Source: Natrinema sp. SYSU A 869
GTDB taxonomy: Archaea; Halobacteriota; Halobacteria; Halobacteriales; Natrialbaceae
Direction: 5' to 3'
DNA: 64,000 bases
NCBI RefSeq assembly: GCF_019879105.1
Contig: NZ_CP082247.1
Span: 248,001 to 312,000, forward strand
The position numbers were made by a program, and so were the translations under genes. Below are positions 1 to 64,000 of this stretch, piece by piece (position 1 is the stretch's first letter; every line of letters starts with the position of its first letter). Under the pieces are notes generated by a model that saw only the letters and a list, made by a program, of their open reading frames with translations, ran no database searches and was not told where the DNA came from.

Positions 1-94
1 TAGTTTAGAGACTGATATAGTAATCGCTGAATCATCGACCCACTCCCAAGAAGTGAGCTCGTTGGTAGACCGCCGTTCTAGCCACTCGAACGAA

Positions 95-1138
95 TCATCT
101 CTCCTTTCCCATCTCTATTTCAGAATTAAATTGTGTAAAGAAATCATTCATGAAACTCCATCGGGACGTTCCAAGACGACGTCCGGGTGGCGTATACAAT
201 CGGTCCAATCGCTCTGTTGCCCACTCTCGAAGTAGAGTGATATCTGGAAGATTCGATGTCTTCACTCCAGATACTGATGCGTTATCGATTACCGCGAATT
301 TCTCGCCTGTTCTCCCCGATCTCTCGCCGACAATACAGGCCAGACGGATGAGACCGGATGCGCCAGTTGCATCTAACTTATCTGCATCAAAGAGTAACTT
401 CGCCTCGAGAGTCTCTGGCTCCGGGGAGCTAGACCGAATACTGTGTGTTCGGATACAGTGTTTGATAGCATCGATGCGATCAGTTTCCACCTCTTCGGTC
501 TCAAGAAGATCCGCTGCTTCCACTGTGGCCCATTTGTCGTGATCATTGATACAGAACGATAGCGCATACCTGCGTCTTCAGGCGCGGGTCGAGCGGTAGG
601 CCTATCCGACCAACTGTCGTAGATGGCCGGAACGGATTTCCATCAAAACTGTTTTAGTGTGGTGCGTCGTAGCATAGAGTGCGACGAATACCGTGAGATG
701 CCGTTCCTGAACCACAAAGGATGGCGAACCAGCGGTGGTTCGCACGGCGATGACATGGTATTCGACGGGGCCTGTTTGACCGGGCCACAGCCCTATACAA
801 GGGAGGAAACGAGAGTTCCCCCGGTATGCTGCCGGTTCCCCTTGAGTGCGGGCTGGAACCTCGAACGCCACACCCGGCGGAAATCAGATGGTCGGATTCC
901 ACGCCCTGAAGGGCGTGGAGGAGGTCAATTCCCCCGATCGTTCGAGTGGGCGACCAATGTCGTGTAACCACGCTGCTGCAGAAAGGATCTCTCTCTCAAC
1001 GGTTCCATCACACTCGTTTGCTAACCGAATCGACAAGTCTCGCACCCGTTTCGCATGGAACCGATCGTGTGCGGGGAGGGCATCATCGTAATAAGGCAAC
1101 GACAGCTCTCGAGCGAGATGTCCTAATTCCTGTGACAT
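95..1138 (-). pseudogene. HD-domain phosphohydrolase gene split by a palindromic element
   Basis: Two coding pieces on the minus strand make one HD-superfamily hydrolase of about 220 residues once positions 547-929 are removed. The N-terminal piece (1138 to about 930) has the first His and the WLHDIGRP motif, which supplies the metal-binding HD pair. The C-terminal piece (546 to 95) resumes with DHDKWATVEAA and contains KLLFDADKLDATGA, the conserved distal Asp region. Members hydrolyse phosphate esters of nucleotides or small molecules; the substrate is unknown. The start at 1138 (MSQELGHL) is chosen because the family begins shortly before the first His. The element separates the two halves of the metal site, so the gene should be inactive unless precise excision occurs. 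Confidence 0.8.
547..929. mobile_element. 383-bp palindrome-associated element (IS200/IS605-type, non-autonomous), copy 1
   Basis: This stretch recurs almost identically at 59979-60361, also 383 bp, and the flanks are unrelated. One end carries a hairpin around 567-590 (in copy 2 ACCCGCG pairs with CGCGGGT; here one pair is a wobble). The other end carries a perfect 8-bp hairpin, CCACGCCC-TGAA-GGGCGTGG, at 899-918. Subterminal hairpins, no inverted terminal repeats and no visible target duplication are what non-autonomous IS200/IS605 derivatives (PATEs) look like. It has no convincing reading frame. It disrupts the HD hydrolase gene. A TnpA transposase acting in trans would be needed and none is present in this window. 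Confidence 0.8.
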
Positions 1139-1705
1139 ATGTAGTGTAATAAACACAGATAAGATTACATAATGGTTGTGGAATTTGCATACTGCATCAT
1201 AGGGAACTTCGAACTCGGTTCCTCGCGCAAGCAGACTCCGACACGTCCGAGCGTATTCGTGTTGTCGACAACCTCCAGTGGTCATACCTCGCGCCGTCGG
1301 CACAGATTGAATCTAGTAGGCGGACGACGAGTACGGAACTGAAACTAAACAATTCGTCGCTACCGAAGACGGTGAGAGCCATATCTCAATGATAAATGTA
1401 CCGTTCGTTCGTCGACGAACTCGAGCGCAAGGAGATAATCCACACTCGACTCGATGTCGGCTACTACGAAGGAACGACGAGCAGTGCGAATCGACATGCT
1501 ATCACAACAAATCGAATTCCGATTGCCCAATTTCGCTTCACGACCGTCGCTGGTATCGATAGCGAACACTGGTGTGCCGCCGGATCGTAGTCTCCCTCGA
1601 ATCCTCATCGAGGAGCGAAGACGGTCCCAAACGCGTCCGACACGTCAGATCTTTTCTATCATCTGGTCTCGGAATCCTTATACACCGATAGAAAGAAATG
1701 CCGAT
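1139..1705. other. Spacer without a convincing gene
   Basis: About 570 bases between the HD gene and the PadR gene. Short open frames exist on both strands (about 1396-1590 plus, 1360-1608 minus) but none shows a recognisable family, start signal or conserved pattern. The part next to 1138 should hold the promoter of the HD gene; that next to 1706 holds the PadR TATA box. Confidence 0.5.
1677..1683 (+). promoter_or_regulatory. TATA box of the PadR gene
   Basis: CTTATAC lies 23-29 bases before the ATG at 1706, the spacing expected for a leaderless haloarchaeal transcript. It supports that start over the longer upstream frame. Confidence 0.5.
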
Positions 1706-1999
1706 ATGTACGATCTCACTGGCTTCCAACGTGACCTGCTGTACACGATCGCCGGCCAAGACGAACCACACGGACTCGCGATTAAAGACGAACTCGAGGA
1801 GTACTACGAGAAAGAGATCCATCACGGGCGACTCTATCCGAACCTCGACGAGATCGTCGACAAGGGCCTCGTCGAGAAGGGCGAGCTCGACCGGCGGACG
1901 AATTACTACACGATCACGGCCCGCGGCCGACGTGAACTCGAGGCACGCCGAGAGTGGGAAGACCAATACGTCGTCGAGTTGCTCTCAGAGTCGGAGTAA
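1706..1999 (+). CDS. PadR-family transcriptional regulator
   Basis: A 97-residue winged-helix protein. Residues 1-75 show the PadR fold pattern: MYDLTGFQRDLLYTIAG, then HGLAIKDELEEYY, the recognition region GRLYPNLDEIVDKGLVEKG, and the wing RRTNYYTITARGRREL. PadR proteins are dimeric DNA-binding repressors, often of transport, detoxification or stress genes; this size is typical of the short haloarchaeal type. A longer in-frame upstream extension exists, but the TATA box just before 1706 favours the short form. A hairpin lies about 80 bases downstream. The target is not evident; the following VOC gene is a candidate by position only. Confidence 0.85.
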   Translation: MYDLTGFQRDLLYTIAGQDEPHGLAIKDELEEYYEKEIHHGRLYPNLDEIVDKGLVEKGELDRRTNYYTITARGRRELEARREWEDQYVVELLSESE

Positions 2000-2428
2000 C
2001 GGGACTGGTATCGGCCACCCCGACACGCTCGATTCTTGCGTGTATTGGTCGTGAACTGCCCGCCGTTTTGGAGCACGGAGAGCCGTCATCATCGGCTCTC
2101 ATCGAGATCCGACTCGAATATGGAGCCAGAAAGAATGCGTACGTGACATCCGTCAGGGGTGTCTGGCGTCAATGTTTCATCAGACTTGCCACTCGTTTCA
2201 GCTCGCTGACCGGCTGCGAACACGGAGAAGCCAGGCGTCGTTGCGTTGGGGACGACCTGTCCGCGGCCGTTTTGACGACCTCGGTGACCAGTTCCGCCTA
2301 CGTTTCGCTTTCCTCGTTGATCCGATAAATCGGTGTGGGAGTGGTTGCTTACGGGAAATAAGACCACTTTCAGTTTGCTAGGTGAACGTATTTGTCGACG
2401 AACGATGTTGAGGAAGACGGAGGAGAAT
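2000..2428. other. Spacer between PadR and VOC genes
   Basis: About 430 bases with no convincing gene. It contains the hairpin at 2078-2100 and, just before 2429, a strong Shine-Dalgarno-like GGAGG. Open frames here on both strands look like chance frames. Confidence 0.45.
2078..2100. terminator. Hairpin, possible terminator
   Basis: A perfect 8-bp stem (GAGAGCCG with CGGCTCTC) and 7-base loop, 79 bases after the PadR stop codon. There is no T-run after it, so a role in transcript 3' end formation or stability is inference. Confidence 0.35.
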
Positions 2429-2845
2429 ATGATTGAAAAACTCCGTCTCACCACCCGTCTCGTCGATGACCAAGACGAAGCGCTGCGCTTCTACACCGAG
2501 AAGCTCGGCCTTGTGAAGAAAGCAGACGAGCCATTTGGATCCGATAACCGCTGGGTCACTGTCGCCCCTGAACAAGACGATACCGTGGAGATCGTCCTCG
2601 AACTCCCCGGCTGGTCCGAGGACGAGGAAGAGGCCGACCGTCGAGCCGCAATGGTCGGTGAGCAACCGGCACTCGCCTTTACGGTGGATGATTGCCAGGC
2701 AACGTATGAAACGCTACGCGAACGTGGTATCGAGTTCACAGCCGAGCCTCGAGAACAGCCCTACGGCATCGAAGCCATCGCACGTGACCTCTATGGGAAC
2801 GGCGTCGTCCTCGTCGAACATACACCAGAGACAGAGGCAACATAA
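2429..2845 (+). CDS. VOC-family (glyoxalase/dioxygenase superfamily) protein
   Basis: A 138-residue single-domain vicinal-oxygen-chelate protein. It has LTTRLVDDQDEALRFYTEKL at the start, the typical FYTEKLGL motif, a central ELPGW region, and the closing strand DLYGNGVVLVEH. Members bind a divalent metal and act as lyases, isomerases, dioxygenases or resistance proteins; the closest type is the YP/YCII-like lactoylglutathione-lyase-related group common in archaea. The start at 2429 is chosen because GGAGG lies 6 bases upstream and homologues start at this helix. A longer frame begins at 2333. It is followed at once by a palindromic element. Confidence 0.85.
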   Translation: MIEKLRLTTRLVDDQDEALRFYTEKLGLVKKADEPFGSDNRWVTVAPEQDDTVEIVLELPGWSEDEEEADRRAAMVGEQPALAFTVDDCQATYETLRERGIEFTAEPREQPYGIEAIARDLYGNGVVLVEHTPETEAT

Positions 2846-2853
2846 TGCGGTTG

Positions 2854-3006
2854 CCTACATGCAGGCGCTGTATCCTCGCCCTACTGCGTCCTCAGAACGC
2901 TTCGTGTTCTGATATGCGAACGAGAGCGAAGCTCTCGTTAACGCTAGCGGTCACTTCGATCCCTGCGTTGCTCCTTGAGGATGGGGCAGTAGCGCCTGCA
3001 TGTAGG
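2854..3006. repeat. 153-bp palindromic element with nested hairpins
   Basis: Perfect 16-bp inverted ends (CCTACATGCAGGCGCT at 2854-2869 and its complement at 2991-3006) enclose about 120 bases with two further hairpins: CAGAACGCTTCGTGTTCTG near 2893-2911 and ACGAGAGCGAAGCTCTCGT near 2919-2938. It begins right after the VOC stop codon and codes for nothing. A miniature transposable element, a recombination remnant or a complex RNA 3' structure are all possible. Confidence 0.6.
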
Positions 3007-3076
3007 TAATCGATAACGTCGCGGCCACGTTCGCGTTTATAAGCCTCGGATACGCCATTATCGGTGTGAGAAGGAC

Positions 3077-3365
3077 GTGAGCAGGACGTTGTTTGGCGTC
3101 GTCACTGGACTGGCGCTCGTAGGTGCTGGCAGCGGATTCCTCCTGACGAGCGTACCTCTTTGAGTAGTTCCCGTCTCCGCTTGTGATTCGCCCGGTGAGC
3201 GATATCGTCGGTCTCGGCGCGACGTTTCTCAGCGTCGGTGTGGTGCTGGCGGGTGGAGCGGTCGCATTCGCTCTCGCAACCTGTACGCCACCGACTGAAT
3301 CGGAGTTCGAGGCTGCTGAGCAACCGCGTTCGCTGAAAGAACACCCAGCTGATCAGCTCGATTAA
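3077..3365 (+). pseudogene. Small two-helix membrane protein, apparently frameshifted
   Basis: A GTG at 3077 opens MSRTLFGVVTGLALVGAGSG, a hydrophobic helix that soon meets a stop. A second frame from about 3183 continues with VGLGATFLSVGVVLAGGAVA, a second helix and a charged tail ending at 3365. Together they resemble one small haloarchaeal membrane protein broken by a frameshift. An AT-rich TATA-like sequence (GTTTATAA) lies about 40 bases upstream. No family is recognised. Confidence 0.35.
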
Positions 3366-3687
3366 TGACCTCACAGAGGGACGTCTCTCCTCATTTGTCC
3401 CAGACTGTCGCCGATATTTTGGCACCTACCAGAAGTTGAGACCACGTTGTCCAATGCATATGGGATTGGCATTCGTCTATCACTTCATTTTAACAAGTCT
3501 TCACTGGAAAGCCGATATAGAGAAAGTGCGAACCTACCGCTGTTATTTCTGTCAGCTGACGCTTCCTCTTGGAGCATACAATGGTTAGCAACCACCGACT
3601 CGCTGACCCACGTCCAAGTCGGGTTTGGGGTTCTGGCCATCCTCGCCGGGAACTTCACACCTATCCTTCGCAACTGAGAACAGTCCT
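3366..3687. other. Spacer; weak open frame only
   Basis: About 320 bases before the tandem repeat. A 76-residue plus-strand frame at 3447-3677 ends with a hydrophobic stretch (VGFGVLAILAGNF) but has no family signature; a remnant of a membrane protein is possible but unsupported. Confidence 0.3.
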
Positions 3688-3867
3688 GTGAACACCCCTC
3701 TAAATCGGGTCTAAGTGGGTCCCGTGAACACCCCTCTAAATCGGGTCTAAGTGGGTCCCGTGAACACCCCTCTAAATCGGGTCTAAGTGGGTCCCGTGAA
3801 CACCCCTCTAAATCGGGTCTAAGTGGGTCCCGTGAACACCCCTCTAAATCGGGTCTAAGTGGGTCCC
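3688..3867. repeat. Five perfect 36-bp tandem repeats
   Basis: Five identical units of 36 bp start at 3688, 3724, 3760, 3796 and 3832; each begins GTGAACACCCCTCTAAATCG. A sixth copy is cut after GTG. There are no spacers between units. The array ends 14 bases before the start codon of the PLP-enzyme gene, so it lies in the promoter or leader region. The unit is a multiple of three and is open on the minus strand as a 12-residue repeat (DPLRPDLEGCSR), which is probably incidental. Perfect identity suggests recent expansion. Confidence 0.9.
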
Positions 3868-3881
3868 GTGGAGAGTATCTG

Positions 3882-5066
3882 ATGACACGACACAATAGCC
3901 AATCCGACAGGAATCGATTCGCAACCATCGCAGTCGGCGCAGCTGAAACCGAGACGCACCCTCATAGAGATGGAACGAACGACGTCGTCCCGCCGATCCA
4001 TCTTTCGACTACGTTCGAGTGGGCCAGCGGGAAGGACGCCAATAAACACGACTATTCGCGCGAGAGCAATCCGACGCGGGCAGCCCTTGAAGAGCAGTTA
4101 GCCTGCCTCGAAGGCGGCGAGCATGGGTTGGCGTTCGCCTCCGGAATGGCCGCCACATCGACAACGATGCTGTCGCTAGCCCCCCCGGGAGGCCACGTCG
4201 TCTCCTCGGACACCATCTATAGCGGAACCGAAAAGCTGCTCACGGAACACATGGCCGGACATCTCGGCGTTGACATCGACTTTGTTGACGCCCGTGACCC
4301 CGACAACGTCGCCGATGTAGTCAACGCGAACACTGACTTGATCTGGGCAGAAACACCGTCGAACCCCTTGATCAGGTTGTGCGATATCCAAACGATAGCC
4401 GACATCGCCGATGACCACAATGCCTTGTTCGGCGTGGACAGTACCTTTGCGAGTCCGTACTGCCAAGCCCCGCTCGAACTGGGTGCCGACATCGTTGTCC
4501 ACAGCACTACCAAGTATCTCAACGGGCACTCCGACTCGATCGGTGGTGCCGTTATCACCGACGATGAGGGAGTTTACGAGCAATTGGCGTTCGCGCAGCG
4601 AGTTGGGCTTGGGAATATGCTTTCGCCGTTCGACTGCTACCTCGTTGCGCGAGGCATCAAGACGCTGCCCGCGCGGATGGAGCATCACGAGAAGAACGCA
4701 ATGGCAGTTGCCCGGTTCCTCGAAAGCCACGATCGGGTCGCTCGTGTTCACTATCCGGGTCTTGAGAGCCACCCGCAACACGATCTTGCGAGTGAGCAGA
4801 TGTCGGGGTACAGCGGGATGCTGTCCTTCGAGTTCGATGGGACACTCATCGAACTTGAGGCGTTCGTCGAGGGACTTGAGGTATTCACGCCGGGAGCCAG
4901 TCTCGGTGGGGTCGAGAGCCTTGTTGAGGTCCCGTCACTAATGATCCCTGATGAGTTCAGTCGGAGTGAGGAGTCAGCGGAGATTCCCGAGACGTTGGTT
5001 CGGGTATCCGTTGGCCTCGAAGACGCCGATGACCTCTGCCGAGATCTCCGGACGGCGCTACCGTAG
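3882..5066 (+). CDS. Trans-sulfuration family PLP enzyme (cystathionine gamma-synthase/lyase or methionine gamma-lyase type)
   Basis: A 394-residue protein of normal length for the Cys/Met metabolism PLP family. Visible signatures: PPIHLSTTFEW near the N-terminus, YSRESNPTRAALEEQLACLE (phosphate-binding Tyr-Arg loop), the GLAFASGMAA loop, and HSTTKYLNGHSD around residue 210, where the Lys forms the Schiff base with PLP. C-terminal SLGGVESLVEVPS is the substrate-carboxylate region. It catalyses gamma- or beta-replacement/elimination on cysteine, homocysteine, cystathionine or methionine precursors in the cytosol. Which reaction cannot be told from sequence alone. The 36-bp tandem repeats just upstream may influence expression. 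Confidence 0.9.
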   Translation: MTRHNSQSDRNRFATIAVGAAETETHPHRDGTNDVVPPIHLSTTFEWASGKDANKHDYSRESNPTRAALEEQLACLEGGEHGLAFASGMAATSTTMLSLAPPGGHVVSSDTIYSGTEKLLTEHMAGHLGVDIDFVDARDPDNVADVVNANTDLIWAETPSNPLIRLCDIQTIADIADDHNALFGVDSTFASPYCQAPLELGADIVVHSTTKYLNGHSDSIGGAVITDDEGVYEQLAFAQRVGLGNMLSPFDCYLVARGIKTLPARMEHHEKNAMAVARFLESHDRVARVHYPGLESHPQHDLASEQMSGYSGMLSFEFDGTLIELEAFVEGLEVFTPGASLGGVESLVEVPSLMIPDEFSRSEESAEIPETLVRVSVGLEDADDLCRDLRTALP

Positions 5067-5178
5067 GCGAACGTCCCCGTTCCTCCCGACCGTCCCGATC
5101 CGCAAGTTGGTCACTTGTCCACCGGATGTGACAGCCACAAGCGGGAAGCTGAACTGTCTCAAAACAAGAGAGTGCAAA

Positions 5179-5670
5179 TTATTCGAGTGGTTCGATTACG
5201 TCTCCGGGGCGAATCATCCCATCCTCGAGAATGTCCACTCGGAGCCCACCTCGGTGAGTAAGTGCCTGCAAGACGCCGTCCTGAGTGATGCGCTGAAGAT
5301 GATTACACGGTTCACACAGCCGATCACCTCGACAGATGACATCACCGACTCGGAATCGTTGTCCAACGAGATGATTGAGTGCGACATCACGGGTTTCGAT
5401 GTTTCGTCGGTGTTCTCCCGGTGTGAGTTCGATTCCTGCTTCACGTTCGATTGCTGTTACAGCCTCTTGCTCGATCAACGTGAGGTCGTACCCATCGTGG
5501 CGTTCCTCATCTGGCTCCCACTTGACGAAGGTTCCCGTCTCAATCTCGCTAAAGTAGCGATCACCTCGGAGTCCCTTTCCGGCAACTGCTTCAACGTCGG
5601 TTTGTTCTTCCATCTCCGCTTCGGCTTCAGGTGCGATAAAAACCCGTTCGACAGTTCCGCTCCCAGTCAT
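5179..5670 (-). CDS. MOSC-domain protein
   Basis: 163 residues covering a stand-alone MOSC (molybdenum cofactor sulfurase C-terminal) domain. Signatures include GKGLRGDRYF near residue 35, LTLIEQEAVTAIE, GEHRRNIETRDVALNHLVGQRF, and the conserved Cys in LCEPCNHLQ with GGLRVDILEDG near the end. MOSC domains bind molybdenum cofactor or move sulfur from a conserved Cys. The neighbouring convergent Cys/Met enzyme gives a sulfur-linked context. Its start at 5670 follows directly from the family alignment. Function in this organism is inferred from the domain only. Confidence 0.88.
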   Translation of the reverse strand: MTGSGTVERVFIAPEAEAEMEEQTDVEAVAGKGLRGDRYFSEIETGTFVKWEPDEERHDGYDLTLIEQEAVTAIEREAGIELTPGEHRRNIETRDVALNHLVGQRFRVGDVICRGDRLCEPCNHLQRITQDGVLQALTHRGGLRVDILEDGMIRPGDVIEPLE

Positions 5671-5929
5671 GTATGCTATGCGCGTTTAGCACAGCATAAA
5701 CACTTGGATGTAGGTGCTGTTGACAAGGTAACTCAGCGGTATGTCTGCAAACCATACCGAATGGCTGGTTCATTGACTTCCAAGTGAAACCGTGCGCTGA
5801 ACTCATCCTCTATATTCAGCAGGCTTCGCTTGACAGCTATCGGAGGAATCGATTGCTGCGCCGTTACCTACTTGACCTGTACTGAGCAGTATAGATAGGC
5901 TCTTGCGCTCGAGTCAAAAGCGTTCGCCA

Positions 5930-7586
5930 ATGGCCTCGACACAGGATTCGCGACGCGATGTCTTTCGAGCGATCGCAACGGATTCGTACCGAGAGTGGCC
6001 AGCGTACGACACGACAAGGTTGTACGATCGCAGTTCGCTCGGGGCACTCGAAGAAGATATTCGGACTGTCGCATTGGTCTGGTTTGCTCGCGAAGACCAC
6101 AACTCGGTTGACGAGTTCATTTGTGAACTCCCGTTGAAATACGCTGATCTGACTCCACATGATCAGTACGACGAGCCAGCAACGTACGCAATGCGAACGC
6201 TGGCACGGGCGTTTTTGCTGAAAGAAGCCTACGGCTGGGATCATGAAACAGCACTCCTCAAACACCTCAAAAACCGGCCATCGATCCAACAGCAGCTTGG
6301 CTTCGAGACGGTTCCCGATCAATCAACACTCTGGCGGACGTGGCACTGCAGGTTCCCACCTGATCTGCGGGAGACAATCAAGAAGAGCGCACGAACCGTT
6401 CTCATCAACGCCAACAGGGAAGGCAGCGACGTTCCCAGAGACCCGCTTCGTAACTCTGAGAGCCATGAAGAGACCAGTCCCACCGATTACGAAGTGCTCA
6501 CCCATGCAGACGAGATTACTGAACAGGTGAGTCATATTGTTTATCCGGCGTTCTCGCTCAATCGCGGAGACAGCTGTGAGATTCATCCGAACGCGTTCTG
6601 GGATCTCCAGACGTATCTCGGGCTCCGAGAGAACCTGGCGGCGAACGAAGGAGCACGCAGCTTTCTCTATGACTCTCAGCGGGACCGGACACCGTTGGGA
6701 CACGCTCATCGAGCGCACATCCGTGGTCTCTCGATCGAGTCGGTTCGCGAGATGTATCACGAGGCATTGCAGCGGCTCATCGACCAAGTGTCGGAGACAG
6801 ATGCTTTCCACCGTGCTGGATCTGTTGCAATCGATACGACCGAGGCAGAGCCGTTCACAGACGATCGAACGGGCCACGAGGACGAGATTTTCGGCACAAG
6901 GGATGGTGACTATGCCTACCAGTGGGCGACCGTACAGTTGGTTGGAAAGGCTGTTCCATTGGTGCTAGATGCCCGGCCGATCCGAAAGGGAGAGAGTCGT
7001 CGCAAGATCATTGAGGACCTGCTAGACTCCGCGAAGGACCTTGTTCACGTCGATCGTGTGTTAATGGATCGAGCATTCGACAGTCAGCATATCCTCGAAG
7101 AAATCGATCAACGCGGACTCGGATACGTTGTTCGAAGCGGATGCACACGAGTGAACGAGCTCAAGCAAAGCGTCTACTTCGGTGGGATCAAGATCGCTAT
7201 GTCACTGACCGCAAACTGCACTTGGGAAGGAATGAGTGGCATGAGACGACACTGATCTACGACGACGAGAGAACGCGGAGAGTTCCGATTACACGCAGTA
7301 TAGCGTTTTTATGACGAACTGTCGTCCAGGAGCAGTTCATTTCTATGATTCGCGGTGGGAAATCGAGAGTGGCTATAAGTGTATCAAGCGGTTCATGGCA
7401 GCGACGACGTCGAAGAACTTTGTTCTGCGGTTCTTCTATTTCGCCTTTGCGTGTTTGCTGTATTCGATCTGGCGAGCTGTTGATCTTCTCGTGCAGATCG
7501 AATTGACTGGTGAGTACGAGCATACGCCACTGGTAACGGCTGATAACACGCTCACGCTGCTGAAGAAGGAAACAGGAATTGGGTGA
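5930..7586 (+). pseudogene. IS4-superfamily DDE transposase with two frameshifts
   Basis: Reading 5930 to about 7190, shifting one base, then shifting again at a T-run near 7305-7309, gives one transposase of about 550 residues. The first acidic residue is in AIDTTEAEPF, the second in VLMDRAFDSQ, and the Glu in SRWEIESGYKCIKRF, the YREK-like region of IS4-type elements. The last part contains the hydrophobic FFYFAFACLLYSIWR typical of haloarchaeal members. Both shifts behave as single-base deletions, and the second sits in a homopolymer. It resembles the intact transposase at 11933-13546 in organisation, but they are clearly different elements. Element ends were not identified. Confidence 0.75.
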
Positions 7587-7947
7587 GGAGCCACTCTACC
7601 CGCGTGAAAGAGCTGTTTCTGAGTGGCGACACTGAAGGGGATCTCGGAAGATCGCCGAACCTATTTTTCTGATTAATAGAAATTAGCGGCTGAGGTGGAG
7701 TCTGAAGTATCACCGCTGGACTGTTTTGTCTGAATTCACGCTCTATAGGCCTGCTAAACCTACTGTAGTCTTATCTCACAGCCTCGGAGGATGGATTTGT
7801 TGTGCGCCTTTCTTTCGGCGTGATTCGTAGTGGACTACCTGCTCAGTACATTTGCGAATTTACCAGTGGAACTAACCTTGATACAGATTGTGTTCCAAAA
7901 CTACATTGGAAACAGAGCGCAGACATCTCGATGAATGCTCCGTCAGA
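7587..7947. other. Spacer after the transposase
   Basis: About 360 AT-richer bases with no convincing gene; part is presumably the right end of the insertion sequence. AGCAGGC near 5818 recurs inverted near 7748 (GCCTGCT), but the match is too short to call terminal repeats. Confidence 0.35.
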
Positions 7948-9027
7948 TTAAGTCTTCATCCCATGTCCAGTGAGGGGCATCACCACGTCTGCATCTTTCG
8001 CAAGCGTTCCGCTTTCTCGATACGCCGCAAGTGCCGCAGGTGCGATTGCAGAGGTTGGTTCCACGTAGAACCCTTTCCTGTGGAGGCGATCTAACTCCGT
8101 CTGCACGGCATCTTCCGCAATGGCAATCGCATCACCATCGGTCTCAGCAATCGCATCTAGGAGCTGTTGTTTCCGCGTCGGCTCCCGTATCTGGATGCCG
8201 TCCGCGACATCATTCTCACCCTCGGGGACCTCGTGGAGTTCGCTCGCAATCGGAGCGTAGCCGGCGGCTTGCGCACCGAGTAGACGCGGAACTGAATCAA
8301 TCCATCCCGCTTCAGACAATGCCTTGAAACCACGGTACACGCCCAGGAACAGGGTCCCATGACCGAGTGGCATCACAATCGCATCAGGGACGCTCCAGTC
8401 ACGTTGGAGCGCGACCTCGTACGCGAACGTCGCCGTTCCTGCGAAGAACGCTGGACTCCACGAATGACTCGCGTACCACGCGTCGCCAGATTCGACGGCA
8501 TCGATGCAGGCATCAGTCACAGCTTGGCGTCCGCCTTCAATTCGAACAGGCGTCGCACCAGCCCGTTCGATCGCTCGGAGCTTCGACTCTTTCACCTCCG
8601 CTGGGACGTAGATCTCCGCATCGATGCCTGCTTGGGCGGCGTAGGTTGCGATGGCAGCACCAGCGTTCCCCGACGAATCTTCGACGACTCGATCTGCGCC
8701 ACACGCTATCGCGTGGCTAATAGTCGTGGTTGCACCCCGATCCTTGAAGCTCCCCGTCGGGGAGACGTATTCGAGCTTGAACTGGGCGTCCCAGGTCGAT
8801 GATGGGATCAGCGGCGTCATTCCTTCGCCGAGAGAGGGACCTTTCTCGACGGGAATGAACATATCAAAAGACCAGAGTCCGTCTCGCGTGTCGAACTGAC
8901 CGGGGTCTGGCCGGTCGTACTCCGGAAGCGGTTGCTGAGCGAAGTCGAGGACACCGCCACACTGACACCGCCACTGATCGCTGTATGTCCGGCCACACGA
9001 GGAACAGACAAGTTCTGGGGTAGTCAT
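7948..9027 (-). CDS. thrC: Threonine synthase-like PLP enzyme
   Basis: 359 residues, fold-type II PLP enzyme. The N-terminus has a zinc-ribbon-like CSSCG...CQCGG pair as in archaeal threonine synthases. PTGSFKDRGATTTI holds the PLP-binding Lys near residue 94; EDSSGNAGAAIATYAA is the Asn-containing loop; GHGTLF is the phosphate-binding glycine loop. It would convert O-phosphohomoserine to threonine and phosphate. Related enzymes act on cysteate or diaminopropionate, so threonine synthase is the best but not the only reading. It is divergent from the asparaginase gene, with about 190 bases between starts. Confidence 0.85.
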   Translation of the reverse strand: MTTPELVCSSCGRTYSDQWRCQCGGVLDFAQQPLPEYDRPDPGQFDTRDGLWSFDMFIPVEKGPSLGEGMTPLIPSSTWDAQFKLEYVSPTGSFKDRGATTTISHAIACGADRVVEDSSGNAGAAIATYAAQAGIDAEIYVPAEVKESKLRAIERAGATPVRIEGGRQAVTDACIDAVESGDAWYASHSWSPAFFAGTATFAYEVALQRDWSVPDAIVMPLGHGTLFLGVYRGFKALSEAGWIDSVPRLLGAQAAGYAPIASELHEVPEGENDVADGIQIREPTRKQQLLDAIAETDGDAIAIAEDAVQTELDRLHRKGFYVEPTSAIAPAALAAYRESGTLAKDADVVMPLTGHGMKT

Positions 9028-9217
9028 ACTCTCTCTTTGTCACTGGGAGTCATATGAACACCGATAGCGGTAGCGCGACGTCTTGACCGAAGACGGAAGG
9101 GGTCTCATACTCTGGAGCGGCTCTGGTGGAAAGAGGACGCACTGATCGTTCTCTCCCAGCAACGTCCCGAGTAAGGCAATGAGAGGATATTAGAGATTCG
9201 CGTCGAAAGCCCTGGCA

Positions 9218-10186
9218 ATGTCAGTAGTTGTCATTTCTACCGGTGGGACGATAGCTTCAACCAAGGACTCTGGTGGTGGAGCCAGTCCTGAATTGACCGG
9301 TGAAGACCTCATCGCAAGCGTCCCAGGGCTGAGCGATGACATCGAGTTGACTACAGACGACTTCTCGAATATTCCCAGTCCACAGTTCTCTATCAGCCAG
9401 ATGTACAGGCTCAGTGAGCTGGTAGCCGAGTATGACCGTGATGATACAGTGGATGGTATTGTTGTTACACAGGGAACAGACACCCTCGAAGAGGTAGCGT
9501 ACTTCCTTGACCTCTGTTACGATGGCGAGACACCTGTCGTATTCACGGGCGCGATGCGAAACCCATCGCTGGCGAGTCCTGATGGTCCAGCCAATCTCCT
9601 CACGGCCATTCGAACGGTGACGAGCGACGGTGCTCGTGGACGTGGAGTCCTTGTCGCTTTCAATGATCAGGTTCACGCAGCCAAGCTCGTCACGAAGACC
9701 CACTCGATGAGACTAGATACGTTCCAGTCGCCCGAGCTGGGCCCGCTCGCCGTTCACGACGAAGAGACGATCCGATGGCGAGCCAGCGTCGATCCGACCC
9801 CGACAATCGACGTCGATCCGGAGACATTGACGAACGAGGTCGCTGCCCTCACGGTGACAGCAGAGATGCCCCCTTCGCAAATGCCTGAACCGGGTGATTT
9901 CGAGGCGGTAGTACTGGCAACTACCGGTTCGGGCCACATTCCGCCAGGGATCATTCCCCCGCTGGAAGCCCTCGCACGAGAGGATCTCCCACTTGTAGCT
10001 ACGACGCGTTGCCCGGAGGGGAGACTCGCCAGGTCAACATACGATTACCGTGGTAGTGAGCAGACACTGTTGGACTTGGGCTGTTACTTCAGCGAGCGAA
10101 ATCTGCAGAAGACGAGAATCGCGACGGTTGTCGCGCTCGCTGGTCGCAGCGTCGAGACCGTGTTTGACCGACCCGCAGGGGAGTAA
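9218..10186 (+). CDS. L-asparaginase
   Basis: 322 residues of the bacterial-type asparaginase family. The first catalytic Thr lies in VVVISTGGTIAS, residues 3-14, and the second catalytic motif is VVTQGTDTLEE near residue 85 with the Thr-Asp pair. MRNPSLASPDGPANL follows as in the family. It hydrolyses asparagine to aspartate and ammonia; no signal peptide is seen, so it is cytosolic. The start at 9218 places the first motif close to the N-terminus as usual. Together with threonine synthase and the amino-acid lyase downstream (convergent), it forms an amino-acid catabolism group between transposases. Confidence 0.9.
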   Translation: MSVVVISTGGTIASTKDSGGGASPELTGEDLIASVPGLSDDIELTTDDFSNIPSPQFSISQMYRLSELVAEYDRDDTVDGIVVTQGTDTLEEVAYFLDLCYDGETPVVFTGAMRNPSLASPDGPANLLTAIRTVTSDGARGRGVLVAFNDQVHAAKLVTKTHSMRLDTFQSPELGPLAVHDEETIRWRASVDPTPTIDVDPETLTNEVAALTVTAEMPPSQMPEPGDFEAVVLATTGSGHIPPGIIPPLEALAREDLPLVATTRCPEGRLARSTYDYRGSEQTLLDLGCYFSERNLQKTRIATVVALAGRSVETVFDRPAGE

Positions 10187-10224
10187 CGATTCGGTGCCGA
10201 CTAGCCCGAATCCATTCGTTGCTG

Positions 10225-11364
10225 TTAGCGGACCTTCCCTCTCGCCTGCACCTCCCATAGCTCCTCGACCTGGTCGTCTCGGGCGCCGATGATGAGGTCG
10301 TGGAGGTTGATCGTCGTGCAGACGTGGGGGACGATGAACTCCAGCCGGTCGCCCACTGCAAAGGACTCGTCCGAGTTGCTGGTGTCGATCCACCCATGTT
10401 CCTCACTGGCGTTGGCGTATTCGATATCGTCCCGATTCTTCGGGACCGGCATCTGTGGTTTGTCCAAGGAGAACGTCTTGCTGCCTCCGTCAACGACGAG
10501 CCGGTCGTTGTCCGGCACGGAGATGACCGTAGTGATGACCGTCGCTGCGCAGTCGTCCTTCGATACCTCCCATGGGCGGAGTTCGAGTTCGCCAACATCG
10601 TTGAAGGGATACATCCCCGGGTTGATCTCGGTGACCACCGGATGCTTGCCACTGTACCTCGACGTCGCCGTCCCGCCGACCTTCACCTCGTCTACGGGAA
10701 TTCCAGCGGCCTCGATGTCGTCGACTACGTCCTCGGCAAGCTCCATCGCCTCCCTGCACAGTTCGTCGAATTCCGATTCGGTCTCCGCTTCAGCCTTTAC
10801 GTGCGACTCGTACGCGAGGATGCCGTCGAACTCCAGATTGGCCGCTTCGTCGATTCGTTCCGCGAGAGCAACGGCCTCAGAGCCAGGAGCGACGCCAGTC
10901 CTGTGCAATCCCACGTCGACTTCGAGTATGACGTCGGCCGTTATTTCGTGGTCTTGAGCGGCGTCCTGAAGAATGTCTATCGTCGCGGCTGAGTCGACCG
11001 TCGTTGCCAATCTCTCGGCCTTCTGTGAGAGCCAGCAGAACCAGTTGAGTTTTTGCTCGCCGACGACCTGATAGGATAGGTAGATATCGTCGATCCCGTT
11101 TCGCGCCATCGTTTCCACCTCGCCCAGCGTTTGACAACAGATTCCACCACCGTCGGTCATCTCGTCCTCGAGTGCTGCGAGTTCGGCGTTCTTGTGCGTC
11201 TTGATGTGGGAACGGAGCATTACGTCGTTCTCGTCGGCAAATGCCACGTATTCTTCGATGTTACGCTCCATCGCATCGATGTCGACGAGCAAGGCCGGAG
11301 TTTCTAGGTCCTCGACCGGCCGATAAAGCGCCGGCGCCATCTCATCCGTCGTCCAAGCAGGCAT
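10225..11364 (-). CDS. D-threonine aldolase / D-serine dehydratase-like enzyme (alanine-racemase fold)
   Basis: About 379 residues with an alanine-racemase-like N-terminal barrel followed by a metal-binding C-terminal domain. ETPALLVDIDAMERNI starts the barrel; LRSHIKTHKN contains the PLP-binding Lys; EVDVGLHRTGV and VGGTATSRY are later barrel motifs; HVCTTINLHD near the C-terminus carries the His-x-Cys metal site of DSD1/D-threonine aldolase enzymes. It would cleave or dehydrate D-3-hydroxy amino acids. I choose ATG at 11364 (MPAWTTDEM) over the upstream start because the extra 15 residues have no family support. It is convergent with the asparaginase gene. Confidence 0.85.
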   Translation of the reverse strand: MPAWTTDEMAPALYRPVEDLETPALLVDIDAMERNIEEYVAFADENDVMLRSHIKTHKNAELAALEDEMTDGGGICCQTLGEVETMARNGIDDIYLSYQVVGEQKLNWFCWLSQKAERLATTVDSAATIDILQDAAQDHEITADVILEVDVGLHRTGVAPGSEAVALAERIDEAANLEFDGILAYESHVKAEAETESEFDELCREAMELAEDVVDDIEAAGIPVDEVKVGGTATSRYSGKHPVVTEINPGMYPFNDVGELELRPWEVSKDDCAATVITTVISVPDNDRLVVDGGSKTFSLDKPQMPVPKNRDDIEYANASEEHGWIDTSNSDESFAVGDRLEFIVPHVCTTINLHDLIIGARDDQVEELWEVQARGKVR

Positions 11365-11932
11365 AGTCCAAGGTAGAGTGCCTCGAGGTATTAATCCGTA
11401 GGGAGACACAAGAGATGTAGAAGAGTTCGTTCGAAACTAGCTTACCGAATTACCTTCAAAGGGAGGAGGTCTCTCCACCGGACACCCCCCAAAACGCCTA
11501 TCCGGGGGTGGGAGAACGCTCGAGATCCCGAGAATGCGATGTAGCCTTTGAAGATAGCCACGAGCGGAAGAGCTGCTCGGAACGGAGTGGGGTCAAGGGG
11601 TAGAAGAATGAATACCATGCCGACGACGCCACCTATCGAGACGAGGAATACTTTCCGGCCTGGTTGTATCGTAACCCGCCTTTTTTCGTCATGAGCGCTC
11701 CGACGCCAGCGAAGAGAGCTATGTTCCCCTTCGATATGTAGCCACAGTGTCCACTCTTCGAGCATTGGCATATGTAACACTCAGAGACTAACCTCATACT
11801 GGTTATCACGCAACCCAATAGGTCCAGTTCTGATGAATGACTAATACACCCTCTGTACTGAACGAGTCGACAGCATCTCTCGCGGTGGCGGAGTGACCGT
11901 GGAGCACGTCGCTTGTCTGACTGGCTTGTTGG
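11365..11932. other. Spacer with possible decayed membrane protein
   Basis: About 570 bases. On the minus strand two hydrophobic pieces in different frames (ISKGNIALFAGVGALM near 11700 and VFLVSIGGVVGMVFILL near 11620-11650, continuing to PLVAIFKGYIAFSG) look like a small two-helix protein broken by a frameshift. No family is recognised. The right part is the left end of the following insertion sequence. Confidence 0.3.
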
Positions 11933-13546
11933 GTGACGATTATGGTTGGTCAGAGACGGCTGTTGACTGAAGCGTACCTTGTTGGGGTGGAACTCAGGAC
12001 GGCGCTCGAAAGCGGGCAATCGTTTTGTAACGATCTTCGAATGCTGAGGGACTCGTTCGATGTACTCGATGACGGCTATCCCGAGTGGCATCCAGCCCCT
12101 CATTCCTTCGAGGGGATGGTGCGTTTGTTTCTGTACCGGGAACTCACGGGCGAGAGCTACCGCACGCTCACCACGTATCCCGAACTGGCCGATGCGTTTA
12201 GGCTCGAAAAGGTCCCTGACGAATCGGTGCTCTCGCGGACCTGGCGCAACCGATTCGACGATGCCACGAGGACATTCGTCACCACAGCTGCACACTACGT
12301 CGTCAAAGAAATTCACGACCATGACATCGACGCCCCCGAGGTTCGGCCAAAAGCAGAGGTCGTGACCTCAAACCAGGACCCGAATACGTTTCCGGATAAC
12401 GACGTCAAGGACGAATCAAGCGAGTTCACTGACGAGCAAATCCAGCGGACGACCCGCCTGGCTCGTGATCATGGCTTCGACGAATTTGATTCGGGTCGTG
12501 CCGCGAACGCCACCTACGAGGATACGCAGTTCTTCGAATTGCAGACGTTCATGGGCATGGTTAGCTGCGGAACACCCCAAGGTGCCAACCGCTTCCAGTA
12601 TCGGCACGGGCCGGACAGTAGTCCTCATGGTGATACGCATCTCAGAGCAGTCAAGCGATTCGAGCCGGAAACGCTGATCCAGGGTTTCGACGCGGCGACC
12701 GAGCAAATTATCTCGGTTATCGACTCTGAAGCATCGTTCCGTCGACCGGTTACCACTGCAATCGACATCACGACCATCCCATACTACGGCGACGTCGAGG
12801 GCATGTCGATGGTCAGCGGTACGAAGAATAAGGACTGTCGGGCGTTCAAATTCGCGACCATATCGATTATCGGGCAGAACATCCCGTTGGTCTTGGGAGT
12901 AGAGCCGATCAGGGAGAGTTCGGAGTGGGATAGTAATCCATCGAATGAGATTCATCGTGTCGTCCGACGCCTGGTGAAACGAGCCCAGGAACACGTCCCC
13001 ATCGAGACAGTGCTGTGCGACCGAGAATTCGACTCACAGCAGGTTTACCAGACGCTCTCGAACCTCGGCGTGAACTACCTGATTCCCAAGCGAATCAACA
13101 GCACCGAGCGGGAAGTCATCGAGACGATGGACGACGACGAACAAGAGGTCGCAGTAGAATCAGCTTCCGTCCACGTCGAAGCTGGAAACCACCCGATGCG
13201 GTTCTTGTACGTGCCCTCGACGAAAGGCGATGGCACGGCGGTTTTCGCGACGAACCTCAGCGTCGGACCAGACGAGGCAGAGACCTTCTGTCGACGATAC
13301 AGTCGCCGCTGGCAGATCGAGAACGAGTACAAATCGATTAAGAACGATTTCCTCGCGAAGACCTCCTCGAAGGATTACCGGGTGCGACTGTTCTACTTCG
13401 TGTTCGCCGTACTGCTCTACAACGTCTGGCGACTCACCGACTTCCTGTTGAAAGCTGACGTGGATGGCCCGATGGACTATGCACCTGTGCTGACTGCTGG
13501 TGAATGCGTTGAGATCGTCGTCTCGGCACTGATTCCACCCGACTAA
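11933..13546 (+). CDS. IS4-superfamily DDE transposase, intact
   Basis: 537 residues without interruption. The catalytic triad is visible: Asp in AIDITTIPYYGD (around residue 280), Asp in VLCDREFDSQQ (around 360), and Glu in RRWQIENEYKSIKNDF (around 465), followed by the hydrophobic RLFYFVFAVLLYNVWR. An N-terminal domain of about 130 residues has YRELTGESYRTL, as in related haloarchaeal transposases. GTG at 11933 gives the longest form; ATG at 11942 is an alternative. It is a cousin of the broken transposase at 5930-7586. The ends of the element and a target duplication could not be located by eye. Confidence 0.88.
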   Translation: MTIMVGQRRLLTEAYLVGVELRTALESGQSFCNDLRMLRDSFDVLDDGYPEWHPAPHSFEGMVRLFLYRELTGESYRTLTTYPELADAFRLEKVPDESVLSRTWRNRFDDATRTFVTTAAHYVVKEIHDHDIDAPEVRPKAEVVTSNQDPNTFPDNDVKDESSEFTDEQIQRTTRLARDHGFDEFDSGRAANATYEDTQFFELQTFMGMVSCGTPQGANRFQYRHGPDSSPHGDTHLRAVKRFEPETLIQGFDAATEQIISVIDSEASFRRPVTTAIDITTIPYYGDVEGMSMVSGTKNKDCRAFKFATISIIGQNIPLVLGVEPIRESSEWDSNPSNEIHRVVRRLVKRAQEHVPIETVLCDREFDSQQVYQTLSNLGVNYLIPKRINSTEREVIETMDDDEQEVAVESASVHVEAGNHPMRFLYVPSTKGDGTAVFATNLSVGPDEAETFCRRYSRRWQIENEYKSIKNDFLAKTSSKDYRVRLFYFVFAVLLYNVWRLTDFLLKADVDGPMDYAPVLTAGECVEIVVSALIPPD

Positions 13547-13915
13547 CGGACTGAATCCCGCTGGGACTGCTCTCCCAGAGTGGGAACACTGTTCAGCACC
13601 GCCAGAAACCAGCTACTATCTCACACTCTATCGATAGTCCCGGCCAAAAGAACTCAAACCACTGCTGAATCGTCGAATAGAATCACAAGCTGGTGGATAC
13701 TTGGACGAAAACTAGGACATCCTCCGAAACTCTGTTATCTAAACCACCTACCATTTCATATAGCGTTATTCACTTTACTAAATACGATATCACTCCGTAG
13801 GCCGACTGAAAGTGTCGAAAACACGCTCCTTAGCCGATACAGCATTTACTTGTTCAAACAGCAGTTTGACCAAGTAGATTTACATGGGTCGACGCTGTAC
13901 CCCACAGTGAAAATC
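13547..13915. other. Spacer upstream of the recombinase operon
   Basis: About 370 bases containing the right flank of the insertion sequence and the promoter region of the operon that starts at 13916. A TATA-like TTTACATG lies about 35-40 bases before that start. No gene is supported; a longer in-frame extension of the next gene (from 13580) lacks any sign of being coding. Confidence 0.4.
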
Positions 13916-14110
13916 ATGCAAAACGGAAACTCAGGGGGTTCGACCGGTGAAGACGGCGAGAAGAAGCTCGTTATGATCGCGACTGTCGATGAGGGTCCCG
14001 AGGACTGTGTCGACGAGTTCATCGAATCAAATGCTGCTCCAGGGAATCGGATAACGATTCTCGGCGAGAACGACCAACTCGAGTCGACATACACGTTCCA
14101 AGGCAAATGA
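13916..14110 (+). CDS. Small acidic protein preceding a tyrosine recombinase
   Basis: 64 residues, no recognised family. It is strongly acidic with a mixed strand/helix pattern (KLVMIATVDEGPEDCVDEFI). Its stop codon overlaps the start of the recombinase gene (ATGA at 14107-14110), so the two are translationally coupled. Small partner genes directly before XerC/D-like recombinases are frequent on haloarchaeal plasmids and integrated elements. It may be a recombination-directionality or accessory factor, but that is inference from position only. Confidence 0.6.
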   Translation: MQNGNSGGSTGEDGEKKLVMIATVDEGPEDCVDEFIESNAAPGNRITILGENDQLESTYTFQGK

Positions 14111-15216
14111 CAGCCGATAGAACACGCTCTCGAGATCGCAATTCAGCGGGGAAGACCGTCGAAGAGACGGTCGAACGTTACCTCGAGAAGAAACTCGAGT
14201 CTGGCGGCAGCCGCGCCACGATGAAACCTGTCCTCAAGGATTTCGCTATGTTCTGTGAGGACGAAGGAATCGAGTTGGTCGCTGACTTAGACTCGGGCGA
14301 CTGTCGGGAGTACGGCCTCGAGTTGCGCGAGGACTACATCGACGGGGAGATCGCCGGGTCGACGGCGAACACGTACTTTGCCTACGTCCGAGCGTTCCTC
14401 TCGTTTTGCGTTCGCGATGAACTGCTCGATACGAACCCCGCACAGACTGAACGCGCCGAGGAGTTCCTGCCCGAAGACAAGCCAACCGGTGAGACGCAGT
14501 TCTGGGACCCAGCACAACGCGACCGACTCATCGCCTACGCGAACGAACGCATCGACATGGCTCGTGAGGAGACCATCGACGTCCCGCTTGAGCGGGCCTA
14601 TCGCGATCGGACCATCGTAATCCTACTCGCTGAGCTCGGACTACGCGGTGCTGAACTCTTTCGCGATCGTAACGACGCTGATCGCGAGGGGCTTTGGTGG
14701 GATGATGTTGAGCTCGAGCGTGGCCGACTCGAGGTGTATGGTAAGTCCCGTGAACTCGAACCCGTCGGACTCACTGAGGCTGCACACGACGCATTGTCGC
14801 GTCTGCAGCGCGTCCAAGAACCACCGACTGATGACTGGCCACTGTTCCCCACGGATCACGCTGCGAGCAAGTACGCTGCCGTCGACGAGGCCACGGGCGA
14901 ACGGCCAGAGCCGGGCAGCGATATCGATGCGATCCTCCGCGACCAGGAGATCGCCCCGCCGTCGATCACGAAAGAGGCCGGGCGACAGATCTTGAAACAG
15001 TTGACCGATGAGGCTGGTATCGAGGTTGATGGGGACGCTGAGTATCTGCAACCCCACGGTGCGCGGCGTGCGTTGGGTGCTGAATTGTACGAAAAAGGCC
15101 ACTCCGAACTGGCTCAAAAGGCGCTCCGGCACGAGTCAATTGAAACCACGCACAAGGCTTACAGCGATATCCAGGCTGAAAACGTGGCTGAGAGTATCGA
15201 CGAGATTCGGGAGTAG
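14107..15216 (+). CDS. Tyrosine recombinase / phage-type integrase
   Basis: 369 residues. An N-terminal SAM-like core-binding domain (residues about 20-110) is followed by a catalytic domain. The catalytic Arg is in LLAELGLRGAELFR, the HxxR motif is PHGARR, and the end has RHESIETTHKAYSD with the second His and the nucleophilic Tyr. Such enzymes cut and rejoin att or resolution sites. It is coupled to the small gene at 13916. No adjacent tRNA or direct attachment repeats were seen, so it may resolve plasmid multimers or be the leftover integrase of an element. All catalytic residues appear present. Confidence 0.88.
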   Translation: MTADRTRSRDRNSAGKTVEETVERYLEKKLESGGSRATMKPVLKDFAMFCEDEGIELVADLDSGDCREYGLELREDYIDGEIAGSTANTYFAYVRAFLSFCVRDELLDTNPAQTERAEEFLPEDKPTGETQFWDPAQRDRLIAYANERIDMAREETIDVPLERAYRDRTIVILLAELGLRGAELFRDRNDADREGLWWDDVELERGRLEVYGKSRELEPVGLTEAAHDALSRLQRVQEPPTDDWPLFPTDHAASKYAAVDEATGERPEPGSDIDAILRDQEIAPPSITKEAGRQILKQLTDEAGIEVDGDAEYLQPHGARRALGAELYEKGHSELAQKALRHESIETTHKAYSDIQAENVAESIDEIRE

Positions 15217-15389
15217 TATTGAAATTCGATCCCAATCTAATTTAAAATAGTGCCAGATACAGACGGCTCGAGTTAGCCTACTTTATCAGCGGTACAGGAG
15301 AATACCTCGGGGCTTGACCCCGAGGATGAATCCGATAGGCAAGCCGATACAAACCACTAAGTAGACATATTCCAAACACGTAGACAGCG

Positions 15390-16630
15390 ATGGAACACAG
15401 TCACCGTTACCGCGCTTACCCAAGCGACGAGGTAGCGATGGCTGCCGAATACCACCTCGACGTTCATCGCCAACTCTACAACCACGTCAAATGGGACTAT
15501 ACGAACAGTCCTGAAGACGACAAGCCAAGCGAATACGCGCAGAACAACAAACTCCCCGACTGGAAACGTAAGTGGTCTGTATTCAGCGAACTTCATTCGA
15601 AAGCAGCGCAAGCCACCGTCGCACGCTTCCACCGCAATCTCTCGAATCTTCGAAAAAGAAAGAGAAAGGGTACAAGATTGGTCGGCTCAAACGACAATCT
15701 CCAGCCGAGTATCGGAGTGTCACGTACAATCAGTCTGGCTTCGACCTCGATAACAAGAGGGGTCGAGACGGGTTTGCATACGTCCGCTTCAGTAAAATCG
15801 GATGGATAAAAATCCGATACCACCGCCCACTCCCCGAACACGTTACTATCAAAGAAATCACGTTCAAGAAAGAAGTGACGGGTGAGTGGTTCGTTTCCTT
15901 CAGTCTCGAAATCGACGACGAACACGTTCCAGAGAAAACTGCATTGGACACGCTTGATGCGAGCAACAGCGTAGGAATCGACCTTGGCATCCTGAATTAC
16001 ATCCACACGAGCGACGGTCAGACAGTGGACTGGCTCGACCTCGAAGACAAGTACGAACGACTCCGCCGAGAGCAACGCAAACTCTCGCGGAAAGAACACG
16101 GGTCGAGCAACTACGAGAAACAACGACAGAAGGTCGCCAAAGCGAAGCGGGAGATTCGTCGGAAAGTATTGGACTACCAGCACAAGTTGACGACATGGCT
16201 CGTCAAAGAGTATGACGCCGTGTTCGTGGAAGACCTCAACGTAGCTGAGATGCTTCAGGGAGACGGGAATGCTCGCAACAAGCAGGATGCTGCGTGGAGA
16301 CAGTTCATAACACTCCTCGAATACAAGGGCGATTTGTATGGTACTCACGTCGTGCAAGTGCCTGCTCGTGGAACAACCAAAGAGTGTGCATCCTGTGGCG
16401 TAGAGACTGCGAAACCCATCTGGGTGAGAGAACACTCGTGCCCTTCTTGCGGATTTGAAACAGATAGGGACGCGAACGCGACGATGAACGTCTTGAAGAG
16501 AGGCTTTTCTGCATTAGGGCTGGGATGGCCCGAATCCACGCCCGTGGAGACTGTGACCGCTACGGACACCGCTACTTTCCAGCGAGTGTCTGCAAGTCAC
16601 GTCGTAGAAACGGGAAGCCCCGCCCCTTGA
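15390..16630 (+). pseudogene. tnpB: TnpB RNA-guided nuclease, one frameshift
   Basis: The N-terminal part reads 15390 to about 15650, then continues one frame over to 16630; together about 413 residues. The shift behaves as loss of one A in the A-run at about 15650. All RuvC-like residues are visible: Asp in GIDLGILNYI, Glu in FVEDLNVAEM, and Asp in DRDANATMNVL, with a CxxC...CxxC zinc finger (CASCGVE, CPSCGF) between the last two. The family cuts DNA next to a short target motif, guided by an RNA made from the element's right end. If the deletion is a sequencing error, the gene is intact; otherwise it is inactivated. Confidence 0.85.
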
Positions 16631-16645
16631 GGGTGGGGTGATTCA
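16480..16645 (+). ncRNA. Probable right-end guide RNA (omega/reRNA) of the TnpB element
   Basis: In characterised TnpB systems the guide RNA scaffold comes from the 3' end of tnpB plus the right end of the element, with the guide taken from flanking DNA. Here the terminal hairpin at 16618-16638 overlaps the stop codon, as expected. Placement follows the family; no transcript evidence is available, and the 5' boundary is arbitrary. Confidence 0.3.
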
Positions 16646-16671
16646 CCTGGACAGACTTCGCGAGCACCGTG

Positions 16672-17109
16672 CTATCGAAGCGGTTCGTCATTAGCTAACT
16701 GGCGAGTGCGGAACCGCTCCCAATTCCTGTCCGCCCTGACGAGCAGATACGCGACGACGATTGCGACGGCCAACACGCCGTCGACCATAGCCGTGATTGT
16801 GGCGTCTGGAGCATCGCTGGCGAAGGTAAACAGATACGTCGCCGTCGAAGCCTTGTGGAAGATCGCGAGTTCCCAGATGCCTGGGTACAGTCGCGGTCGA
16901 GAAGCGAGCAACAGAAAGATTCCGGCAAAGACGAGGAGACCAAAGAGTCGCCAAGTCTCGGCGATCACTTCCACGGGGCTGGCTGTACGGACTGCCGTGA
17001 TGGAGATCACGAACGCATACACCGCGCCGAGAGCGGCAAGGAGTAAAAGACCACTCGCCGTCCACCGCCGCCAACCCCCAACACCATTCGAGTCACTCCG
17101 ATTAGGCAT
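16672..17109 (-). CDS. Four-helix membrane protein of unknown function
   Basis: 145 residues from MPNRSDSNG. Four predicted transmembrane segments: SGLLLLAALGAVYAFVI, FGLLVFAGIFLLLAS, a shorter one around ELAIFHKASTATYLFTF, and MVDGVLAVAIVVAYLLV. The tail is charged. I recognise no family. ATG at 17109 is preferred over a longer frame to 17187 because the extra part is not hydrophobic or signal-like. It lies between the TnpB element and a SnoaL-like gene on the same strand; a link is not evident. Confidence 0.55.
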   Translation of the reverse strand: MPNRSDSNGVGGWRRWTASGLLLLAALGAVYAFVISITAVRTASPVEVIAETWRLFGLLVFAGIFLLLASRPRLYPGIWELAIFHKASTATYLFTFASDAPDATITAMVDGVLAVAIVVAYLLVRADRNWERFRTRQLANDEPLR

Positions 17110-17232
17110 GAATCGTGTGTGAATCCGATGGCAGGGACGATATACTTCCCAAACGGCTTCGGGATACCCACGTGATCGGTGTGTCAATATTTCGTGCGCG
17201 GGTCAGCGCGACGACAATCGCCACAGCCCGCG

Positions 17233-17670
17233 TCACGGTTCCGCTCGCCCCAACGGATCGTGACCGATCTGCTGGAGGATTCCGAAGAGATCGAAGTTCG
17301 CCCAGCGCTCTGCGACCTTCCCGTCCTTGACGCGGACGACGTTGATACCCATGATATCGATGGTCTCACCCGTTGGTTCGATACCCATGAATGGCCCCTC
17401 GTGCGTCCCTGTCACTTGGCCCCAGAAGGCGACGTAATCGTCCTCCTGGATGTACCGATCGACCTCGAAGTGGAGGTCGGGAAACGTCTCGTGATAGCCG
17501 AGGATGAACGACTTGAACTCCGAGAGCGGTTCCTCCCCGGACCCCGTCGGGTCGTGGTACACCTGCTGTTCGGTGAGAACGTCCTCCATCGTATCGACGT
17601 CAGCTTCGTTCCATGCGGCTTCGACGTAGCGGCGCGCAATCTCTTTGAGGTCCTGTTCATCAGATTGCAT
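17233..17670 (-). CDS. SnoaL-like ester cyclase / polyketide-cyclase-fold protein
   Basis: 145 residues with a single SnoaL-like domain of the NTF2 fold. Typical pattern: an N-terminal helix (EIARRYVEAAWNEADVDT), YHDPTGSGEEP, FKSFILGYHETFPDLHFEVD, the strand VAFWGQVTGTHEGPFMGIEP, and GKVAERWANFDLFGILQQIG at the end. Most such proteins are small-molecule hydrolases or isomerases with unassigned substrates. A second SnoaL-like gene is at the end of the window (63619). A cytochrome P450 remnant lies upstream on the same strand, which hints that both came from one metabolic cluster. Confidence 0.88.
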   Translation of the reverse strand: MQSDEQDLKEIARRYVEAAWNEADVDTMEDVLTEQQVYHDPTGSGEEPLSEFKSFILGYHETFPDLHFEVDRYIQEDDYVAFWGQVTGTHEGPFMGIEPTGETIDIMGINVVRVKDGKVAERWANFDLFGILQQIGHDPLGRAEP

Positions 17671-17689
17671 GGTCTAACATCGCATCACA

Positions 17690-17974
17690 CTAACAAAACT
17701 GTTTCTCCGGCTGTCGTGAGAAAAGGCAGAACGTCACCTCCATCAACGCAAACCGTTCTCCGACGCAACGTCTGAGCCCGGCGCCGAAAGGGAAGTAGGC
17801 CAGCCGGGGGAGCGACGATCGAAATTCGTCGGTCCACCGATCGAGCTGGAACGCACCCGGGTCATCATACCACCGCGAGTCGCGGGGCGCGAGTTGACCG
17901 ACAAGCAGCCGAATCTCCTGATCCGTGAATCGGCTGGTCCGGACGGTTACTTGCGCTTCATATAATACCTTCAA
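17690..17974 (-). pseudogene. C-terminal remnant of a cytochrome P450
   Basis: The frame contains FPFGAGLRRCVGERFALME, the haem-binding loop FxxGxRxCxG with its Cys ligand, preceded by DPGAFQLDRW, the PERF-like region. Only about 70 residues of a protein that is normally 400-450 residues remain. The upstream part is missing and the downstream part runs out of frame after ALMEV. It is a true truncation, not a single frameshift. It ends about 20 bases from the start of the SnoaL-like gene. Confidence 0.8.
17961..17968 (+). promoter_or_regulatory. TATA box of the acetyltransferase gene
   Basis: TATAATAC lies 23-30 bases before the ATG at 17991, consistent with a leaderless transcript, and supports that start over the upstream in-frame extension. 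Confidence 0.55.
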
Positions 17975-17990
17975 TCGAATAGGGTATGCT

Positions 17991-18584
17991 ATGTTCCCCG
18001 ACTACATCGAGACGGACCGGCTCCATCTCGAACAGATATCGCACAGCTCTGTCGACATATTCGACCTTCATGAGCTCTATAGCGACGGAGACGATGCTGA
18101 AGAGATGTTCGAGTATTGGGATACACCTCCCCATCAGACACTGAAAGAAACCTACGACTACGTGGAGAAGGCTGAACAGCTGTGGGACGAGAAAGAAGGT
18201 GCAAAGTACGTGATCCGACCGAAGGACGGGGAAGACGGAGCAGGCGCTATCGCCGGAACGACAGGACTGTACCCGGACTGGGAGAAACGGTCTGCCGACC
18301 TCGGTATCCTTCTCGACAGACAGTTCTGGGGACGCGGGTACTCGGGCGAACGAGCCGATGCCCTCCTCTCGGTCGCGATTGACCGTCTCGACCTCGAACT
18401 CGTCGTCGCTTCACATATTGACGGAAACGAACAGTCTCGACGCGCGATCGAAAAGTACGTCAAGCGGTACGGCGGGCAGTACGACGGACTGCTCCGTAAT
18501 TGGCTCCCACTGGACGATACCGTCGCCGACGTTCATCGATACACAATTTCACGTGACCAGTATTTCGAGGCGACCGATCAGTAG
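17991..18584 (+). CDS. GNAT-family N-acetyltransferase (RimJ/RimL-like)
   Basis: 197 residues of the RimJ/RimL type GNAT fold. It starts with IETDRLHLEQIS, the typical first strand; AIAGTTGLYPDWEKRSADLG is the central sheet; GRGYSGERADALLSVAID is the acetyl-CoA pyrophosphate loop and helix; HIDGNEQSRRAIEKY completes the fold. Such enzymes acetylate N-terminal amines of proteins or small amines. The TATA box at 17961 fixes the start. It runs divergently from the P450 remnant and shows no operon partner. Confidence 0.88.
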   Translation: MFPDYIETDRLHLEQISHSSVDIFDLHELYSDGDDAEEMFEYWDTPPHQTLKETYDYVEKAEQLWDEKEGAKYVIRPKDGEDGAGAIAGTTGLYPDWEKRSADLGILLDRQFWGRGYSGERADALLSVAIDRLDLELVVASHIDGNEQSRRAIEKYVKRYGGQYDGLLRNWLPLDDTVADVHRYTISRDQYFEATDQ

Positions 18585-18744
18585 GTAGACGGTACATCCG
18601 GTGGCAGGGTCTGCAAGATTTTCGGTCCCGCACGACTCGCAAGTTCGTCACAAATCACTGATGCGTGTGCGAGTCGCGAGTGCTGTGCAGACCCGTTAGG
18701 TTACGTCTCGAAGAACTCCTCCAGAATGGACGCGAGGGCGTCCG

Positions 18745-18905
18745 TCAGTACCGGAGGCCGACAAACACGGAAACGAGATCGAGCAACCCGACTCCAATGG
18801 CGGCGAACGCTCCCTTGAGTCCAATCACGAGCTATCGGTGTTTCTCGTCGTCGATTTCATTTAAAATCTTCCGGGGACCTTGGTAGGGACGCGGACGATA
18901 CCCGA
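18745..18905 (-). pseudogene. Small membrane protein remnant with in-frame TAG
   Basis: The minus-strand frame reads RPYQGPRKILNEIDDEKHR, meets TAG at 18832-18834, and continues in the same frame with LVIGLKGAFAAIGVGLLDL, a clear transmembrane helix, to a stop at 18745. The 5' part overlaps another frame and is unclear. A nonsense mutation (perhaps TGG to TAG) in a small membrane protein is the simplest reading. Confidence 0.35.
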
Positions 18906-18926
18906 GACTCGGCGGCGACGCGTGAG

Positions 18927-19286
18927 TCACGATTGCTCGTGGAGGCTCAGCGGTCGGCCGCTCGATGGGCCACTCTTCGATCGTTCGTGATGGTGCTCCC
19001 ACGCCGCCCAGGCGGAATGGGCCCACTCGAGAACGAGTTTACTGTGCTCGTCGAGGTCATCCGCGGCCGCAACGTCAACGACCGTCATGTCACCATAGTC
19101 AGCTGGTGACTCGAGTCGCGGTAGCTCGTCGCTGTGGCAGTCGACGAGACGATCCAGCACCTCAGTGGCCTCCACTGTCGGCACCTTCCGCTTCAGTTTG
19201 AGGGTGTTCCCAACCAGGTGGACATGCCTTGTCGACCACTGGTACGACCTTGAGAGTTCCCGCCGGTTACTATCGGTAGTTCCCAT
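18927..19286 (-). CDS. Uncharacterised protein
   Basis: 119 residues, no family recognised. The sequence is soluble and acidic in the C-terminal half (DLDEHSKLVLEWAHSAWAAWEHHHERS) with a plausible strand/helix N-terminal part (LVGNTLKLKRKVPTVEATEVLDRLVD). Its 5' end lies about 20 bases from the left end of the ISH3-like element, so its upstream region may have been displaced by insertion. Codon use looks like a genuine gene, but support is modest. Confidence 0.45.
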   Translation of the reverse strand: MGTTDSNRRELSRSYQWSTRHVHLVGNTLKLKRKVPTVEATEVLDRLVDCHSDELPRLESPADYGDMTVVDVAAADDLDEHSKLVLEWAHSAWAAWEHHHERSKSGPSSGRPLSLHEQS

Positions 19287-19347
19287 CGAATCAGAAGTTA
19301 GTCGAGACTGATGAGGTTAGATTCTCAGGAAGCGTCTGAATGGGTGT

Positions 19348-20520
19348 ATGAAGTGCCTCTACCATCCAGACACCGTTCTTACGGCCTCTGACCTTGAAAC
19401 CTTAGCGCTTGATCTCCTCTCTGAGATCCCGATCCCCGGAGTCGAAGGCTGCGGCTTCGACTCCGGGATTATCCGACAGACGCTCCTCCAGGCCGCTGTC
19501 GATCAGAAATCCATCAAGGCTGTCACTGACACCACTCGTGGAACGTACTCCGATGACTACACGCTTGCCCAACTTCACACGGTCCCGCCTGCTGAACTCG
19601 AAGCAATCGCTAACCGCCTTCTCTGTCAGCAGGCGGCGATGATCCTCGGCGCTGGGCCGAGGATCATCTGCCTCGACTTCGTCGATATCCATTATCATGG
19701 CTGTCCACACGCTGAACCTGGTGTAATCTGTCACACGAAGCCTCGCGATGGCACCTCCCAGTGCCATCGCTACCTTGCTGGATTTGTTCTTTGTCGGGCC
19801 AAACCACTGGTCGTCGCAGTCACACCCGTTCGTGGTGATGAACCGAAGAGCGACGCGGTCGAGCGAGTGCTCGACCACGTCGCGGCCCTCCCCTTTGATG
19901 TCGCTGGCGTTCTTGCCGACCGTGGGTTCTACGACGGAACGTCGATCGAGCGACTGAATGCAGTCGCATCAGTCGCTCTTCCAGTCGTGCGGCGCGGAAA
20001 ACAGATGGCAGAGAAACTCGACACGACGGTGTCCTACTGGACGGAGTACGTGATGTACGAGGGGAGCGAGCGGGAACTACGCTTCCCGCTCGCGGTCTGT
20101 GTCTCCTACCAGCAGGGCAATCGAGGTAAACACGGCTTGCTCGTTCGGGCGTACGTGGCGTGCGATCTGACCGATCGCACGCCGAAAGATGTCGAAGCAC
20201 TCTACCAGAAGCGCTCAGCGATCGAGACAGCTTTCCGAACGATACGTGAAGCGCGTGCACGAACCAGCACGACTGATCCAGTCGTGCGGCTGTTGTTCGT
20301 TCTGGTGAGCTTCCTGTTGCGGAATCTCTGGGTGATCGTTCGGTGGGGCGTGCTCGCCACGCCGCAGCGCGGCGGGCGAGCACTGCCTGTCTGGTTCCGG
20401 TTCGAGGTCTTCCGCGAGTGGATTGATCACGCACTCGACGACACGTTACGGCGGAAATGGGAAGCACCGACGAACTGTACCGGGATTCCGGCGACCTATA
20501 GCCAGCTGGACGCGGGCTGA
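19348..20520 (+). CDS. ISH3-family DDE transposase
   Basis: 390 residues, intact, the usual length of ISH3-type transposases. Catalytic residues: Asp in IICLDFVDIHYHG (near 108), Asp in VLADRGFYDGTS (near 193), and Glu in KRSAIETAFRTIREAR (near 294). It ends with a hydrophobic LLFVLVSFLLRNLWVIVRW, as in the family. The nucleotide sequence is very unusual: the gene is studded with perfect hairpins of 6-13 bp (see the separate entry), which its codon choices create without disturbing the protein. The stop codon itself sits in the loop of a 13-bp hairpin. Confidence 0.88.
   Translation: MKCLYHPDTVLTASDLETLALDLLSEIPIPGVEGCGFDSGIIRQTLLQAAVDQKSIKAVTDTTRGTYSDDYTLAQLHTVPPAELEAIANRLLCQQAAMILGAGPRIICLDFVDIHYHGCPHAEPGVICHTKPRDGTSQCHRYLAGFVLCRAKPLVVAVTPVRGDEPKSDAVERVLDHVAALPFDVAGVLADRGFYDGTSIERLNAVASVALPVVRRGKQMAEKLDTTVSYWTEYVMYEGSERELRFPLAVCVSYQQGNRGKHGLLVRAYVACDLTDRTPKDVEALYQKRSAIETAFRTIREARARTSTTDPVVRLLFVLVSFLLRNLWVIVRWGVLATPQRGGRALPVWFRFEVFREWIDHALDDTLRRKWEAPTNCTGIPATYSQLDAG
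19411..20383 (+). other. Series of perfect intragenic hairpins in the ISH3-like transposase
   Basis: Perfect stems found by eye inside the coding region: 19411-19428 (6 bp), 19435-19467 (13 bp), 19638-19668 (13 bp), 19745-19770 (10 bp), 19948-19978 (10 bp), 20066-20093 (11 bp), 20157-20183 (11 bp), 20267-20287 (9 bp), and 20350-20383 (9 bp plus an inner 5 bp). Loops are 3-11 bases except the last. Example: GATGATCCTCGGC pairs with GCCGAGGATCATC. No comparable series was seen in neighbouring chromosomal-type genes. Confidence 0.85.
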
Positions 20521-20537
20521 GATCGCCCGCGTCCAGC
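20505..20537 (+). terminator. 13-bp hairpin overlapping the transposase stop codon
   Basis: GCTGGACGCGGGC pairs with GCCCGCGTCCAGC around a 7-base loop that begins with the TGA stop codon. There is no T-run. It may define the mRNA 3' end or stall ribosomes; function is inference. Confidence 0.45.
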
Positions 20538-20909
20538 GGCAACCCTATACCGGAGCGACGGCCTCGCATCGTGTCTGGCGCGACGGCTCTCTCACTGTCG
20601 TGAGATCGCCGTCTGAGCGTGCCGCAGGGAATCACTCGGTCTGATCTCTTTCAGTCCTTCTAAAAATCGAGTCAGCAATCAGGATCGATGGGAACTACCG
20701 ACTATCGGCTCTTGCTAGCGGACTCGGCGAGTTCGGATTACAGTAGCTGGTCCCGTGAGCATGTATGGCAATCGGGTCACCGACGAGCCCCCTTCGACGT
20801 ACAACGAGAAGACGGCACGACCGCCGAATCACCCACCGACACCGCGGAGCAAAGTCGACAATCTATTCAACGAAGTAGTTAAATAGACGCGCCTTTAACG
20901 TTTAACCAG

Positions 20910-21248
20910 ATGGTTGAACAACAGTCGGACGATCTGGACCTCGACGCGGTCTTCCAAGCACTGTCGCACCCGACGCGACGTGCGCTCATCGAGCAACTTG
21001 CCGAGGGCCCAAAGAGCGTCTCGGAGCTCGCAGACCCCCACGACGTCTCGCTGGCCGCAGTGTCCAAGCACCTGCAGGCACTCGAGGATGCGGGCCTCGT
21101 CGCGGTCGAGAAGGACGGACGAGTCCGTCGGTGTCACCTAGATGCGGCACCGCTCGGCGAGGCGTTTGGCTGGTTGACTCGCTACCGCGTCTTCTGGGAG
21201 GACCGGTTCGACGCGCTGGCCGACCATCTGGAGGCCGACGAAGAATGA
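20910..21248 (+). CDS. ArsR-type winged-helix regulator
   Basis: 112 residues with a single ArsR-family winged helix: VFQALSHPTRRALIEQLAEG, SVSELADPHDVSLAAVSKHL (helix-turn-helix), and GLVAVEKDGRVRRCHLD (wing). No Cys metal site is visible, so it belongs to the non-metal ArsR group commonly paired with SRPBCC/AHSA1 genes. Its stop overlaps the start of the SRPBCC gene (ATGA at 21245-21248), so both are translated together. An AT-rich promoter (GTTAAATAG) and the near-palindrome TTTAACGTTTAAC lie directly upstream and could hold its operator. Confidence 0.9.
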   Translation: MVEQQSDDLDLDAVFQALSHPTRRALIEQLAEGPKSVSELADPHDVSLAAVSKHLQALEDAGLVAVEKDGRVRRCHLDAAPLGEAFGWLTRYRVFWEDRFDALADHLEADEE

Positions 21249-22234
21249 CACCCGATACGACAGACGAAACCGAGATCGAAACGACGGACGCGAGTCTTAC
21301 CATCCGACGCACATTCGACGCACCACGCGAGCGCGTCTGGCGAGCGTTCACCGACCCCGACGAACTCTCCCAGTGGTGGGGTCCAGCAAACTGGACGCTG
21401 TCAGTGTCCGAGATGGACTTCCGGGAGGGTGGTGTCTGGCACTTCTGCATGCAGGGCCCCGATAGCGAGGAGTCGTGGGGCAAGGTCGTCTACGAGGAGC
21501 TCGTCGAGCCCGAGCGAATCGTCGCGACCGACCTCTTCGCGGATGAGGAGGGTGACCGCGTGGCGGACACGCCCAAGCTATCGTTCACGTTTGAGTTCGC
21601 CGACCGCGACGGAGCGACGGAACTCACACTGACACACGAGGGTTTCCCCACGGCCGAAATGATCGAGGGGGCCGAAATCGGTTGGACCGGCTCGTTCGAT
21701 GAACTCGAAACTCACCTGGAGGGACTGATGACTGACAGTGAGACCGTTGGCGGAGACGCGTTCGACCCGAGCGAGTACGACGTGACTATCACGCGGACGT
21801 TCGAGGCTCCTCGCGAAGCGGTCTGGGACGCGTGGACGGACCCCGAGCAGGTCGCCGAGTGGTGGGGTCCGACGGACTTCACGGTGCCGCGTTGCGAGAT
21901 GGACGTCCGTCCCGGCGGTGCCTTCCGCATCGACATGGAGGCTCCCGACGGGACAGTCTACCCGAGCGACGGGAGGTTCGAGGCGGTCGACGAGCCCGAG
22001 CGTCTCGTGCTGGTAGACGGCGCCGTCGAGGACGACGACGGGAACTACCAGTTCGAGGTCCGCCAGACGGTCACGTTTGTCGACCTGAACGGGACAACGG
22101 AGCTGACGCTGGAGGCAGCGGTCCTCGAGGCGACGCCGGAGGTGGCCAAATACCTCGAGGGGATGGAAGAGGGCTGGAACCAAAGCTTCGAGAAGCTCGA
22201 CGACTTCGTCGCACTATCCGGAGGAGACCTATGA
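21245..22234 (+). CDS. Tandem SRPBCC (AHSA1-like) domain protein
   Basis: 329 residues comprising two SRPBCC/AHSA1 domains. Each opens with the same signature: TIRRTFDAPRERVWRAFTDP and WWGPANW in the first (residues about 20-155), TITRTFEAPREAVWDAWTDP and WWGPTDF in the second (about 180-325). The helix-grip fold binds hydrophobic ligands. Bacterial and archaeal homologues usually have one domain, so this is a fusion or tandem duplication. It is coupled to the ArsR gene and its stop overlaps the start of the broken reductase-like gene at 22231. A third, broken copy of the domain follows at 22801, so the operon held three copies. Confidence 0.88.
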   Translation: MTPDTTDETEIETTDASLTIRRTFDAPRERVWRAFTDPDELSQWWGPANWTLSVSEMDFREGGVWHFCMQGPDSEESWGKVVYEELVEPERIVATDLFADEEGDRVADTPKLSFTFEFADRDGATELTLTHEGFPTAEMIEGAEIGWTGSFDELETHLEGLMTDSETVGGDAFDPSEYDVTITRTFEAPREAVWDAWTDPEQVAEWWGPTDFTVPRCEMDVRPGGAFRIDMEAPDGTVYPSDGRFEAVDEPERLVLVDGAVEDDDGNYQFEVRQTVTFVDLNGTTELTLEAAVLEATPEVAKYLEGMEEGWNQSFEKLDDFVALSGGDL

Positions 22235-22804
22235 GATCTATCGTCGTGTCCATGCACACGACTGCGAACGGGAACACCGAGGGTCCGAATCGGGAGACCG
22301 ACTAGCTGGCCCGGTAGCCGACGAACCACTCCCGGACCAGCGGAGGTCCTATGTTCGGTCGACACGATCCTGATGGGACGCGTGACCTACGAGGGCCTCT
22401 CCTCGGTCTGCCCCTTCGAGACCGGTGATTTCGACGATTACGTGAACGGGACGCCCAAGATCGTGTTCTCGAGACAGCCACGCGAGGTTGAGTGGGGTCC
22501 TGGGACAACATCCGGTTGGTCCATGATGTCGTCGACGAAATCAGGCGGCTCAAAGGACAGGAAGGCGGCGATATGGTGATCTTTGGCGGCGCCGAACTCG
22601 GGAAGAGCTTCACCAACGGGACTGGTCAACGAGTACAGAATCACCGTGGACCCGCTTCTCCTGCACGATGGAACGCAACTATTCGATCGCCTGGAGACGG
22701 GCTGTGACCTGACTCTCTTGGAGACCAAGGCCTACGACAGCGGAATCGTCCTTCTCCACTACCGACTCGTGGACGGCGACGAATCGAACGAGGACGGACA
22801 ATGA
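22231..22804 (+). pseudogene. Dihydrofolate-reductase-like (RibD C-terminal) protein, broken
   Basis: Fragments in several frames: MRSIVVSMHTTANGN at 22231, ILMGRVTYEGLSS around 22368-22410, DVVDEIRRLKGQEGGDMVIF near 22528, and LVNEYRITVDPLLLHDGTQL near 22625, ending at 22804. Order and motifs fit the DHFR/RibD-like reductase family often encoded with SRPBCC and ArsR genes. There are at least three frame changes, including one in the opposite sense, and an early stop, so this is real decay. Its start overlaps the stop of the preceding gene and its end overlaps the next one, so the operon structure is still readable. Confidence 0.7.
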
Positions 22805-23072
22805 CCGAAAACACGACGAACGAGACGTTGATCGAAACAAACGGACAAATCATGACCGCCGAACGTCACTTCGACGCGCCGCGAGAGCGCGTGTTCGACG
22901 CCTGGACGGATCCCGACCAGGTCGATCAGTGGTGGGGCCCGACCGCTTTCTCGATCAGACCGACGAGACGGACGTTCGACCGAACGGCATCTGGGAGTTC
23001 CAGTGGTGGATCCCGAAGGCGAGGAATTCCCGAACCGGACCGTCTACGACGAAACCGAACGACCATTTAGTG
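22801..23072 (+). pseudogene. Third SRPBCC (AHSA1-like) domain, frameshifted and truncated
   Basis: ERHFDAPRERVFDAWTDP and QWWGPTAFSI match the first half of an SRPBCC domain. Later parts (TDETDVRPNGIWEF, then DPEGEEFPNRTVYDET) are found in other frames. The C-terminal third is missing at the junction with the ABC permease remnant near 23073. Confidence 0.7.
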
Positions 23073-23074
23073 AA

Positions 23075-23325
23075 TCAGCTGACTCGTGAACTCGACACGC
23101 GTCGCAGCAAGATGACGGCAATACCACCAAGCACGAGGTCAAACACACCGAGTATCACTATCGCTGGCACAATGGTATTCCAAATACCGGAGAACACTGT
23201 CACGTCGATTACAGTGAGGACATCCTGGCCGAGCATCAGCGCACGGACGGCATCGACACCGTACGTGATTGGATTGAACATTGCCACGATCTGCATCCAC
23301 TTCGGTAGAACGCTGATCGGCTTGC
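23075..23325 (-). pseudogene. C-terminal remnant of an ABC-2 type transporter permease
   Basis: PISVLPKWMQIVAMFNPITY followed by GVDAVRALMLGQ and a last hydrophobic segment (IVPAIVILGVFDLVLGG) is the classic end of DrrB/ABC-2 permeases. Only about 80 residues remain. The upstream side fuses abruptly at about 23325 to sequence coding on the other strand. Confidence 0.75.
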
Positions 23326-23329
23326 AACG

Positions 23330-23795
23330 ATAGAAGACGAAAATCCGAAGATCATAACGTGTACCGTGACAGGTGATGAGACGTGGCTGGCATATCTCCA
23401 GTACGAGCCTGAAGCGTTTCAAACAGCTCTTCTCGATCTTTTTGATACTGAGGCGATCAGTATCGACTGGCCGATGATAGAGACTGCCGACGGGCTACAA
23501 GTAACATTTTTCGGTGAGATGAAGCCCTCCAGCAGATGATTGCTAGCGTCCCTGACGAAATGGACCTGCGTCTCGAACGGGCAGGAGAGTATCAGCCAGA
23601 GATGGATGACCCAGCGGCACAACTAACGGACCGACAGAAAGAAATCGTACGGACAGCGATTGCGATGGGATACTATGACATCCCACGCGTGCAACGCAAC
23701 GTGACTTGGCGGCCGAGTTCGGACTGTCACAGGGAACGATTGGCGAACATCTTCGGCGAGTCGAGGCGAAGATTATCCAATCTGTGGTTGTGTGA
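23330..23795 (+). pseudogene. HTH-10 (bacterio-opsin-activator-like) regulator remnant
   Basis: The first frame gives WLAYLQYEPEAFQTALLDLF; a shifted frame gives LTDRQKEIVRTAIAMGYYDI; a third gives RATQRDLAAEFGLSQGTIGE, which is the helix-turn-helix. Together they reconstruct the C-terminal half of an HTH-10 protein. Both internal shifts behave as single-base deletions. The N-terminal part is missing at the junction with the permease remnant. Confidence 0.75.
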
Positions 23796-23943
23796 CTGTC
23801 ATCACGTTTCATCTGTATTCTCAGCAAGTAGCTATCACCTATGTGTTCTATAACACGCCGAAAGTTCCTTAACTCACCAGAATATGACATATCGCACACT
23901 AACACACGCCAAATATAAGCGGTGAGCAGTAACACAACCCCGT

Positions 23944-24192
23944 ATGGATGACCCTGATGACCTACCAGGCCCTGAGGCTGATCGGTCGGTTGAGCGCGGT
24001 GAGACGTATAATCATGCTCAGCATGGTCGCGTAGAGGTCTCCGGAATTTGGAGGGGTGTCAATGAAGTTGATTCGGCGCGTAATACGAATCAGAAAGAGG
24101 TTATCATTGTTCGATACTCTGCCGAACAAGAGGGTGAACGAGTGGATGAACTGACGGATACACTCGATGAGTTTCTCGAGGCCATCGAATAA
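23944..24192 (+). CDS. Small acidic haloarchaeal protein
   Basis: 82 residues, no recognised domain. The core (HGRVEVSGIWRGVNEVDSA, then EVIIVRYSAE) looks like a small beta fold, followed by an acidic helix (VDELTDTLDEFLEAIE). A TATA-like AAATATAA lies about 30 bases upstream (23911-23918), supporting both gene and start. It stands alone between pseudogenes and a UspA gene, and function is unknown. Confidence 0.6.
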   Translation: MDDPDDLPGPEADRSVERGETYNHAQHGRVEVSGIWRGVNEVDSARNTNQKEVIIVRYSAEQEGERVDELTDTLDEFLEAIE

Positions 24193-24276
24193 CGGGAGAC
24201 GAACTTGCTTTTACCTTCTCTGATTTCGTCACCTACAAGACAACTTAGTTTCCAGTGATTTCCGATAGTTCGCCAT

Positions 24277-24702
24277 CTACCGGACTACGAGTACGGAAAC
24301 CGGTGATCGGCGAACGACGTTTTCCGCGACGCTCCCGAGCAGGAGACGCGAGATTCCCTCTTGTCCGTGGCTTCCGATAACGATCAGGTCGACTGATTCT
24401 TCCTCCGCTTGCGCGACAATGCGGTGATCCGGTTTGCCAGTGACGACGTTCGTTTCAAGACTGCGGTCGTGCTCGGTTGCAATTTCCGTCGCAGTTTCGA
24501 AGATGTCATCTGCGTATTCCTGATATTTCTCGGTAACTGGTATTTGCAGTTCGGGACCTACGAATTGTGCCCAGCGACGATCCGGTATTTCGATGACATA
24601 CAGTGCCATGACCGTTGCATCCGGAAAGTCTTCGAAGACTAATTCGAGGGCTTTCGTTGCCTGGGGCGACCCATCGTACGGAACGAGAATTCGGTCGGCC
24701 AT
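24277..24702 (-). CDS. Universal stress protein (UspA family)
   Basis: 141 residues, a single UspA domain of usual length. RILVPYDGSPQATKALE forms the first strand and helix; the nucleotide-binding glycine motif is GSHGQEGISRLLLGSVAENV near residues 112-131, of the ATP-binding GxxG-x9-GS type. These cytosolic proteins bind ATP and form dimers under stress. Its TATA box is at 24724-24731. It closely resembles the UspA at 29931 (same RILVPYDGS start pattern and identical ending RRSP-x-V-x-VVR), so the two are recent paralogues. Confidence 0.9.
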   Translation of the reverse strand: MADRILVPYDGSPQATKALELVFEDFPDATVMALYVIEIPDRRWAQFVGPELQIPVTEKYQEYADDIFETATEIATEHDRSLETNVVTGKPDHRIVAQAEEESVDLIVIGSHGQEGISRLLLGSVAENVVRRSPVSVLVVR

Positions 24703-24723
24703 GACAAACGTATTCGATTATTC

Positions 24724-24731
24724 GGTATAAA
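24724..24731 (-). promoter_or_regulatory. TATA box of the UspA gene at 24277-24702
   Basis: On the minus strand TTTATACC, followed by GAATA, lies 22-29 bases before the start codon. The UspA gene at 29931 has ATTATACCGA at the same distance. Confidence 0.55.
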
Positions 24732-24915
24732 CTTGCCACCCGGATTCGAAGGGTGGAAAACGGTTTCTGATAATACGACAAGCAGTCCAATGTACTGCAC
24801 TATACGGTAAGCTATCAGCAAGACGCACGGTCAACATTCACAGTTACCATCCTAAATTGATATTAAGGCGTAGTATCACTACCATATCACCACGATCATA
24901 CTATCAATCAGTGAG

Positions 24916-25173
24916 TCAGGCCGCGCAGTTGTTTGGGCTAAGTTCAAGCTCCAACGCTTCCGATTAGTCCTTGGGAGACTCCGTGCCCGTGTTGATTTCG
25001 ATTACCCGCTCATAGTTCGGAGGCGGCTCCGGTACATTCTCGACGGACCGGTTCACGAACTCGTCTTTGTTCAACCCGAGCAGATCGAGTTCGTCCCGAA
25101 GTTCGCTCAATTGAGCGCTAATCAACTCACCTGGTGAGCCGACCTCGTATCGATTGTCCTCCGTGACCGACAC
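24916..25173 (-). pseudogene. C-terminal remnant of a rhodanese/MBL persulfide dioxygenase
   Basis: LDLLGLNKDEFVNRSVEN and PEPPPNYERVIEINTG match the C-terminal region of the two rhodanese-MBL proteins in this window, and LELELSPNNCAA in a second frame matches their LELGPNNCAA ending. The MBL and rhodanese domains are gone. A frameshift separates the two pieces. This is a third copy of the gene family within 26 kb. Confidence 0.75.
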
Positions 25174-25486
25174 GTGTTCCGGATAGTTGTGAATTCACGT
25201 CGATCGAATGTGCCGTCTGTACGATCGTCTCCTCATTCCGACGAGAACACTTCAGTGATGAGATGGTCGCCGGTATCGAACCGCTCCCCGGCGGTGTTCT
25301 GGACGGGATAAATGGAGCGCTACTCATACTGTCGGACAGAACTAGTTGACTATCGATTGCTGACTTCGTCCGTCTCCACAGTCGACGGACGATCTTTCGT
25401 GATCGACTCTGCAGTGACTTCTGTCCGACAGTATCAGACGTGGTTTCGGGACAGCGCGGCCATCAGTAGGGGCGTTCATTACGCCT

Positions 25487-25696
25487 GTGCACCTTCCCGG
25501 CCCGGATTACGATGCCGCTCTCAGACTGCTTGAGGGTGTCGAGTTCTGCTATCCGATCGACGCCGACGAACGGGAACTGCACCAGCGGTCGGAGGAAATG
25601 AAACGGTATTACGAGAAACTCACTGACCGACTCGCGGCGCTCCAACAGGGAGAGCAGCCGATCGAGGGACGCGCCCGTACGAACGGGATCCGATAG
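25487..25696 (+). pseudogene. Possible C-terminal fragment of a PAC2-family proteasome-assembly-like protein
   Basis: The frame YDAALRLLEGVEFCYPIDAD followed by a helix with ELHQRSEEMKRYYEKLTDRL resembles the C-terminal helix bundle of archaeal PAC2-family proteins. Only about 65 residues remain and the upstream part is not recognisable. The assignment is tentative. Confidence 0.4.
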
Positions 25697-25709
25697 CGGT
25701 GACGTGACC

Positions 25710-25970
25710 ATGGCTTTCTACCTCCCGTCGACGTACATGCCCAACACCACCCCGACGCCGACCGACTCTGACGTTCGGCTCGTCGTCGAACCGCCGCAAA
25801 TGGTTGTAGCGCGCCAGTTTTCATGGTATACGACGGACGAGCGCGTCGCTCAGGAGCGGATTCGGCTGCTCGCGGAGCTCGCCCGACGGGAAATCGAGAC
25901 ACGCGGTGAACCGACGCTGCTCCAGTACAATGATCCGTGGACGCCACCATTTATGCGATCGAACGGGACG
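25710..25970 (+). pseudogene. C-terminal fragment of a SOUL haem-binding-family protein
   Basis: MAFYLPSTYMPNTTPTPTDS, then VRLVVEPPQMVVARQFSWYT and LLQYNDPWTPPFMRSN match the C-terminal half of SOUL/HBP proteins (the PxPxD and NDPWTPPFMRRNE motifs). The N-terminal half is missing and the frame leaves the family after FMRSN, where it meets the convergent UspA remnant. Confidence 0.7.
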
Positions 25971-26510
25971 GTGTTTCGTACACTAATCTCGTCCCGACTT
26001 CGGTGTTGTCGTACCCGACGGCCTCGAGCGCCGAGTCGAGGACGGCGTTGCCCCGTTCGGTCTGCGTTTCAACGATCTGCTCCAAGGCCGTCCCCTGAAA
26101 CGCTGCCGGCCTGTACTCGAACGGGAGGGTAACGGCATGGAAGATCGTAATTCGACCGTCGGGAAACTGGTCGCTGGCATATCTCAGCGCGTCGATCGAC
26201 TGTTCCGATCCGTCGACCGGAACCAGAATCTGACCCGGTAGCTTGTGTTCGCGCACCTCTGAGAGCGAGCCCGGCACAACGGTCGTCGACACGGGAATTC
26301 GGCGGAGGACCGCGTGGCTCACGCGGCCGAGAAACGGGCTGGTGACTGACGATTCGCTATGGCTCCCCATCACGACATGGTCAACGCTGTGATCGACGGC
26401 GTACTCGCCGATCTCGTGATGGGGACTCCCCATCTCGATGGCTGTTTCGATCTCGCGGTCGTACTCCGCCGCGATCGCAATCGCGCGCTCGAGCGTTGAA
26501 CACCGGTCAT
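25951..26510 (-). pseudogene. Tandem UspA protein, truncated at both ends
   Basis: The first UspA domain keeps only its second half, with HVVMGSHSESSVTSPFLGRV carrying the glycine motif. The second domain begins with GQILVPVDGSEQSIDALRYA and runs to about residue 100, losing its glycine motif at the C-terminus. The frame upstream of 26433 still reads AIAIAAEYDREIETAIE, showing the start is lost. So this is a truncated two-domain protein like those at 27341 and 36853. Confidence 0.7.
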
Positions 26511-26582
26511 CGTCAGAACGACAACTGATACGACCGACGAGAGGGGTTTATACTGCTGAGCGGTGTGTGATCCTCGAGTGCT

Positions 26583-27043
26583 ATGAATTTCGATGAATTC
26601 ACTGGCGAGGTTCAGCACCGACTCGAGCTACCCGGAACGGGCGAAACCGTTCGCGCGATCAGAGCCACGCTCGTGACGCTCGGACAACGGATTCCGGACG
26701 GCGCAGCCGAGGATCTCGCGGCCTCGCTTCCGATGGAGATCCGCTGGTACATGACCGGCGCCGTCGACGAGCACGGCCAGCGATTCGACTGGCGGGAGTT
26801 CGTTTCGCGAGTGAGCGAAATCGAAGGGAACGACCCGTCCGAGGCTGCGTACCACGCCCGCGTCATCGTCGATCTCGTCCGGACGCAGGTTCCAGAGTCG
26901 GATTTCAGCAACTCCGCGATCAGCTCCCCGAAGACAAACGGGACGAGAACTGGGAGAAACTATTCGAAGTCGTTGACGCTGGGGGCTGGGGTGACGCCGA
27001 AGAGGCACAGACAGGTGGTGGTCCGCAACCTGAGAACGGGTGA
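26583..27043 (+). pseudogene. DUF2267 protein with one frameshift
   Basis: MNFDEFTGEVQHRLELPGTG begins a DUF2267 domain, a helical repeat protein often next to universal stress proteins. About residue 107 the frame departs. Shifting one base at the T-run near 26903 restores QQLRDQLPEDKRDENWEKLF and a normal end at 27043 (153 residues in all). The event behaves as a single T deletion. It may be an intact gene with a sequencing error. Context with UspA genes on both sides suits the family. Confidence 0.75.
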
Positions 27044-27340
27044 CCGCCTGACCCAGCCTGTGAGACAGATACCGTACACTCCGTCTCTGAGTTTCCCAAA
27101 TGACTCGAGACAGTAGGAATCGCTTCCGAACGATTGTGCGTCCATGACGTCGTACTTGAACGCGGAGAACCGCTCGAGTTCGTGCGTGAAGTTGTGTTTT
27201 CCCTATGTACGCGTCCGCTGAGTCTGCAAACTCCGTAGCAGTGCCCGCGTGACGACAGTTCGAACGGAACGCCTGCGACGAGTAGCGTCATCTTGATCCG
27301 CTGGCGAAGAACGAAGAGCGTGGGAATCGAAGGTCGGGGC

Positions 27341-28225
27341 ATGTACGACCGGATTTTGATCGCCGTCGATGGGAGCGACGAGGCCGAGCGGGCGGCGGAA
27401 CGCGGACTCGAGTTCGCTCGCGTTTTCGACGCGACTGTTGCTGTCTTGCATGTCGTCGACCAGAAGTCGCTCCGACTCGCGACTTCCGCCGACGAGAAGG
27501 AGCGACTCCGAGAGCGCGGTGAAACCGTTCTCGAAGAAATCGAGGAACTCGCGTCTGCTATCGGCCAGCCAGTGACGACGGAACTGACGGAGGGGAAGCC
27601 CGCGATCCGGATCGCTGAATACGCAGCCAAACGAGACGCGGGGCTGATCGTTGTCGGAAGACAGGGACTAACGGGGCTCGGAAAGCGACTCCTCGGCGGC
27701 GTCACGGAACAGCTCCTCCGCCGAAGCGACGTCCCCGTTTTCGTCGTCCCGAAGAATGCCTCGGACGCAACGACCGACTACTCCGACCTGCTCGTTCCCA
27801 CTGACGGAAGCGAAACCGCTACCGTCGCTGCTGAACACGGTGCCGCGGTCGCACAACAGTACGGATCGACGGTCCACGTGCTCAACGTCGTCGATCTGCA
27901 GGCTGCGGGAGGTGCCTTCAACGCGGGCGGCCTCGAGCGCGAATTCGTCGATCGACTCGAGGCGGACGGCAAAGCGGTCGTCGAGGACGCGGCGACGGAG
28001 ATCGGAGACGCGGTCCCTGATGTCACGACCGCCGTCGTGCGGACGACGTCGTTCGAAGGTGTCACAGCCGGCATCTGCGAGTACGTCGACGATACCGATA
28101 TCGATCTCGTCGCCATGGGGGCGCGTGGCCGGTCGAATCTCGGTCGTCACGTCCTCGGCAGCGTCACCTCGACCCTCCTGCGGAGCGTCGACGTACCCGT
28201 ACTGGTCGTGACGCGGTCGCGGTAA
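27341..28225 (+). CDS. Tandem universal stress protein
   Basis: 294 residues with two UspA domains. Domain 1 (residues 1-140) starts MYDRILIAVDGSDEAERAAE and has GRQGLTGLGKRLLGGVTEQL; domain 2 (about 148-294) starts DLLVPTDGSETATVAAEHG and has GARGRSNLGRHVLGSVTSTL. Both glycine motifs are complete, so both halves may bind nucleotide. ATG at 27341 fits the usual start; upstream in-frame residues lack support. It belongs to a group of UspA genes and remnants between 24 and 38 kb. Confidence 0.9.
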   Translation: MYDRILIAVDGSDEAERAAERGLEFARVFDATVAVLHVVDQKSLRLATSADEKERLRERGETVLEEIEELASAIGQPVTTELTEGKPAIRIAEYAAKRDAGLIVVGRQGLTGLGKRLLGGVTEQLLRRSDVPVFVVPKNASDATTDYSDLLVPTDGSETATVAAEHGAAVAQQYGSTVHVLNVVDLQAAGGAFNAGGLEREFVDRLEADGKAVVEDAATEIGDAVPDVTTAVVRTTSFEGVTAGICEYVDDTDIDLVAMGARGRSNLGRHVLGSVTSTLLRSVDVPVLVVTRSR

Positions 28226-28364
28226 TGGAATCGCTGTGCCGTCCGATCCTCGTGAACGCGGTCCGTCAGCACCGTCGGAGCAGTATCGGTTCGACCGAGC
28301 CAGCATTCCACTCGAAGCAGTCCAAGCTGTCGCGTGAACGTCCTTGCGACGGCAGGCGATTCGA

Positions 28365-28922
28365 TCACGCGTCGGCTTCGAGATCACCCAGGACGCGGTC
28401 ACCGAGTGCGAGCACGAGTAATGCACCGATCAGATCGAAACCGAGGTCGAGGACGGTGTCTTTCGTTCCGTACGAGACGAGAACCGGTTCGAATCCGAGG
28501 CGATTCCCCGCGGTGTGAATGGCATATTCGACGGTCTCCCAGAGGAGTCCGAGACAGACGACGGCGGCGACGACCCGGGGACGGGGATCGCGACCCCGTC
28601 TCCGGCTGATCGCGAAGACAGCGCCGCCGAGGATCGACGAGGAGTGCGTATGTGTGAGGTGATCCCACCACCAGACATCGTCGTACGGACCGAGCATGCC
28701 GACGGCGTGGGTGACCATTCCGCTACGCACGTACATGCGTTGCCACGGACGGAGTTCGATACTGTATGCCCGTTCGGCGAGATCGGGAAGGAATGCTCCG
28801 ATCGCCGCGGCGACAGCGTTTGCAACCGTTCCTGGGTCACGTCGTCGTACTCCGAGGACGAACACTGCAAGCAATGCATACTGGATCCCGTGTTCTGCCC
28901 TCTGCTCGGCCAATGCTTTCAT
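28365..28922 (-). CDS. Polytopic membrane protein of unknown function
   Basis: About 185 residues from MKALAEQRAEHG; a start 11 codons upstream is possible. Predicted helices: IQYALLAVFVLGVRR, VANAVAAAIGAFLPDLA, a segment near SSSILGGAVFAIS, VVAAVVCLGLLWETVEY, and FDLIGALLVLALG. The WDHLTHTHSSS and LLWETVEYAIH motifs and the final LGFDLIGALLV resemble the DUF2238/YjdF-like family of small membrane proteins, an assignment I hold loosely. It is convergent with the tandem UspA gene. Confidence 0.6.
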   Translation of the reverse strand: MKALAEQRAEHGIQYALLAVFVLGVRRRDPGTVANAVAAAIGAFLPDLAERAYSIELRPWQRMYVRSGMVTHAVGMLGPYDDVWWWDHLTHTHSSSILGGAVFAISRRRGRDPRPRVVAAVVCLGLLWETVEYAIHTAGNRLGFEPVLVSYGTKDTVLDLGFDLIGALLVLALGDRVLGDLEADA

Positions 28923-29040
28923 CGTCTCAGTTCGTAATGGATATGCGGAATACATAGGGATATCGGCCCGCGCTCTGCCCAGTTCGTTCGGACCCGATTT
29001 CAGTTATCGACCGGTCTCGATCTAGAGACGATTACACGGC

Positions 29041-29334
29041 TGGCTCCTCGTCATCGCTATCTGAAACTATCTTGAACACCGACGTACCCTGCGACCCGAG
29101 TCCGACAATAGTGATGTCTTCTGCCTTGACGGACTCGGTGATCTCTCGTTCGGGCACCCTTTTTTTTAATCCGGTCCACGAGCGTCACGTCCCGCTCTGA
29201 CTCTCGGCGTCGACGACGGACAGGACGTGCAGTTCGGCGTCGTACCGTTCGGCGGCATCGATGGCGTGGCCAATTGCCCGGTCGACATCGGGACTCATAT
29301 CGGTCGGGAGCAGCAGTCAATCGGATATTGAATA
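29041..29334 (-). pseudogene. Decayed UspA gene
   Basis: On the minus strand LLLPTDMSPDVDRAIGHAID and AAERYDAELHVLSVVDAESQ match the first 45 residues of a UspA domain, then a stop. After a gap and an A-run, EITESVKAEDITIVGLGSQG matches the later part. The middle and end are missing. It belongs to the UspA cluster. Confidence 0.65.
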
Positions 29335-29930
29335 GACGTTTTCCCGAGAGTGGGATAAATCAGGAGTGCAGTTCTATCGGTCTCGGAGCACTCATTGGAT
29401 TCAAGTAGACCGCGCGCTCTGTGTTTGGTACTGAGATGACAGCGACAGGCTATCGACCCATAATTGTTTGAACTGTCGACTTCTCCACTTTCTGGCGGCG
29501 AGGCTGTGTGGTGGTGGCTACGCTGTTAACTAGCCGTCACGATAGAAATCGTCGTGGGGCTTGGCCACATCAAGTCTCGGATCGGTATAGTATCGGAATT
29601 ACAGCATATTAGGTCACACTTGTCTCGACAATAGCTTATTTCCGGTAGCCAACTGTTACAATAGTATGTTTGTAAATATTCGCTACTCTACCGACATATA
29701 GTGGAGAAGCAGGTCACTGCCACTGAAGCAATTGAAACAGTCAGTAATACGCCATGAAAATGACAGTATGACTTTCTATTGTGTCGAGTCAGATCTTACT
29801 CGGCCTCGAGAGTGATCCACTCGAGGGACTGGATAGGTATACTGGTTAGCAGAATATGATGTCGTCGATAGTCGTATGGTGGTTTGAACACGGTCACAGT
29901 ATTATACCGATGGGTCGCGTGTAGACTCGT
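29335..29930. other. AT-rich spacer
   Basis: About 600 bases, AT-rich compared with the genes. No gene or repeat was recognised; the last 30 bases hold the promoter of the UspA gene at 29931. Confidence 0.5.
29901..29908 (+). promoter_or_regulatory. TATA box of the UspA gene at 29931
   Basis: ATTATACC followed by GA lies 23-30 bases before the ATG; the paralogue at 24277-24702 shares the same TTATACCGA core. Confidence 0.55.
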
Positions 29931-30356
29931 ATGAGTGACCGACTCCTTGTTCCGTACGACGGTTCTGGACCGGCGAAAGACGCACTCGAGTACGCGCTCG
30001 AGAAGTTTCCGGATGCGGACGTAGTCGCCTTATATGTCGCCCCGGTTCCGGAAGGGTACTGGGTGGCGTTCCAGGATCCCGAAGAGCGGATTCCTGCCGC
30101 TGACCGGGCCCGCGATAATGGACGTGATATCCTCGATGAAGCGGCCGAACTCGCCGCGGATCACGGCCGTAATCTCGATACCGAAATCGCTACTGGGAAA
30201 CCCGACCACGAGATCGTCGATCTGGCGGAGGAGGAAGCGTACGATACGATCATCATCGGAAGCCACGGCCGTGAGGGAATTTCGCGCATCCTGCTCGGAA
30301 GCGTCGCGGAAAACGTCGTCCGCCGATCGCCGATCCCCGTCATCGTCGTCCGGTAG
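29931..30356 (+). CDS. Universal stress protein (UspA family)
   Basis: 141 residues, one UspA domain. It begins MSDRLLVPYDGSGPAKDALE and carries the complete nucleotide motif GSHGREGISRILLGSVAENV. The length and most of the sequence match the paralogue at 24277, including PDH in TGKPDHEIVD. Cytosolic ATP-binding stress protein, role inferred from family. It is followed after about 195 bases by another UspA gene on the same strand. Confidence 0.92.
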   Translation: MSDRLLVPYDGSGPAKDALEYALEKFPDADVVALYVAPVPEGYWVAFQDPEERIPAADRARDNGRDILDEAAELAADHGRNLDTEIATGKPDHEIVDLAEEEAYDTIIIGSHGREGISRILLGSVAENVVRRSPIPVIVVR

Positions 30357-30550
30357 CGTCGACTCCGATTCGAGACGAAAGCCGAGCCGACCGTGGTCAG
30401 GGACCGGTGTCAGGGGAAGCCAACGGTGACGAACGGGCCGCAGATATCGTGTTGCAGAACATCATGTCCCGTTCCGTACGAGCCCTGGTGCGCTTCTGGC
30501 TCAGGGATCTCCGGATAGTATTTTGGGACTCCGCGAGGTATGCCAGTTCG

Positions 30551-31000
30551 ATGTCTCGGCAACTACTGGTTCCCGTCGACGGATCACCGCTGTCCAAGCG
30601 AGCACTGGAGCGCGCGTTCGAGGAATATGACGATGCTTCCATCGTCGCACTCCACGTACTCGATCCCACGGATCCCGGGTACAGTTCTCCGACCAACGTT
30701 GACGTCAGAAACGAACCGCCCCACGGTTCCGAAGAGTGGTACGAGCGGGCGAACGAAGAGGAGGAGAAAATTTTCGACGACGCACGCGACCTGGCGAGCG
30801 AATACGGCGAGGAGCTAAATACCGAAACCGCAGTCGGCGAGCCCGCACTCGAGATCGTCGACTACGCCGAGGAGAACGAGATCGATCACATCGTCATAGG
30901 CAGCCACGGACGAATGGAGGCGACGCGACTGATGCTCGGCAGCGTCACCGAGTTGGTCGTCCACCGGTCGCCAGTCTCTGTCACCGTCGTCCGTGACTGA
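30551..31000 (+). CDS. Universal stress protein (UspA family)
   Basis: 149 residues from MSRQLLVPVDGSPLSKRALE, with GSHGRMEATRLMLGSVTELV as the glycine motif near residues 122-141. It carries an acidic insertion (HGSEEWYERANEEEEKIFDD) in the middle, longer than in its neighbour at 29931. ATG at 30551 is chosen because the Usp first strand starts there; the frame is open 48 codons further upstream without family support. Confidence 0.9.
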   Translation: MSRQLLVPVDGSPLSKRALERAFEEYDDASIVALHVLDPTDPGYSSPTNVDVRNEPPHGSEEWYERANEEEEKIFDDARDLASEYGEELNTETAVGEPALEIVDYAEENEIDHIVIGSHGRMEATRLMLGSVTELVVHRSPVSVTVVRD

Positions 31001-31383
31001 ACCGATTGATAGTCGTTGCCCGTTCGCTCTCGGTACTGATTCGAGTCGCAGACGGGGTCCACACTGGTCGCCGTAGAAGTCTGCGGAACGACGCCGTGCT
31101 CGTCCACGATATCCTCGAGATAGCTTGCATTCTCGATGGAGAGCAATTCATCAATCGAGCGTCGAGGGGATTCGATCGGGTAGTCGTTTTATACTCGCAC
31201 TCAAGGGAGAAGGCACTGATACGATGGTATCGTTTCTCGTCCTCTACGACACTGGTGAGGGACAGACGGTCGAGACGGCGTAGCCAGGCGACTGCGGGTC
31301 GCTCGGCGGATGCCGACGGAATCGGACTGCCGTCGCGTCACCCGGCAGCACGTTTCGCATTGACGATCGAGAAACCGCGTGGC
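31001..31383. other. Spacer with a possible flavodoxin remnant
   Basis: About 380 bases. TATA-like TTTTATAC near 31187 precedes an ATG at 31224 that opens MVSFLVLYDTGEGQTVETA before a stop; this matches the FMN-binding start of flavodoxin-domain proteins. The rest is not recognisable, so at most a short remnant survives. Confidence 0.35.
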
Positions 31384-32671
31384 TCAGTCCTCGAGAGCCG
31401 CACTATGAGGGGATTCCGGTGCTGGTGCCGGTGGTTCGTGGGTGCCGAACTCGGGATGGGTCTCCTCCATCCACACGTAGACGACGGCACCGGAGAGGAA
31501 CATCAAGACCGCGGTCATGTAGAACGCAGCTTCGGCGTTCACGAATTCCATCGAAAGGCCGATCAGAATCGCGCCGACGCCGTAGCCGGCGTCGCGCCAC
31601 ATCCGGTAGACGCCCATTCCGGCCGACCGCCACGTCGGGTGGGCCGCGTCGCTGGGGACGGTCATCAGGTTCGGGTAGAGAAGCGCCATCCCGAGCCCGG
31701 AAATTCCGGCCAGGGCCACCCATGTGAGGTAACTGTCGACAAACACCATTCCGAGGACGCCCGCGCCGGCGAGGAACATCCCCGCGATGACCGGCGGACG
31801 GCGGCCGATGCGGTCGGCAAGGCCCCCGGTTCCGATCTGGAGGAAGTACATCGCGCTGTGGATGCCGACGACGACGCCGACGGCCTGGATCGCGAGCCCC
31901 TGACTCGTGAGATAAAGCGGCACCGCGATCCAGAACAGCGTGTCCACAAAGTTCTCGATGTGGCCGGCCTGGGCCGCCGCGAACAGCGTCTTGTCGCCGT
32001 AGGTCGCTCGCTTCAGCACCTTGTTGAACGGGAGGTTCGCGTCGCGGTGGTCGTCGTCGGCCTCCATCTGTGCGAGTTGGACCGTCTCTTTGATGAGGAA
32101 GACCGAGATGAGGAACGCGAGCACCACGACGGCGGCGAGGAAGTAGAACGGTTCCGGTCGAAGGCTGGTCTGGCCGGCGATGACGCCGGTAATCCATGCC
32201 CCGCCGCGACACCAGTGTAGCCGAATGCCTCGTCGATGCCGACGGCGAGCCCGCGCTGGTCGGGGCTCGCGAGATCGATCTTGGCGTTGATCGCCATGCT
32301 CCAGGTCAGCGCCTGATTGATCCCAAGCAGGATGTTCCCGGCGGTGATCCAGCTCCAGCTCGGCGCAAAGATGAGGATCACCGGGATTGGCAGTGCGGTG
32401 AGCCAGCCGAGCACGAGCACCGGCTTGCGGCCGTACTCCTCGCCCCATTTACCCGCGTAGAGGTTGAGAAGCGCCTTGACGAAGCCGAACGAGACGACGA
32501 ACGAGCCGATGACGAAAACGACTCGACCCCGAGCACATCTTCGCCGAGGACGGGGACGACGGTCCGCTCTGACCCGATCGTCAGCCCCGTCGCGAACACC
32601 AGCAGGACGTGCAGTGAGAACTGTCCGAGGTGCTCGCGAATGCCCTGTTTCAAGTTAGCTTGCCCACTCAT
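31384..32671 (-). pseudogene. Major facilitator superfamily transporter, two frameshifts
   Basis: Three minus-strand frames join into one 12-helix MFS protein of about 430 residues: start MSGQANLKQGIREHLGQFSL, shift near 32520, then GKWGEEYGRKPVLVLGWL (the loop 2-3 signature), shift in a G-run near 32208, then the C-terminal half with GGLADRIGRRPPVIAGMF (the loop 8-9 signature). Both shifts behave as single-base deletions. The stop-to-start distance to the rhodanese-MBL gene upstream is only a few bases, so it looks like the second gene of that operon. Substrate is unknown; context suggests sulfur compounds or an oxidised product. Confidence 0.8.
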
Positions 32672-32674
32672 TGA

Positions 32675-33784
32675 TTACTCGGCCGCACAGCGGTTAGGGC
32701 CCAGTTCGAGCTCGGACAGTTCTTCGTCGGGGACGTCCTCCTGCCCGACGTTCGTACGCTTGACGCGCTCGAAGTTCGGTGGATGGTCCGGGATGTCCGA
32801 GGCGAGCGTCTCGATGAACTCCTCGCGGTCACGCCCGAGGTCCTCGTTTCGTTCTTTGACGTCACCGAGTGTCGCAATCACCGGTGGCTCGGGTGATCCG
32901 GGGTCGTGTGCCGGGAGGACGACCGCATCGTCTGGACGGTCCAGCAGGCGCTGGAGGCTCTCGTAGAGCGTCGCGGCGTTGGCTTCGATGTCGGACTCTT
33001 CGATACCGGCTTCGACGCCGAGTTCGACGCGGCCGACGCTCTCGTGGAAGAGCGTATCGCCCGTGATGAGCGCCTCGCCGTCGACGTCGAACGAGACGCT
33101 GCCATCGCTGTGTCCCGGCGTGTGGATGACCTCGACGTCGACGGTCCCGACTTCGATCCGCTGTCCGTCTTCAGTCGGAGTCGCGTCGATAGCGAGCGCA
33201 TCCTTCGGATGGAGGGTGTATGGAACGTCGTGACGCTCGGCGAGTTCCGCACCACCGGAGACGTGGTCAGCGTGTGCGTGCGTGTCGAAGACACCGATGA
33301 GGTCGGCGTCGTGCTCGTCGAGGATTGCATCGTACTCGTCGAGGTAGTGGGAGGGATCGAACACGGCGGCTTCGCCGTCGGAGATCAGGACGTGCGAGAG
33401 ACAGCCCTTCCCGGGACGGGCGACCTGAACGAGCGTTCCGTCGAGGTCGGTCGGGACGGGGGCGCTCCGGTGAACGCGACTCCACCCGTTCATGCCGTCG
33501 GTGAGCGTCCTGGCGTTGTAGCCCATCTCTCGAAGAAGATCTGTTGCTGTCTGCGAAATGATCCCCGCAGCACAGACAGTGGCGATCTCTTTCACGTCCG
33601 GAAGGTCTTCGAAGGCATCCGTCGCCGTCTCCGGGTCGGCGGACAGTTCGTCGTAGACGTCGACGTTGGTGCTGTCGGGAATGTGCCACTCCTCGTAGTC
33701 GTCCCGGTGGCGGATATCGAGCACGAGTACGTCTTCGTCGTCGCGTAACCGATCACTGAGTTCGGTCGGACTGATTTCCGTCAT
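32675..33784 (-). CDS. Rhodanese / metallo-beta-lactamase fusion (persulfide dioxygenase-like)
   Basis: 369 residues. The N-terminal rhodanese domain (about 1-105) has VLVLDIRHRDDYEEWHIPDS and the active-site loop VCAAGIISQT with its Cys. The MBL domain (about 120-300) has THAHADHVSGG, the metal-binding HxHxDH, then GHSDGSVS and ALITGDTLF. The tail ends LELGPNRCAAE. ETHE1-type enzymes oxidise glutathione- or other persulfides with oxygen to sulfite; the fused rhodanese moves sulfane sulfur. It leads an operon with the MFS transporter and is divergent from the HTH-10 gene at 33874, its likely regulator. Compare the longer homologue at 49214. Confidence 0.88.
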   Translation of the reverse strand: MTEISPTELSDRLRDDEDVLVLDIRHRDDYEEWHIPDSTNVDVYDELSADPETATDAFEDLPDVKEIATVCAAGIISQTATDLLREMGYNARTLTDGMNGWSRVHRSAPVPTDLDGTLVQVARPGKGCLSHVLISDGEAAVFDPSHYLDEYDAILDEHDADLIGVFDTHAHADHVSGGAELAERHDVPYTLHPKDALAIDATPTEDGQRIEVGTVDVEVIHTPGHSDGSVSFDVDGEALITGDTLFHESVGRVELGVEAGIEESDIEANAATLYESLQRLLDRPDDAVVLPAHDPGSPEPPVIATLGDVKERNEDLGRDREEFIETLASDIPDHPPNFERVKRTNVGQEDVPDEELSELELGPNRCAAE

Positions 33785-33873
33785 CGATGTTTGTTCGTAT
33801 GGACGGGACCGGAATAGCAGTGGTGCGGGACATGACCGGCACCGTTAATGAGAACGAGCCCAAACAATGGTGT

Positions 33874-34608
33874 ATGAGTCTGTACGAGGCCTCGTTCCGA
33901 TTGAAGCACGAGTGTCCCTACCGGGAGATCTCGGAACGCTATCCGGTCCTCACTATTCGAGAGTGGTACCTGAGCGACTGTCAGGTGCTCGAGATCACCT
34001 CCGCGGAGGCACCGACCGATGACCTGCTCGAGGAGGTCAACGGGATCGGAACAGTCCTCCACAAGTCGATCGATGATTCGGGACTCCATGTCGTCACCCA
34101 ATCCTGCCTCTGTTCGCTCGAGGAGTCTATCTTGGAGCGGTTCGAGGCGCACAATTGTCTCTACCAGCCCCCGACGATTCACCGTCAGGGCTGGGAGCAT
34201 TATACGGTGATTGCGTTCGACGAAAGCGACGTTCGGGCGCTGGTTCAGGATCTCGAGGCGGATCGGAATATCGAACTGCTTTCCAAGACCGCGATCACGG
34301 AGCAACAAATCCCGCATAGCATGTTGGCGCCGGTCGATCGACTCTTCGAGGACCTTACCGACCGCCAACTGGCAGCGTTACAGTTGGCACTGGAGAACGG
34401 ATACTACGAACAGCCGCGGCAGACGTCGCTTCGAGAACTGGCCTCGCAGACGTCGGTGGCCCGCTCGACCTACGAGGAACACCTCCGGAAGGCGGAGAAC
34501 AAGTTCCTGACGAACGCTGGCACGTATCTGCGATTGGTGATGTCGGGGTCGGCAGCGAATCCGCTGCAAGCGGGTCGGTCGGGAACGTCCGAACAGAGCG
34601 CTGACTGA
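33874..34608 (+). CDS. HTH-10 (bacterio-opsin-activator-like) transcription regulator
   Basis: 244 residues. The N-terminal part YEASFRLKHECPYREISERY is the standard start of these proteins, with the conserved HxCPY. The C-terminal HTH-10 domain reads LTDRQLAALQLALENGYYEQ, TSLRELASQTSVARSTYEEH and LRKAENKF. Homologues begin at this Met, so ATG at 33874 is preferred over in-frame starts at 33787 and 33829. It is divergent from the rhodanese-MBL/MFS operon with 90 bases between starts, so it probably responds to sulfur or redox signals there. The CPY Cys/His could be a sensor; that is inference. Confidence 0.88.
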   Translation: MSLYEASFRLKHECPYREISERYPVLTIREWYLSDCQVLEITSAEAPTDDLLEEVNGIGTVLHKSIDDSGLHVVTQSCLCSLEESILERFEAHNCLYQPPTIHRQGWEHYTVIAFDESDVRALVQDLEADRNIELLSKTAITEQQIPHSMLAPVDRLFEDLTDRQLAALQLALENGYYEQPRQTSLRELASQTSVARSTYEEHLRKAENKFLTNAGTYLRLVMSGSAANPLQAGRSGTSEQSAD

Positions 34609-34689
34609 TCGCTCGTCGAACACTCGGCTGTGTTTCGTTCACCACGTGTGGCACACAGCTTCATACTGTTTGTGAACCTACAATCCTCG

Positions 34690-34944
34690 ATGGATCGAAT
34701 CGAGCTCGTCTACACGTTCGGGATGGACGATACAGAACTCGAGGACCACCTCGAACGTACTGACACTGGTGCCCTCGCACTCGCAGCCGACAGCGCCGCG
34801 TACGCGTTTCCCATCGCTCACTACTACGAGGACGAGACGCTGTACGTCCGCTTGTCGACCGACGGATCGAGTACGAAGTGTCGTGCCTCGACGATACTGA
34901 TTCCACTCAACGAGGAGGGCATCTTCTCGGAGTCTCGCCAGTGA
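34690..34944 (+). pseudogene. Truncated pyridoxamine-5'-phosphate-oxidase-like (FMN-binding) protein
   Basis: From MDRIELVYTFGMDDTELEDH through TGALALAADSAAYAFPIAHY to DETLYVRLSTDGSS it matches the N-terminal half of haloarchaeal PPOX-class flavoproteins. It then leaves the family and stops at 84 residues; normal length is about 150. The remaining half is not found downstream. Confidence 0.6.
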
Positions 34945-35088
34945 CCGTCACTGCTGTCGAGCGGTGTGTTCGGTGAAAGACAGCTCGACGGGTGGCCGCG
35001 TCCACTGGATCAATGACATATTTGTGTGCGCTGTTCGAACACGACGTATGGACGACCGCTCGACCGAGTACTACGGTGCCGTCGACCG

Positions 35089-36645
35089 ATGAACGGGTAC
35101 TATCTCCGATATCTCCAGGTTCTCCTTCGGTTCTTCCCGCTCGCGATTGCGTTCTTCAGAGATCGGCGGCGGTTTCTGCTGTTCGGACCGACTCGACAGG
35201 TTTCGATCGACGTCCACCGGCACCGTGCCGAACGACTCACCGAGACGATGCTCGAGCTCGGGCCGGCGTTCATCAAGGCCGGTCAGGTGCTGTCGACGCG
35301 GCCTGATATCGTCCCGCCGACGTACGTCAAAGCGTTCGCGACGTTGCAGGACGAGGTCCCCGAGGGCGCGGGCGGGGATCCACTGACGGTCGTCGAATCG
35401 GAACTCGGTGACGACCTCGATCTTGACACGCTCGAGCCGGTCGCTGGGGGCTCGCTCGCGTTCGTCTACACCGTCGAGTACGAGGATGAACGGATCGCCC
35501 TGAAAGTCCAGCGGCCCGGGATCGCCGCGGTAATCGAGCGCGACCTGCAAGTTATTAGGGGTCTTGTGCCGCTGCTCTTGACGTTCGCCGACGAACGACA
35601 GCGGTATTCAATCGAGAATCTCGCTGACGACTTCGAGGAGATCATTCTCGAGGAGCTGGATTTCGAGCGGGAGGCGGCGATCATGGCGGAGATCGAGGAC
35701 AACTTCGCGGACGACGACCGGATCGTCGTCCCGACCGCGTACGCCGCGCTCTGTTCGGGCCGTATTATCGCGATGGAGCACGTCGATGGCCGGAAAATTA
35801 CCGACGAGCGCGCCCTCGCCGACGTCGGAATCGGACGCACCGAGATGGCGACGGTGATCGCCCGCACGTACCTGAAAATGGGGCTCGTCGACGGCGTCTT
35901 CCACGCGGATCCACACCCTGGCAATCTCGCGGTGACCGACGACGGTCGGCTCGTCATTTACGATTACGGGATGAGCCAGCGCCTCTCGCAGCAGGAACAA
36001 GACGACATCACGAGCCTCTACCGTGCCCTCGTCCGCCGTGACGTCGACGGTCTGCTGAACACGCTTATCGCACTCGAGGTCCTCGACACGTCGGTCGATC
36101 GGGCCGCCGTTCGACGGGTCCTCGAGTTGGTAATCGAGAACCTCGAGGGGCAGTCCGATATCTCCTGGCGGGAGATCATCACGGAACTCTTCTCGACGCT
36201 TCACGAGTTCCCGTTTCGCATTCCGCCGAACGTTATGTTGCTCATGCGAGTCGGCACGGTCAGCGAGGGCGTCTGCCGGACCCTCGACCCTGAGTTCGAC
36301 TTCATCGCCGTCACGCGTTCATTTCTCGTCGAGCAGGGCGTCATCGAGAGCGAGATCAAAGCGCTCCTCGAGGACGTTCGGAACGACCTCCGGGCATCGG
36401 CACCCGTACTGGCGCGTGCCCCGGCGCGGTTCGATACCGTCTTCGGCCAACTCGAGCGGGGCGAACTCGTCGTCAGGACCGACCCTATCGAGTCAACGAG
36501 CGGCGGGGACCCTGGGATCGGGTACGCTATCATCGCCGGTGCCCTGATCGTCGCTACAGCCGTCCTGACGTTTCACGAACAGCCGCTTGAAATCGTGAGT
36601 GCGGCGCTGGCGGTCGCGTTCTTGGGGCGATACGCCCTTCGATGA
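35089..36645 (+). CDS. ABC1/UbiB-family atypical kinase
   Basis: 518 residues with a full UbiB domain and two C-terminal transmembrane helices. The family KxGQ motif is FIKAGQVLSTRPD (near residue 65); GGSLAFVYTVEYEDERIALK gives the Ala-rich nucleotide loop and catalytic Lys; FHADPHPGN and VIYDYGMS are the catalytic and metal-binding loops. The C-terminus has IGYAIIAGALIVATAVL and a final short helix, as in membrane-attached members. UbiB proteins are ATPases needed for isoprenoid quinone synthesis or lipid transport. A geranylgeranyl-reductase-like gene nearby (38031) also concerns isoprenoids. Confidence 0.9.
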   Translation: MNGYYLRYLQVLLRFFPLAIAFFRDRRRFLLFGPTRQVSIDVHRHRAERLTETMLELGPAFIKAGQVLSTRPDIVPPTYVKAFATLQDEVPEGAGGDPLTVVESELGDDLDLDTLEPVAGGSLAFVYTVEYEDERIALKVQRPGIAAVIERDLQVIRGLVPLLLTFADERQRYSIENLADDFEEIILEELDFEREAAIMAEIEDNFADDDRIVVPTAYAALCSGRIIAMEHVDGRKITDERALADVGIGRTEMATVIARTYLKMGLVDGVFHADPHPGNLAVTDDGRLVIYDYGMSQRLSQQEQDDITSLYRALVRRDVDGLLNTLIALEVLDTSVDRAAVRRVLELVIENLEGQSDISWREIITELFSTLHEFPFRIPPNVMLLMRVGTVSEGVCRTLDPEFDFIAVTRSFLVEQGVIESEIKALLEDVRNDLRASAPVLARAPARFDTVFGQLERGELVVRTDPIESTSGGDPGIGYAIIAGALIVATAVLTFHEQPLEIVSAALAVAFLGRYALR

Positions 36646-36852
36646 GATCGCGGATGACGGTCGGCGCTCCCTCTGAACACCGCTACAGCCTGTCTCGGTC
36701 ACGACGTGCTGTCGGACGCCCGACTCCTGTCGCGCGTTCCCCGAGCCCAGTGATCCGGAGGACGGACGGCAGCCCCATTCCCTGGACGAGGAGCTCGAGG
36801 ACGCTGTCAGAAACTAGTACCGAGGTCAACATAGAATACGATGCGACCGCGA

Positions 36853-37752
36853 CTACGATCTCCTCGCCGTCGATTCACGAACTGTCAGGACGGGAGCCGG
36901 AGCCGTTCGAACGAGGTGCTCGGTGACGCTTCCCAGTACGTACCGATCGAAGCCCGTCCGTCCGTGGGTCCCGACGACGACAAGGTCGATGTCCTGCTCC
37001 TTGATATATGAGTGGATCGCCTCGTGGACCGACGACTCGTACGCGACCGTTTCGGCAGCCGGTTCGATGCCGTTGGTCTTCGCGACCGACGACGCGTCGT
37101 TGAGGATCTCCTCCGCGGCCGCCTCGAGCATCGCCGTCTTGATGTCAGAGCGGACGTCGACGCCGACGCTGACGACGTCGACGACCGTGAGGAGGTGAAG
37201 CGCCGCGCCAGTTATGTTAACGATGTCGACGCTCATTTCGAGCGCGTCTCTGGCACACTCACTTCCGTCGCTCGGGGTCAGCACGCGTCGGTACGGATAC
37301 GTGAACGAGATCTCAGCGCCCGGCCGAATAGTCAGCACGGGGTTGTCAGCGCGTCTAACGACTCGCTCGGTGGTACTGCCCAGCAGGAACCGCTCGAGTC
37401 CCTGGCGTCCGTGGGTCGGCATGACGGTGAGATCAATCTCGTGCGCCGCTGCGTAGTCGATAATCTCCCGATACGGCTTCCCTTTTCGGACCTCGGTGAC
37501 CGTCTCGACCCCGCGTTCCCCCGCGCGGTCGGCGGTGTCCTTCACGATTCGCTTGCCCTCCTGCTTGAGGGCGTCGCCGCCTATCTGAAACGGGCTATAC
37601 AGTGCCGTCTCCAGCGCGTTGAGGACGTGAACCGTCGACCCGTGTTCGGTGGCAATATCGAGGACGTGATCGAGCGCGACGGCTGCCCCCTGACTGCCGT
37701 CGGTGGGAAAGAGGAGGTGATCGAACGTCGCGTTCGTCTCGGAATCGGTCAT
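36853..37752 (-). CDS. Tandem universal stress protein
   Basis: 299 residues with two UspA domains. Domain 1 begins HLLFPTDGSQGAAVALDHVL with PTHGRQGLERFLLGSTTERV; domain 2 begins RVLTPSDGSECARDALEMSV with GTHGRTGFDRYVLGSVTEHL. Both nucleotide loops look complete. Same architecture as 27341, but clearly diverged. The spacer between it and the UbiB gene (about 200 bases) holds no gene. Confidence 0.92.
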   Translation of the reverse strand: MTDSETNATFDHLLFPTDGSQGAAVALDHVLDIATEHGSTVHVLNALETALYSPFQIGGDALKQEGKRIVKDTADRAGERGVETVTEVRKGKPYREIIDYAAAHEIDLTVMPTHGRQGLERFLLGSTTERVVRRADNPVLTIRPGAEISFTYPYRRVLTPSDGSECARDALEMSVDIVNITGAALHLLTVVDVVSVGVDVRSDIKTAMLEAAAEEILNDASSVAKTNGIEPAAETVAYESSVHEAIHSYIKEQDIDLVVVGTHGRTGFDRYVLGSVTEHLVRTAPAPVLTVRESTARRS

Positions 37753-38030
37753 TCTCAGACACCTCCTGTCCCATTCCGGAGAGTCTGTCCGATTCTCGCC
37801 CGTGACGGTCGTACTTCGGCCTCGCGGGGTTCCATGTGTGTCTGATACGTCGGAAACAGGGATAAACGGAAGGGGGCGCCTCGAAAAAGCGGAGCGACCG
37901 GTGAGCAGGTGTGTTCCGGATCCGGATCGAGTTCCGTCATCGATCGCAGGTGACCTCTTCGTGCGGTCGGAGCAATAATCCCCTCGTGCTCACGGAGCCT
38001 GTTCCGGACGCGCTGGACATCGGCGGGGAG

Positions 38031-39199
38031 TTATCTGGTTCTGTAGAGACGCCGAATCATCCCAGCGTCGGCGACTAGGTCGATTGCGATCCTCGGCCGA
38101 CCCGCGACGCGGCGCATCACTGTCGCGGGTCGGCGCGTGATGTCGTCGATTGTCAGACCGTCGAGCGCTTCCGCGACGGATGCCAACAGCTCGGGGTCTT
38201 CGTGTTCGATCCATACGCCGCGCATCAGTTGTGCGAGTCGGTACTCGGACTGCATCTGCACGGACAGTTTCCGCGGATACGCGGACTCGTTCCCGTTCGC
38301 GATGAGGTCGGCGAGAAGGTACGCCGATCTGATCCCCTGACAGATCCCTTCTCCCTGATATTGGTTGGCGATTCCGGCCGCGTCACCCACGAGAAACACG
38401 TTTTCCTCGGGGTGAGACACGTGGGCGGGATCGAGGCTCGGGCCTCTTGGAATGGTGGCGATGTTCACGTCCGCTCGGTCCGGAACCGGGAACGAATTTC
38501 GCTTGGCGGCGGCCTCGAGTGCGCTGTAGTAGTCGTCGGGTCGCCGGTCGCCCGCCCAGCCGATTCCGACGTTCGCGTGGCCGTCGGACTTCGGGAACGC
38601 CCAGGCGTAGCCGACGTACCCCTCGAAGAAGATGCGCGGCCAGTTCTTATACGCCGAAAAGTCGCCCTCGACCGTCGCGTTGAGGGCGACCATGTCACCC
38701 GTGTACGCTTGCGTCTCCCCATCGCTTTGAGCGTCAGGGACGGCTGCCCCGACGCGTCGACGACGTAATCGTGCGACTCAACGATCTCAGCGTACTCGTC
38801 GGACGAGACAGATCGGCCGGTCCGGAATTCGACGCCTCTGGCTTCGAGGGCTTCCGCCCACCGTCGCTCGACGACGTCTCGCTCACAGATGTATCCCGGC
38901 TCGCAGCTCACGTTCGACGTCGCCAATGGTCGCGCGTCGAGTGGTCGATTAGTACCGTCGTACACGCGGAGCTGGAACCCGTTGACGTCGTTGACGAACC
39001 CGTTTTCGGGCGTCTTTTCGAGCGGGATCAATGTCGTATCGTTTATCGCCTCGCCGCAGTCGACCCGTTTCTCGTCGTACTCCTGTCGCTCGTAGACGGT
39101 TACCTGGGAGAGATCCGCTCTTCGGGTCAATCCGGTCGCTGCCGCGAGCCCGGAGACGGAGCCACCGATTATCGCAGCCGTCAACTGAGTGTCGTCCAT
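38031..39199 (-). pseudogene. Geranylgeranyl-reductase-family flavoprotein, one frameshift
   Basis: Two minus-strand frames join near 38727. The first (from ATG 39199) has the FAD dinucleotide fold AIIGGSVSGLAAATGLTRRA, then EKRVDCGEAIN. The second has NWPRIFFEGYVGYAWAFPKS and GHANVGIGWAG, and ENVFLVGDAAGIANQYQGEG, the second FAD motif. Total about 389 residues, a normal length. The shift is explained by loss of one G in a G-run. Members reduce double bonds of geranylgeranyl lipids, or act as related monooxygenases. It may be an intact gene with a sequencing error. Confidence 0.8.
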
Positions 39200-39440
39200 C
39201 GCTATGCTGTCCCTGACTAGTACCAAATCCGTCAATGGTAATGAGACTAGCCGATACACCACGAATTTGGGACACTCAGGGTTCGATAGTGATGTTTTTC
39301 GTCGGTCTACTCCCTCGAGGGCCGACCAGTTCGAGCCGCCGTCGACGCCGCGGCTCGTCAGCGACCGACGCTCCGTCGCCGCGAGGTGTCGGCAGCGGAA
39401 TCTAGGAATGTTTTCGTAGTAATTACAATACTATACACAA

Positions 39441-39653
39441 ATGATACTGCATATCGATCCCGCCCAAACCGATCCGGATGACATCGGCGCGAAACAGACG
39501 ACGCTCGAGATGGACCACGAGGACGCGATCGAACACGTTCGCGAGGTGTTCACCGACGCTCGTCAGGAGACTCTGTCAGCAAGACGACCTCGAGAGCGGT
39601 TCGAGGAGAGTGAGAGTAAGAGTGAGAGTGAGTATCGGCTGTTGGATGATTAG
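39441..39653 (+). CDS. Small uncharacterised protein
   Basis: 70 residues, no recognised family. The start MILHIDPAQTDPDDIGAKQT and helix LEMDHEDAIEHVREVFTDAR look coding, but the last 30 residues overlap the 3' end of the convergent HTH gene, so either that overlap or one of the two ends is wrong. Low support. Confidence 0.4.
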   Translation: MILHIDPAQTDPDDIGAKQTTLEMDHEDAIEHVREVFTDARQETLSARRPRERFEESESKSESEYRLLDD

Positions 39654-40056
39654 CTCTGGGGGGGATCTCGGTGTCGGCCTCGACGTGTTCGTACTTGTCC
39701 TCGAACTCCTGGATGAGTTGTCCCATCTTCGCGTACCAGTCGTTCAGCTTTCGCTGCATATCGTTCGCGATCTGGGTCGGGTCCGTCGGGTAGTAGACGT
39801 GATAGTAGCCGCCCTGATCGTAGTTGATTTGCTCTTTCTGGATGAAGCCGCTCTGGAGCAGTCGCTGAATCGATCGGTACGCGGTCGAGCGCTCGCGGTC
39901 GACCCGCTCGGCGACCTCATCGATCGTCAGCGCTTCCTCGCTCTCGACCATCACGCGGAAACAGTCCTTGTCGAGTTGCTTGAGCCCATGGATACACTCG
40001 AGTAGTCCTTCGCATTCCATATCCTGCTGCAGTTGTTCCGACATCGAATTAGGCAT
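39550..40056 (-). CDS. TrmB-like winged-helix regulator
   Basis: 168 residues. A central winged helix: CFRVMVESEEALTIDEVAER then VDRERSTAYRSIQRLLQSGF (recognition helix), followed by a wing with YYHVYYPTDPTQI. A helical tail (QRKLNDWYAKMGQLIQEFED) probably forms the dimer interface. The last 30 residues are of low complexity (HSHSYSHS) and overlap a plus-strand frame. Its upstream region at 40102-40114 has AATATTGTGCAAT, and very similar sites occur in the divergent sulfur promoter near 50.5-50.7 kb. I infer that it controls that locus and itself. Confidence 0.78.
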   Translation of the reverse strand: MPNSMSEQLQQDMECEGLLECIHGLKQLDKDCFRVMVESEEALTIDEVAERVDRERSTAYRSIQRLLQSGFIQKEQINYDQGGYYHVYYPTDPTQIANDMQRKLNDWYAKMGQLIQEFEDKYEHVEADTEIPPRANHPTADTHSHSYSHSPRTALEVVLLTESPDERR

Positions 40057-40101
40057 TGTACTATCTCAGGATAGGGACCGCGTCGGTATAAGGGTTGTGT
40101 G

Positions 40102-40114
40102 AATATTGTGCAAT
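40102..40114. promoter_or_regulatory. Operator-like inverted repeat upstream of the TrmB-like gene
   Basis: AATATTGTGCAAT contains ATTG-TG-CAAT, an inverted repeat. It lies 46-58 bases before the start at 40056. Its complement ATTGCACAATATT differs by one base from the site at 50622-50634. Confidence 0.5.
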
Positions 40115-40174
40115 GTCGATGAGCCGGTATTGGAACGGTGCGAGCGGCGTCGGTAGTGTCAGTCCGCGGACGCT

Positions 40175-40432
40175 GCAGACACGTTCGACGGCGCTCGTAT
40201 CGACGGACTCGTCCCCGGGAACCGTCTCCCGCTGATCGTCGGACCGTGGCCCGTCCTCGCCTGGAATCTCGCGGTGTTCGCCATCGGAATCGGCTTCTTC
40301 TATCAGGATCAGTCGTGGTCGGTGTTACTACACGGCCCAGGATTCTCTATCCTCCTCGCGCTCTAGGGCTACTATCTGTTCAAAATAATCGACCAGCGTT
40401 GGGCGAGGCACGCACGCACCTCGGCGACTTGA
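40175..40432 (+). pseudogene. Membrane protein fragment with in-frame TAG
   Basis: The frame reads RIDGLVPGNRLPLIVGPWPV, LAWNLAVFAIGIGFFYQDQS, and GFSILLAL, meets TAG at 40364-40366, and continues in frame with GYYLFKIIDQRW. Two hydrophobic segments are clear. The start is missing. I recognise no family; a nonsense-mutated small membrane protein is the simplest reading. Confidence 0.4.
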
Positions 40433-40632
40433 GCTCGATTTCCGGGTACGACCGGTTATGAAGCGCTGTACGCGCCGCTATCGGAAGGCTACGGTGACGA
40501 AAGCCGTTTAGGTGGCAGCCCGCGTTATTAGAACTCCTGCTATAGTAGCCACTGAAAGCCAATGCACACCCGATCACACGACAGCTGTGCGATCGGCATG
40601 TAAATCGTTTCAGTTGTTACTATAGTTGACCG

Positions 40633-41373
40633 GGCACTGTCTAGTCAACGATTCTGCACCTCCTCAACAGGCGTGCGGTTGTTGAGCGCCTGGTTTGGTC
40701 GCTGGAAATTATAGTAGTAGACGAAGGCGGCGAGCCAGCGCGCAGCGCTGGCTCTGCCGCCCATCCACGTCTGGTGAAATCGGTCGATCCGCATCGCAAG
40801 CGTCTGGAACCACTTTTCGATCAAGTTCCGGTCGACGTAGTCGAGGTGACCGCGTAGATCGCACCGCGCGAGCGCGGTCAAATAGCCCATCCCGTCCACG
40901 AGAAACGTCGTCTCCGAGAAGTCGTGTTTCTCGGCCAGCTGGCCGAGAAACTCGGCGGCTGGGTCCGTTCCTCGCCGTTCTAAGACGACCGCACCGAGCA
41001 GTAGCTTCGTCTCGACGTCGATTGCGGCGTACAGCCAGTGCTGCTCGGTGCCGATTTTCACTGCGGTTTCATCGACCGCGACCCGCGACGGCTCTGCCGT
41101 CGGCGGGTCTGGGACGGTTTCCGCAGTGCGGTGAACCCACTGCCACACCGCCTGATGTGACCGGATCACGCCGAACTGCTCCAGCGCGGCGGCTGTTTCA
41201 CGAAGCGAAATTCCCGTCGAGTGAAGCCGCACCGCGAGCGCCCTCAGAGCGCTCGCGGTGCTCTCGTCGTCCCAACACGCAAGCGGATTCGGCTCCAGAG
41301 AGACGGTAAACAGTTCTTGAGCGGCCATGGCATCCGTCTCTAAGAACTGTCCGCTCTTTGGCTAGACAGTGCC
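40633..41373 (-). mobile_element. IS6-family insertion sequence, copy 1
   Basis: 741 bp with inverted ends GGCACTGTCTAG / CTAGACAGTGCC. It is flanked by an exact 8-bp target duplication GTTGACCG (40625-40632 and 41374-41381), the size expected for IS6. One transposase gene occupies nearly all of it. It is identical in length and, by protein, in sequence to the copy at 55884-56624. Confidence 0.92.
40645..41328 (-). CDS. IS6-family DDE transposase
   Basis: 227 residues, intact. DDE residues: Asp in SRVAVDETAVKI (near 87), Asp in TTFLVDGMGYLTALA (near 144), Glu in RNLIEKWFQTLAMRI (near 170), and a C-terminal FVYYYNFQRPNQALNNRTP typical of the family. An N-terminal helix-turn-helix region precedes. 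Like the ISH3-like transposase, its nucleotide sequence contains perfect hairpins: 40732-40754 (10 bp, 3-base loop), 40863-40878 (6 bp), 40926-40951 (26-bp perfect palindrome), 41086-41102 (7 bp), and 41229-41261 (13 bp). Confidence 0.92.
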   Translation of the reverse strand: MAAQELFTVSLEPNPLACWDDESTASALRALAVRLHSTGISLRETAAALEQFGVIRSHQAVWQWVHRTAETVPDPPTAEPSRVAVDETAVKIGTEQHWLYAAIDVETKLLLGAVVLERRGTDPAAEFLGQLAEKHDFSETTFLVDGMGYLTALARCDLRGHLDYVDRNLIEKWFQTLAMRIDRFHQTWMGGRASAARWLAAFVYYYNFQRPNQALNNRTPVEEVQNR

Positions 41374-41757
41374 GTTGACCGTGATTCGTCGGCGAAGTCG
41401 GCTCAGACAGAAGCGCTTCGATCTACCGGAAGGAGTAGAAGCGTATCGAATCAATTGCCTGAGGTGTGATATCGAGATTCGCCGGCAGGGGACTGCTAAC
41501 TGCCGTGAAGACGCCACTCTGGATGACGGAATCCCGGCACGAACTGCACGGAAGTCGTTCTTGACCCATTGAATTCGATCCACCATTTCGCCTCGGGTGG
41601 GGAACGAGTTCCCGTAAGTTATGGACAGTGTTTTTCCCTTCGTTGGCGGTGAATCCGCCTACCAGGGAGGTACTGAGTTCGGAGACAGTCGACCTATCGA
41701 ACATTATCCGCTGAATAAGGAAAGCGAAGTAGGCGTATCACCATCTCGACGACAACG
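41374..41757. other. Spacer after IS copy 1
   Basis: About 385 bases before the halocyanin gene. A plus-strand frame (VEAYRINCLRCDIEIRRQGT, to 41572) starts at the IS end and may be the rest of a small gene hit by the insertion, but nothing recognisable supports this. Confidence 0.35.
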
Positions 41758-42468
41758 ATGAATGACCAGCTATCTCGACGGACTGTACTTGGCGTAACCA
41801 GCGGTGCAATCGCGACCGGGCTTGCTGGTTGTTTGACTGGGAACGACCAACAGGAGAATAACGACGGTCAAAACTCGGATGCCGCTGGCCAGACTGACGA
41901 GGAGGACGGTCACGATGATTCTCACGAGGAGGATGACCATGGAAGCCATACTGAGGATCTCAACGGCCCCTCGGCGGAAGCGGAGGTGGCGATGACCACT
42001 ACCGATTCAGGGGACCACTTCGAACCGCACGTCGTTTGGGTCGAGAGCGGAGGGAGCGTCAACTGGACTAACAAGAGCGGCAGTCACTCGACGACCGCCT
42101 ATCACCCGGAAAACGACGAACCGCAGCTCGTCCCCGACGAGACAGCCGCCTGGGACAGCGGCGTTCTTTCGGAACCGGAAGCGACTTTCGATCGCGCGTT
42201 CGAAACCGAGGGCGTTTACCATTACTACTGCACCCCCCACGAGACGGCTGGAATGATCGGGAGCATCATCGTCGGTCACCCTGACTTGGAGGCCCAACCC
42301 GCACTGGAGGAACCACCTTCGGAGAAATCCGATGCTGTTCGTGAAAAGCTTACAGGTCTGAATGAGACGGTGAGGGGCACACTCAACGGCGATAATACCG
42401 ATGATGACAATCACGCTGATAACGATAGCCACGCTAATGACGACGGCCACGACGATCACAATCACTGA
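41758..42468 (+). CDS. Halocyanin-like lipoprotein with His/Asp-rich tails
   Basis: 236 residues. The N-terminus has a twin-Arg signal (SRRTVLGVTSGAIATGLAGC) with a lipobox Cys at residue 25, so it is exported and lipid-anchored. Next comes an acidic His-rich linker (GHDDSHEEDDHGSH). The cupredoxin domain (about 70-175) has the type I copper ligands H110 (SGSHSTT), C158, H161 and M166 (YYCTPHETAGM). A second His-rich tail (NHADNDSHANDDGHDDHNH) closes the protein. Halocyanins carry electrons outside the membrane. Two metal-chelating tails are unusual and suggest extra copper binding or scavenging. Confidence 0.92.
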   Translation: MNDQLSRRTVLGVTSGAIATGLAGCLTGNDQQENNDGQNSDAAGQTDEEDGHDDSHEEDDHGSHTEDLNGPSAEAEVAMTTTDSGDHFEPHVVWVESGGSVNWTNKSGSHSTTAYHPENDEPQLVPDETAAWDSGVLSEPEATFDRAFETEGVYHYYCTPHETAGMIGSIIVGHPDLEAQPALEEPPSEKSDAVREKLTGLNETVRGTLNGDNTDDDNHADNDSHANDDGHDDHNH

Positions 42469-42576
42469 GGACAGCCTGAATCGGGTAGAAACGACTGGAA
42501 AGCTGAATCTGACGTTCACATCCAGCTAGAGCGAACTGCTACTTGGGACCCATCGGGTCAGTACGGTTCCAAAACC

Positions 42577-42918
42577 GTGACGTTCGGCGTCATGCTATTC
42601 ATCAGAAGTCTCTCGATGACGAGCAAAATGATCAGTCACACCTCCGACATCGAACTATTGCATACGCTCAGCGTGACGCTTCTCTTCGGAGGGGCGCTGG
42701 TGATAAGTGCGATAATTCTCTTTCTCGGAATGCGAACCATACGCGAGGAACAGTTATCTGCAGAAATTCTAGACTGGAACTTTTCTCAGACTAATCGGCT
42801 AAACGCACTACTTAGATCGGTAGTTCAAGAGAGACTGCAGACGGCCGAGACCTTCGTGCGGAATTCTCCCCGATGCTCGAGAACGGCCGTCGCAGGGGAC
42901 CGATCGATTCGGCGGTAG
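42577..42918 (+). CDS. Possible small membrane protein
   Basis: Up to 113 residues with one clear transmembrane helix (TLLFGGALVISAIILFLGM) followed by a soluble part that becomes unconvincing after about residue 80. The start is uncertain. No family is recognised. It lies between the halocyanin and SHOCT genes on the same strand, and a frameshift near the end is possible. Confidence 0.35.
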   Translation: MTFGVMLFIRSLSMTSKMISHTSDIELLHTLSVTLLFGGALVISAIILFLGMRTIREEQLSAEILDWNFSQTNRLNALLRSVVQERLQTAETFVRNSPRCSRTAVAGDRSIRR

Positions 42919-42991
42919 CTGACAGTTAGTCTGCTCCCAGTAAATGGTTCCCACCCCACTGTTCAATATCGAGGGGTCCGAATTATAGCGC

Positions 42992-43348
42992 ATGGCAACC
43001 GACGATTCTCTGGTTCGGACGCTGTTGATCGTTATCGCCGCGATCCTGCTCCTACCGGTTCTCATGATGGCGCTCGCGATTCCCATGATGGGCGTCTGGG
43101 GCGGGGGTCACATGTGGAACGGTGGGATGTGGGATGGCACCGGGGCCGCGTGGATGTGGCTCCTCATGTCGATTATTCCGTTACTGGTGATTCTTGGCCT
43201 CGGATATCTCCTGTACAGCGCGGTTCGCCAGTCCAGCGTGCAACGGACAGACCCCGCGCTCGAAGAACTGAGAGCTGCCTATGCCCGTGGTGACCTTACG
43301 GACGAGGAGTTCGAGGAGCGCCGTGAACGTTTGCGACGAGAGGAGTAG
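42992..43348 (+). CDS. SHOCT-domain membrane protein
   Basis: 118 residues. Two transmembrane helices (LLIVIAAILLLPVLMMALAI and WLLMSIIPLLVILGLGYLLY) flank a Met/Gly/Trp-rich loop (GGGHMWNGGMWDGTG). The C-terminal SHOCT motif reads ALEELRAAYARGDLTDEEFE. SHOCT domains are short helical oligomerisation or targeting units. The Met/His-rich loop beside a halocyanin gene suggests possible copper binding; that is inference. Confidence 0.85.
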   Translation: MATDDSLVRTLLIVIAAILLLPVLMMALAIPMMGVWGGGHMWNGGMWDGTGAAWMWLLMSIIPLLVILGLGYLLYSAVRQSSVQRTDPALEELRAAYARGDLTDEEFEERRERLRREE

Positions 43349-43523
43349 TGAGGGGATGGAAACGACTTGTGAACGATTCGTTCCTAGTCCGCTCGTCTCG
43401 AACGAGCCGAGAGTCGGTCGTCGATCTGCGATGAGATCGGTGAAAGGTCTGAACGGACCGACCACCTAGTATTGTTAGATATGTGCAAAACCATTAGTAT
43501 CGCGGAGTCCGTACCTGCGATCG

Positions 43524-43964
43524 ATGAGCGACACTGGCGACGGCGAACGGCAACGGATCCGCGAGCAGAAAAAACGGGAATTGCGCGAACGCCTCGAGAA
43601 CGGATCCGTCTCGGACACATCCGACGTCGGTGGACAGGCTAGCAGTCCGGACGAGCCAATCGATATCGAAGGGAGTGACCACTTCGACGAGGTCATCAAC
43701 GACCACGACGTCGTCCTCGTCGACTGTTATGCCGACTGGTGCGGCCCCTGTCAGATTCTCGAGCCGACGATTGAGACCCTCGCTGCGGAAACAGACGCTG
43801 CGGTAGCGACGGTCGACGTCGACCGCCACCAGCGACTCGCCCAACAGCTGGGCGCTCGTGGCGTCCCGACACTCGTCCTCTATGCCGACGGCGAACCAGT
43901 CGAGCGGATGGTCGGTGCCCAAGACTGCGCAACTCTCGAGAGGCTTGTCGAGCAATACGCGTAA
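43524..43964 (+). CDS. Thioredoxin
   Basis: 146 residues: a charged N-terminal extension of about 50 residues (KKRELRERLENG) followed by a thioredoxin fold. The active site is WCGPC (Cys73 and Cys76) within VDCYADWCGPCQILEP; the cis-Pro loop is ARGVPTLVLY. It reduces protein disulfides in the cytosol. No signal peptide is seen. It sits in a run with DUF1684 and DCC thiol-type proteins, forming a thiol-redox group next to the halocyanin. Confidence 0.93.
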   Translation: MSDTGDGERQRIREQKKRELRERLENGSVSDTSDVGGQASSPDEPIDIEGSDHFDEVINDHDVVLVDCYADWCGPCQILEPTIETLAAETDAAVATVDVDRHQRLAQQLGARGVPTLVLYADGEPVERMVGAQDCATLERLVEQYA

Positions 43965-44064
43965 CGAGTCGAATTCAGTAGTCACGCCGGTCGACGGCAC
44001 TCGGCCGCGACCGGGCTCCCCGTGAGGAACCGGCGGGACGACCACGACTAACATCGATTCAGCT

Positions 44065-44603
44065 ATGTCCACTGACTGGAGACGAGCGATCGAAACGCAA
44101 CGCGAGGAGAAAGACCAGTATTTCGGCGACAATCCGCACTCGCCGATCCCGGACGAGGACCGCGAGTCGTTCGACGGCTTCGAGTACTACCCGATCGATG
44201 AGACCTACTGGGTCGAACTCCCGCTGCACGAGTACGACGATCCCGAGCGGCTCACCGTCGGAACGAGTACGGACGGCGAGCAGGAGTACCTGCGTTGGGG
44301 AGAGTTCCGGTTCATCATCGACGGCGAGGATGTCGCGTTACAGGCCTACAAGTCGGATCCGGACGATGAACGGCTCTGGGTCCCATTCCAAGACGTAACC
44401 AGCGGCGATGAGACCTACGGGCCGGCCGATATATCGACCTCGAATACGACAGCCATCGGACGAGCGACGGGAACTGGATTCTCGACTTCAACGAGGCGTA
44501 CAACCCGACGTGTGCGTATTCCGCCCAATACGAGTGCCCGCTCCCGCCGCCAGAGAACTGGCTCGAGGTCCCGATCGAGGCCGGAGAGCGGGCGTATCGA
44601 TGA
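44065..44603 (+). pseudogene. DUF1684 protein with one frameshift
   Basis: The first frame carries WRRAIETQREEKDQYFGDNP and SPIPDEDRESFDGFEYYPID. Near 44418 (a G-run) the frame shifts, and GRYIDLEYDSHRTSDGNWIL, then LDFNEAYNPTCAYSAQYECP follow, the DUF1684 signature, with the end at 44603. Total about 178 residues, a normal length. It behaves as a single G deletion and may be a sequencing error. DUF1684 proteins have no assigned function. Confidence 0.8.
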
Positions 44604-44680
44604 TCTCCTCACCGCTCATGGGGGTTCGAACCGTGACTCCGGAAACCGACCACGTCCCGACCAGAAAATTCGATCCTGAG

Positions 44681-45027
44681 ATGACTGTGCCGACGCTCAT
44701 CTACGACGACGATTGCGGAGTCTGTACGCGCGCGCGGCGCGGTTTATCGATCGCCGCGCGGCCGTCGATATCGTCGGCTTCTCGGACCTGACTGCGGAGT
44801 TACGGGACCGCCTTCCCGAAGGGTACGAGCAGTGCGCTCACCTCGTCACCGAGGGGGCCGTCTATTCCTGTGGGGAGGCGATGGAACGCGCCTACGAACT
44901 CACTGGGTTGCCACCATCAGGCCTGTTACCGCTATTCCGGGAAATTCCCGGGTACGAGTTCGTTCGCGAGGGCGTTTATCGGATCGTCGCTGAGAATCGA
45001 CCGCTGATCAGCCGGCTGCTCCCGTAG
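44681..45027 (+). pseudogene. DCC-family (DUF393) thiol-disulfide protein with one frameshift
   Basis: TLIYDDDCGVCTRA contains the DxxCxxC motif. After a one-base shift in the CG-repeat near 44735 the reading continues RAARFIDRRAAVDIVGFSDL and ends REGVYRIVAENRPLISRLLP at 45027. About 115 residues, a normal length. The family is thioredoxin-like, and the second Cys pair is intact. It may be a functional gene if the shift is an error. ATG at 44681 fits the family start. Confidence 0.8.
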
Positions 45028-45275
45028 ATCGTCCTCGAGAGTGGGTATTGCGCGTCAGCCGAGGCCCGTGCGGACGTAATACCGAGTTTGGACTTCCGGG
45101 ACGAGTTCAGGGCCTCGAGCGTCCGGATGATGAGATCGGTCTCGAGTGGCGCCGTGAGATCGAAATCCAGCGCGAAGAGAGAAACAGTACCGCCGCCGAT
45201 CGAGGCCGGCGAGCGGGCGATGGCTGATCTCGCTCGAGAGAATTCAAGCGGTTTCAGTCGGCGCCGAATCAGCGG

Positions 45276-46919
45276 TCACTCCTCCCTGAGGAACATCGTT
45301 TCAAACCGGTGGACGCTCTCGTCCGTCCCCCCGATGACGACCTCGTCGTCCGGTTCGAATTCGAAGGTGGCGGGATCGAACTCCGCGATCGTCTCCCCGT
45401 CGCGAACGACAACGAGGACGATGCTTCCGGTCTCGGATCGGATGTCGGCCTCGGCAAGCGTTTGGCCCGCCAGCCGTCCGACGGGCAACTTGACGACGTC
45501 GATCTGTTTGTCCACTGCCAACACCGACTCGTCCTCGAATATCGTCGATGCCAGCATTCGACCGCTGACCGTCGCCAGAGACTGGACGTATGCCGCGCCT
45601 GCCCGGTAGAGTTTACCCTCGCTCTCCGGTTCGTTCGCCCGCACGATCACGTCGACGTCTGGGTTCAGATCGCTGACGATCAGCGTCGTGAAAATCGCCG
45701 TCGTGTCGTCGTTGAGGGTGACTATCACGGCCGATGCGCCGTCGACGCCGGCCTCGCGAAAGATGTCCGGGTCCCTGGCGTCTCCCACGACGTCGACACC
45801 CTCCTTCTCCTCTCGATCGATTACGGTTACGTCCGAATTCGTGTCGGCGAGGGCGTCAGCAGCGGTCGACCCTGCCTCGCCGTACCCGGCTATGAGGACG
45901 CGCTGGGACGAAAATGATTGGACGGACGACGTCGCTTCCTCGCGTAGGGCCGCGATCTGCTCCGGTTCGCCGGCGACCAACAGTCGAACGTCGTCGTCCA
46001 GTTCCATGGCCGGATCGAGCGGACTTTCGAACTGCCCGTCGATCCACACGCCGACGACGTCGACACCGAACCGTTCCCGAAGCTGCGCCTCCTCGGCGGT
46101 CCGGTTACAGAGGTTACTCCCCGCCTCAATGGAGAGTTCGACCAGCTCCAGATCATTCCCGAGTTCAACAGCGTCATCAATCACTGTCGTGACGGCCGTC
46201 GGGACTTGGTGAGCGAGGCTCTCTCCTAAGAGTTGTCGGGGAGACAGGACGTCGTCAGCACCTGCGATCCGGTGGTACTCATCGAGTGTCACGTCTTCGA
46301 CAAGCGTTACGATCCGGACGTCCGGGTTTACCTCCTTCGCGGAGAGGACGATACTCGCGTTGGTGTCGTCGGCGGCATCGGCCACGACGGCCGTCGCCCG
46401 CTTGACGCCCGCGTTCTCAAGTGCCTCGGTCGACTCGGGATCGCCGTGAACGATCCGATACTCGTCCTCATGGAGGGCCGTCGCCCGTTCGCCGTCGGGT
46501 TCGACGATCACGTATTCCCGACCCCGAGATTCGAGTTCCGAGATGAACGCTTCGCCGCGCGGAGAGTACTCACAGATGATGACGTGATCCTCCAGATTCG
46601 TCGCCATTGGCACCGACGGCGCGAGCGCGTTCCGGAGCCACGGAACTGCGAACACGTCCGCGGCGGTGAGAATGAGCCCGATTCCGGCGAGTTGCACCCC
46701 GATCATCAACAGGTTCATCTGCGGCGTCCGCCACGGCGCATCCTCGCCGTATCCCGTCGTCGTGTACGTCTGAAAGACAATCTGGAGGGATCGATACAGC
46801 GGCTGCGGGCGGTCTTCCCACGCGGTCATGCCGTAGTTGTACAGGAGCGTAAAGAAGACGGTCGATACGGCAACCAGTACGAAGTAGTAAACGGGACGAC
46901 GAGATTTCCACAGCGACAT
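45276..46919 (-). CDS. Potassium channel with two RCK (TrkA-type) modules
   Basis: 547 residues. Two transmembrane helices (VYYFVLVAVSTVFFTLLYNY and LLMIGVQLAGIGLILTAADV) flank a pore loop with the selectivity filter TTGYGE. The first RCK-N domain (about 110-230) starts HVIICEYSPRGEAFISELES, followed by TrkA-C. A second TrkA-N (VLIAGYGEAGSTAADALADT, about 345-465) and a last TrkA-C follow. Ligand-gated K+ efflux or uptake across the membrane is inferred, with NAD(H)-type or other nucleotide ligands. The variant CEYSPRGE in the first module may alter nucleotide binding. Confidence 0.92.
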   Translation of the reverse strand: MSLWKSRRPVYYFVLVAVSTVFFTLLYNYGMTAWEDRPQPLYRSLQIVFQTYTTTGYGEDAPWRTPQMNLLMIGVQLAGIGLILTAADVFAVPWLRNALAPSVPMATNLEDHVIICEYSPRGEAFISELESRGREYVIVEPDGERATALHEDEYRIVHGDPESTEALENAGVKRATAVVADAADDTNASIVLSAKEVNPDVRIVTLVEDVTLDEYHRIAGADDVLSPRQLLGESLAHQVPTAVTTVIDDAVELGNDLELVELSIEAGSNLCNRTAEEAQLRERFGVDVVGVWIDGQFESPLDPAMELDDDVRLLVAGEPEQIAALREEATSSVQSFSSQRVLIAGYGEAGSTAADALADTNSDVTVIDREEKEGVDVVGDARDPDIFREAGVDGASAVIVTLNDDTTAIFTTLIVSDLNPDVDVIVRANEPESEGKLYRAGAAYVQSLATVSGRMLASTIFEDESVLAVDKQIDVVKLPVGRLAGQTLAEADIRSETGSIVLVVVRDGETIAEFDPATFEFEPDDEVVIGGTDESVHRFETMFLREE

Positions 46920-47014
46920 ACGTCTATTACCCAGAGCCGACGTGTTGAACCCAGATCCGACGTGTTGAGCGTATTGGATGATCGGAACGGTTGACTATCT
47001 CCTACGGGACATCG

Positions 47015-48187
47015 TCAGCTACCCGCGAGTAGCATCGATCCGTAGCCGAGTCCGAACGCAAGAACGAACGATCCGACCCAGGCGACGACGGTGACTCCTA
47101 GCTTTCGGGGGCTGATACCGTTCCCGCCAGCGACCGCGAACCCGCTGCCGACGATGGCACTCACGATTATCTCGTTGAACGAGACCGGCACCCCTAGCAG
47201 GACCGCGGTCTGTGCGATGAGAAACGAGGGGACGAGCGTCGAGATCGATCGGCGCGGCCCCAGCGACGCGTACTCCTGGGAGATCGACTTGATCATCCGG
47301 GGTGCACTCGTCCAGGAGCCGACGAGGATCCCGACACCGCCGCCGAGCAGGACCGCGATCGGCGACACCGTCGGCAGATCCTCGAGCAGCGGGAACAGCG
47401 GCCCGACGGCTAGCCCGACCTGACTCGCTCCCGCCGAGAAAGCCACGAGCGCCCCGAGTGATAGCAGGAACCGTCGCAGTCCGCCAGCCTGATCACGCCT
47501 GACATCCCAGCGGACGATGGCCGCGGTGAGCGCCCCGAACCCGAGCGAGATCGCGATCGTTGCGATGGCACCGTCGACGGAAACCAGAGTGGTCCCGGCA
47601 GCGGCGAGCGTTCCCCCGATCGATGAGAGAAACACAAACTCGAGATTCGCGACGACGGTGCCGACGATTCCAGCGAGTATTGGAATGCTGACGTCTTCGG
47701 GAACGTCTGGTCGCGGAAGGACGCTCGCGATTCCGTAGGCGATGCCCCCGCCGACGAACGGCGTGAGCACCCAGACTGCGCCGATTTCGGCGTACTTCTC
47801 CCAGGCTGGATCGCCGCCGAGTGCGAAGCCGACGCCGATGACCGATCCAGTCACGGTGAACGCGGTCGCGATCGGATACCCGGTGTAGATGCCGATCGTC
47901 ATCAGTCCGGCGCCGATCAGCAAGACGACGATGACACCGACAACCGGGAGGCTGATTCCCTCGACGAGGCCGTTGCCGACGGCTTCGGAGACGTTCCCAC
48001 CCTGGGTCACTGCACCGGCGAAGCCGAGAATTCCAACGAAAAACGCTGCACGCATCGTCGGAATCGCGTTCGCGCCGACGGCTGGTGCGAAGGGCGTCGC
48101 GCCGCTCGAGCCGGCACCGATCACCCAGGCCATGAACAGGCTCGCGACGGCAGCGGTGGCGAATAGTAGTATCGTTGTGGGTTCCAT
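47015..48187 (-). CDS. PiT-family inorganic anion permease
   Basis: 390 residues with about ten transmembrane helices. The two PiT repeats are seen as VGANAIPTMRAAFFVGILGF near the N-terminus (in place of the canonical GANDVAN) and VSFNEIIVSAIVGSGFAVAG in the C-terminal half. PiT members move phosphate; the Bacillus CysP branch moves sulfate. Position at the end of the rhodanese-MBL/YeeE operon, 45 bases from the preceding gene, makes a sulfur oxyanion a likely substrate. Exact specificity cannot be told from sequence. Confidence 0.85.
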   Translation of the reverse strand: MEPTTILLFATAAVASLFMAWVIGAGSSGATPFAPAVGANAIPTMRAAFFVGILGFAGAVTQGGNVSEAVGNGLVEGISLPVVGVIVVLLIGAGLMTIGIYTGYPIATAFTVTGSVIGVGFALGGDPAWEKYAEIGAVWVLTPFVGGGIAYGIASVLPRPDVPEDVSIPILAGIVGTVVANLEFVFLSSIGGTLAAAGTTLVSVDGAIATIAISLGFGALTAAIVRWDVRRDQAGGLRRFLLSLGALVAFSAGASQVGLAVGPLFPLLEDLPTVSPIAVLLGGGVGILVGSWTSAPRMIKSISQEYASLGPRRSISTLVPSFLIAQTAVLLGVPVSFNEIIVSAIVGSGFAVAGGNGISPRKLGVTVVAWVGSFVLAFGLGYGSMLLAGS

Positions 48188-48232
48188 TAGTGTCTGAAAA
48201 GCTGTGTCACAGTTTTTGAAATTCGAGCGGCG

Positions 48233-48694
48233 TTAGTCGGCACCTGCCGGTGCAGTTTCGGCCGCGGTGCGCTTGCTACGCCAGACCCCCTGCAGGTAGG
48301 CGCCGGCGAACATGCCAACGAGCGCCCACAGGATGGTGACGTTCCCGATCCCGAGGCTGGCGTAGGCCGCACCGGGGCAGATCCCCGACAGACCCCAGCC
48401 GACGCCGAAGATCCCGCCGCCGATCAGGACGTTTCGGTCGAACGGCTTTAGCCGACGACCGTACACGTCGCCCGTCAGCGGTGCGATATCGCGTATCCGG
48501 GGCATGACCGCGAAGGCAATTCCGGAGACGATCGCGGCGCCGAACATGACGAACGGCAGGCCGAAGTCGTCGAACTGGAGGAAGTCCAGTACGACTTCCG
48601 GCCGGGCCATGTGGCTATAGGCGAGGCCGAAGCCGAAGATGAGGCCGCCGAGGAGGATCAGCGGCATGAACAGGGGATGACGATTTCTACTCAT
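48233..48694 (-). CDS. YeeE/YedE-type membrane protein, DUF6691 half
   Basis: 153 residues with about four helices (MPLILLGGLIFGFGLAYSHM, FVMFGAAIVSGIAFAVMP, LIGGGIFGVGWGLSGICPGA, ILWALVGMFAGAYLQGVW). The GICPGAAYAS motif holds the conserved Cys. It pairs with the upstream half-protein at 48696: together they match one full YeeE/YedE transporter, as the PmpA/PmpB pair does. Such proteins import thiosulfate or related sulfane-sulfur compounds through a Cys relay. It starts one base after the preceding stop. Confidence 0.9.
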   Translation of the reverse strand: MSRNRHPLFMPLILLGGLIFGFGLAYSHMARPEVVLDFLQFDDFGLPFVMFGAAIVSGIAFAVMPRIRDIAPLTGDVYGRRLKPFDRNVLIGGGIFGVGWGLSGICPGAAYASLGIGNVTILWALVGMFAGAYLQGVWRSKRTAAETAPAGAD

Positions 48695-48695
48695 C

Positions 48696-49208
48696 TTACG
48701 GACTCACCCCCATGGTCTGCACGAACTGGGCAGTCACGATCGCGACCGTCAGGAACGTGATCACGCCGACGATCGACGTCCGGGAGGCCGAGCCGACGCC
48801 GCAGACGCCGTGGCCCGACGTACAGCCCTTCCCGATGCGCGTCCCGATCCCGACGAGGACGCCGCCGAGCAGCAGTCGCCAGGGCTGGACGTCCGTCGTC
48901 CACGCTCCGCCTTGCCAGACGACGGCGTAGACCGCCCCTCCCAGGATGATTCCCAGCGTGAACACGACGCGCCAGTCCCGGGAGGCACGGTACTGCTTGA
49001 ACCGCGACTGATCCGAGACGTACGACAGCGTCGACTCGAGGAACGTGCTCGCGCCCGCGGCGATTCCCGTCCCAAGGTAGATGACGACCGCGCCGAGGCC
49101 GACGAGCAGTCCACCGATAGCGTACCGGGAGATTCCGTTTGGAAACGGCTCGGCGGGCACTACCTGGCCCAAGGCGACGAGTTCGGCGAGCATTGCGATT
49201 TCGATCAC
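48696..49208 (-). CDS. YeeE/YedE-type membrane protein, first half
   Basis: 170 residues with about four helices. The signature GIGTRIGKGCTSGHGVCGVG holds two conserved Cys residues of the YeeE/YedE family. It lies between the rhodanese-MBL gene (5 bases away) and the DUF6691 gene, in a tightly packed four-gene operon. Proposed role: take up thiosulfate or a related sulfur species and hand it to cytosolic sulfur carriers such as TusA. Confidence 0.92.
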   Translation of the reverse strand: MIEIAMLAELVALGQVVPAEPFPNGISRYAIGGLLVGLGAVVIYLGTGIAAGASTFLESTLSYVSDQSRFKQYRASRDWRVVFTLGIILGGAVYAVVWQGGAWTTDVQPWRLLLGGVLVGIGTRIGKGCTSGHGVCGVGSASRTSIVGVITFLTVAIVTAQFVQTMGVSP

Positions 49209-49213
49209 AGTGA

Positions 49214-50455
49214 TTAGTCACCCGCCAGCGATTCCTGGCTGGCCGCGCAGTTGTTCGGGCCGAGCTCGAGTTCGAACGCTTCCTCGTCGTCGGCCGCCTG
49301 CTGCCCGAGGTTCGTGGGAATGATGTCCTCGTAGTTGGCCGGACGGGGCGGCATGTCCGAGAGGATCAGCTCGACGAACTCGTCTTCGTCCATCGTCAGG
49401 GCATCCATCTCTTCCTTGAGCTGGCCGATCGGTGCCGTGTAGGTGCCGTCGTTGGCGGGCTCGGCGGCGTCGCTGAAGTGAGCGCCGCCGATGAGCGTGT
49501 CGTTGGGCAGGGTTAGCACGCGCTCCTGCAGCGTCTCGTAGAGCTGTCGCGCGGCGTCTTCCGCGCCCTCGTCGCCCTCCTCTAAGTCGGGGCGGGCGAC
49601 GCTCTCGACGAACAGCCCGTCACCCGTTGCCAGCAGTTCGCCGTCGATCAGGTACGAGGTCATCCCGGAGGTGTGACCGGGCGTGTAGACGGTCTCAATG
49701 GTGGCGTCACCGACTTCGAACTCGTCGCCATCCGCTGCGAGAGTCATCTCGTCGGCGTAAGTGACGCCGCGGTCGACCGCCGCCTCGGGGATGACGCCGT
49801 CGACGCCCTCGTTGTCGAGCGCACGAACCCCCGAGATGTGATCCGCGTGGACGTGCGTGTCAATTGCGTACTGGAGGTCTGCACCGACCTCGTCGGCGTC
49901 CTGCCGAGCTTGCGAGGCAGGGCTCGCGGAACCCAGTTCCGCGGTGTCCTCGAGGTATCTAGCGGTGAACGCGCGCAGCGGGTCGATCACGGCCGCCTCG
50001 CCGCCGTCGACGATGAGGTAGCCGAGACAGCCACTCGAGGGACGCTGGTACTGGTAGAGCGTCCCGCTCCCGTCGTAGCGCTCGACTTCGACGCGCTCAT
50101 AGATACGCGCCCAGCCGTTCATCCCGTCCTCGAGGTGATCGACGTCGTAGCCCCGCTCTTTCAGCGTCGCGGCGACGTATTCGCTGGAGCTGCCCTTCGC
50201 ACAGAGGGTTGTAATTTCGCGGTCGTCGGGAATCTGTGCAAGAACGTCGTCGTCAACTTCGTCGTCCAGGAACTCGAAGTACGGGATGTTGATTGATTCG
50301 ACAGTCTCACCGTCGATTTTCCACTCGTCGTACTCCGATTCCATGCGGGTATCGAGGAGCGTGACGTCCTCGCCCGCGTCGATTCGGTCCTTCAGCTCGT
50401 CTGGGCTGACTGATTCGATCTCGACGTCCGGCATTGGAAGATCCATGTCGTCCAT
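49214..50455 (-). CDS. Rhodanese / metallo-beta-lactamase fusion (persulfide dioxygenase-like)
   Basis: 413 residues. Rhodanese domain: VTLLDTRMESEYDEWKIDGE, with the catalytic Cys in TTLCAKGSSSEY (near residue 85). MBL domain: DTHVHADHISGVRAL (near 205), then TPGHTSGMTSYLIDGELLAT and GGAHFSDA. It ends LELGPNNCAASQE. Compared with the homologue at 32675 it has a longer insertion between the domains (AELGSASPASQARQDADEVG). It heads the operon with two YeeE/YedE halves and the PiT permease, so persulfide or thiosulfate sulfur could be imported, transferred and oxidised together. It is divergent from TusA with operator-like repeats between. Confidence 0.9.
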   Translation of the reverse strand: MDDMDLPMPDVEIESVSPDELKDRIDAGEDVTLLDTRMESEYDEWKIDGETVESINIPYFEFLDDEVDDDVLAQIPDDREITTLCAKGSSSEYVAATLKERGYDVDHLEDGMNGWARIYERVEVERYDGSGTLYQYQRPSSGCLGYLIVDGGEAAVIDPLRAFTARYLEDTAELGSASPASQARQDADEVGADLQYAIDTHVHADHISGVRALDNEGVDGVIPEAAVDRGVTYADEMTLAADGDEFEVGDATIETVYTPGHTSGMTSYLIDGELLATGDGLFVESVARPDLEEGDEGAEDAARQLYETLQERVLTLPNDTLIGGAHFSDAAEPANDGTYTAPIGQLKEEMDALTMDEDEFVELILSDMPPRPANYEDIIPTNLGQQAADDEEAFELELGPNNCAASQESLAGD

Positions 50456-50510
50456 GTTGTACAGTTCCCAATATCGGCTACTGGCACTTAAGGGTTTGTG
50501 TAGTATTTCC

Positions 50511-50524
50511 TATTGCACACAATA
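50511..50524. promoter_or_regulatory. Operator-like inverted repeat, site B
   Basis: TATTGCACACAATA, a near-perfect inverted repeat with a 4-base centre, 56-69 bases before the start of the rhodanese-MBL gene (50455). Related to the site upstream of the TrmB-like gene. Confidence 0.5.
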
Positions 50525-50620
50525 CAGGCTCGATCAAATTCAGCTATAAACCTTGTTATACGCGCATATGGGCGATATAAACTAGTTATTTGGACTCAGA
50601 AGGAGAAGGAGATGTTTGTG

Positions 50621-50634
50621 TATTGCACAATAAT
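50621..50634. promoter_or_regulatory. Operator-like inverted repeat, site C
   Basis: TATTGCACAATAAT contains ATTG-CA-CAAT. It matches the complement of the site at 40102-40114 in 12 of 13 bases and lies about 65-80 bases before the TusA start. Confidence 0.55.
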
Positions 50635-50657
50635 AGATAGCCTTTTATGAGAGCGAG

Positions 50658-50670
50658 CAATATTGTGTGA
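50658..50670. promoter_or_regulatory. Operator-like half site D
   Basis: CAATATTGTGTGA shares AATATTGTG with the site at 40102-40114. It lies 30-42 bases before the TusA start, where it would overlap the promoter. Confidence 0.4.
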
Positions 50671-50699
50671 TAGCTCCAATACAGAGCACAAAACAAACC

Positions 50700-50945
50700 A
50701 TGAGTTCAGAATACCAGACCACGGAGACGCTGGACGTGAAAGGACAGTCTTGCCCGATGCCCATCGTGAAGACCAAGCAAGCGATCGACGATCTCGAGGC
50801 CGGCGATGTTCTCGAGGTCGTCGCGACGGACTCGGGCAGCATGAGCGATATCCAAGGGTGGGCCGAAGGCACCAATGGTGTCGAACTCCTCGAGCAGGTC
50901 GAGGACGGCGATCTCTACACCCACTACGTGAAGAAGACGAAATAA
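50700..50945 (+). CDS. tusA: TusA-like sulfur carrier protein
   Basis: 81 residues, one SirA/TusA domain. SCPMPIVKTKQAIDDLE holds the active-site Cys (residue 18) and the CPxP motif. The rest (EVVATDSGSMSDIQGWAEGT) is typical. TusA carries persulfide sulfur between enzymes. ATG at 50700 is used because the family starts just before the first strand; the frame is open 11 codons further upstream. The stop codon overlaps the start of the DsrE-like gene (TAATG at 50943-50947), so both are co-translated. Confidence 0.92.
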   Translation: MSSEYQTTETLDVKGQSCPMPIVKTKQAIDDLEAGDVLEVVATDSGSMSDIQGWAEGTNGVELLEQVEDGDLYTHYVKKTK

Positions 50946-51535
50946 TGAGCACGGACAACCAAACGACGTCAGTCGACGACACCGATCCCGAGACCGACGC
51001 CGCCGAGCTGCAGGCGCTGCGCGAGCGCGTCGAGGAACTTGAAGCGTCGATCGCAGCGGGAGACACGAGCGACGATCAGAAGAAGATGACCATCGTCGCG
51101 ACGCAGGGCAGCTTCGACATGGCGTACCCGCCGTTGATCCTCGCGAGCACGGCGGCCGCCTTCGGCTGGGATGTCGTCGTCTTCCACACGTTCTGGGGAC
51201 TCGACATCCTCCACGAGGAAAAGTCGAAGGACCTCAAGCTGAGCGCCGTCGGCAACCCAAACATGCCGGTCCCGAACGCCATCGCTGCACTCCCCGGCAT
51301 GGACACGATGGCCACGAAGATGATGCAGAAGAAAATCGACGACAACGGGACTGCCACCATCGAGGAGTTGATCGACCTCTCGCTCGAGAGCGGCGTCGAC
51401 CTGCAGGCGTGCCAGATGACGATCGAGTTGATGGACTACGACAAGGACGACTTCCACGACGGTGTCACCACCGGCGTCGGAGCGGCCACCGCGCTACAAC
51501 ACATGGCCGAATCCGACATTCAGCTTCTGGTCTAG
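50945..51535 (+). CDS. DsrE-family (DsrE2-like) sulfur-transfer protein
   Basis: 196 residues. An acidic N-terminal extension with a coiled-coil stretch (ELQALRERVEELEASIAAGD) is followed by the DsrE/DsrF-like domain: MTIVATQGSFDMAYPPLILA, VVVFHTFWGLDIL, and GVDLQACQMTIELM with the conserved Cys. The family binds sulfane sulfur and works with TusA and rhodanese in sulfur relay. Overlap with tusA shows an operon. The divergent YeeE/rhodanese-MBL operon completes the module. Confidence 0.92.
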   Translation: MSTDNQTTSVDDTDPETDAAELQALRERVEELEASIAAGDTSDDQKKMTIVATQGSFDMAYPPLILASTAAAFGWDVVVFHTFWGLDILHEEKSKDLKLSAVGNPNMPVPNAIAALPGMDTMATKMMQKKIDDNGTATIEELIDLSLESGVDLQACQMTIELMDYDKDDFHDGVTTGVGAATALQHMAESDIQLLV

Positions 51536-51537
51536 TC

Positions 51538-51735
51538 ATGAACAACACCAGGTCCACGCTCTCGAAGCCGAGCCTACGCATCCTCGAGGATATCACTGAC
51601 ACAGAAGACATCTCCCCGGCTGATCTCGAGCAGTCGCTCAACGACATCGTGGACCCCACTGCGCTGAATCAGTTGTTCGAACCGACCGCTACTGACGACT
51701 CTGCCCGAGCGGGTGCGTTTCGTTCACGTGTCTAG
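51538..51735 (+). CDS. HalOD1-like fragment
   Basis: 65 residues. RILEDITDTEDISPADLEQS followed by LNDIVDPTALNQLFEPTATD matches the first half of the HalOD1 output domain (compare the complete one at 60447: PLYEYIDPDALNTLF). The second half, with the closing strands, is missing. It starts 2 bases after the DsrE stop. It may be a decayed gene or a short regulatory protein. Confidence 0.55.
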   Translation: MNNTRSTLSKPSLRILEDITDTEDISPADLEQSLNDIVDPTALNQLFEPTATDDSARAGAFRSRV

Positions 51736-52151
51736 GATACAATGTAATTCGGCTCGTTTGTTGTTTCCTTCGGGTTTGTCACAGCACTACTCAATCTCTA
51801 TTAGGTTCGGGTGGTGTTCGTAGCGTTGTGCTAAATACAAGGTGTGTATAGGTTGCGAATTGGTACAGAATCGTTCGGCGTAGAAACGGTATCTAACTGT
51901 GCGAAGGGTATCATTGTCCGAGCGGAGAATCTAGGGGTAAGAAGATGGTCTCTAGAGTTCGAGAGGATCTCGATACAGCGATGCCCGGTCAGAGCCACTC
52001 CCCGCCCCAGCTGGTGCAGATAACTGAAGTGACTGCCAAACCCTCTCGGTCGGGTCGACAGACACAGGGAAGTGCTGGGAAACACCGATATTATACAGAA
52101 AGTGTGGCTGAATGAGCTGGGAAAACGGATGCTATCCCCGGCGTGTGGAAA
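51736..52151. other. Spacer
   Basis: About 415 bases between the HalOD1 fragment and the beta-CASP operon. No gene or repeat was recognised. Confidence 0.5.
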
Positions 52152-52325
52152 ATGGATAGTATTGCGTCATACGCGGAATCATACCGATCGTTGAATGGGG
52201 TACTGTCGTCGATCGACCGGTTTCTCCCTGCGTTGTCCGAGAGAGACGTGATCCAGTCACTCTCATTTAGGGGGCAACGTGAAACCCGTGAACGGTTCTA
52301 TGCTGAGGAAGTGATCCAACAATGA
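52152..52325 (+). CDS. Small protein coupled to the beta-CASP nuclease
   Basis: 57 residues from MDSIASYAESYRSLNG, helical and charged, no family. Its stop overlaps the next start (ATGA at 52322-52325), showing translational coupling. It could be an accessory subunit of the nuclease; position is the only support. Confidence 0.5.
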   Translation: MDSIASYAESYRSLNGVLSSIDRFLPALSERDVIQSLSFRGQRETRERFYAEEVIQQ

Positions 52326-54166
52326 CCGATAACGGTAACGGACAAGTCGCATATAAAACGACAACTGTAGATGAATATGCGGAAGACGATGTTCCTCTTG
52401 AGGTCGATCCCGGGGACGGCACCCCGTTCGTCGTGATTCCGCGCGGTGGTGTACAGGAAGTGGGGCGAAGCTGCTATCAGCTTGAAACGAAGTTCGGTAC
52501 CTATCTCGTTGATGCCGGACTCAATCAGGGTGATGGCGGTCAGTTCCCTGACTTCAGGGGGCTCGACGAAGGACAGATCGATGCTGTGTTTCTGACTCAT
52601 GCACACATCGACCATATTGGAGCAGTTCCGGTGATTGAGAGCCGACATCTCCTCTCGCCTCGTGCACCAATTATTACGACCCGACCGACCGAAGCGCTTG
52701 CCAGCACTCTCCTAAAAGATTCATTGAAGATCCACAAAGAGCAGGCAGAGAAGCCAGGACGAGAACAGCTCTATACGGAAACGGACGTGAGAAAGGTGCT
52801 CGATAGGTTTGTTCCCCGAGGATATATCCGGGGCGATATTCAGGACTACGTCCCAAACCTCCCGGAACAGGAGACCCTGACGTTTGACTTCGGGAATTCT
52901 GCCCACCTTCTGGGAAGTGCCTGGATCGCCCTCGAGACATTGGGGTCCCGAGTCGTGTTCTCCGGGGATATCGGCGGCCGATCAAACCATCTACCCGATT
53001 TCGATGAGCCGCCCAAGGCAGACAGTCTATTCCTGGAGTCCACCTATGGTGGAACGGAAAACCATGACTCTGCAAGCGATATCCGAACTGATATTTATAC
53101 TGATGCAATCTCTGCAGTACGGGATCAAGAACCGGTCCTGATCCCCAGTTTCGGCGTCGGCCGTTCACAGGAACTACTCTACATATTCAAGAACCGACTC
53201 CATCAGCTCGATAACGATACCCGGAGCCAGATCCAACTAATCTACGACGGGATGTCCGTCAGCTCCACAAACACCTACAATCAGCACGCCCACGGGGAAT
53301 TCGCTTCTGAATCCATCCGAAACCTCCGGGTCAGCAACGGTGAGGACCAACCGTTCCTCCCGGAGTAGGCTGAAGCAGGATATCATATCGATCGGCAAGA
53401 CGCTCTCGACAATGCGCGCACCCCCATCATTATCGCACCGTCCGGAATGCTATCAGGGGGCTGGGCCCCATCCTACCTCGTTGATTTCGCAGAACGCTAT
53501 GATCAGGCGCACGTCTTCCTCTGTGGATTCCAGGCAGATGGGACTCCAGGCCGGCAACTAGAAGAGGCGATCGGCTCAGATGAAGAAACGATCGAGATAA
53601 CTCTCTCGGCGTTCGGTCTCGGTGAGGGAGTGCCCGATAGGGATGAAGGAACGATCGTCAAGATCCCGACCGACTGGATTGCACGATATAGCGGTCTCTC
53701 TGCACATGGGGCGCGGGATACGCTCCGTGAGTTCGCGAGGTTGGTCTCGCCTGAGGAAATAACCCTCGTCCATGGTGAACCGGAACAACAGCGAGCTCTT
53801 GCCGCAAATCTCGCTGACAAAGTTGAAACCGTCTCCGGTATCCGGATCGGCGGCATGATGGAAGCCATTCCCGTTCGCCCGAGGACGGATGAAAAGACAG
53901 ACTCTGCTCTCACTGATCGGCCGGCCACGAAACTTCTCGATGAAGCCGAGCACGAGTTGACCTTTGACGAAGCGTCGGCTGCCGCCGATCTGGACCGTTC
54001 CGATTTGGTAGATCGGATGGACTCCCTCGAGATGGCCCTTCGAACTATCGATGCCGAACTGGGTGTTGCTCGCCACGACAACCACCTCTCTCAAACAGAG
54101 ATACGATCTATCGTCCGAGACGAAGTGAAGTCCATCTTCACCGAAGAGGGTCTTATCGACAACTGA
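52322..54166 (+). pseudogene. Beta-CASP metallo-beta-lactamase nuclease (RNase J/CPSF-like) with in-frame TAG
   Basis: One continuous frame of 614 codons interrupted only by TAG at 53366-53368. The MBL part has FLTHAHIDHIGAVPVIESRH (HxHxDH), HLLGSAWIALE and FSGDIGGRSNHLP; the beta-CASP part has VLIPSFGVGRSQELLYIF before the stop, and after it PIIIAPSGMLSGGWAP, LSAHGARDTLREFA and LVHGEPEQQRALAANL. So both sides are normal for archaeal beta-CASP RNases. A long tail (to ending IFTEEGLIDN) follows. The TAG sits in a poorly conserved stretch (FLPE-stop-AEAGYH). A nonsense mutation or base error explains it; the gene otherwise looks healthy. Confidence 0.85.
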
Positions 54167-54368
54167 CCCTTGGCGAAAGTACGGTTCATAATCCAGCGGT
54201 TAGGAACTTGGTGGTGGTCGGTGATCCAGTTCTCTCCCGAGCGGATCTGAGGTCCGTGGCCCGTGTTAATTCGCCCCCTGATCGATAGAATGTGAGGAAG
54301 GGACTCGTAGAGAACTCGGTAATAAGCAGTAGGCCATCAGCTCGAACCAGGGGGACGCTCCAAAACCG

Positions 54369-54376
54369 TTTATAAA
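54369..54376 (+). promoter_or_regulatory. TATA box of the AsnC-like fragment
   Basis: TTTATAAA lies 22-29 bases before the ATG at 54398, a textbook haloarchaeal spacing. Confidence 0.55.
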
Positions 54377-54397
54377 CACGATGCCGATACACAAGCT

Positions 54398-54472
54398 ATG
54401 GGTGATCGGCTTGACGAGATCGACAAGCGCATCCTCTACTATTTAGCGCAGGATGCACGAAACGTCTCAGCG
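54398..54472 (+). pseudogene. N-terminal stub of an Lrp/AsnC-type regulator
   Basis: MGDRLDEIDKRILYYLAQDA then RNVSA is the standard opening of Lrp/AsnC proteins. The match stops after about 25 residues. Directly after, the minus strand (about 54533 to 54455) reads GKGKFGVAVDEEIAQEVDDL, which resembles the start of a small ribbon-helix-helix or antitoxin-like protein; two truncated genes therefore appear joined head-on. Between this point and 54665 nothing else is recognisable. Confidence 0.6.
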
Positions 54473-54665
54473 ATCAAATCGTCCACTTCTTGCGCGATCT
54501 CTTCGTCAACAGCAACGCCGAATTTTCCTTTGCCATGTATGTAACGCACTAAGAACGGCGTTCACCAAGTATACGGCGTTTTCAAGTCGTTAACGATGAC
54601 TCATAAGACCATGTGAATCGTTCTATGACACCCTCTCAACCAGAGGGAAAACGAGGCGATTGTCC

Positions 54666-55817
54666 CTATGAAAACGGGAGCTCAATATCTTCTTCGTTGC
54701 TCACCCACTCGCCCTCAATGTAATTTTCTACTGATAACGGCTCTTCAGGGAAAGTCTGTTCGAGAGTAGATGACGACAGTTCCTCCGCCGACGCCGTATC
54801 TGCATCAGTGGTCTCTTCATTGTCGGTAGAGGCAATCTGGCGTTCAACAATGGTCCCATTGGCACCGACTGCGACGTGGTACATGTCTCCTCGGGAAACA
54901 CCATTGAGTACTGCCTCAACAGGGGTTTTGAATCGTTGCCATTGTCCTGCGGATTGGCGCTCATATACTTTACCATTGTCGCCAGCTGCGAGTCCCTCAG
55001 ATCCCTCACGAGCAACAGCTCGAATTGCCTCGCGCTCATCGTCAGCGACATGGGGAGTCCACCGGAAGCCATCGTACCGGTAGATGATGCCAGGCCCAGC
55101 GGCAACGTTCACGTCGTCTTCGGCTTGGCTTGCGATATCGAAAAACGAGCCACCAGCGAAGTCGATACCGATCTGTCCCCACGTCTCGCCCCCATCGTAT
55201 GTTTCCGCGACGAACTGACTGGTGCTACAGACATGCCCCTGCTCCCGCGTGTTGAAATCAATTCCAGGAATCGTCGAGCCACCACCAGGCTTAATTACGT
55301 CATTATACTGGACGGCCCCGCTTTCCTGGCGGACACCTACGAGCAGCTCACCAGACCCGTTGACGAAATACAGGCGCTCATTCTCGTCGGCGTTCCCCCG
55401 CACAGCGCAGTCCTCCCATGTGCTTGTCATTTCCATCGGTGCGGAGTAGTTCGTCAGCGTCTGGGTCGTGACGTTGTATTCGCCAATGACGCCGCTTCCA
55501 CCGACAAACCAGACAGCTTCGCCGTCGTCAGTCACATCAATCCCGGTTAGCCGCCGACTTCGAGCTTGGGGACCGTACTCGACGACGAGTTCCCAGCCGC
55601 CTTGAGTCCGGGCGGCAACATTGCCATTAGCCCCGCAAGCGAACGGACCTTGGGCAGTATTGACGGCGTCGTTGAATGTCGCCTCAGTAGGAGAGTCTGC
55701 TTCCTTCCAACCGTTGTCGGTCGATTCCTGCGTGGATGCCGCGCTGAATCCGGTGATCCCAACAACTGTCGTTGCTGCTCCTAAGCACATGAATTCACGG
55801 CGCGTATGATCAGTCAT
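54666..55817 (-). CDS. Tat-exported beta-propeller-like protein
   Basis: About 383 residues. The N-terminus has a twin-Arg signal, HTRREFMCLGAATTVVGITG, without a lipobox Cys in the usual place. The mature part has repeated blade-like units, such as GEAVWFVGGSGVIGEYNVTT, ERLYFVNGSGELLVGVRQES, ETYDGGETWGQIGIDFAGGS and GLAAGDNGKVYERQSAGQWQ, of the BNR/YCF48-like kind. It probably sits outside the cell. Function unknown. ATG at 55817 is preferred to the TTG two codons upstream. IS6 copy 2 starts 67 bases upstream of it. Confidence 0.8.
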   Translation of the reverse strand: MTDHTRREFMCLGAATTVVGITGFSAASTQESTDNGWKEADSPTEATFNDAVNTAQGPFACGANGNVAARTQGGWELVVEYGPQARSRRLTGIDVTDDGEAVWFVGGSGVIGEYNVTTQTLTNYSAPMEMTSTWEDCAVRGNADENERLYFVNGSGELLVGVRQESGAVQYNDVIKPGGGSTIPGIDFNTREQGHVCSTSQFVAETYDGGETWGQIGIDFAGGSFFDIASQAEDDVNVAAGPGIIYRYDGFRWTPHVADDEREAIRAVAREGSEGLAAGDNGKVYERQSAGQWQRFKTPVEAVLNGVSRGDMYHVAVGANGTIVERQIASTDNEETTDADTASAEELSSSTLEQTFPEEPLSVENYIEGEWVSNEEDIELPFS

Positions 55818-55883
55818 CGTCAATTACAATTCAATATATCGACTTATAATAATATTCGTGCTAGATTATAATTTGACATGAAT

Positions 55884-56624
55884 GGCACTGTCTAGTCAAC
55901 GATTCTGCACCTCCTCAACAGGCGTGCGGTTGTTGAGCGCCTGGTTTGGTCGCTGGAAATTATAGTAGTAGACGAAGGCGGCGAGCCAGCGCGCAGCGCT
56001 GGCTCTGCCGCCCATCCACGTCTGGTGAAATCGGTCGATCCGCATCGCAAGCGTCTGGAACCACTTTTCGATCAAGTTCCGGTCGACGTAGTCGAGGTGA
56101 CCGCGTAGATCGCACCGCGCGAGCGCGGTCAAATAGCCCATCCCGTCCACGAGAAACGTCGTCTCCGAGAAGTCGTGTTTCTCGGCCAGCTGGCCGAGAA
56201 ACTCGGCGGCTGGGTCCGTTCCTCGCCGTTCTAAGACGACCGCACCGAGCAGTAGCTTCGTCTCGACGTCGATTGCGGCGTACAGCCAGTGCTGCTCGGT
56301 GCCGATTTTCACTGCGGTTTCATCGACCGCGACCCGCGACGGCTCTGCCGTCGGCGGGTCTGGGACGGTTTCCGCAGTGCGGTGAACCCACTGCCACACC
56401 GCCTGATGTGACCGGATCACGCCGAACTGCTCCAGCGCGGCGGCTGTTTCACGAAGCGAAATTCCCGTCGAGTGAAGCCGCACCGCGAGCGCCCTCAGAG
56501 CGCTCGCGGTGCTCTCGTCGTCCCAACACGCAAGCGGATTCGGCTCCAGAGAGACGGTAAACAGTTCTTGAGCGGCCATGGCATCCGTCTCTAAGAACTG
56601 TCCGCTCTTTGGCTAGACAGTGCC
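55884..56624 (-). mobile_element. IS6-family insertion sequence, copy 2
   Basis: 741 bp, same ends and orientation as the copy at 40633-41373 and offset by exactly 15251 bases throughout. Unlike copy 1 it has no target duplication: the 8 bases before it are ACATGAAT, those after it GGCGATGC. That suggests it arrived by, or later took part in, a rearrangement. Confidence 0.92.
55896..56579 (-). CDS. IS6-family DDE transposase
   Basis: 227 residues, identical to the protein at 40645-41328. The same intragenic hairpins occur at +15251 positions, for example the 26-bp palindrome at 56177-56202 and the 13-bp stem at 56480-56512. See copy 1 for catalytic motifs. Confidence 0.92.
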   Translation of the reverse strand: MAAQELFTVSLEPNPLACWDDESTASALRALAVRLHSTGISLRETAAALEQFGVIRSHQAVWQWVHRTAETVPDPPTAEPSRVAVDETAVKIGTEQHWLYAAIDVETKLLLGAVVLERRGTDPAAEFLGQLAEKHDFSETTFLVDGMGYLTALARCDLRGHLDYVDRNLIEKWFQTLAMRIDRFHQTWMGGRASAARWLAAFVYYYNFQRPNQALNNRTPVEEVQNR

Positions 56625-56666
56625 GGCGATGCCTAACTATCAGAAGTGCGACGGCATCGTCTCGAT

Positions 56667-57312
56667 GGCACTGTCTAGTTGAGCCAGTTTGAGAAACGAG
56701 CAGGTCGTTGAGTGAATTGGATAGAACGCTCTCAGACCTGCTCAGAGAGGTCTATGAGGCGGATTTAGAAGAATTTTGGGAGAACGAGCGGACGGCGACG
56801 CCCGTTAGGGCGTTCGCCGTCCGCCTCCACCAGACCGGTTGTTCGCTTCGAGGGACAATAACGATTCTCGCTGAATTAGGGATTGAACTGCCTCATGGAA
56901 CGGTCTGGAGTTGGATACATCGGCTGGCTGACAGCGGACGCGACCCGCCAACGGAGACCCCGTCGGGGTCGCTGTTGACGAAACCGCTGTCAAAATCAAC
57001 GGCGAGTGGTATTGGGTGTATGCTGCAATAGATATTGGGTCAAAGTTGATTCTCGACGTCGCGTTATTTGGTCGGAACGGCACTGATCCGGCGGCTGCAT
57101 TTCTCCAGAAACTCCGCGAGAAACACGATCTCTTCGAGGCTGAATTTCTCGTTGACCAATTCGGCTATCGGACAGCTCTCTCGCGGTTAGAATCGAGCGA
57201 TCGGGTCAACTATACCGACCGAAACCTTATCGAAAGGTAGTTTCATACCCTCAAAATTCGCGTTGACCGTTTCCATAACTCGTGGGTGGGCAGTCGGGCG
57301 AGTGTTCGCGAG
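56667..57312 (+). mobile_element. Degenerate IS6-family element, 3' truncated
   Basis: It starts with GGCACTGTCTAGTT at 56667, the same left end as the intact copies. The transposase reads LSDLLREVYEADLEEFWENE, then a one-base shift near the G-run at 56965-56968 to VAVDETAVKI and VYAAIDIGSKLILDVALFGR, then DRNLIER, an in-frame TAG where intact copies have Trp, and FHTLKIRVDRFHNSWVGSRA. It breaks off near 57312 in the gene on the other strand. About 40-50 percent similar to the intact IS6 protein by eye. Confidence 0.8.
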
Positions 57313-57433
57313 CCTCTCGCTGGGCCTGCTGTTCGAGTTCACCTGCCCGTTGAGAGTGCTCGTCACCGATTTCGTCGACGATGGCGTTATCGATCGTGAA
57401 GCGCTTGCCACGGTGATCAACCTGTTCGAGCAT
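57313..57433 (-). pseudogene. Third gene of the SWIM operon, cut by the IS remnant
   Basis: MLEQVDHRGKRFTIDNAIVD followed by EIGDEHSQRAGELEQQAQRE, a helical charged N-terminus. After about 40 residues it runs into the degenerate IS6 element. Its start overlaps the stop of the small zinc-finger gene (TGATG at 57431-57435). Family unknown. Confidence 0.55.
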
Positions 57434-57588
57434 CAGTATGCGTCCTCTTGAGAAGCGTCTCGAGCGTCCGCCCGCAAGTGATCGTATCGGACTTCACACT
57501 TGTCTGAACAGAACCGTCCGGTGTATCCTGCTTGATCGCGGGCGAGTCTCGTACAGGTCGGCAGTCGGCACTCATTGCGGTCGGTCAT
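57433..57588 (-). CDS. Small zinc-finger protein
   Basis: 51 residues from MTDRNECRLPTCTRLARDQA. Four Cys are arranged C-x4-C ... C-x3-C (CRLPTC and FCSDKC), with GYTGRFCSDKCEVRYDHLRA, resembling short zinc fingers of the type that ends a strand with a CSxxC knuckle. The stop overlaps the next gene's start. The preceding SWIM gene is 158 bases upstream on the same strand. Such micro zinc-finger proteins are common in haloarchaea and act as regulators or protein partners; this one's partner is probably the SWIM protein. Confidence 0.7.
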   Translation of the reverse strand: MTDRNECRLPTCTRLARDQAGYTGRFCSDKCEVRYDHLRADARDASQEDAY

Positions 57589-57746
57589 CTGGCGATACCT
57601 CGATTCAGAAACCGAGTCGTCTCACTGTCTGGCGACGCTGGTACTCCATCAACTATATTCATGGATTGCTGCGATGGCTCTGTTCGAGCCCCCGCACCCC
57701 TTCTGGGGCGATAAACTGTCTCGAGCAACGACTCAGTCGCCCATCG

Positions 57747-58307
57747 TCAGTGACTGAATGTCCCATCCGGAGCGGGAACCAGCCCGGTGTGGATCTCGAG
57801 ATCGAGACGCCGAAGATGCTTGCAGCCATCGTCTGGCTGGCGCTTCTCGAAGTCCGGACAGGTGCACGTCTCTCCCTCGATGTCGACCTCGTAGGTATGT
57901 CCACTCTCACTCACAACCTCGTAGCGAGCGCCCGCTGTGGCAAAGCGGACGTCCATGTCCTCACTCAGTGCACGGCGAGTTCGTGGGTCGTCGATCGAGT
58001 AGCCACCTTCCTCGAGTGGGGTCGATGGTGCTGGTGTTTCACACTGGTCTCTGAACTTGTCGCGACGATTGCGTTCTTGGCCACAATTCCGGCAGCGCCA
58101 GTAGCGTGTACGATACTCGTAGCCATCGGTGAGATCGATCTCGTATGGTGTTGGTTCCCTGCCTGGTAACCACTTGTCAATGGCGATGAGTTCGTGCCCG
58201 TTCAGTCGAGCGACGCCACCGGAATACCTCTGCTCTCGGTCAGTGGTGTCGCCGCGATCGTGGTGGTGCTCCTGCTGCTCGTGATGGATTGGTCGATCTA
58301 TACTCAT
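57747..58307 (-). CDS. SWIM zinc-finger protein
   Basis: 186 residues. N-terminal His-rich region (HHEQQEHHHDRGDTT), a Cys pair in WRCRNCGQERNRR with a later Cys (FRDQCETPAP), and a C-terminal SWIM motif, CTCPDFEKRQPDDGCKHL, preceded by VVSESGHTYEVDIEGE. SWIM domains (CxCx(n)CxH) bind zinc and take part in DNA or protein binding, often in plasmid-encoded recombination or transposition genes. It leads a minus-strand operon with the small zinc-finger gene and the truncated gene. Confidence 0.88.
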   Translation of the reverse strand: MSIDRPIHHEQQEHHHDRGDTTDREQRYSGGVARLNGHELIAIDKWLPGREPTPYEIDLTDGYEYRTRYWRCRNCGQERNRRDKFRDQCETPAPSTPLEEGGYSIDDPRTRRALSEDMDVRFATAGARYEVVSESGHTYEVDIEGETCTCPDFEKRQPDDGCKHLRRLDLEIHTGLVPAPDGTFSH

Positions 58308-58538
58308 GGGTACTCTCGAGGCACACGTCGTCGCGCCTCACCCGTCAGGCGCGAAAAGGCAACTCAGATTTTAGGTCAGGGAATCGGTTGTGAGGAGATA
58401 ATTCTGAGTAGGATCGCAGTCTCCGTTTGTTCGAAGGTGTCCCCCGAGACTGGTTGGTTCCTCACGGAGTCAGCCCTGTCCCCCGCTGAGGAATACTCTT
58501 AAGCAAGCCGATAGCAAAGAGTGGAGTACAACGTCGAG

Positions 58539-58802
58539 ATGACCGATCTCTCTGATCCACAGCCACCGCTTCCAGAGTGGATCTTGGACACGTACGATGT
58601 CCTTTGTACTCACAGTCTCAACTTGGCTGAGCAGGAAGACGTCCAGTCGATCCCTCGAGAGCAAGCGCTCGAGGTTCTCCACAGTACTGATGAATTGGCC
58701 CTTGAACCCGAGGATGCGACCCATGCACTTACCCGGTTGATTGAGCGAGGCTACTTTTACGAGGTTGACGGCGACCTTCGGGTGACGACGCCGGAAGACT
58801 AA
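58539..58802 (+). CDS. Uncharacterised haloarchaeal protein (winged-helix-like)
   Basis: 87 residues from MTDLSDPQPPLPEWILDTYD, with LNLAEQEDVQSIPREQALEV and HALTRLIERGYFYEVDGDLR, a helix-helix-wing pattern that suggests a small winged-helix fold. Divergent from the SWIM gene. A TATA-like TTAAGC lies roughly 35-40 bases upstream. Function unknown; DNA binding is possible. Confidence 0.6.
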   Translation: MTDLSDPQPPLPEWILDTYDVLCTHSLNLAEQEDVQSIPREQALEVLHSTDELALEPEDATHALTRLIERGYFYEVDGDLRVTTPED

Positions 58803-59179
58803 CTCACGCTCTTCGAAGCACAATACTGGATTTGGAACGTAATCGCATCTCGGTTTCCGTGATCGTTCCTTCACCGATATCCGCTGGATCGGTAGAAACT
58901 ACTCGCCTTCGCGTTGATTATGACAAGAAGGAGTCATAGAAGAGTTCTCATGCTCTCTGTGCGGGCACCCGACGAATGATAAGTATAGGCGAACAATGGA
59001 ACGCTGTAAAGTGCCCTCTGACAAGTCACTGCCAATACCTATATGATAAATAATATCTACGATGTCACTCATCGGCTGCGGTGGTGATGATACGCTATTA
59101 GTTATGGTTCTGTGATTCAGCTAATGGGATTAAAGGGGATTCAATACCTCTGGAGTGATGCGCCCTGTTAGGTGTCCGT
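58803..59179. other. AT-rich spacer
   Basis: About 375 bases with no recognised gene. It includes AT-rich stretches near 59040-59060 (ATGATAAATAATATC) and probably holds the promoter of the next operon. Confidence 0.45.
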
Positions 59180-59326
59180 ATGGCAAAAGCGCATCTGTTG
59201 AATGAGGACCTGATGCAGTCAGTTGGTACTGAACGGGGTAAACGTGGCCGGGAGTTGTCACCCCCTTTGTATGGCGTGGTCAAAGTACCAACGTCATGCG
59301 ATTCAGACATACGGGGTGAGAAATGA
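59180..59326 (+). CDS. 48-residue ORF coupled to the HTH-10 gene
   Basis: MAKAHLLNEDLMQSVGTERG continues to a stop that overlaps the next start by ATGA (59323-59326). It is basic in the middle (GKRGREL), with no family. Coupling is the only support; it may be a leader peptide gene or chance frame. Confidence 0.4.
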   Translation: MAKAHLLNEDLMQSVGTERGKRGRELSPPLYGVVKVPTSCDSDIRGEK

Positions 59327-59994
59327 GCTTGATCGCTGAGTTCAGCATTGTCTCTCCGCTAATGAGAGAAACAGAAGCAGTCCCAGAGATGGTGTTACAC
59401 ACTGAGGACATACATATGACGCAGGCGGGGGAGGAGAAACACATCTTCTGGGCTTCTGGTGACGATTTCAGCACCTTCGAATCAGCACTCCAAGCCGACC
59501 CTACCACCAAAGAGTATGCCTGTCTCACTGAACTCGACGACCGACGTTTATATCGTGTGACGTACCCCGAAGACGCTGTACAGGAGTCATTGTATCCAAA
59601 AGCGACTAAGCATGATATAGTGTATCTCGATATTACAACCACACATGAGGAGTCCCGCTTTCGTGTTCGCATCCCAACTCTGGAAGCACTAAAAGAATAT
59701 CGTGAAGCCTGTGAAGAGGAAGGGATTTCGTTTCACCTTCACCGTCTCTATCAGGAACAGCCTGATGACCCGGCTGAACGGTTCGAATTGACTCCTGCTC
59801 AGCATGACGTACTCGTTCGAGCACATGAACGTGGCTACTTTAACGAGCCACGCTGCATCACACTCGAAGAGTTGGCAGAGGAGGTCGAGGTTACCTCGTC
59901 TGCACTTGGGCGGCGGCTGCGGCGAGCACTAGACACACTCGTTGAACAGACGGTCCGTTCAGATGCCGACGTTGTCACTGATACAGAACGATAG
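59323..59994 (+). CDS. HTH-10 (bacterio-opsin-activator-like) transcription regulator
   Basis: 223 residues. N-terminal sensor-like part (AEFSIVSPLMRETEAVPEMV, HTEDIHMTQAGEEKHIFWAS) and a C-terminal HTH-10 domain: LTPAQHDVLVRAHERGYFNE, ITLEELAEEVEVTSSALGRR, LRRALDTLVEQTV. The last residues and the stop codon fall inside the palindromic element (from 59979), so its true end was probably replaced by the insertion. It is followed by HalOD1 and small genes on the same strand, now separated by the element. Confidence 0.88.
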   Translation: MSLIAEFSIVSPLMRETEAVPEMVLHTEDIHMTQAGEEKHIFWASGDDFSTFESALQADPTTKEYACLTELDDRRLYRVTYPEDAVQESLYPKATKHDIVYLDITTTHEESRFRVRIPTLEALKEYREACEEEGISFHLHRLYQEQPDDPAERFELTPAQHDVLVRAHERGYFNEPRCITLEELAEEVEVTSSALGRRLRRALDTLVEQTVRSDADVVTDTER

Positions 59995-60361
59995 CGCATA
60001 CCCGCGTCTTCAGGCGCGGGTCGAGCGGTAGGCCTATCCGACCAACTGTCGTAGATGGCCGGAACGGATTTCCCTCAAAACTGTTTTAGTGTGGTGCGTC
60101 GTAGCATAGAGTGTGACGAATACCGTGAGATGCCGTTCCTGAACCACAAAGGATGGCGAACCAGCGGTGGTTCGCACGGCGATGACATGGTATTCGACGG
60201 GGCCTGTTTGACCGGGCCACAGCCCTATACAGGGGAGGAAACGAGAGTTCCCCCGGTATGCTGCCGGTTCCCCTTGAGTGCGGGCTGGAACCTCGAACGC
60301 CACACCCGGCGGAAATCAGATGGGCGGATTCCACGCCCTGAAGGGCGTGGAGGAGGTCAAT
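59979..60361. mobile_element. 383-bp palindrome-associated element (IS200/IS605-type), copy 2
   Basis: Nearly identical to 547-929, same length and orientation. Left hairpin ACCCGCG-TCTTCAGG-CGCGGGT, right hairpin CCACGCCC-TGAA-GGGCGTGG near 60331-60350. It lies between the HTH-10 gene and the HalOD1 gene and supplies the HTH-10 stop codon. It carries no coding region. Confidence 0.82.
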
Positions 60362-60446
60362 AATCTCCATCTGAACAAGAGGGCACTTAAACACGTAGCT
60401 ACTGACTACGGAGACTCACACGTATGGAGTGCTCAATAGGAAATAG

Positions 60447-60749
60447 ATGTCAAGCACAGATTCCCCTGTCAAGTATACTTACAGTGAGGATGCCCCCGTC
60501 AGCCAAACAGTCATCGCTGCTGTTGCAGAAGCATCAAATCGTGATCCGATTGAGTTGGATCCGCTCTATGAATATATCGACCCTGATGCCCTGAACACTC
60601 TCTTTCATCCCCACTCCAGTGATGAGGCGGATCAAGACGAAGTGTATCTGGAATTTACCTATACAACGTATCGCGTCGCAGTGACCGCCAACTACGTTCA
60701 TGTCTCTCAATTAGAAGGAGCGGAGAGCAGCAGTATAGTCGACCTGTGA
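60447..60749 (+). CDS. HalOD1 output-domain protein
   Basis: 100 residues. A complete HalOD1 domain: SQTVIAAVAEASNRDPIELD, PLYEYIDPDALNTLFHPHSS, and the closing strand VYLEFTYTTYRVAVTANYVH. HalOD1 is a haloarchaeal output domain of unknown biochemical role, often near HTH-10 regulators and histidine kinases. It was probably in one operon with the HTH-10 gene before the 383-bp element inserted. A fragment of the same domain is at 51538. Confidence 0.88.
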   Translation: MSSTDSPVKYTYSEDAPVSQTVIAAVAEASNRDPIELDPLYEYIDPDALNTLFHPHSSDEADQDEVYLEFTYTTYRVAVTANYVHVSQLEGAESSSIVDL

Positions 60750-60757
60750 CACACTTC

Positions 60758-60922
60758 ATGACAAATGAACAGCCAATTGATAACACTGAATCGCTTCGTT
60801 CCGCTCTCCAAGCGATCTTAGAAGAAGCAGCAACAAACGATGTCGAGATAGAAGGGAGCCTACGAATCCGAGCGACGGCTGATCATCCGAATTGGGAAAT
60901 CCAGATTTGGAAACTCGAATGA
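60758..60922 (+). CDS. Small protein in the HalOD1 operon
   Basis: 54 residues from MTNEQPIDNTESLRSALQAI, then EGSLRIRATADHPNWEIQIW. It starts 8 bases after the HalOD1 stop. No family is recognised; the pattern of an N-terminal helix and two strands looks like a real small protein. Confidence 0.6.
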   Translation: MTNEQPIDNTESLRSALQAILEEAATNDVEIEGSLRIRATADHPNWEIQIWKLE

Positions 60923-60957
60923 GCGATAATTTCCAGTATTCATATCAATGAGGGAGG

Positions 60958-61092
60958 ATGAGTGTGTCTGTACAGGAATACAAGCGGTGTCTGAACTGTG
61001 GCACGGTGGAAAGAGAGATAATTTATACGTACTGCGAGACCTGTGCGACGCCTCTCGTCGAGTCGTACAATTGTGGCGAACCGCAAGATTAA
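60958..61092 (+). CDS. Zinc-ribbon micro-protein
   Basis: 44 residues. Two CxxC knuckles (RCLNCGT and YCETCAT) separated by 11 residues make a zinc ribbon. A strong Shine-Dalgarno sequence, GGGAGG, lies directly before the ATG (the two almost touch), so spacing is unusually short. A final Cys (YNCGEP) may or may not bind metal. It is the third small gene after the HalOD1 gene, and proteins of this size are known as regulators in haloarchaea. Confidence 0.65.
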   Translation: MSVSVQEYKRCLNCGTVEREIIYTYCETCATPLVESYNCGEPQD

Positions 61093-61203
61093 GTAAACGA
61101 CTGTTTACAGCGATCAATACGCAGGTGTAGTGAACAGATAATTCATTTCGGTCGATGCGAAAGAAACGCCATGCGAATCGTTCTATGACTCCCTCACCTG
61201 CTG

Positions 61204-61515
61204 TTAGTCGTCCTCGAGCCACTCGTCCAGCTCGCCGAGCGCGCCGTCGACGACGACCAGGTGATCGTACTCGTCACCGAGGTCAGTAACTTCCTCATAG
61301 CCGAGGTCGTCGAGTACCCCCATTAAACGGCGAAGGGCCGCCTCTTCCACAACGACGAGATCGATATCTTTGGTCGTGTCCTTGAGAGACGGCTCGTGAA
61401 GTGACATTGCGCCACCTCCGATGAGATACGTATCAACGTCCGTCTGGAGGTGATCTGCGATTTCCTGGAGTTCGGTCTCGATATAATTACGACCGAATCG
61501 TTCACGAGAGCTCAT
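61204..61515 (-). CDS. Nucleotidyltransferase-fold protein (DUF6036-like), shortened
   Basis: 103 residues. DTYLIGGGAMSLHEPSLKDT and TKDIDLVVVEEAALRRLM give the GG...DxD nucleotidyltransferase signature. After YEEVTDLGDEYDHL the family pattern is lost and the protein ends early (normal members are roughly 170-250 residues), so it is probably internally deleted or truncated. It overlaps the upstream HTH gene by 4 bases (ATGA at 61512-61515), as toxin-antitoxin pairs often do. Confidence 0.7.
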   Translation of the reverse strand: MSSRERFGRNYIETELQEIADHLQTDVDTYLIGGGAMSLHEPSLKDTTKDIDLVVVEEAALRRLMGVLDDLGYEEVTDLGDEYDHLVVVDGALGELDEWLEDD

Positions 61516-62462
61516 ACAGTGATCTCATAGTCTCTGGCCGTTTGTTTGAAGTCTTCCCATTTGGGCAATTGCTCAGTTGTTGTGGTTCCGTCTGTCTCTA
61601 AGTATTCGATGAGTTCATCGACGATAGCGCACAGATCGTTTGTTGCTTCGGGGAGATAGTGTTCAGCACGCTCCCGCAGTGCCGTTCGTTCGATGTCCTG
61701 TTGTTGCATCAATAAGAGGCAGTACATTCGGTACCGGGGGCCGTCATCGATCAGCAGTGTGTGACAGACTAATTCTGCGGGAGTGATCTCGGAGAGTCGA
61801 TCCGTCCGGAAGTAGTGTCGCCGGTCCCTGGTGAGAAGCGGGACATCGAACGCTTCAAACAGGGCAGGCCCGGTCAAGTAAAATCCGTCGGCAGTAACGT
61901 CACTATCGCAGGCGAAAAGGAATTCGTCGTGTGTTTCCCAGAGAAAGTTAAGTCCACTTGCGTGTCGCTGTGCTTCACGACGATGTTTCTGGTGGAGCAG
62001 CCCTCGAGCAATCGGGGCCAACACTGCAAACGGATCATTGAGACGATACTGGGACTTCGATTTTCCAATGACACCAACGTGCTGAAAGTCATCTAACCGA
62101 CGGTATATCGTCGCCTGACTAACACCACTCAGTTCGGCTAACTCGGTTGCGGTCCGCCCTTGATCGAGATAATAGAGCACGAGTAGCCCAGCGCCAGCAA
62201 TGAGATCGGGTAGATCCATGTGGCTATATTCCGTGAGAAGCCCCTCGAGTTGCTCGATTGGTTCGATATCCGTAGGAGAAACCAACTTTTGTCGACCGCT
62301 TTGCTTGGTTTGGACGTACCCGTAGGCTTCTAATTCGGAGACAACACGTGAGGTGTGGCCAGCGCTCCAATCGAGTTGATCAGCGAGCGTACTGATACCC
62401 ACTTCCGGCCCACCCCTCACTATAAGATATGATAATAGGCGAAAATGACTCTTTTCTACCAT
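61512..62462 (-). CDS. HTH regulator paired with a nucleotidyltransferase
   Basis: 316 residues with two helix-turn-helix regions: GISTLADQLDWSAGHTSRVV followed by a wing (YVQTKQSGRQKLV) at the N-terminus, and TATELAELSGVSQATIYRRL near residue 110. A C-terminal alpha/beta part contains FDVPLLTRDRRHYF. The start at 62462 follows an AT-rich promoter-like stretch (TTTATAA). Coupled to the nucleotidyltransferase gene, it resembles the organisation of AbiE-type and DUF6036-type systems, in which an HTH protein controls a nucleotidyltransferase toxin. Confidence 0.75.
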   Translation of the reverse strand: MVEKSHFRLLSYLIVRGGPEVGISTLADQLDWSAGHTSRVVSELEAYGYVQTKQSGRQKLVSPTDIEPIEQLEGLLTEYSHMDLPDLIAGAGLLVLYYLDQGRTATELAELSGVSQATIYRRLDDFQHVGVIGKSKSQYRLNDPFAVLAPIARGLLHQKHRREAQRHASGLNFLWETHDEFLFACDSDVTADGFYLTGPALFEAFDVPLLTRDRRHYFRTDRLSEITPAELVCHTLLIDDGPRYRMYCLLLMQQQDIERTALRERAEHYLPEATNDLCAIVDELIEYLETDGTTTTEQLPKWEDFKQTARDYEITV

Positions 62463-62661
62463 GTGGTCTCATATTACGCAAACAATTTATAAAACCCTTT
62501 CGTTATTTGAGACGATATGGCTGAAATCCAATAAGTGAGGTTCCAAACATTACTGATAGCTCACCTATACAATAGCTAGACGCTTTATGATGAAAACAGT
62601 TGACACCAAGGGTGATATCACCGACGGTATCGAGGCGCTTGGTCGGGGCGACGTGAACCCC

Positions 62662-63102
62662 TTATTCCGTACATTCCTCGATGGTAGCAAGCACGAGGGG
62701 CAGAACTCGGAGAGGATGAAACCGATTCTCGCCTGGATGATGAGATGGTGGCATCAACGTTTGAACGTTGTCTGACCCACTGTCTGATACTTTAATTTCT
62801 TCCGTGTCAGGGAGATGTGTCCATCGGAGGAGTGGAGATGCACCGTTTGCCCGATTCGTCTGATACGTGATGATGAAATCCTTTGTCTCGTACCATCGAA
62901 CCTCGAGAATGCCAGGTGCTGTCGGCGAACCTCGGTCACTAACAGTTGCACGTACCAGACGCGGATGAGATCGGTGTGGCTCGAGGCTGACGTTCTCGAT
63001 CCCCTCACGACGACTCAGAAAGCGGTGAATCACTTGCAGGGATTCCCTATCCGGATTGGTGTCCCAGCGCTTGATCGTCGGGACGTGGTTCGTGGTCGTC
63101 AT
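62662..63102 (-). CDS. Uncharacterised protein, first reading of a coupled pair
   Basis: 146 residues. EVRWYETKDFIITYQTNRAN followed by RWTHLPDTEEIKVSD and PPSHHPGENRFHPLRVLPLV is a pattern I associate with small haloarchaeal proteins that have no assigned role (roughly the DUF7718 type, held loosely). Its start overlaps the end of the next gene by 4 bases (63099-63102), so the two are translated together. Confidence 0.6.
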   Translation of the reverse strand: MTTTNHVPTIKRWDTNPDRESLQVIHRFLSRREGIENVSLEPHRSHPRLVRATVSDRGSPTAPGILEVRWYETKDFIITYQTNRANGASPLLRWTHLPDTEEIKVSDSGSDNVQTLMPPSHHPGENRFHPLRVLPLVLATIEECTE

Positions 63103-63497
63103 TGCGACTCGAATGATGCATGGTCATTGGTATGGGTCTCAACGAACGCCGATATCAGACGACCGTCGTTCTGTTGGAGCTGGCGTGCTGCTTCGTAGAG
63201 GCGGATATTCCGTTGAATACCGTTCCATGTACCGATCGCCTGCATCAGTTCATGTGTTGGCCGATCACTGTCTGATCTGTATACCGAGGCGGTATCCGGT
63301 CCTTCGACGCCGAATTCTTCTTTTAGTTCGGCTTCTTTCGCTTCCAGCTCACGCACCTGCTCGACGAGATCCTGGACCGAGTGACCTTCCGCGATCTGGG
63401 TTACCTCCCGCCATTCTAGGTACGCGTCGTTCCGACTGTCGCCATGGAACGGACAGTCACAGAATCCATCGCGAGCGACCGTGACGGCAGCGCCCAC
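63099..63497 (-). CDS. Uncharacterised protein with coiled coil, upstream member of the pair
   Basis: 132 residues. DGFCDCPFHGDSRNDAYLEW near the N-terminus has two Cys and a His that could bind metal. A central coiled coil reads LVEQVRELEAKEAELKEEFG, and the rest is helical (HELMQAIGTWNGIQRNIRLY). No family is assigned. Together with the overlapping gene it may form a toxin-antitoxin or regulatory pair; there is no direct support for a function. Confidence 0.55.
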   Translation of the reverse strand: MGAAVTVARDGFCDCPFHGDSRNDAYLEWREVTQIAEGHSVQDLVEQVRELEAKEAELKEEFGVEGPDTASVYRSDSDRPTHELMQAIGTWNGIQRNIRLYEAARQLQQNDGRLISAFVETHTNDHASFESQ

Positions 63498-63618
63498 GAC
63501 CCGGGTCGTGACGCCGAAGAACGGCTCCTCGAGACGCTTGCTGGATGAAAAGCGCGTAGTCAGGACTGAGTCGGCGTAATCGGCGTAGTCGGCGCAGAAA
63601 GAGGGGACACGCTACAGG

Positions 63619-64000
63619 TCAGAGGATGTTCCGGATCGCGCCACGTGCGAGCGTCGGAAGCTGGCCGACGATCGCGGGGAACGTGAGCCCGAGCTGTTCG
63701 GCCATCGACGACTGGTCGAAGTAGACCCTGAGGGACTCGATCCCGTCCTCGGAGACGGTAAAGACGTCGACACCCTCGAGTTCGACCGTGTTCCCCGTCG
63801 ACGGAAGTCCGTTGAACGGCCCCGTGTGAGTTCCGTGCAGGGTCCACTCGAGGACGAACACGCCCTCGACGTCCGTCGACAGTAGATCGTGGTCGCCAAA
63901 GTGAACGTCCGGAAACCCTCTCACAGTCTCCACGACCCACTTACCAATCTCGGTACCCGTCCGCGGTTCGTCGAACGGCGGGGCGGTGACGGTTCCTCCG
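63619..64000 (-). CDS. SnoaL-like ester cyclase, 5' end outside the window
   Basis: The frame stays open to the window edge (GGTVTAPPFDEPRTGTEIGK, then WVVETVRGFPDVHFGDHDLL), so the start lies beyond 64000. Later motifs are VFVLEWTLHGTHTGPFNGLP and GVDVFTVSEDGIESLRVYFD, then FDQSSMAEQLGL at the end, the SnoaL-like NTF2 fold. It differs from the SnoaL-like protein at 17233. Substrate unknown. Confidence 0.8.
   Translation of the reverse strand, partial: GGTVTAPPFDEPRTGTEIGKWVVETVRGFPDVHFGDHDLLSTDVEGVFVLEWTLHGTHTGPFNGLPSTGNTVELEGVDVFTVSEDGIESLRVYFDQSSMAEQLGLTFPAIVGQLPTLARGAIRNIL

Follow-up and report, generated by a model that had tools for sequence, protein, structure and literature searches.

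A conserved haloarchaeal gene module predicted to import, relay and oxidise sulfane sulfur, with a putative common operator

Gene content and layout of the locus

The window analysed is a stretch of 64,000 nucleotides from Natrinema sp. SYSU A 869, in which a packed minus-strand operon of four genes faces a tusA-dsrE2 operon. This arrangement, described in an earlier note on the same DNA, is borne out by the coordinates of all six genes and by their domains. The minus-strand operon runs in the order rhodanese-metallo-beta-lactamase (MBL), YedE C-half, YedE N-half and PiT, with intergenic gaps of 5, 1 and 45 nt. The features of the module, together with related ones in the window, are the following:

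47015..48187, minus strand: PiT-fold permease, from a haloarchaeal clade linked to the module and lacking GANDVANA signatures (PF01384, 156 bits; 6l85 alignment; neighbourhood survey)
48233..48694, minus strand: N-terminal YeeE/YedE half, PmpB-type (PF20398, DUF6691; PF04143 positions 15-111)
48696..49208, minus strand: C-terminal YeeE/YedE half, PmpA-type (PF04143 positions 207-305)
49214..50455, minus strand: fusion of rhodanese (N-terminal) and MBL (C-terminal), predicted persulfide dioxygenase (PF00581 and PF00753)
50511..50526, no strand: second palindrome of the TATTG type, towards rhodanese-MBL in the shared promoter region (TATTGY conservation)
50661..50681, no strand: TATTG-N11-CAATA inverted repeat, a predicted operator placed 18 nt before the tusA ATG (conservation)
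50700..50945, plus strand: TusA sulfur carrier (PF01206, 76.5 bits)
50945..51535, plus strand: DsrE2 sulfur carrier (PF13686, 170 bits)
51538..51735, plus strand: short HalOD1-like ORF of 65 aa, 2 nt past dsrE2 (PF18545, 38.7 bits, partial)
43524..43964, plus strand: thioredoxin, with a one-mismatch operator copy upstream at 43470-43490 (PF00085)
39550..40056, minus strand: TrmB-family regulator bearing cysteines in its N-terminal part, a candidate sensor (PF01978)
32675..33784, minus strand: second, shorter rhodanese-MBL protein (PF00753, PF00581)

The start of tusA is best placed at the ATG at 50700, which gives 81 aa, the usual ortholog length, and the dsrE2 ATG overlaps the tusA stop. An ORF similar to the short HalOD1-like one occupies the position after dsrE2 in 15 loci. 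None of the six module proteins scores above the cut-off of an NCBIfam model, DsrE2 reaching 170 bits on NF047629 (cut-off 210).

Conservation was surveyed by taking one YedE half as the anchor and comparing its best 80 loci of 352: 75 of them contain rhodanese-MBL, 70 contain tusA, 70 contain dsrE2 and 44 the module PiT, which the other 36 lack. The gene order and the divergent layout are seen again across many haloarchaeal genera, so the arrangement is not due to chance. Moreover, the catalytic cysteines and metal ligands occupy invariant alignment columns across the module homologues: the rhodanese C85 (75/75 rows with a letter there), the MBL ligands HxHxDH, H, D and H (H201, H203, D205, H206, H261, D279 and H326, in 75/75 rows), TusA C18 (71/71), DsrE2 C155 (70/70), C106 of the YedE N-half (80/80) and both C129 and C136 of the C-half (81/81).

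Among the 63 loci with full flanks, an SQR-like gene lies within 10 kb in 17, TauE in 30 and thioredoxin in 36. The best model for the relatives' SQR-like gene is type III SQR (330.8 bits, cut-off 525). A second rhodanese-MBL is found nearby in 10 loci by cluster count; a count of 45 of 63 was dropped, as the query also matches the first rhodanese-MBL. Thus, of the stand-alone haloarchaeal module suggested earlier, the wide distribution in haloarchaea stands, but not its isolation, since SQR, TauE and thioredoxin often lie less than 10 kb away and the operator recurs elsewhere. A search of the genome for SoxY gave no match, but neither did the control genomes.

The predicted split importer and persulfide dioxygenase

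The two YedE genes encode half-size proteins which match the N and C halves of YeeE/YedE and carry a conserved cysteine each, as in the bacterial YedE1E2/PmpAB pairs; PmpA and PmpB are described as two halves of YeeE in PMC11582611. The C-half profile aligns with the C-half of S. thermophila YeeE (8k1r/6leo) at the GGCNIGH segment. The N-half had no sequence match in the PDB, even by profile search, and its predicted structure is poor (mean pLDDT 50.7); single halves used as queries in the PDB sequence search gave nothing useful. According to PMC10812762, bacterial YedE1E2 pairs import zero-valent sulfur and require one Cys per half to do so, uptake was raised by the split pair but not by the full-length YedE3 tested alongside, and pdo occurs in 177 of 212 strains having the pair, the survey covering bacterial genomes. 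The haloarchaeal locus shares with the proteobacterial systems the adjacent half-size genes, the persulfide dioxygenase and the conserved Cys per half, and differs in its host, in the two invariant cysteines of the C-half and in the addition of the PiT permease and the divergent tusA-dsrE2. Likeness to PmpAB therefore favours the importer role first proposed for YeeE/YedE, but not the thiosulfate-like cargo proposed with it: zero-valent sulfur is the better guess, given that YedE1E2 imports it and the YedE3 tested does not, as reported in PMC10812762.

Regarding the rhodanese-MBL protein, its best solved relatives by PDB sequence comparison are persulfide dioxygenases and PDO-rhodanese fusions (3tp9, 2gcu, 8zbd, 5ve3 and 4chl; E 1e-19 to 1e-17). 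It has both domains and a similar MBL core in common with the PDO-rhodanese fusions (3tp9, BpPRF 5ve3, 3r2u), but in reversed order, the rhodanese coming first here and the rhodanese match being C-terminal in 3tp9. The bigR operon, which comprises BigR, Blh (DUF442-ETHE1) and a TauE-related sulfite transporter in PMC5823870, likewise pairs an anion permease with a protein in which a sulfur transferase is fused to the N-terminus of an ETHE1-type MBL. The transferase here is a true rhodanese (PF00581) whereas that of Blh is DUF442, and PiT stands in place of, or alongside, TauE. Furthermore, no BigR (ArsR-type) gene was found among the operon genes of the module.

The PiT-fold permease

The PiT gene had been tied to the sulfur genes in the earlier note, and the neighbourhood survey (129 PiT and 110 rhodanese-MBL places, among the matches listed) upholds this link: 60 of 63 close PiT homologues lie just downstream of rhodanese-MBL, on the same strand and at 148-2067 nt, compared with 0 of 58 more distant homologues among the same listed matches. 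Hence the lack of co-occurrence elsewhere, which the earlier note had named as evidence against its proposal, is the opposite of what was found. The predicted structure of this protein is poor (mean pLDDT 61.0).

Two familiar transport functions have to be weighed for it. As a member of PF01384 with two repeats, like the PiT/SLC20 phosphate transporters and CysP, and labelled 'inorganic phosphate transporter' in plasmid records, it might be an ordinary phosphate transporter adjoining the operon by chance. This is quite improbable, given the linkage (60/63 against 0/58 among the matches listed) and the residues that matter for transport. According to PMC3126765, D28, E55, S113, H502 and D506 of PiT2 are critical for phosphate transport. 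The equivalents of these and of S593 in the module PiT are S27, G55, A107, A252, Q256 and S336, so that of the six residues compared (E575 was left out of the mapping) the S593 equivalent alone is kept; the replacements are themselves invariant, and both GANDVANA signatures are replaced as well. Judged from these residues, the module PiT has lost most of what phosphate transport requires, and its PiT-fold clade, whose members bear the annotation of phosphate transporters, probably carries something else. A CysP-type importer of sulfate or thiosulfate supplying the pathway would fit the family, for Bacillus CysP is a PiT-family sulfate permease by its NCBIfam family name, but the probability of this reading is low. 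The CysP model NF053884 gives the module PiT 53.8 bits, against a curated cut-off of 400 and 146-154 bits for two further PiTs in this genome, a separate comparison giving the same order, and sulfate import would make little sense beside a sulfite-making enzyme. The 'CysP-like' identity advanced earlier was consequently rejected, the model preferring the genome's other PiTs. The idea that PiT simply takes the place of TauE was also discarded, as both co-occur (TauE in 21 of 36 loci with PiT and in 9 of 27 without it).

Predicted operator, candidate regulator and proposed pathway

The inverted repeat TATTG-N11-CAATA was missed in the first reading of the sequence. All 71 intergenic regions carry it before tusA with no more than one mismatch (61 exact), shuffled regions giving a mean of 1.1 and a maximum of 4, and it is the most conserved of 224 windows. 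As the shuffles keep base composition only, not dinucleotides, reversed and re-spaced patterns served as a stricter control. On the other side, 69 of 71 regions have TATTGY no more than 95 nt from the start of rhodanese-MBL, with 69 nt the usual distance. The operator also precedes universal-stress, second rhodanese-MBL, thioredoxin, TusA-paralogue and cytochrome bd genes, and a count over 145 genomes gave 418 sites where the control patterns gave 55. This recurrence before other sulfur-stress genes leads to the prediction of a haloarchaeal sulfane-sulfur regulon, and one DNA control site appears to be common to the module and those genes. In the genome studied, 5 exact sites stand against 3 control sites, too few for a regulon to be resolved there by the motif alone.

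The leading candidate for the sensor is the linked, cysteine-bearing TrmB-family protein, in which C15 and C21 are found in 34/34 sequences and C32 in 32/34. In 66 of 101 genomes its gene and rhodanese-MBL are no more than 25 kb apart, 60 of these having both on the same strand (132 TrmB places, among the matches listed). In a comparison with OxsR (HVO_2970), a thiol-switch TrmB of Haloferax volcanii (PMC9426492), both are small single-domain TrmB proteins with a conserved N-terminal cysteine, but OxsR has one conserved C24 instead of three cysteines and a CG-rich motif, unlike the AT-rich TATTG-N11-CAATA. There is an even chance that another regulator binds the operator, such as an OxsR-like factor or the HVO_A0563/HTH_10 protein at 33787-34608, beside the second rhodanese-MBL. 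Since 141 of 145 genomes have the TrmB protein at E 1e-30, its mere presence does not single it out; its linkage and its invariant cysteines speak in its favour.

The resemblance of the YedE pair to PmpAB/YedE1E2, often accompanied by a persulfide dioxygenase, suggested a working model in which sulfane sulfur is imported and then oxidised to sulfite. The import, relay and oxidation module proposed in the earlier note is supported by the domains, the conserved layout and the invariant catalytic residues, and a haloarchaeal system importing and oxidising sulfane (zero-valent) sulfur, joint operator control included, is considered rather probable. We infer the enzyme activities, the direction and cargo of both transporters and the identity of the regulator as follows. 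The two YedE halves would form one membrane importer, relaying sulfur between cysteines on its way into the cytoplasm, where TusA and DsrE2 would hold it as persulfide and then hand it on. The N-terminal rhodanese domain may either donate sulfur to a small thiol or accept it from such a thiol, and the iron MBL domain fused to it would convert persulfide and oxygen to sulfite. A sulfur anion (sulfite, thiosulfate or sulfate) would be the cargo of the PiT-fold permease, with export the most likely direction. Joint switching of the two operons would go through TATTG-N11-CAATA, a site that overlaps the point where tusA transcription is expected to begin and that lies before other sulfide-stress genes too, the TrmB-family protein being the presumed sensor. 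A good type III SQR was not found in the genome itself (best 26% identity), which counts against the scheme by leaving the sulfane sulfur there without an SQR source, as does the lack of the module PiT in 36 of the 80 loci. A wider scheme can be held only tentatively, namely a regulon with a TrmB-family persulfide sensor acting at this operator and comprising the split-YedE importer, the rhodanese-first dioxygenase, TusA-DsrE2, a universal stress protein, a cytochrome bd oxidase and a PiT in which phosphate has been exchanged for a sulfur anion.

An assimilatory role, or sulfur supply to tRNA and cofactors, was also considered: sulfur imported by YedE as thiosulfate or in sulfane form would be delivered to thiolation by TusA and DsrE2, and rhodanese-MBL would only clear the excess. 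TusA is a known sulfur hub, and full-length YeeE/TsuA with the TusA-like TsuB forms an assimilation route in E. coli according to PMC11073785 and PMC11582611. This role is nevertheless unlikely, in view of the oxygenase-type MBL in 75 of the best 80 of 352 loci, the SQR-like and TauE genes among the neighbours, the operator before stress and cytochrome bd genes, and the zero-valent sulfur uptake raised by split YedE1E2 and not by the full-length YedE3 tested, as PMC10812762 has it.

A literature search found no description of the module or of its operator in haloarchaea; subscription papers lay outside its scope, and absence is not proven. The module resembles a known bacterial system, to which an unusual relative of phosphate transporters and an apparently common operator are added. 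If the proposed pathway is true, bacterial YedE1E2/PDO sulfur detoxification would extend to a whole class of archaea, and haloarchaea would offer a testable sulfide/persulfide regulon.

Gene arrangement, conservation and proposed function

The window belongs to a haloarchaeal genome of 5.67 Mb, and the module genes that the earlier note had recognized in it are indeed present, together with the partial ORF and the candidate sensor listed here:

50455 to 47015, minus strand: four genes in the order rhodanese-MBL, YedE C-half, YedE N-half, PiT
ATG at 50700, plus strand: tusA, facing the minus-strand operon
50945-51535, plus strand: dsrE2, with a one-base overlap with tusA
51538-51735, plus strand: short, partial HalOD1-like ORF, directly 3' of dsrE2
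39550-40056, minus strand: TrmB-family protein, candidate sensor

The gaps within the minus-strand operon, from rhodanese-MBL to PiT, measure 5, 1 and 45 nt. Clustering of flanking ORFs located a HalOD1-like partial protein at the same place after dsrE2 in 15 loci. Two direct, nearly identical IS copies of ~740 bp (40633-41378 and 55884-56629), with a DDE_Tnp_IS240-type transposase, enclose a 15.25-kb segment containing the whole module, which may be mobile as a unit. A second rhodanese-MBL gene and a divergent HVO_A0563/HTH_10 regulator occupy 32675-34608.

A contig scan with the YedE C-half retrieved 352 relatives. Among the best 80 of these, gene order and divergent arrangement are unchanged, and the genes found within 4 kb of the C-half were the N-half (79/80), rhodanese-MBL (75/80), tusA and dsrE2 (70/80 each) and PiT (44/80). 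Five loci from Natronorubrum and a Natrialbaceae MAG (L054, L063, L064, L068 and L069) hold the YedE pair without rhodanese-MBL or the remaining module genes; near three of them lies a gene labelled, from its sequence, as glutaredoxin-like. Rhodanese C85, seven MBL ligand residues, TusA C18, DsrE2 C155 and YedE C106, C129 and C136 are invariant in all alignment rows with a letter at these positions.

The closest solved proteins to the MBL domain are persulfide dioxygenases and PDO-rhodanese fusions, from which the module protein differs in that its rhodanese domain is placed first. The two YedE membrane halves correspond to the N-terminal and C-terminal portions of PF04143, the C-half also matching YeeE structures, and PmpB and PmpA have been described as two halves of YeeE (PMC11582611). 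According to PMC10812762, the split YedE pair imports zero-valent sulfur and does not export it, each half requires its cysteine, and pdo occurs in 177 of the 212 bacterial strains having the pair. On this bacterial parallel, the module is read as importing and oxidising sulfane sulfur: the YedE pair would take it in, TusA and DsrE2 would carry it, and oxidation would yield sulfite. The interpretation in the earlier note gains support by analogy as regards import, carriage and oxidation; the CysP likeness it suggested for the permease is not supported.

The PiT permease

On plasmid records, the closest match to the PiT gene is from Haloterrigena turkmenica (91%). Among the matches listed, homologues in 145 haloarchaeal genomes form two groups: at 67% identity or more, 60/63 are encoded on the strand of a rhodanese-MBL gene, 148-2067 nt downstream of it, which bears out the proposed tie to the sulfur module; at 63-66%, 3/8 are linked, and below 63%, 0/58. 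A linked PiT occurs in 62 of the 101 genomes with a rhodanese-MBL entry (among the matches listed).

Compared with the solved T. maritima PiT (6l85), both GAND and both STTH motifs are replaced. Human PiT2 residues D28, E55, S113, H502, D506 and S593 are critical for phosphate transport (PMC3126765); their equivalents are S27, G55, A107, A252, Q256 and S336, each constant in at least 44 of the 45 rows aligned with a letter there. Since the own-genome paralogues L087 and L089 carry most of these changes, the residue loss predates the module. In the genome, the PiT family has seven matches (L085, L086, L088 and L090 included), which fall into two or more kinds, and the CysP model scores highest on other members (146-154 bits vs 53.8 for the module PiT), so CysP-like identity was rejected. 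Given the replaced motifs and residues and the lack of CysP preference, the protein is called a PiT-fold permease, putatively for an anion.

The most sensible guess, by analogy with TauE of the bigR operon (PMC5823870), is that it exports sulfite or thiosulfate. A simple PiT-for-TauE swap is weakened because TauE lies near 21/36 PiT-bearing as well as 9/27 PiT-less full-flank loci. In all, clustering of flanking ORFs and tblastn over 63 full-flank loci found thioredoxin in 36, TrmB in 32, TauE in 30, an SQR-like gene in 17 and a CoA-disulfide-reductase-like gene in 15; no flanking-gene NCBIfam match exceeded its own cut-off.

Predicted operator, regulon and candidate sensor

The tusA/rhodanese-MBL gap spans 229-304 nt in 71 regions (window included). 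In 71/71, TATTG-N11-CAATA occurs with no more than one mismatch at a distance of 14-25 nt from the start of tusA, and it is exact in 61 (mononucleotide shuffles: mean 1.1, maximum 4). It tops conservation among 224 windows of 21 columns (0.92 vs 0.58 elsewhere), the remainder of the gap showing only ~47% pairwise identity; TATTGY precedes rhodanese-MBL in 69/71. With a TATA-like CTTTTAT at 50642-50648, the expected tusA start falls within the repeat, a position which suggests repression.

Elsewhere in the flanks of module loci 32 further exact sites were found; each of five alternative inverted repeats turned up 0-2 times, and each alternative spacing 0-1 times. Adjoining genes, read from ORFs with families checked on examples, encode universal-stress proteins (16), second rhodanese proteins (3), SQR-like proteins (2, ~275 nt away), DUF1684 (2), an unnamed membrane protein (2), thioredoxin alone (1) and a TusA paralogue (1), with 5 unassigned. 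Across 145 genomes there are 418 sites in 134 genomes, vs 55 in 38 for the backward-read pattern; the window's own genome shows a small excess (5 vs 3). A sample of 30 sites, one per genome, adjoined tusA/dsrE2/rhodanese-MBL (11), universal-stress genes (5) and also SQR-like, rhodanese, TusA-paralogue and, by Pfam, cytochrome bd and peroxiredoxin genes; 9 had no nameable sulfur link, one being an unnamed membrane protein. Cytochrome bd resists sulfide. Of the genomes G041, G059 and G114, one (locus L109) has the operator ~170 nt upstream of an ORF with a match to cytochrome bd subunit I; for the other two, similar sites are listed.

The TrmB-family protein is a candidate sensor that may read this repeat. 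Among the matches listed, it lies within 25 kb of rhodanese-MBL in 66/101 genomes (60 same-strand), vs one or two expected, by a rough estimate, from genome length. With homologues from 33 fetched loci, C15 and C21 are conserved in 34/34 and C32 in 32/34, whereas OxsR of Haloferax, a TrmB thiol-switch protein, uses C24 and a CG-rich motif (PMC9426492). Four genomes that lack the candidate among the matches listed have few operator sites (3, 0, 1 and 0).

Here a sulfur-oxidation arrangement already known from bacteria takes a new archaeal form, whose fresh parts are the new PiT clade and the predicted regulon.
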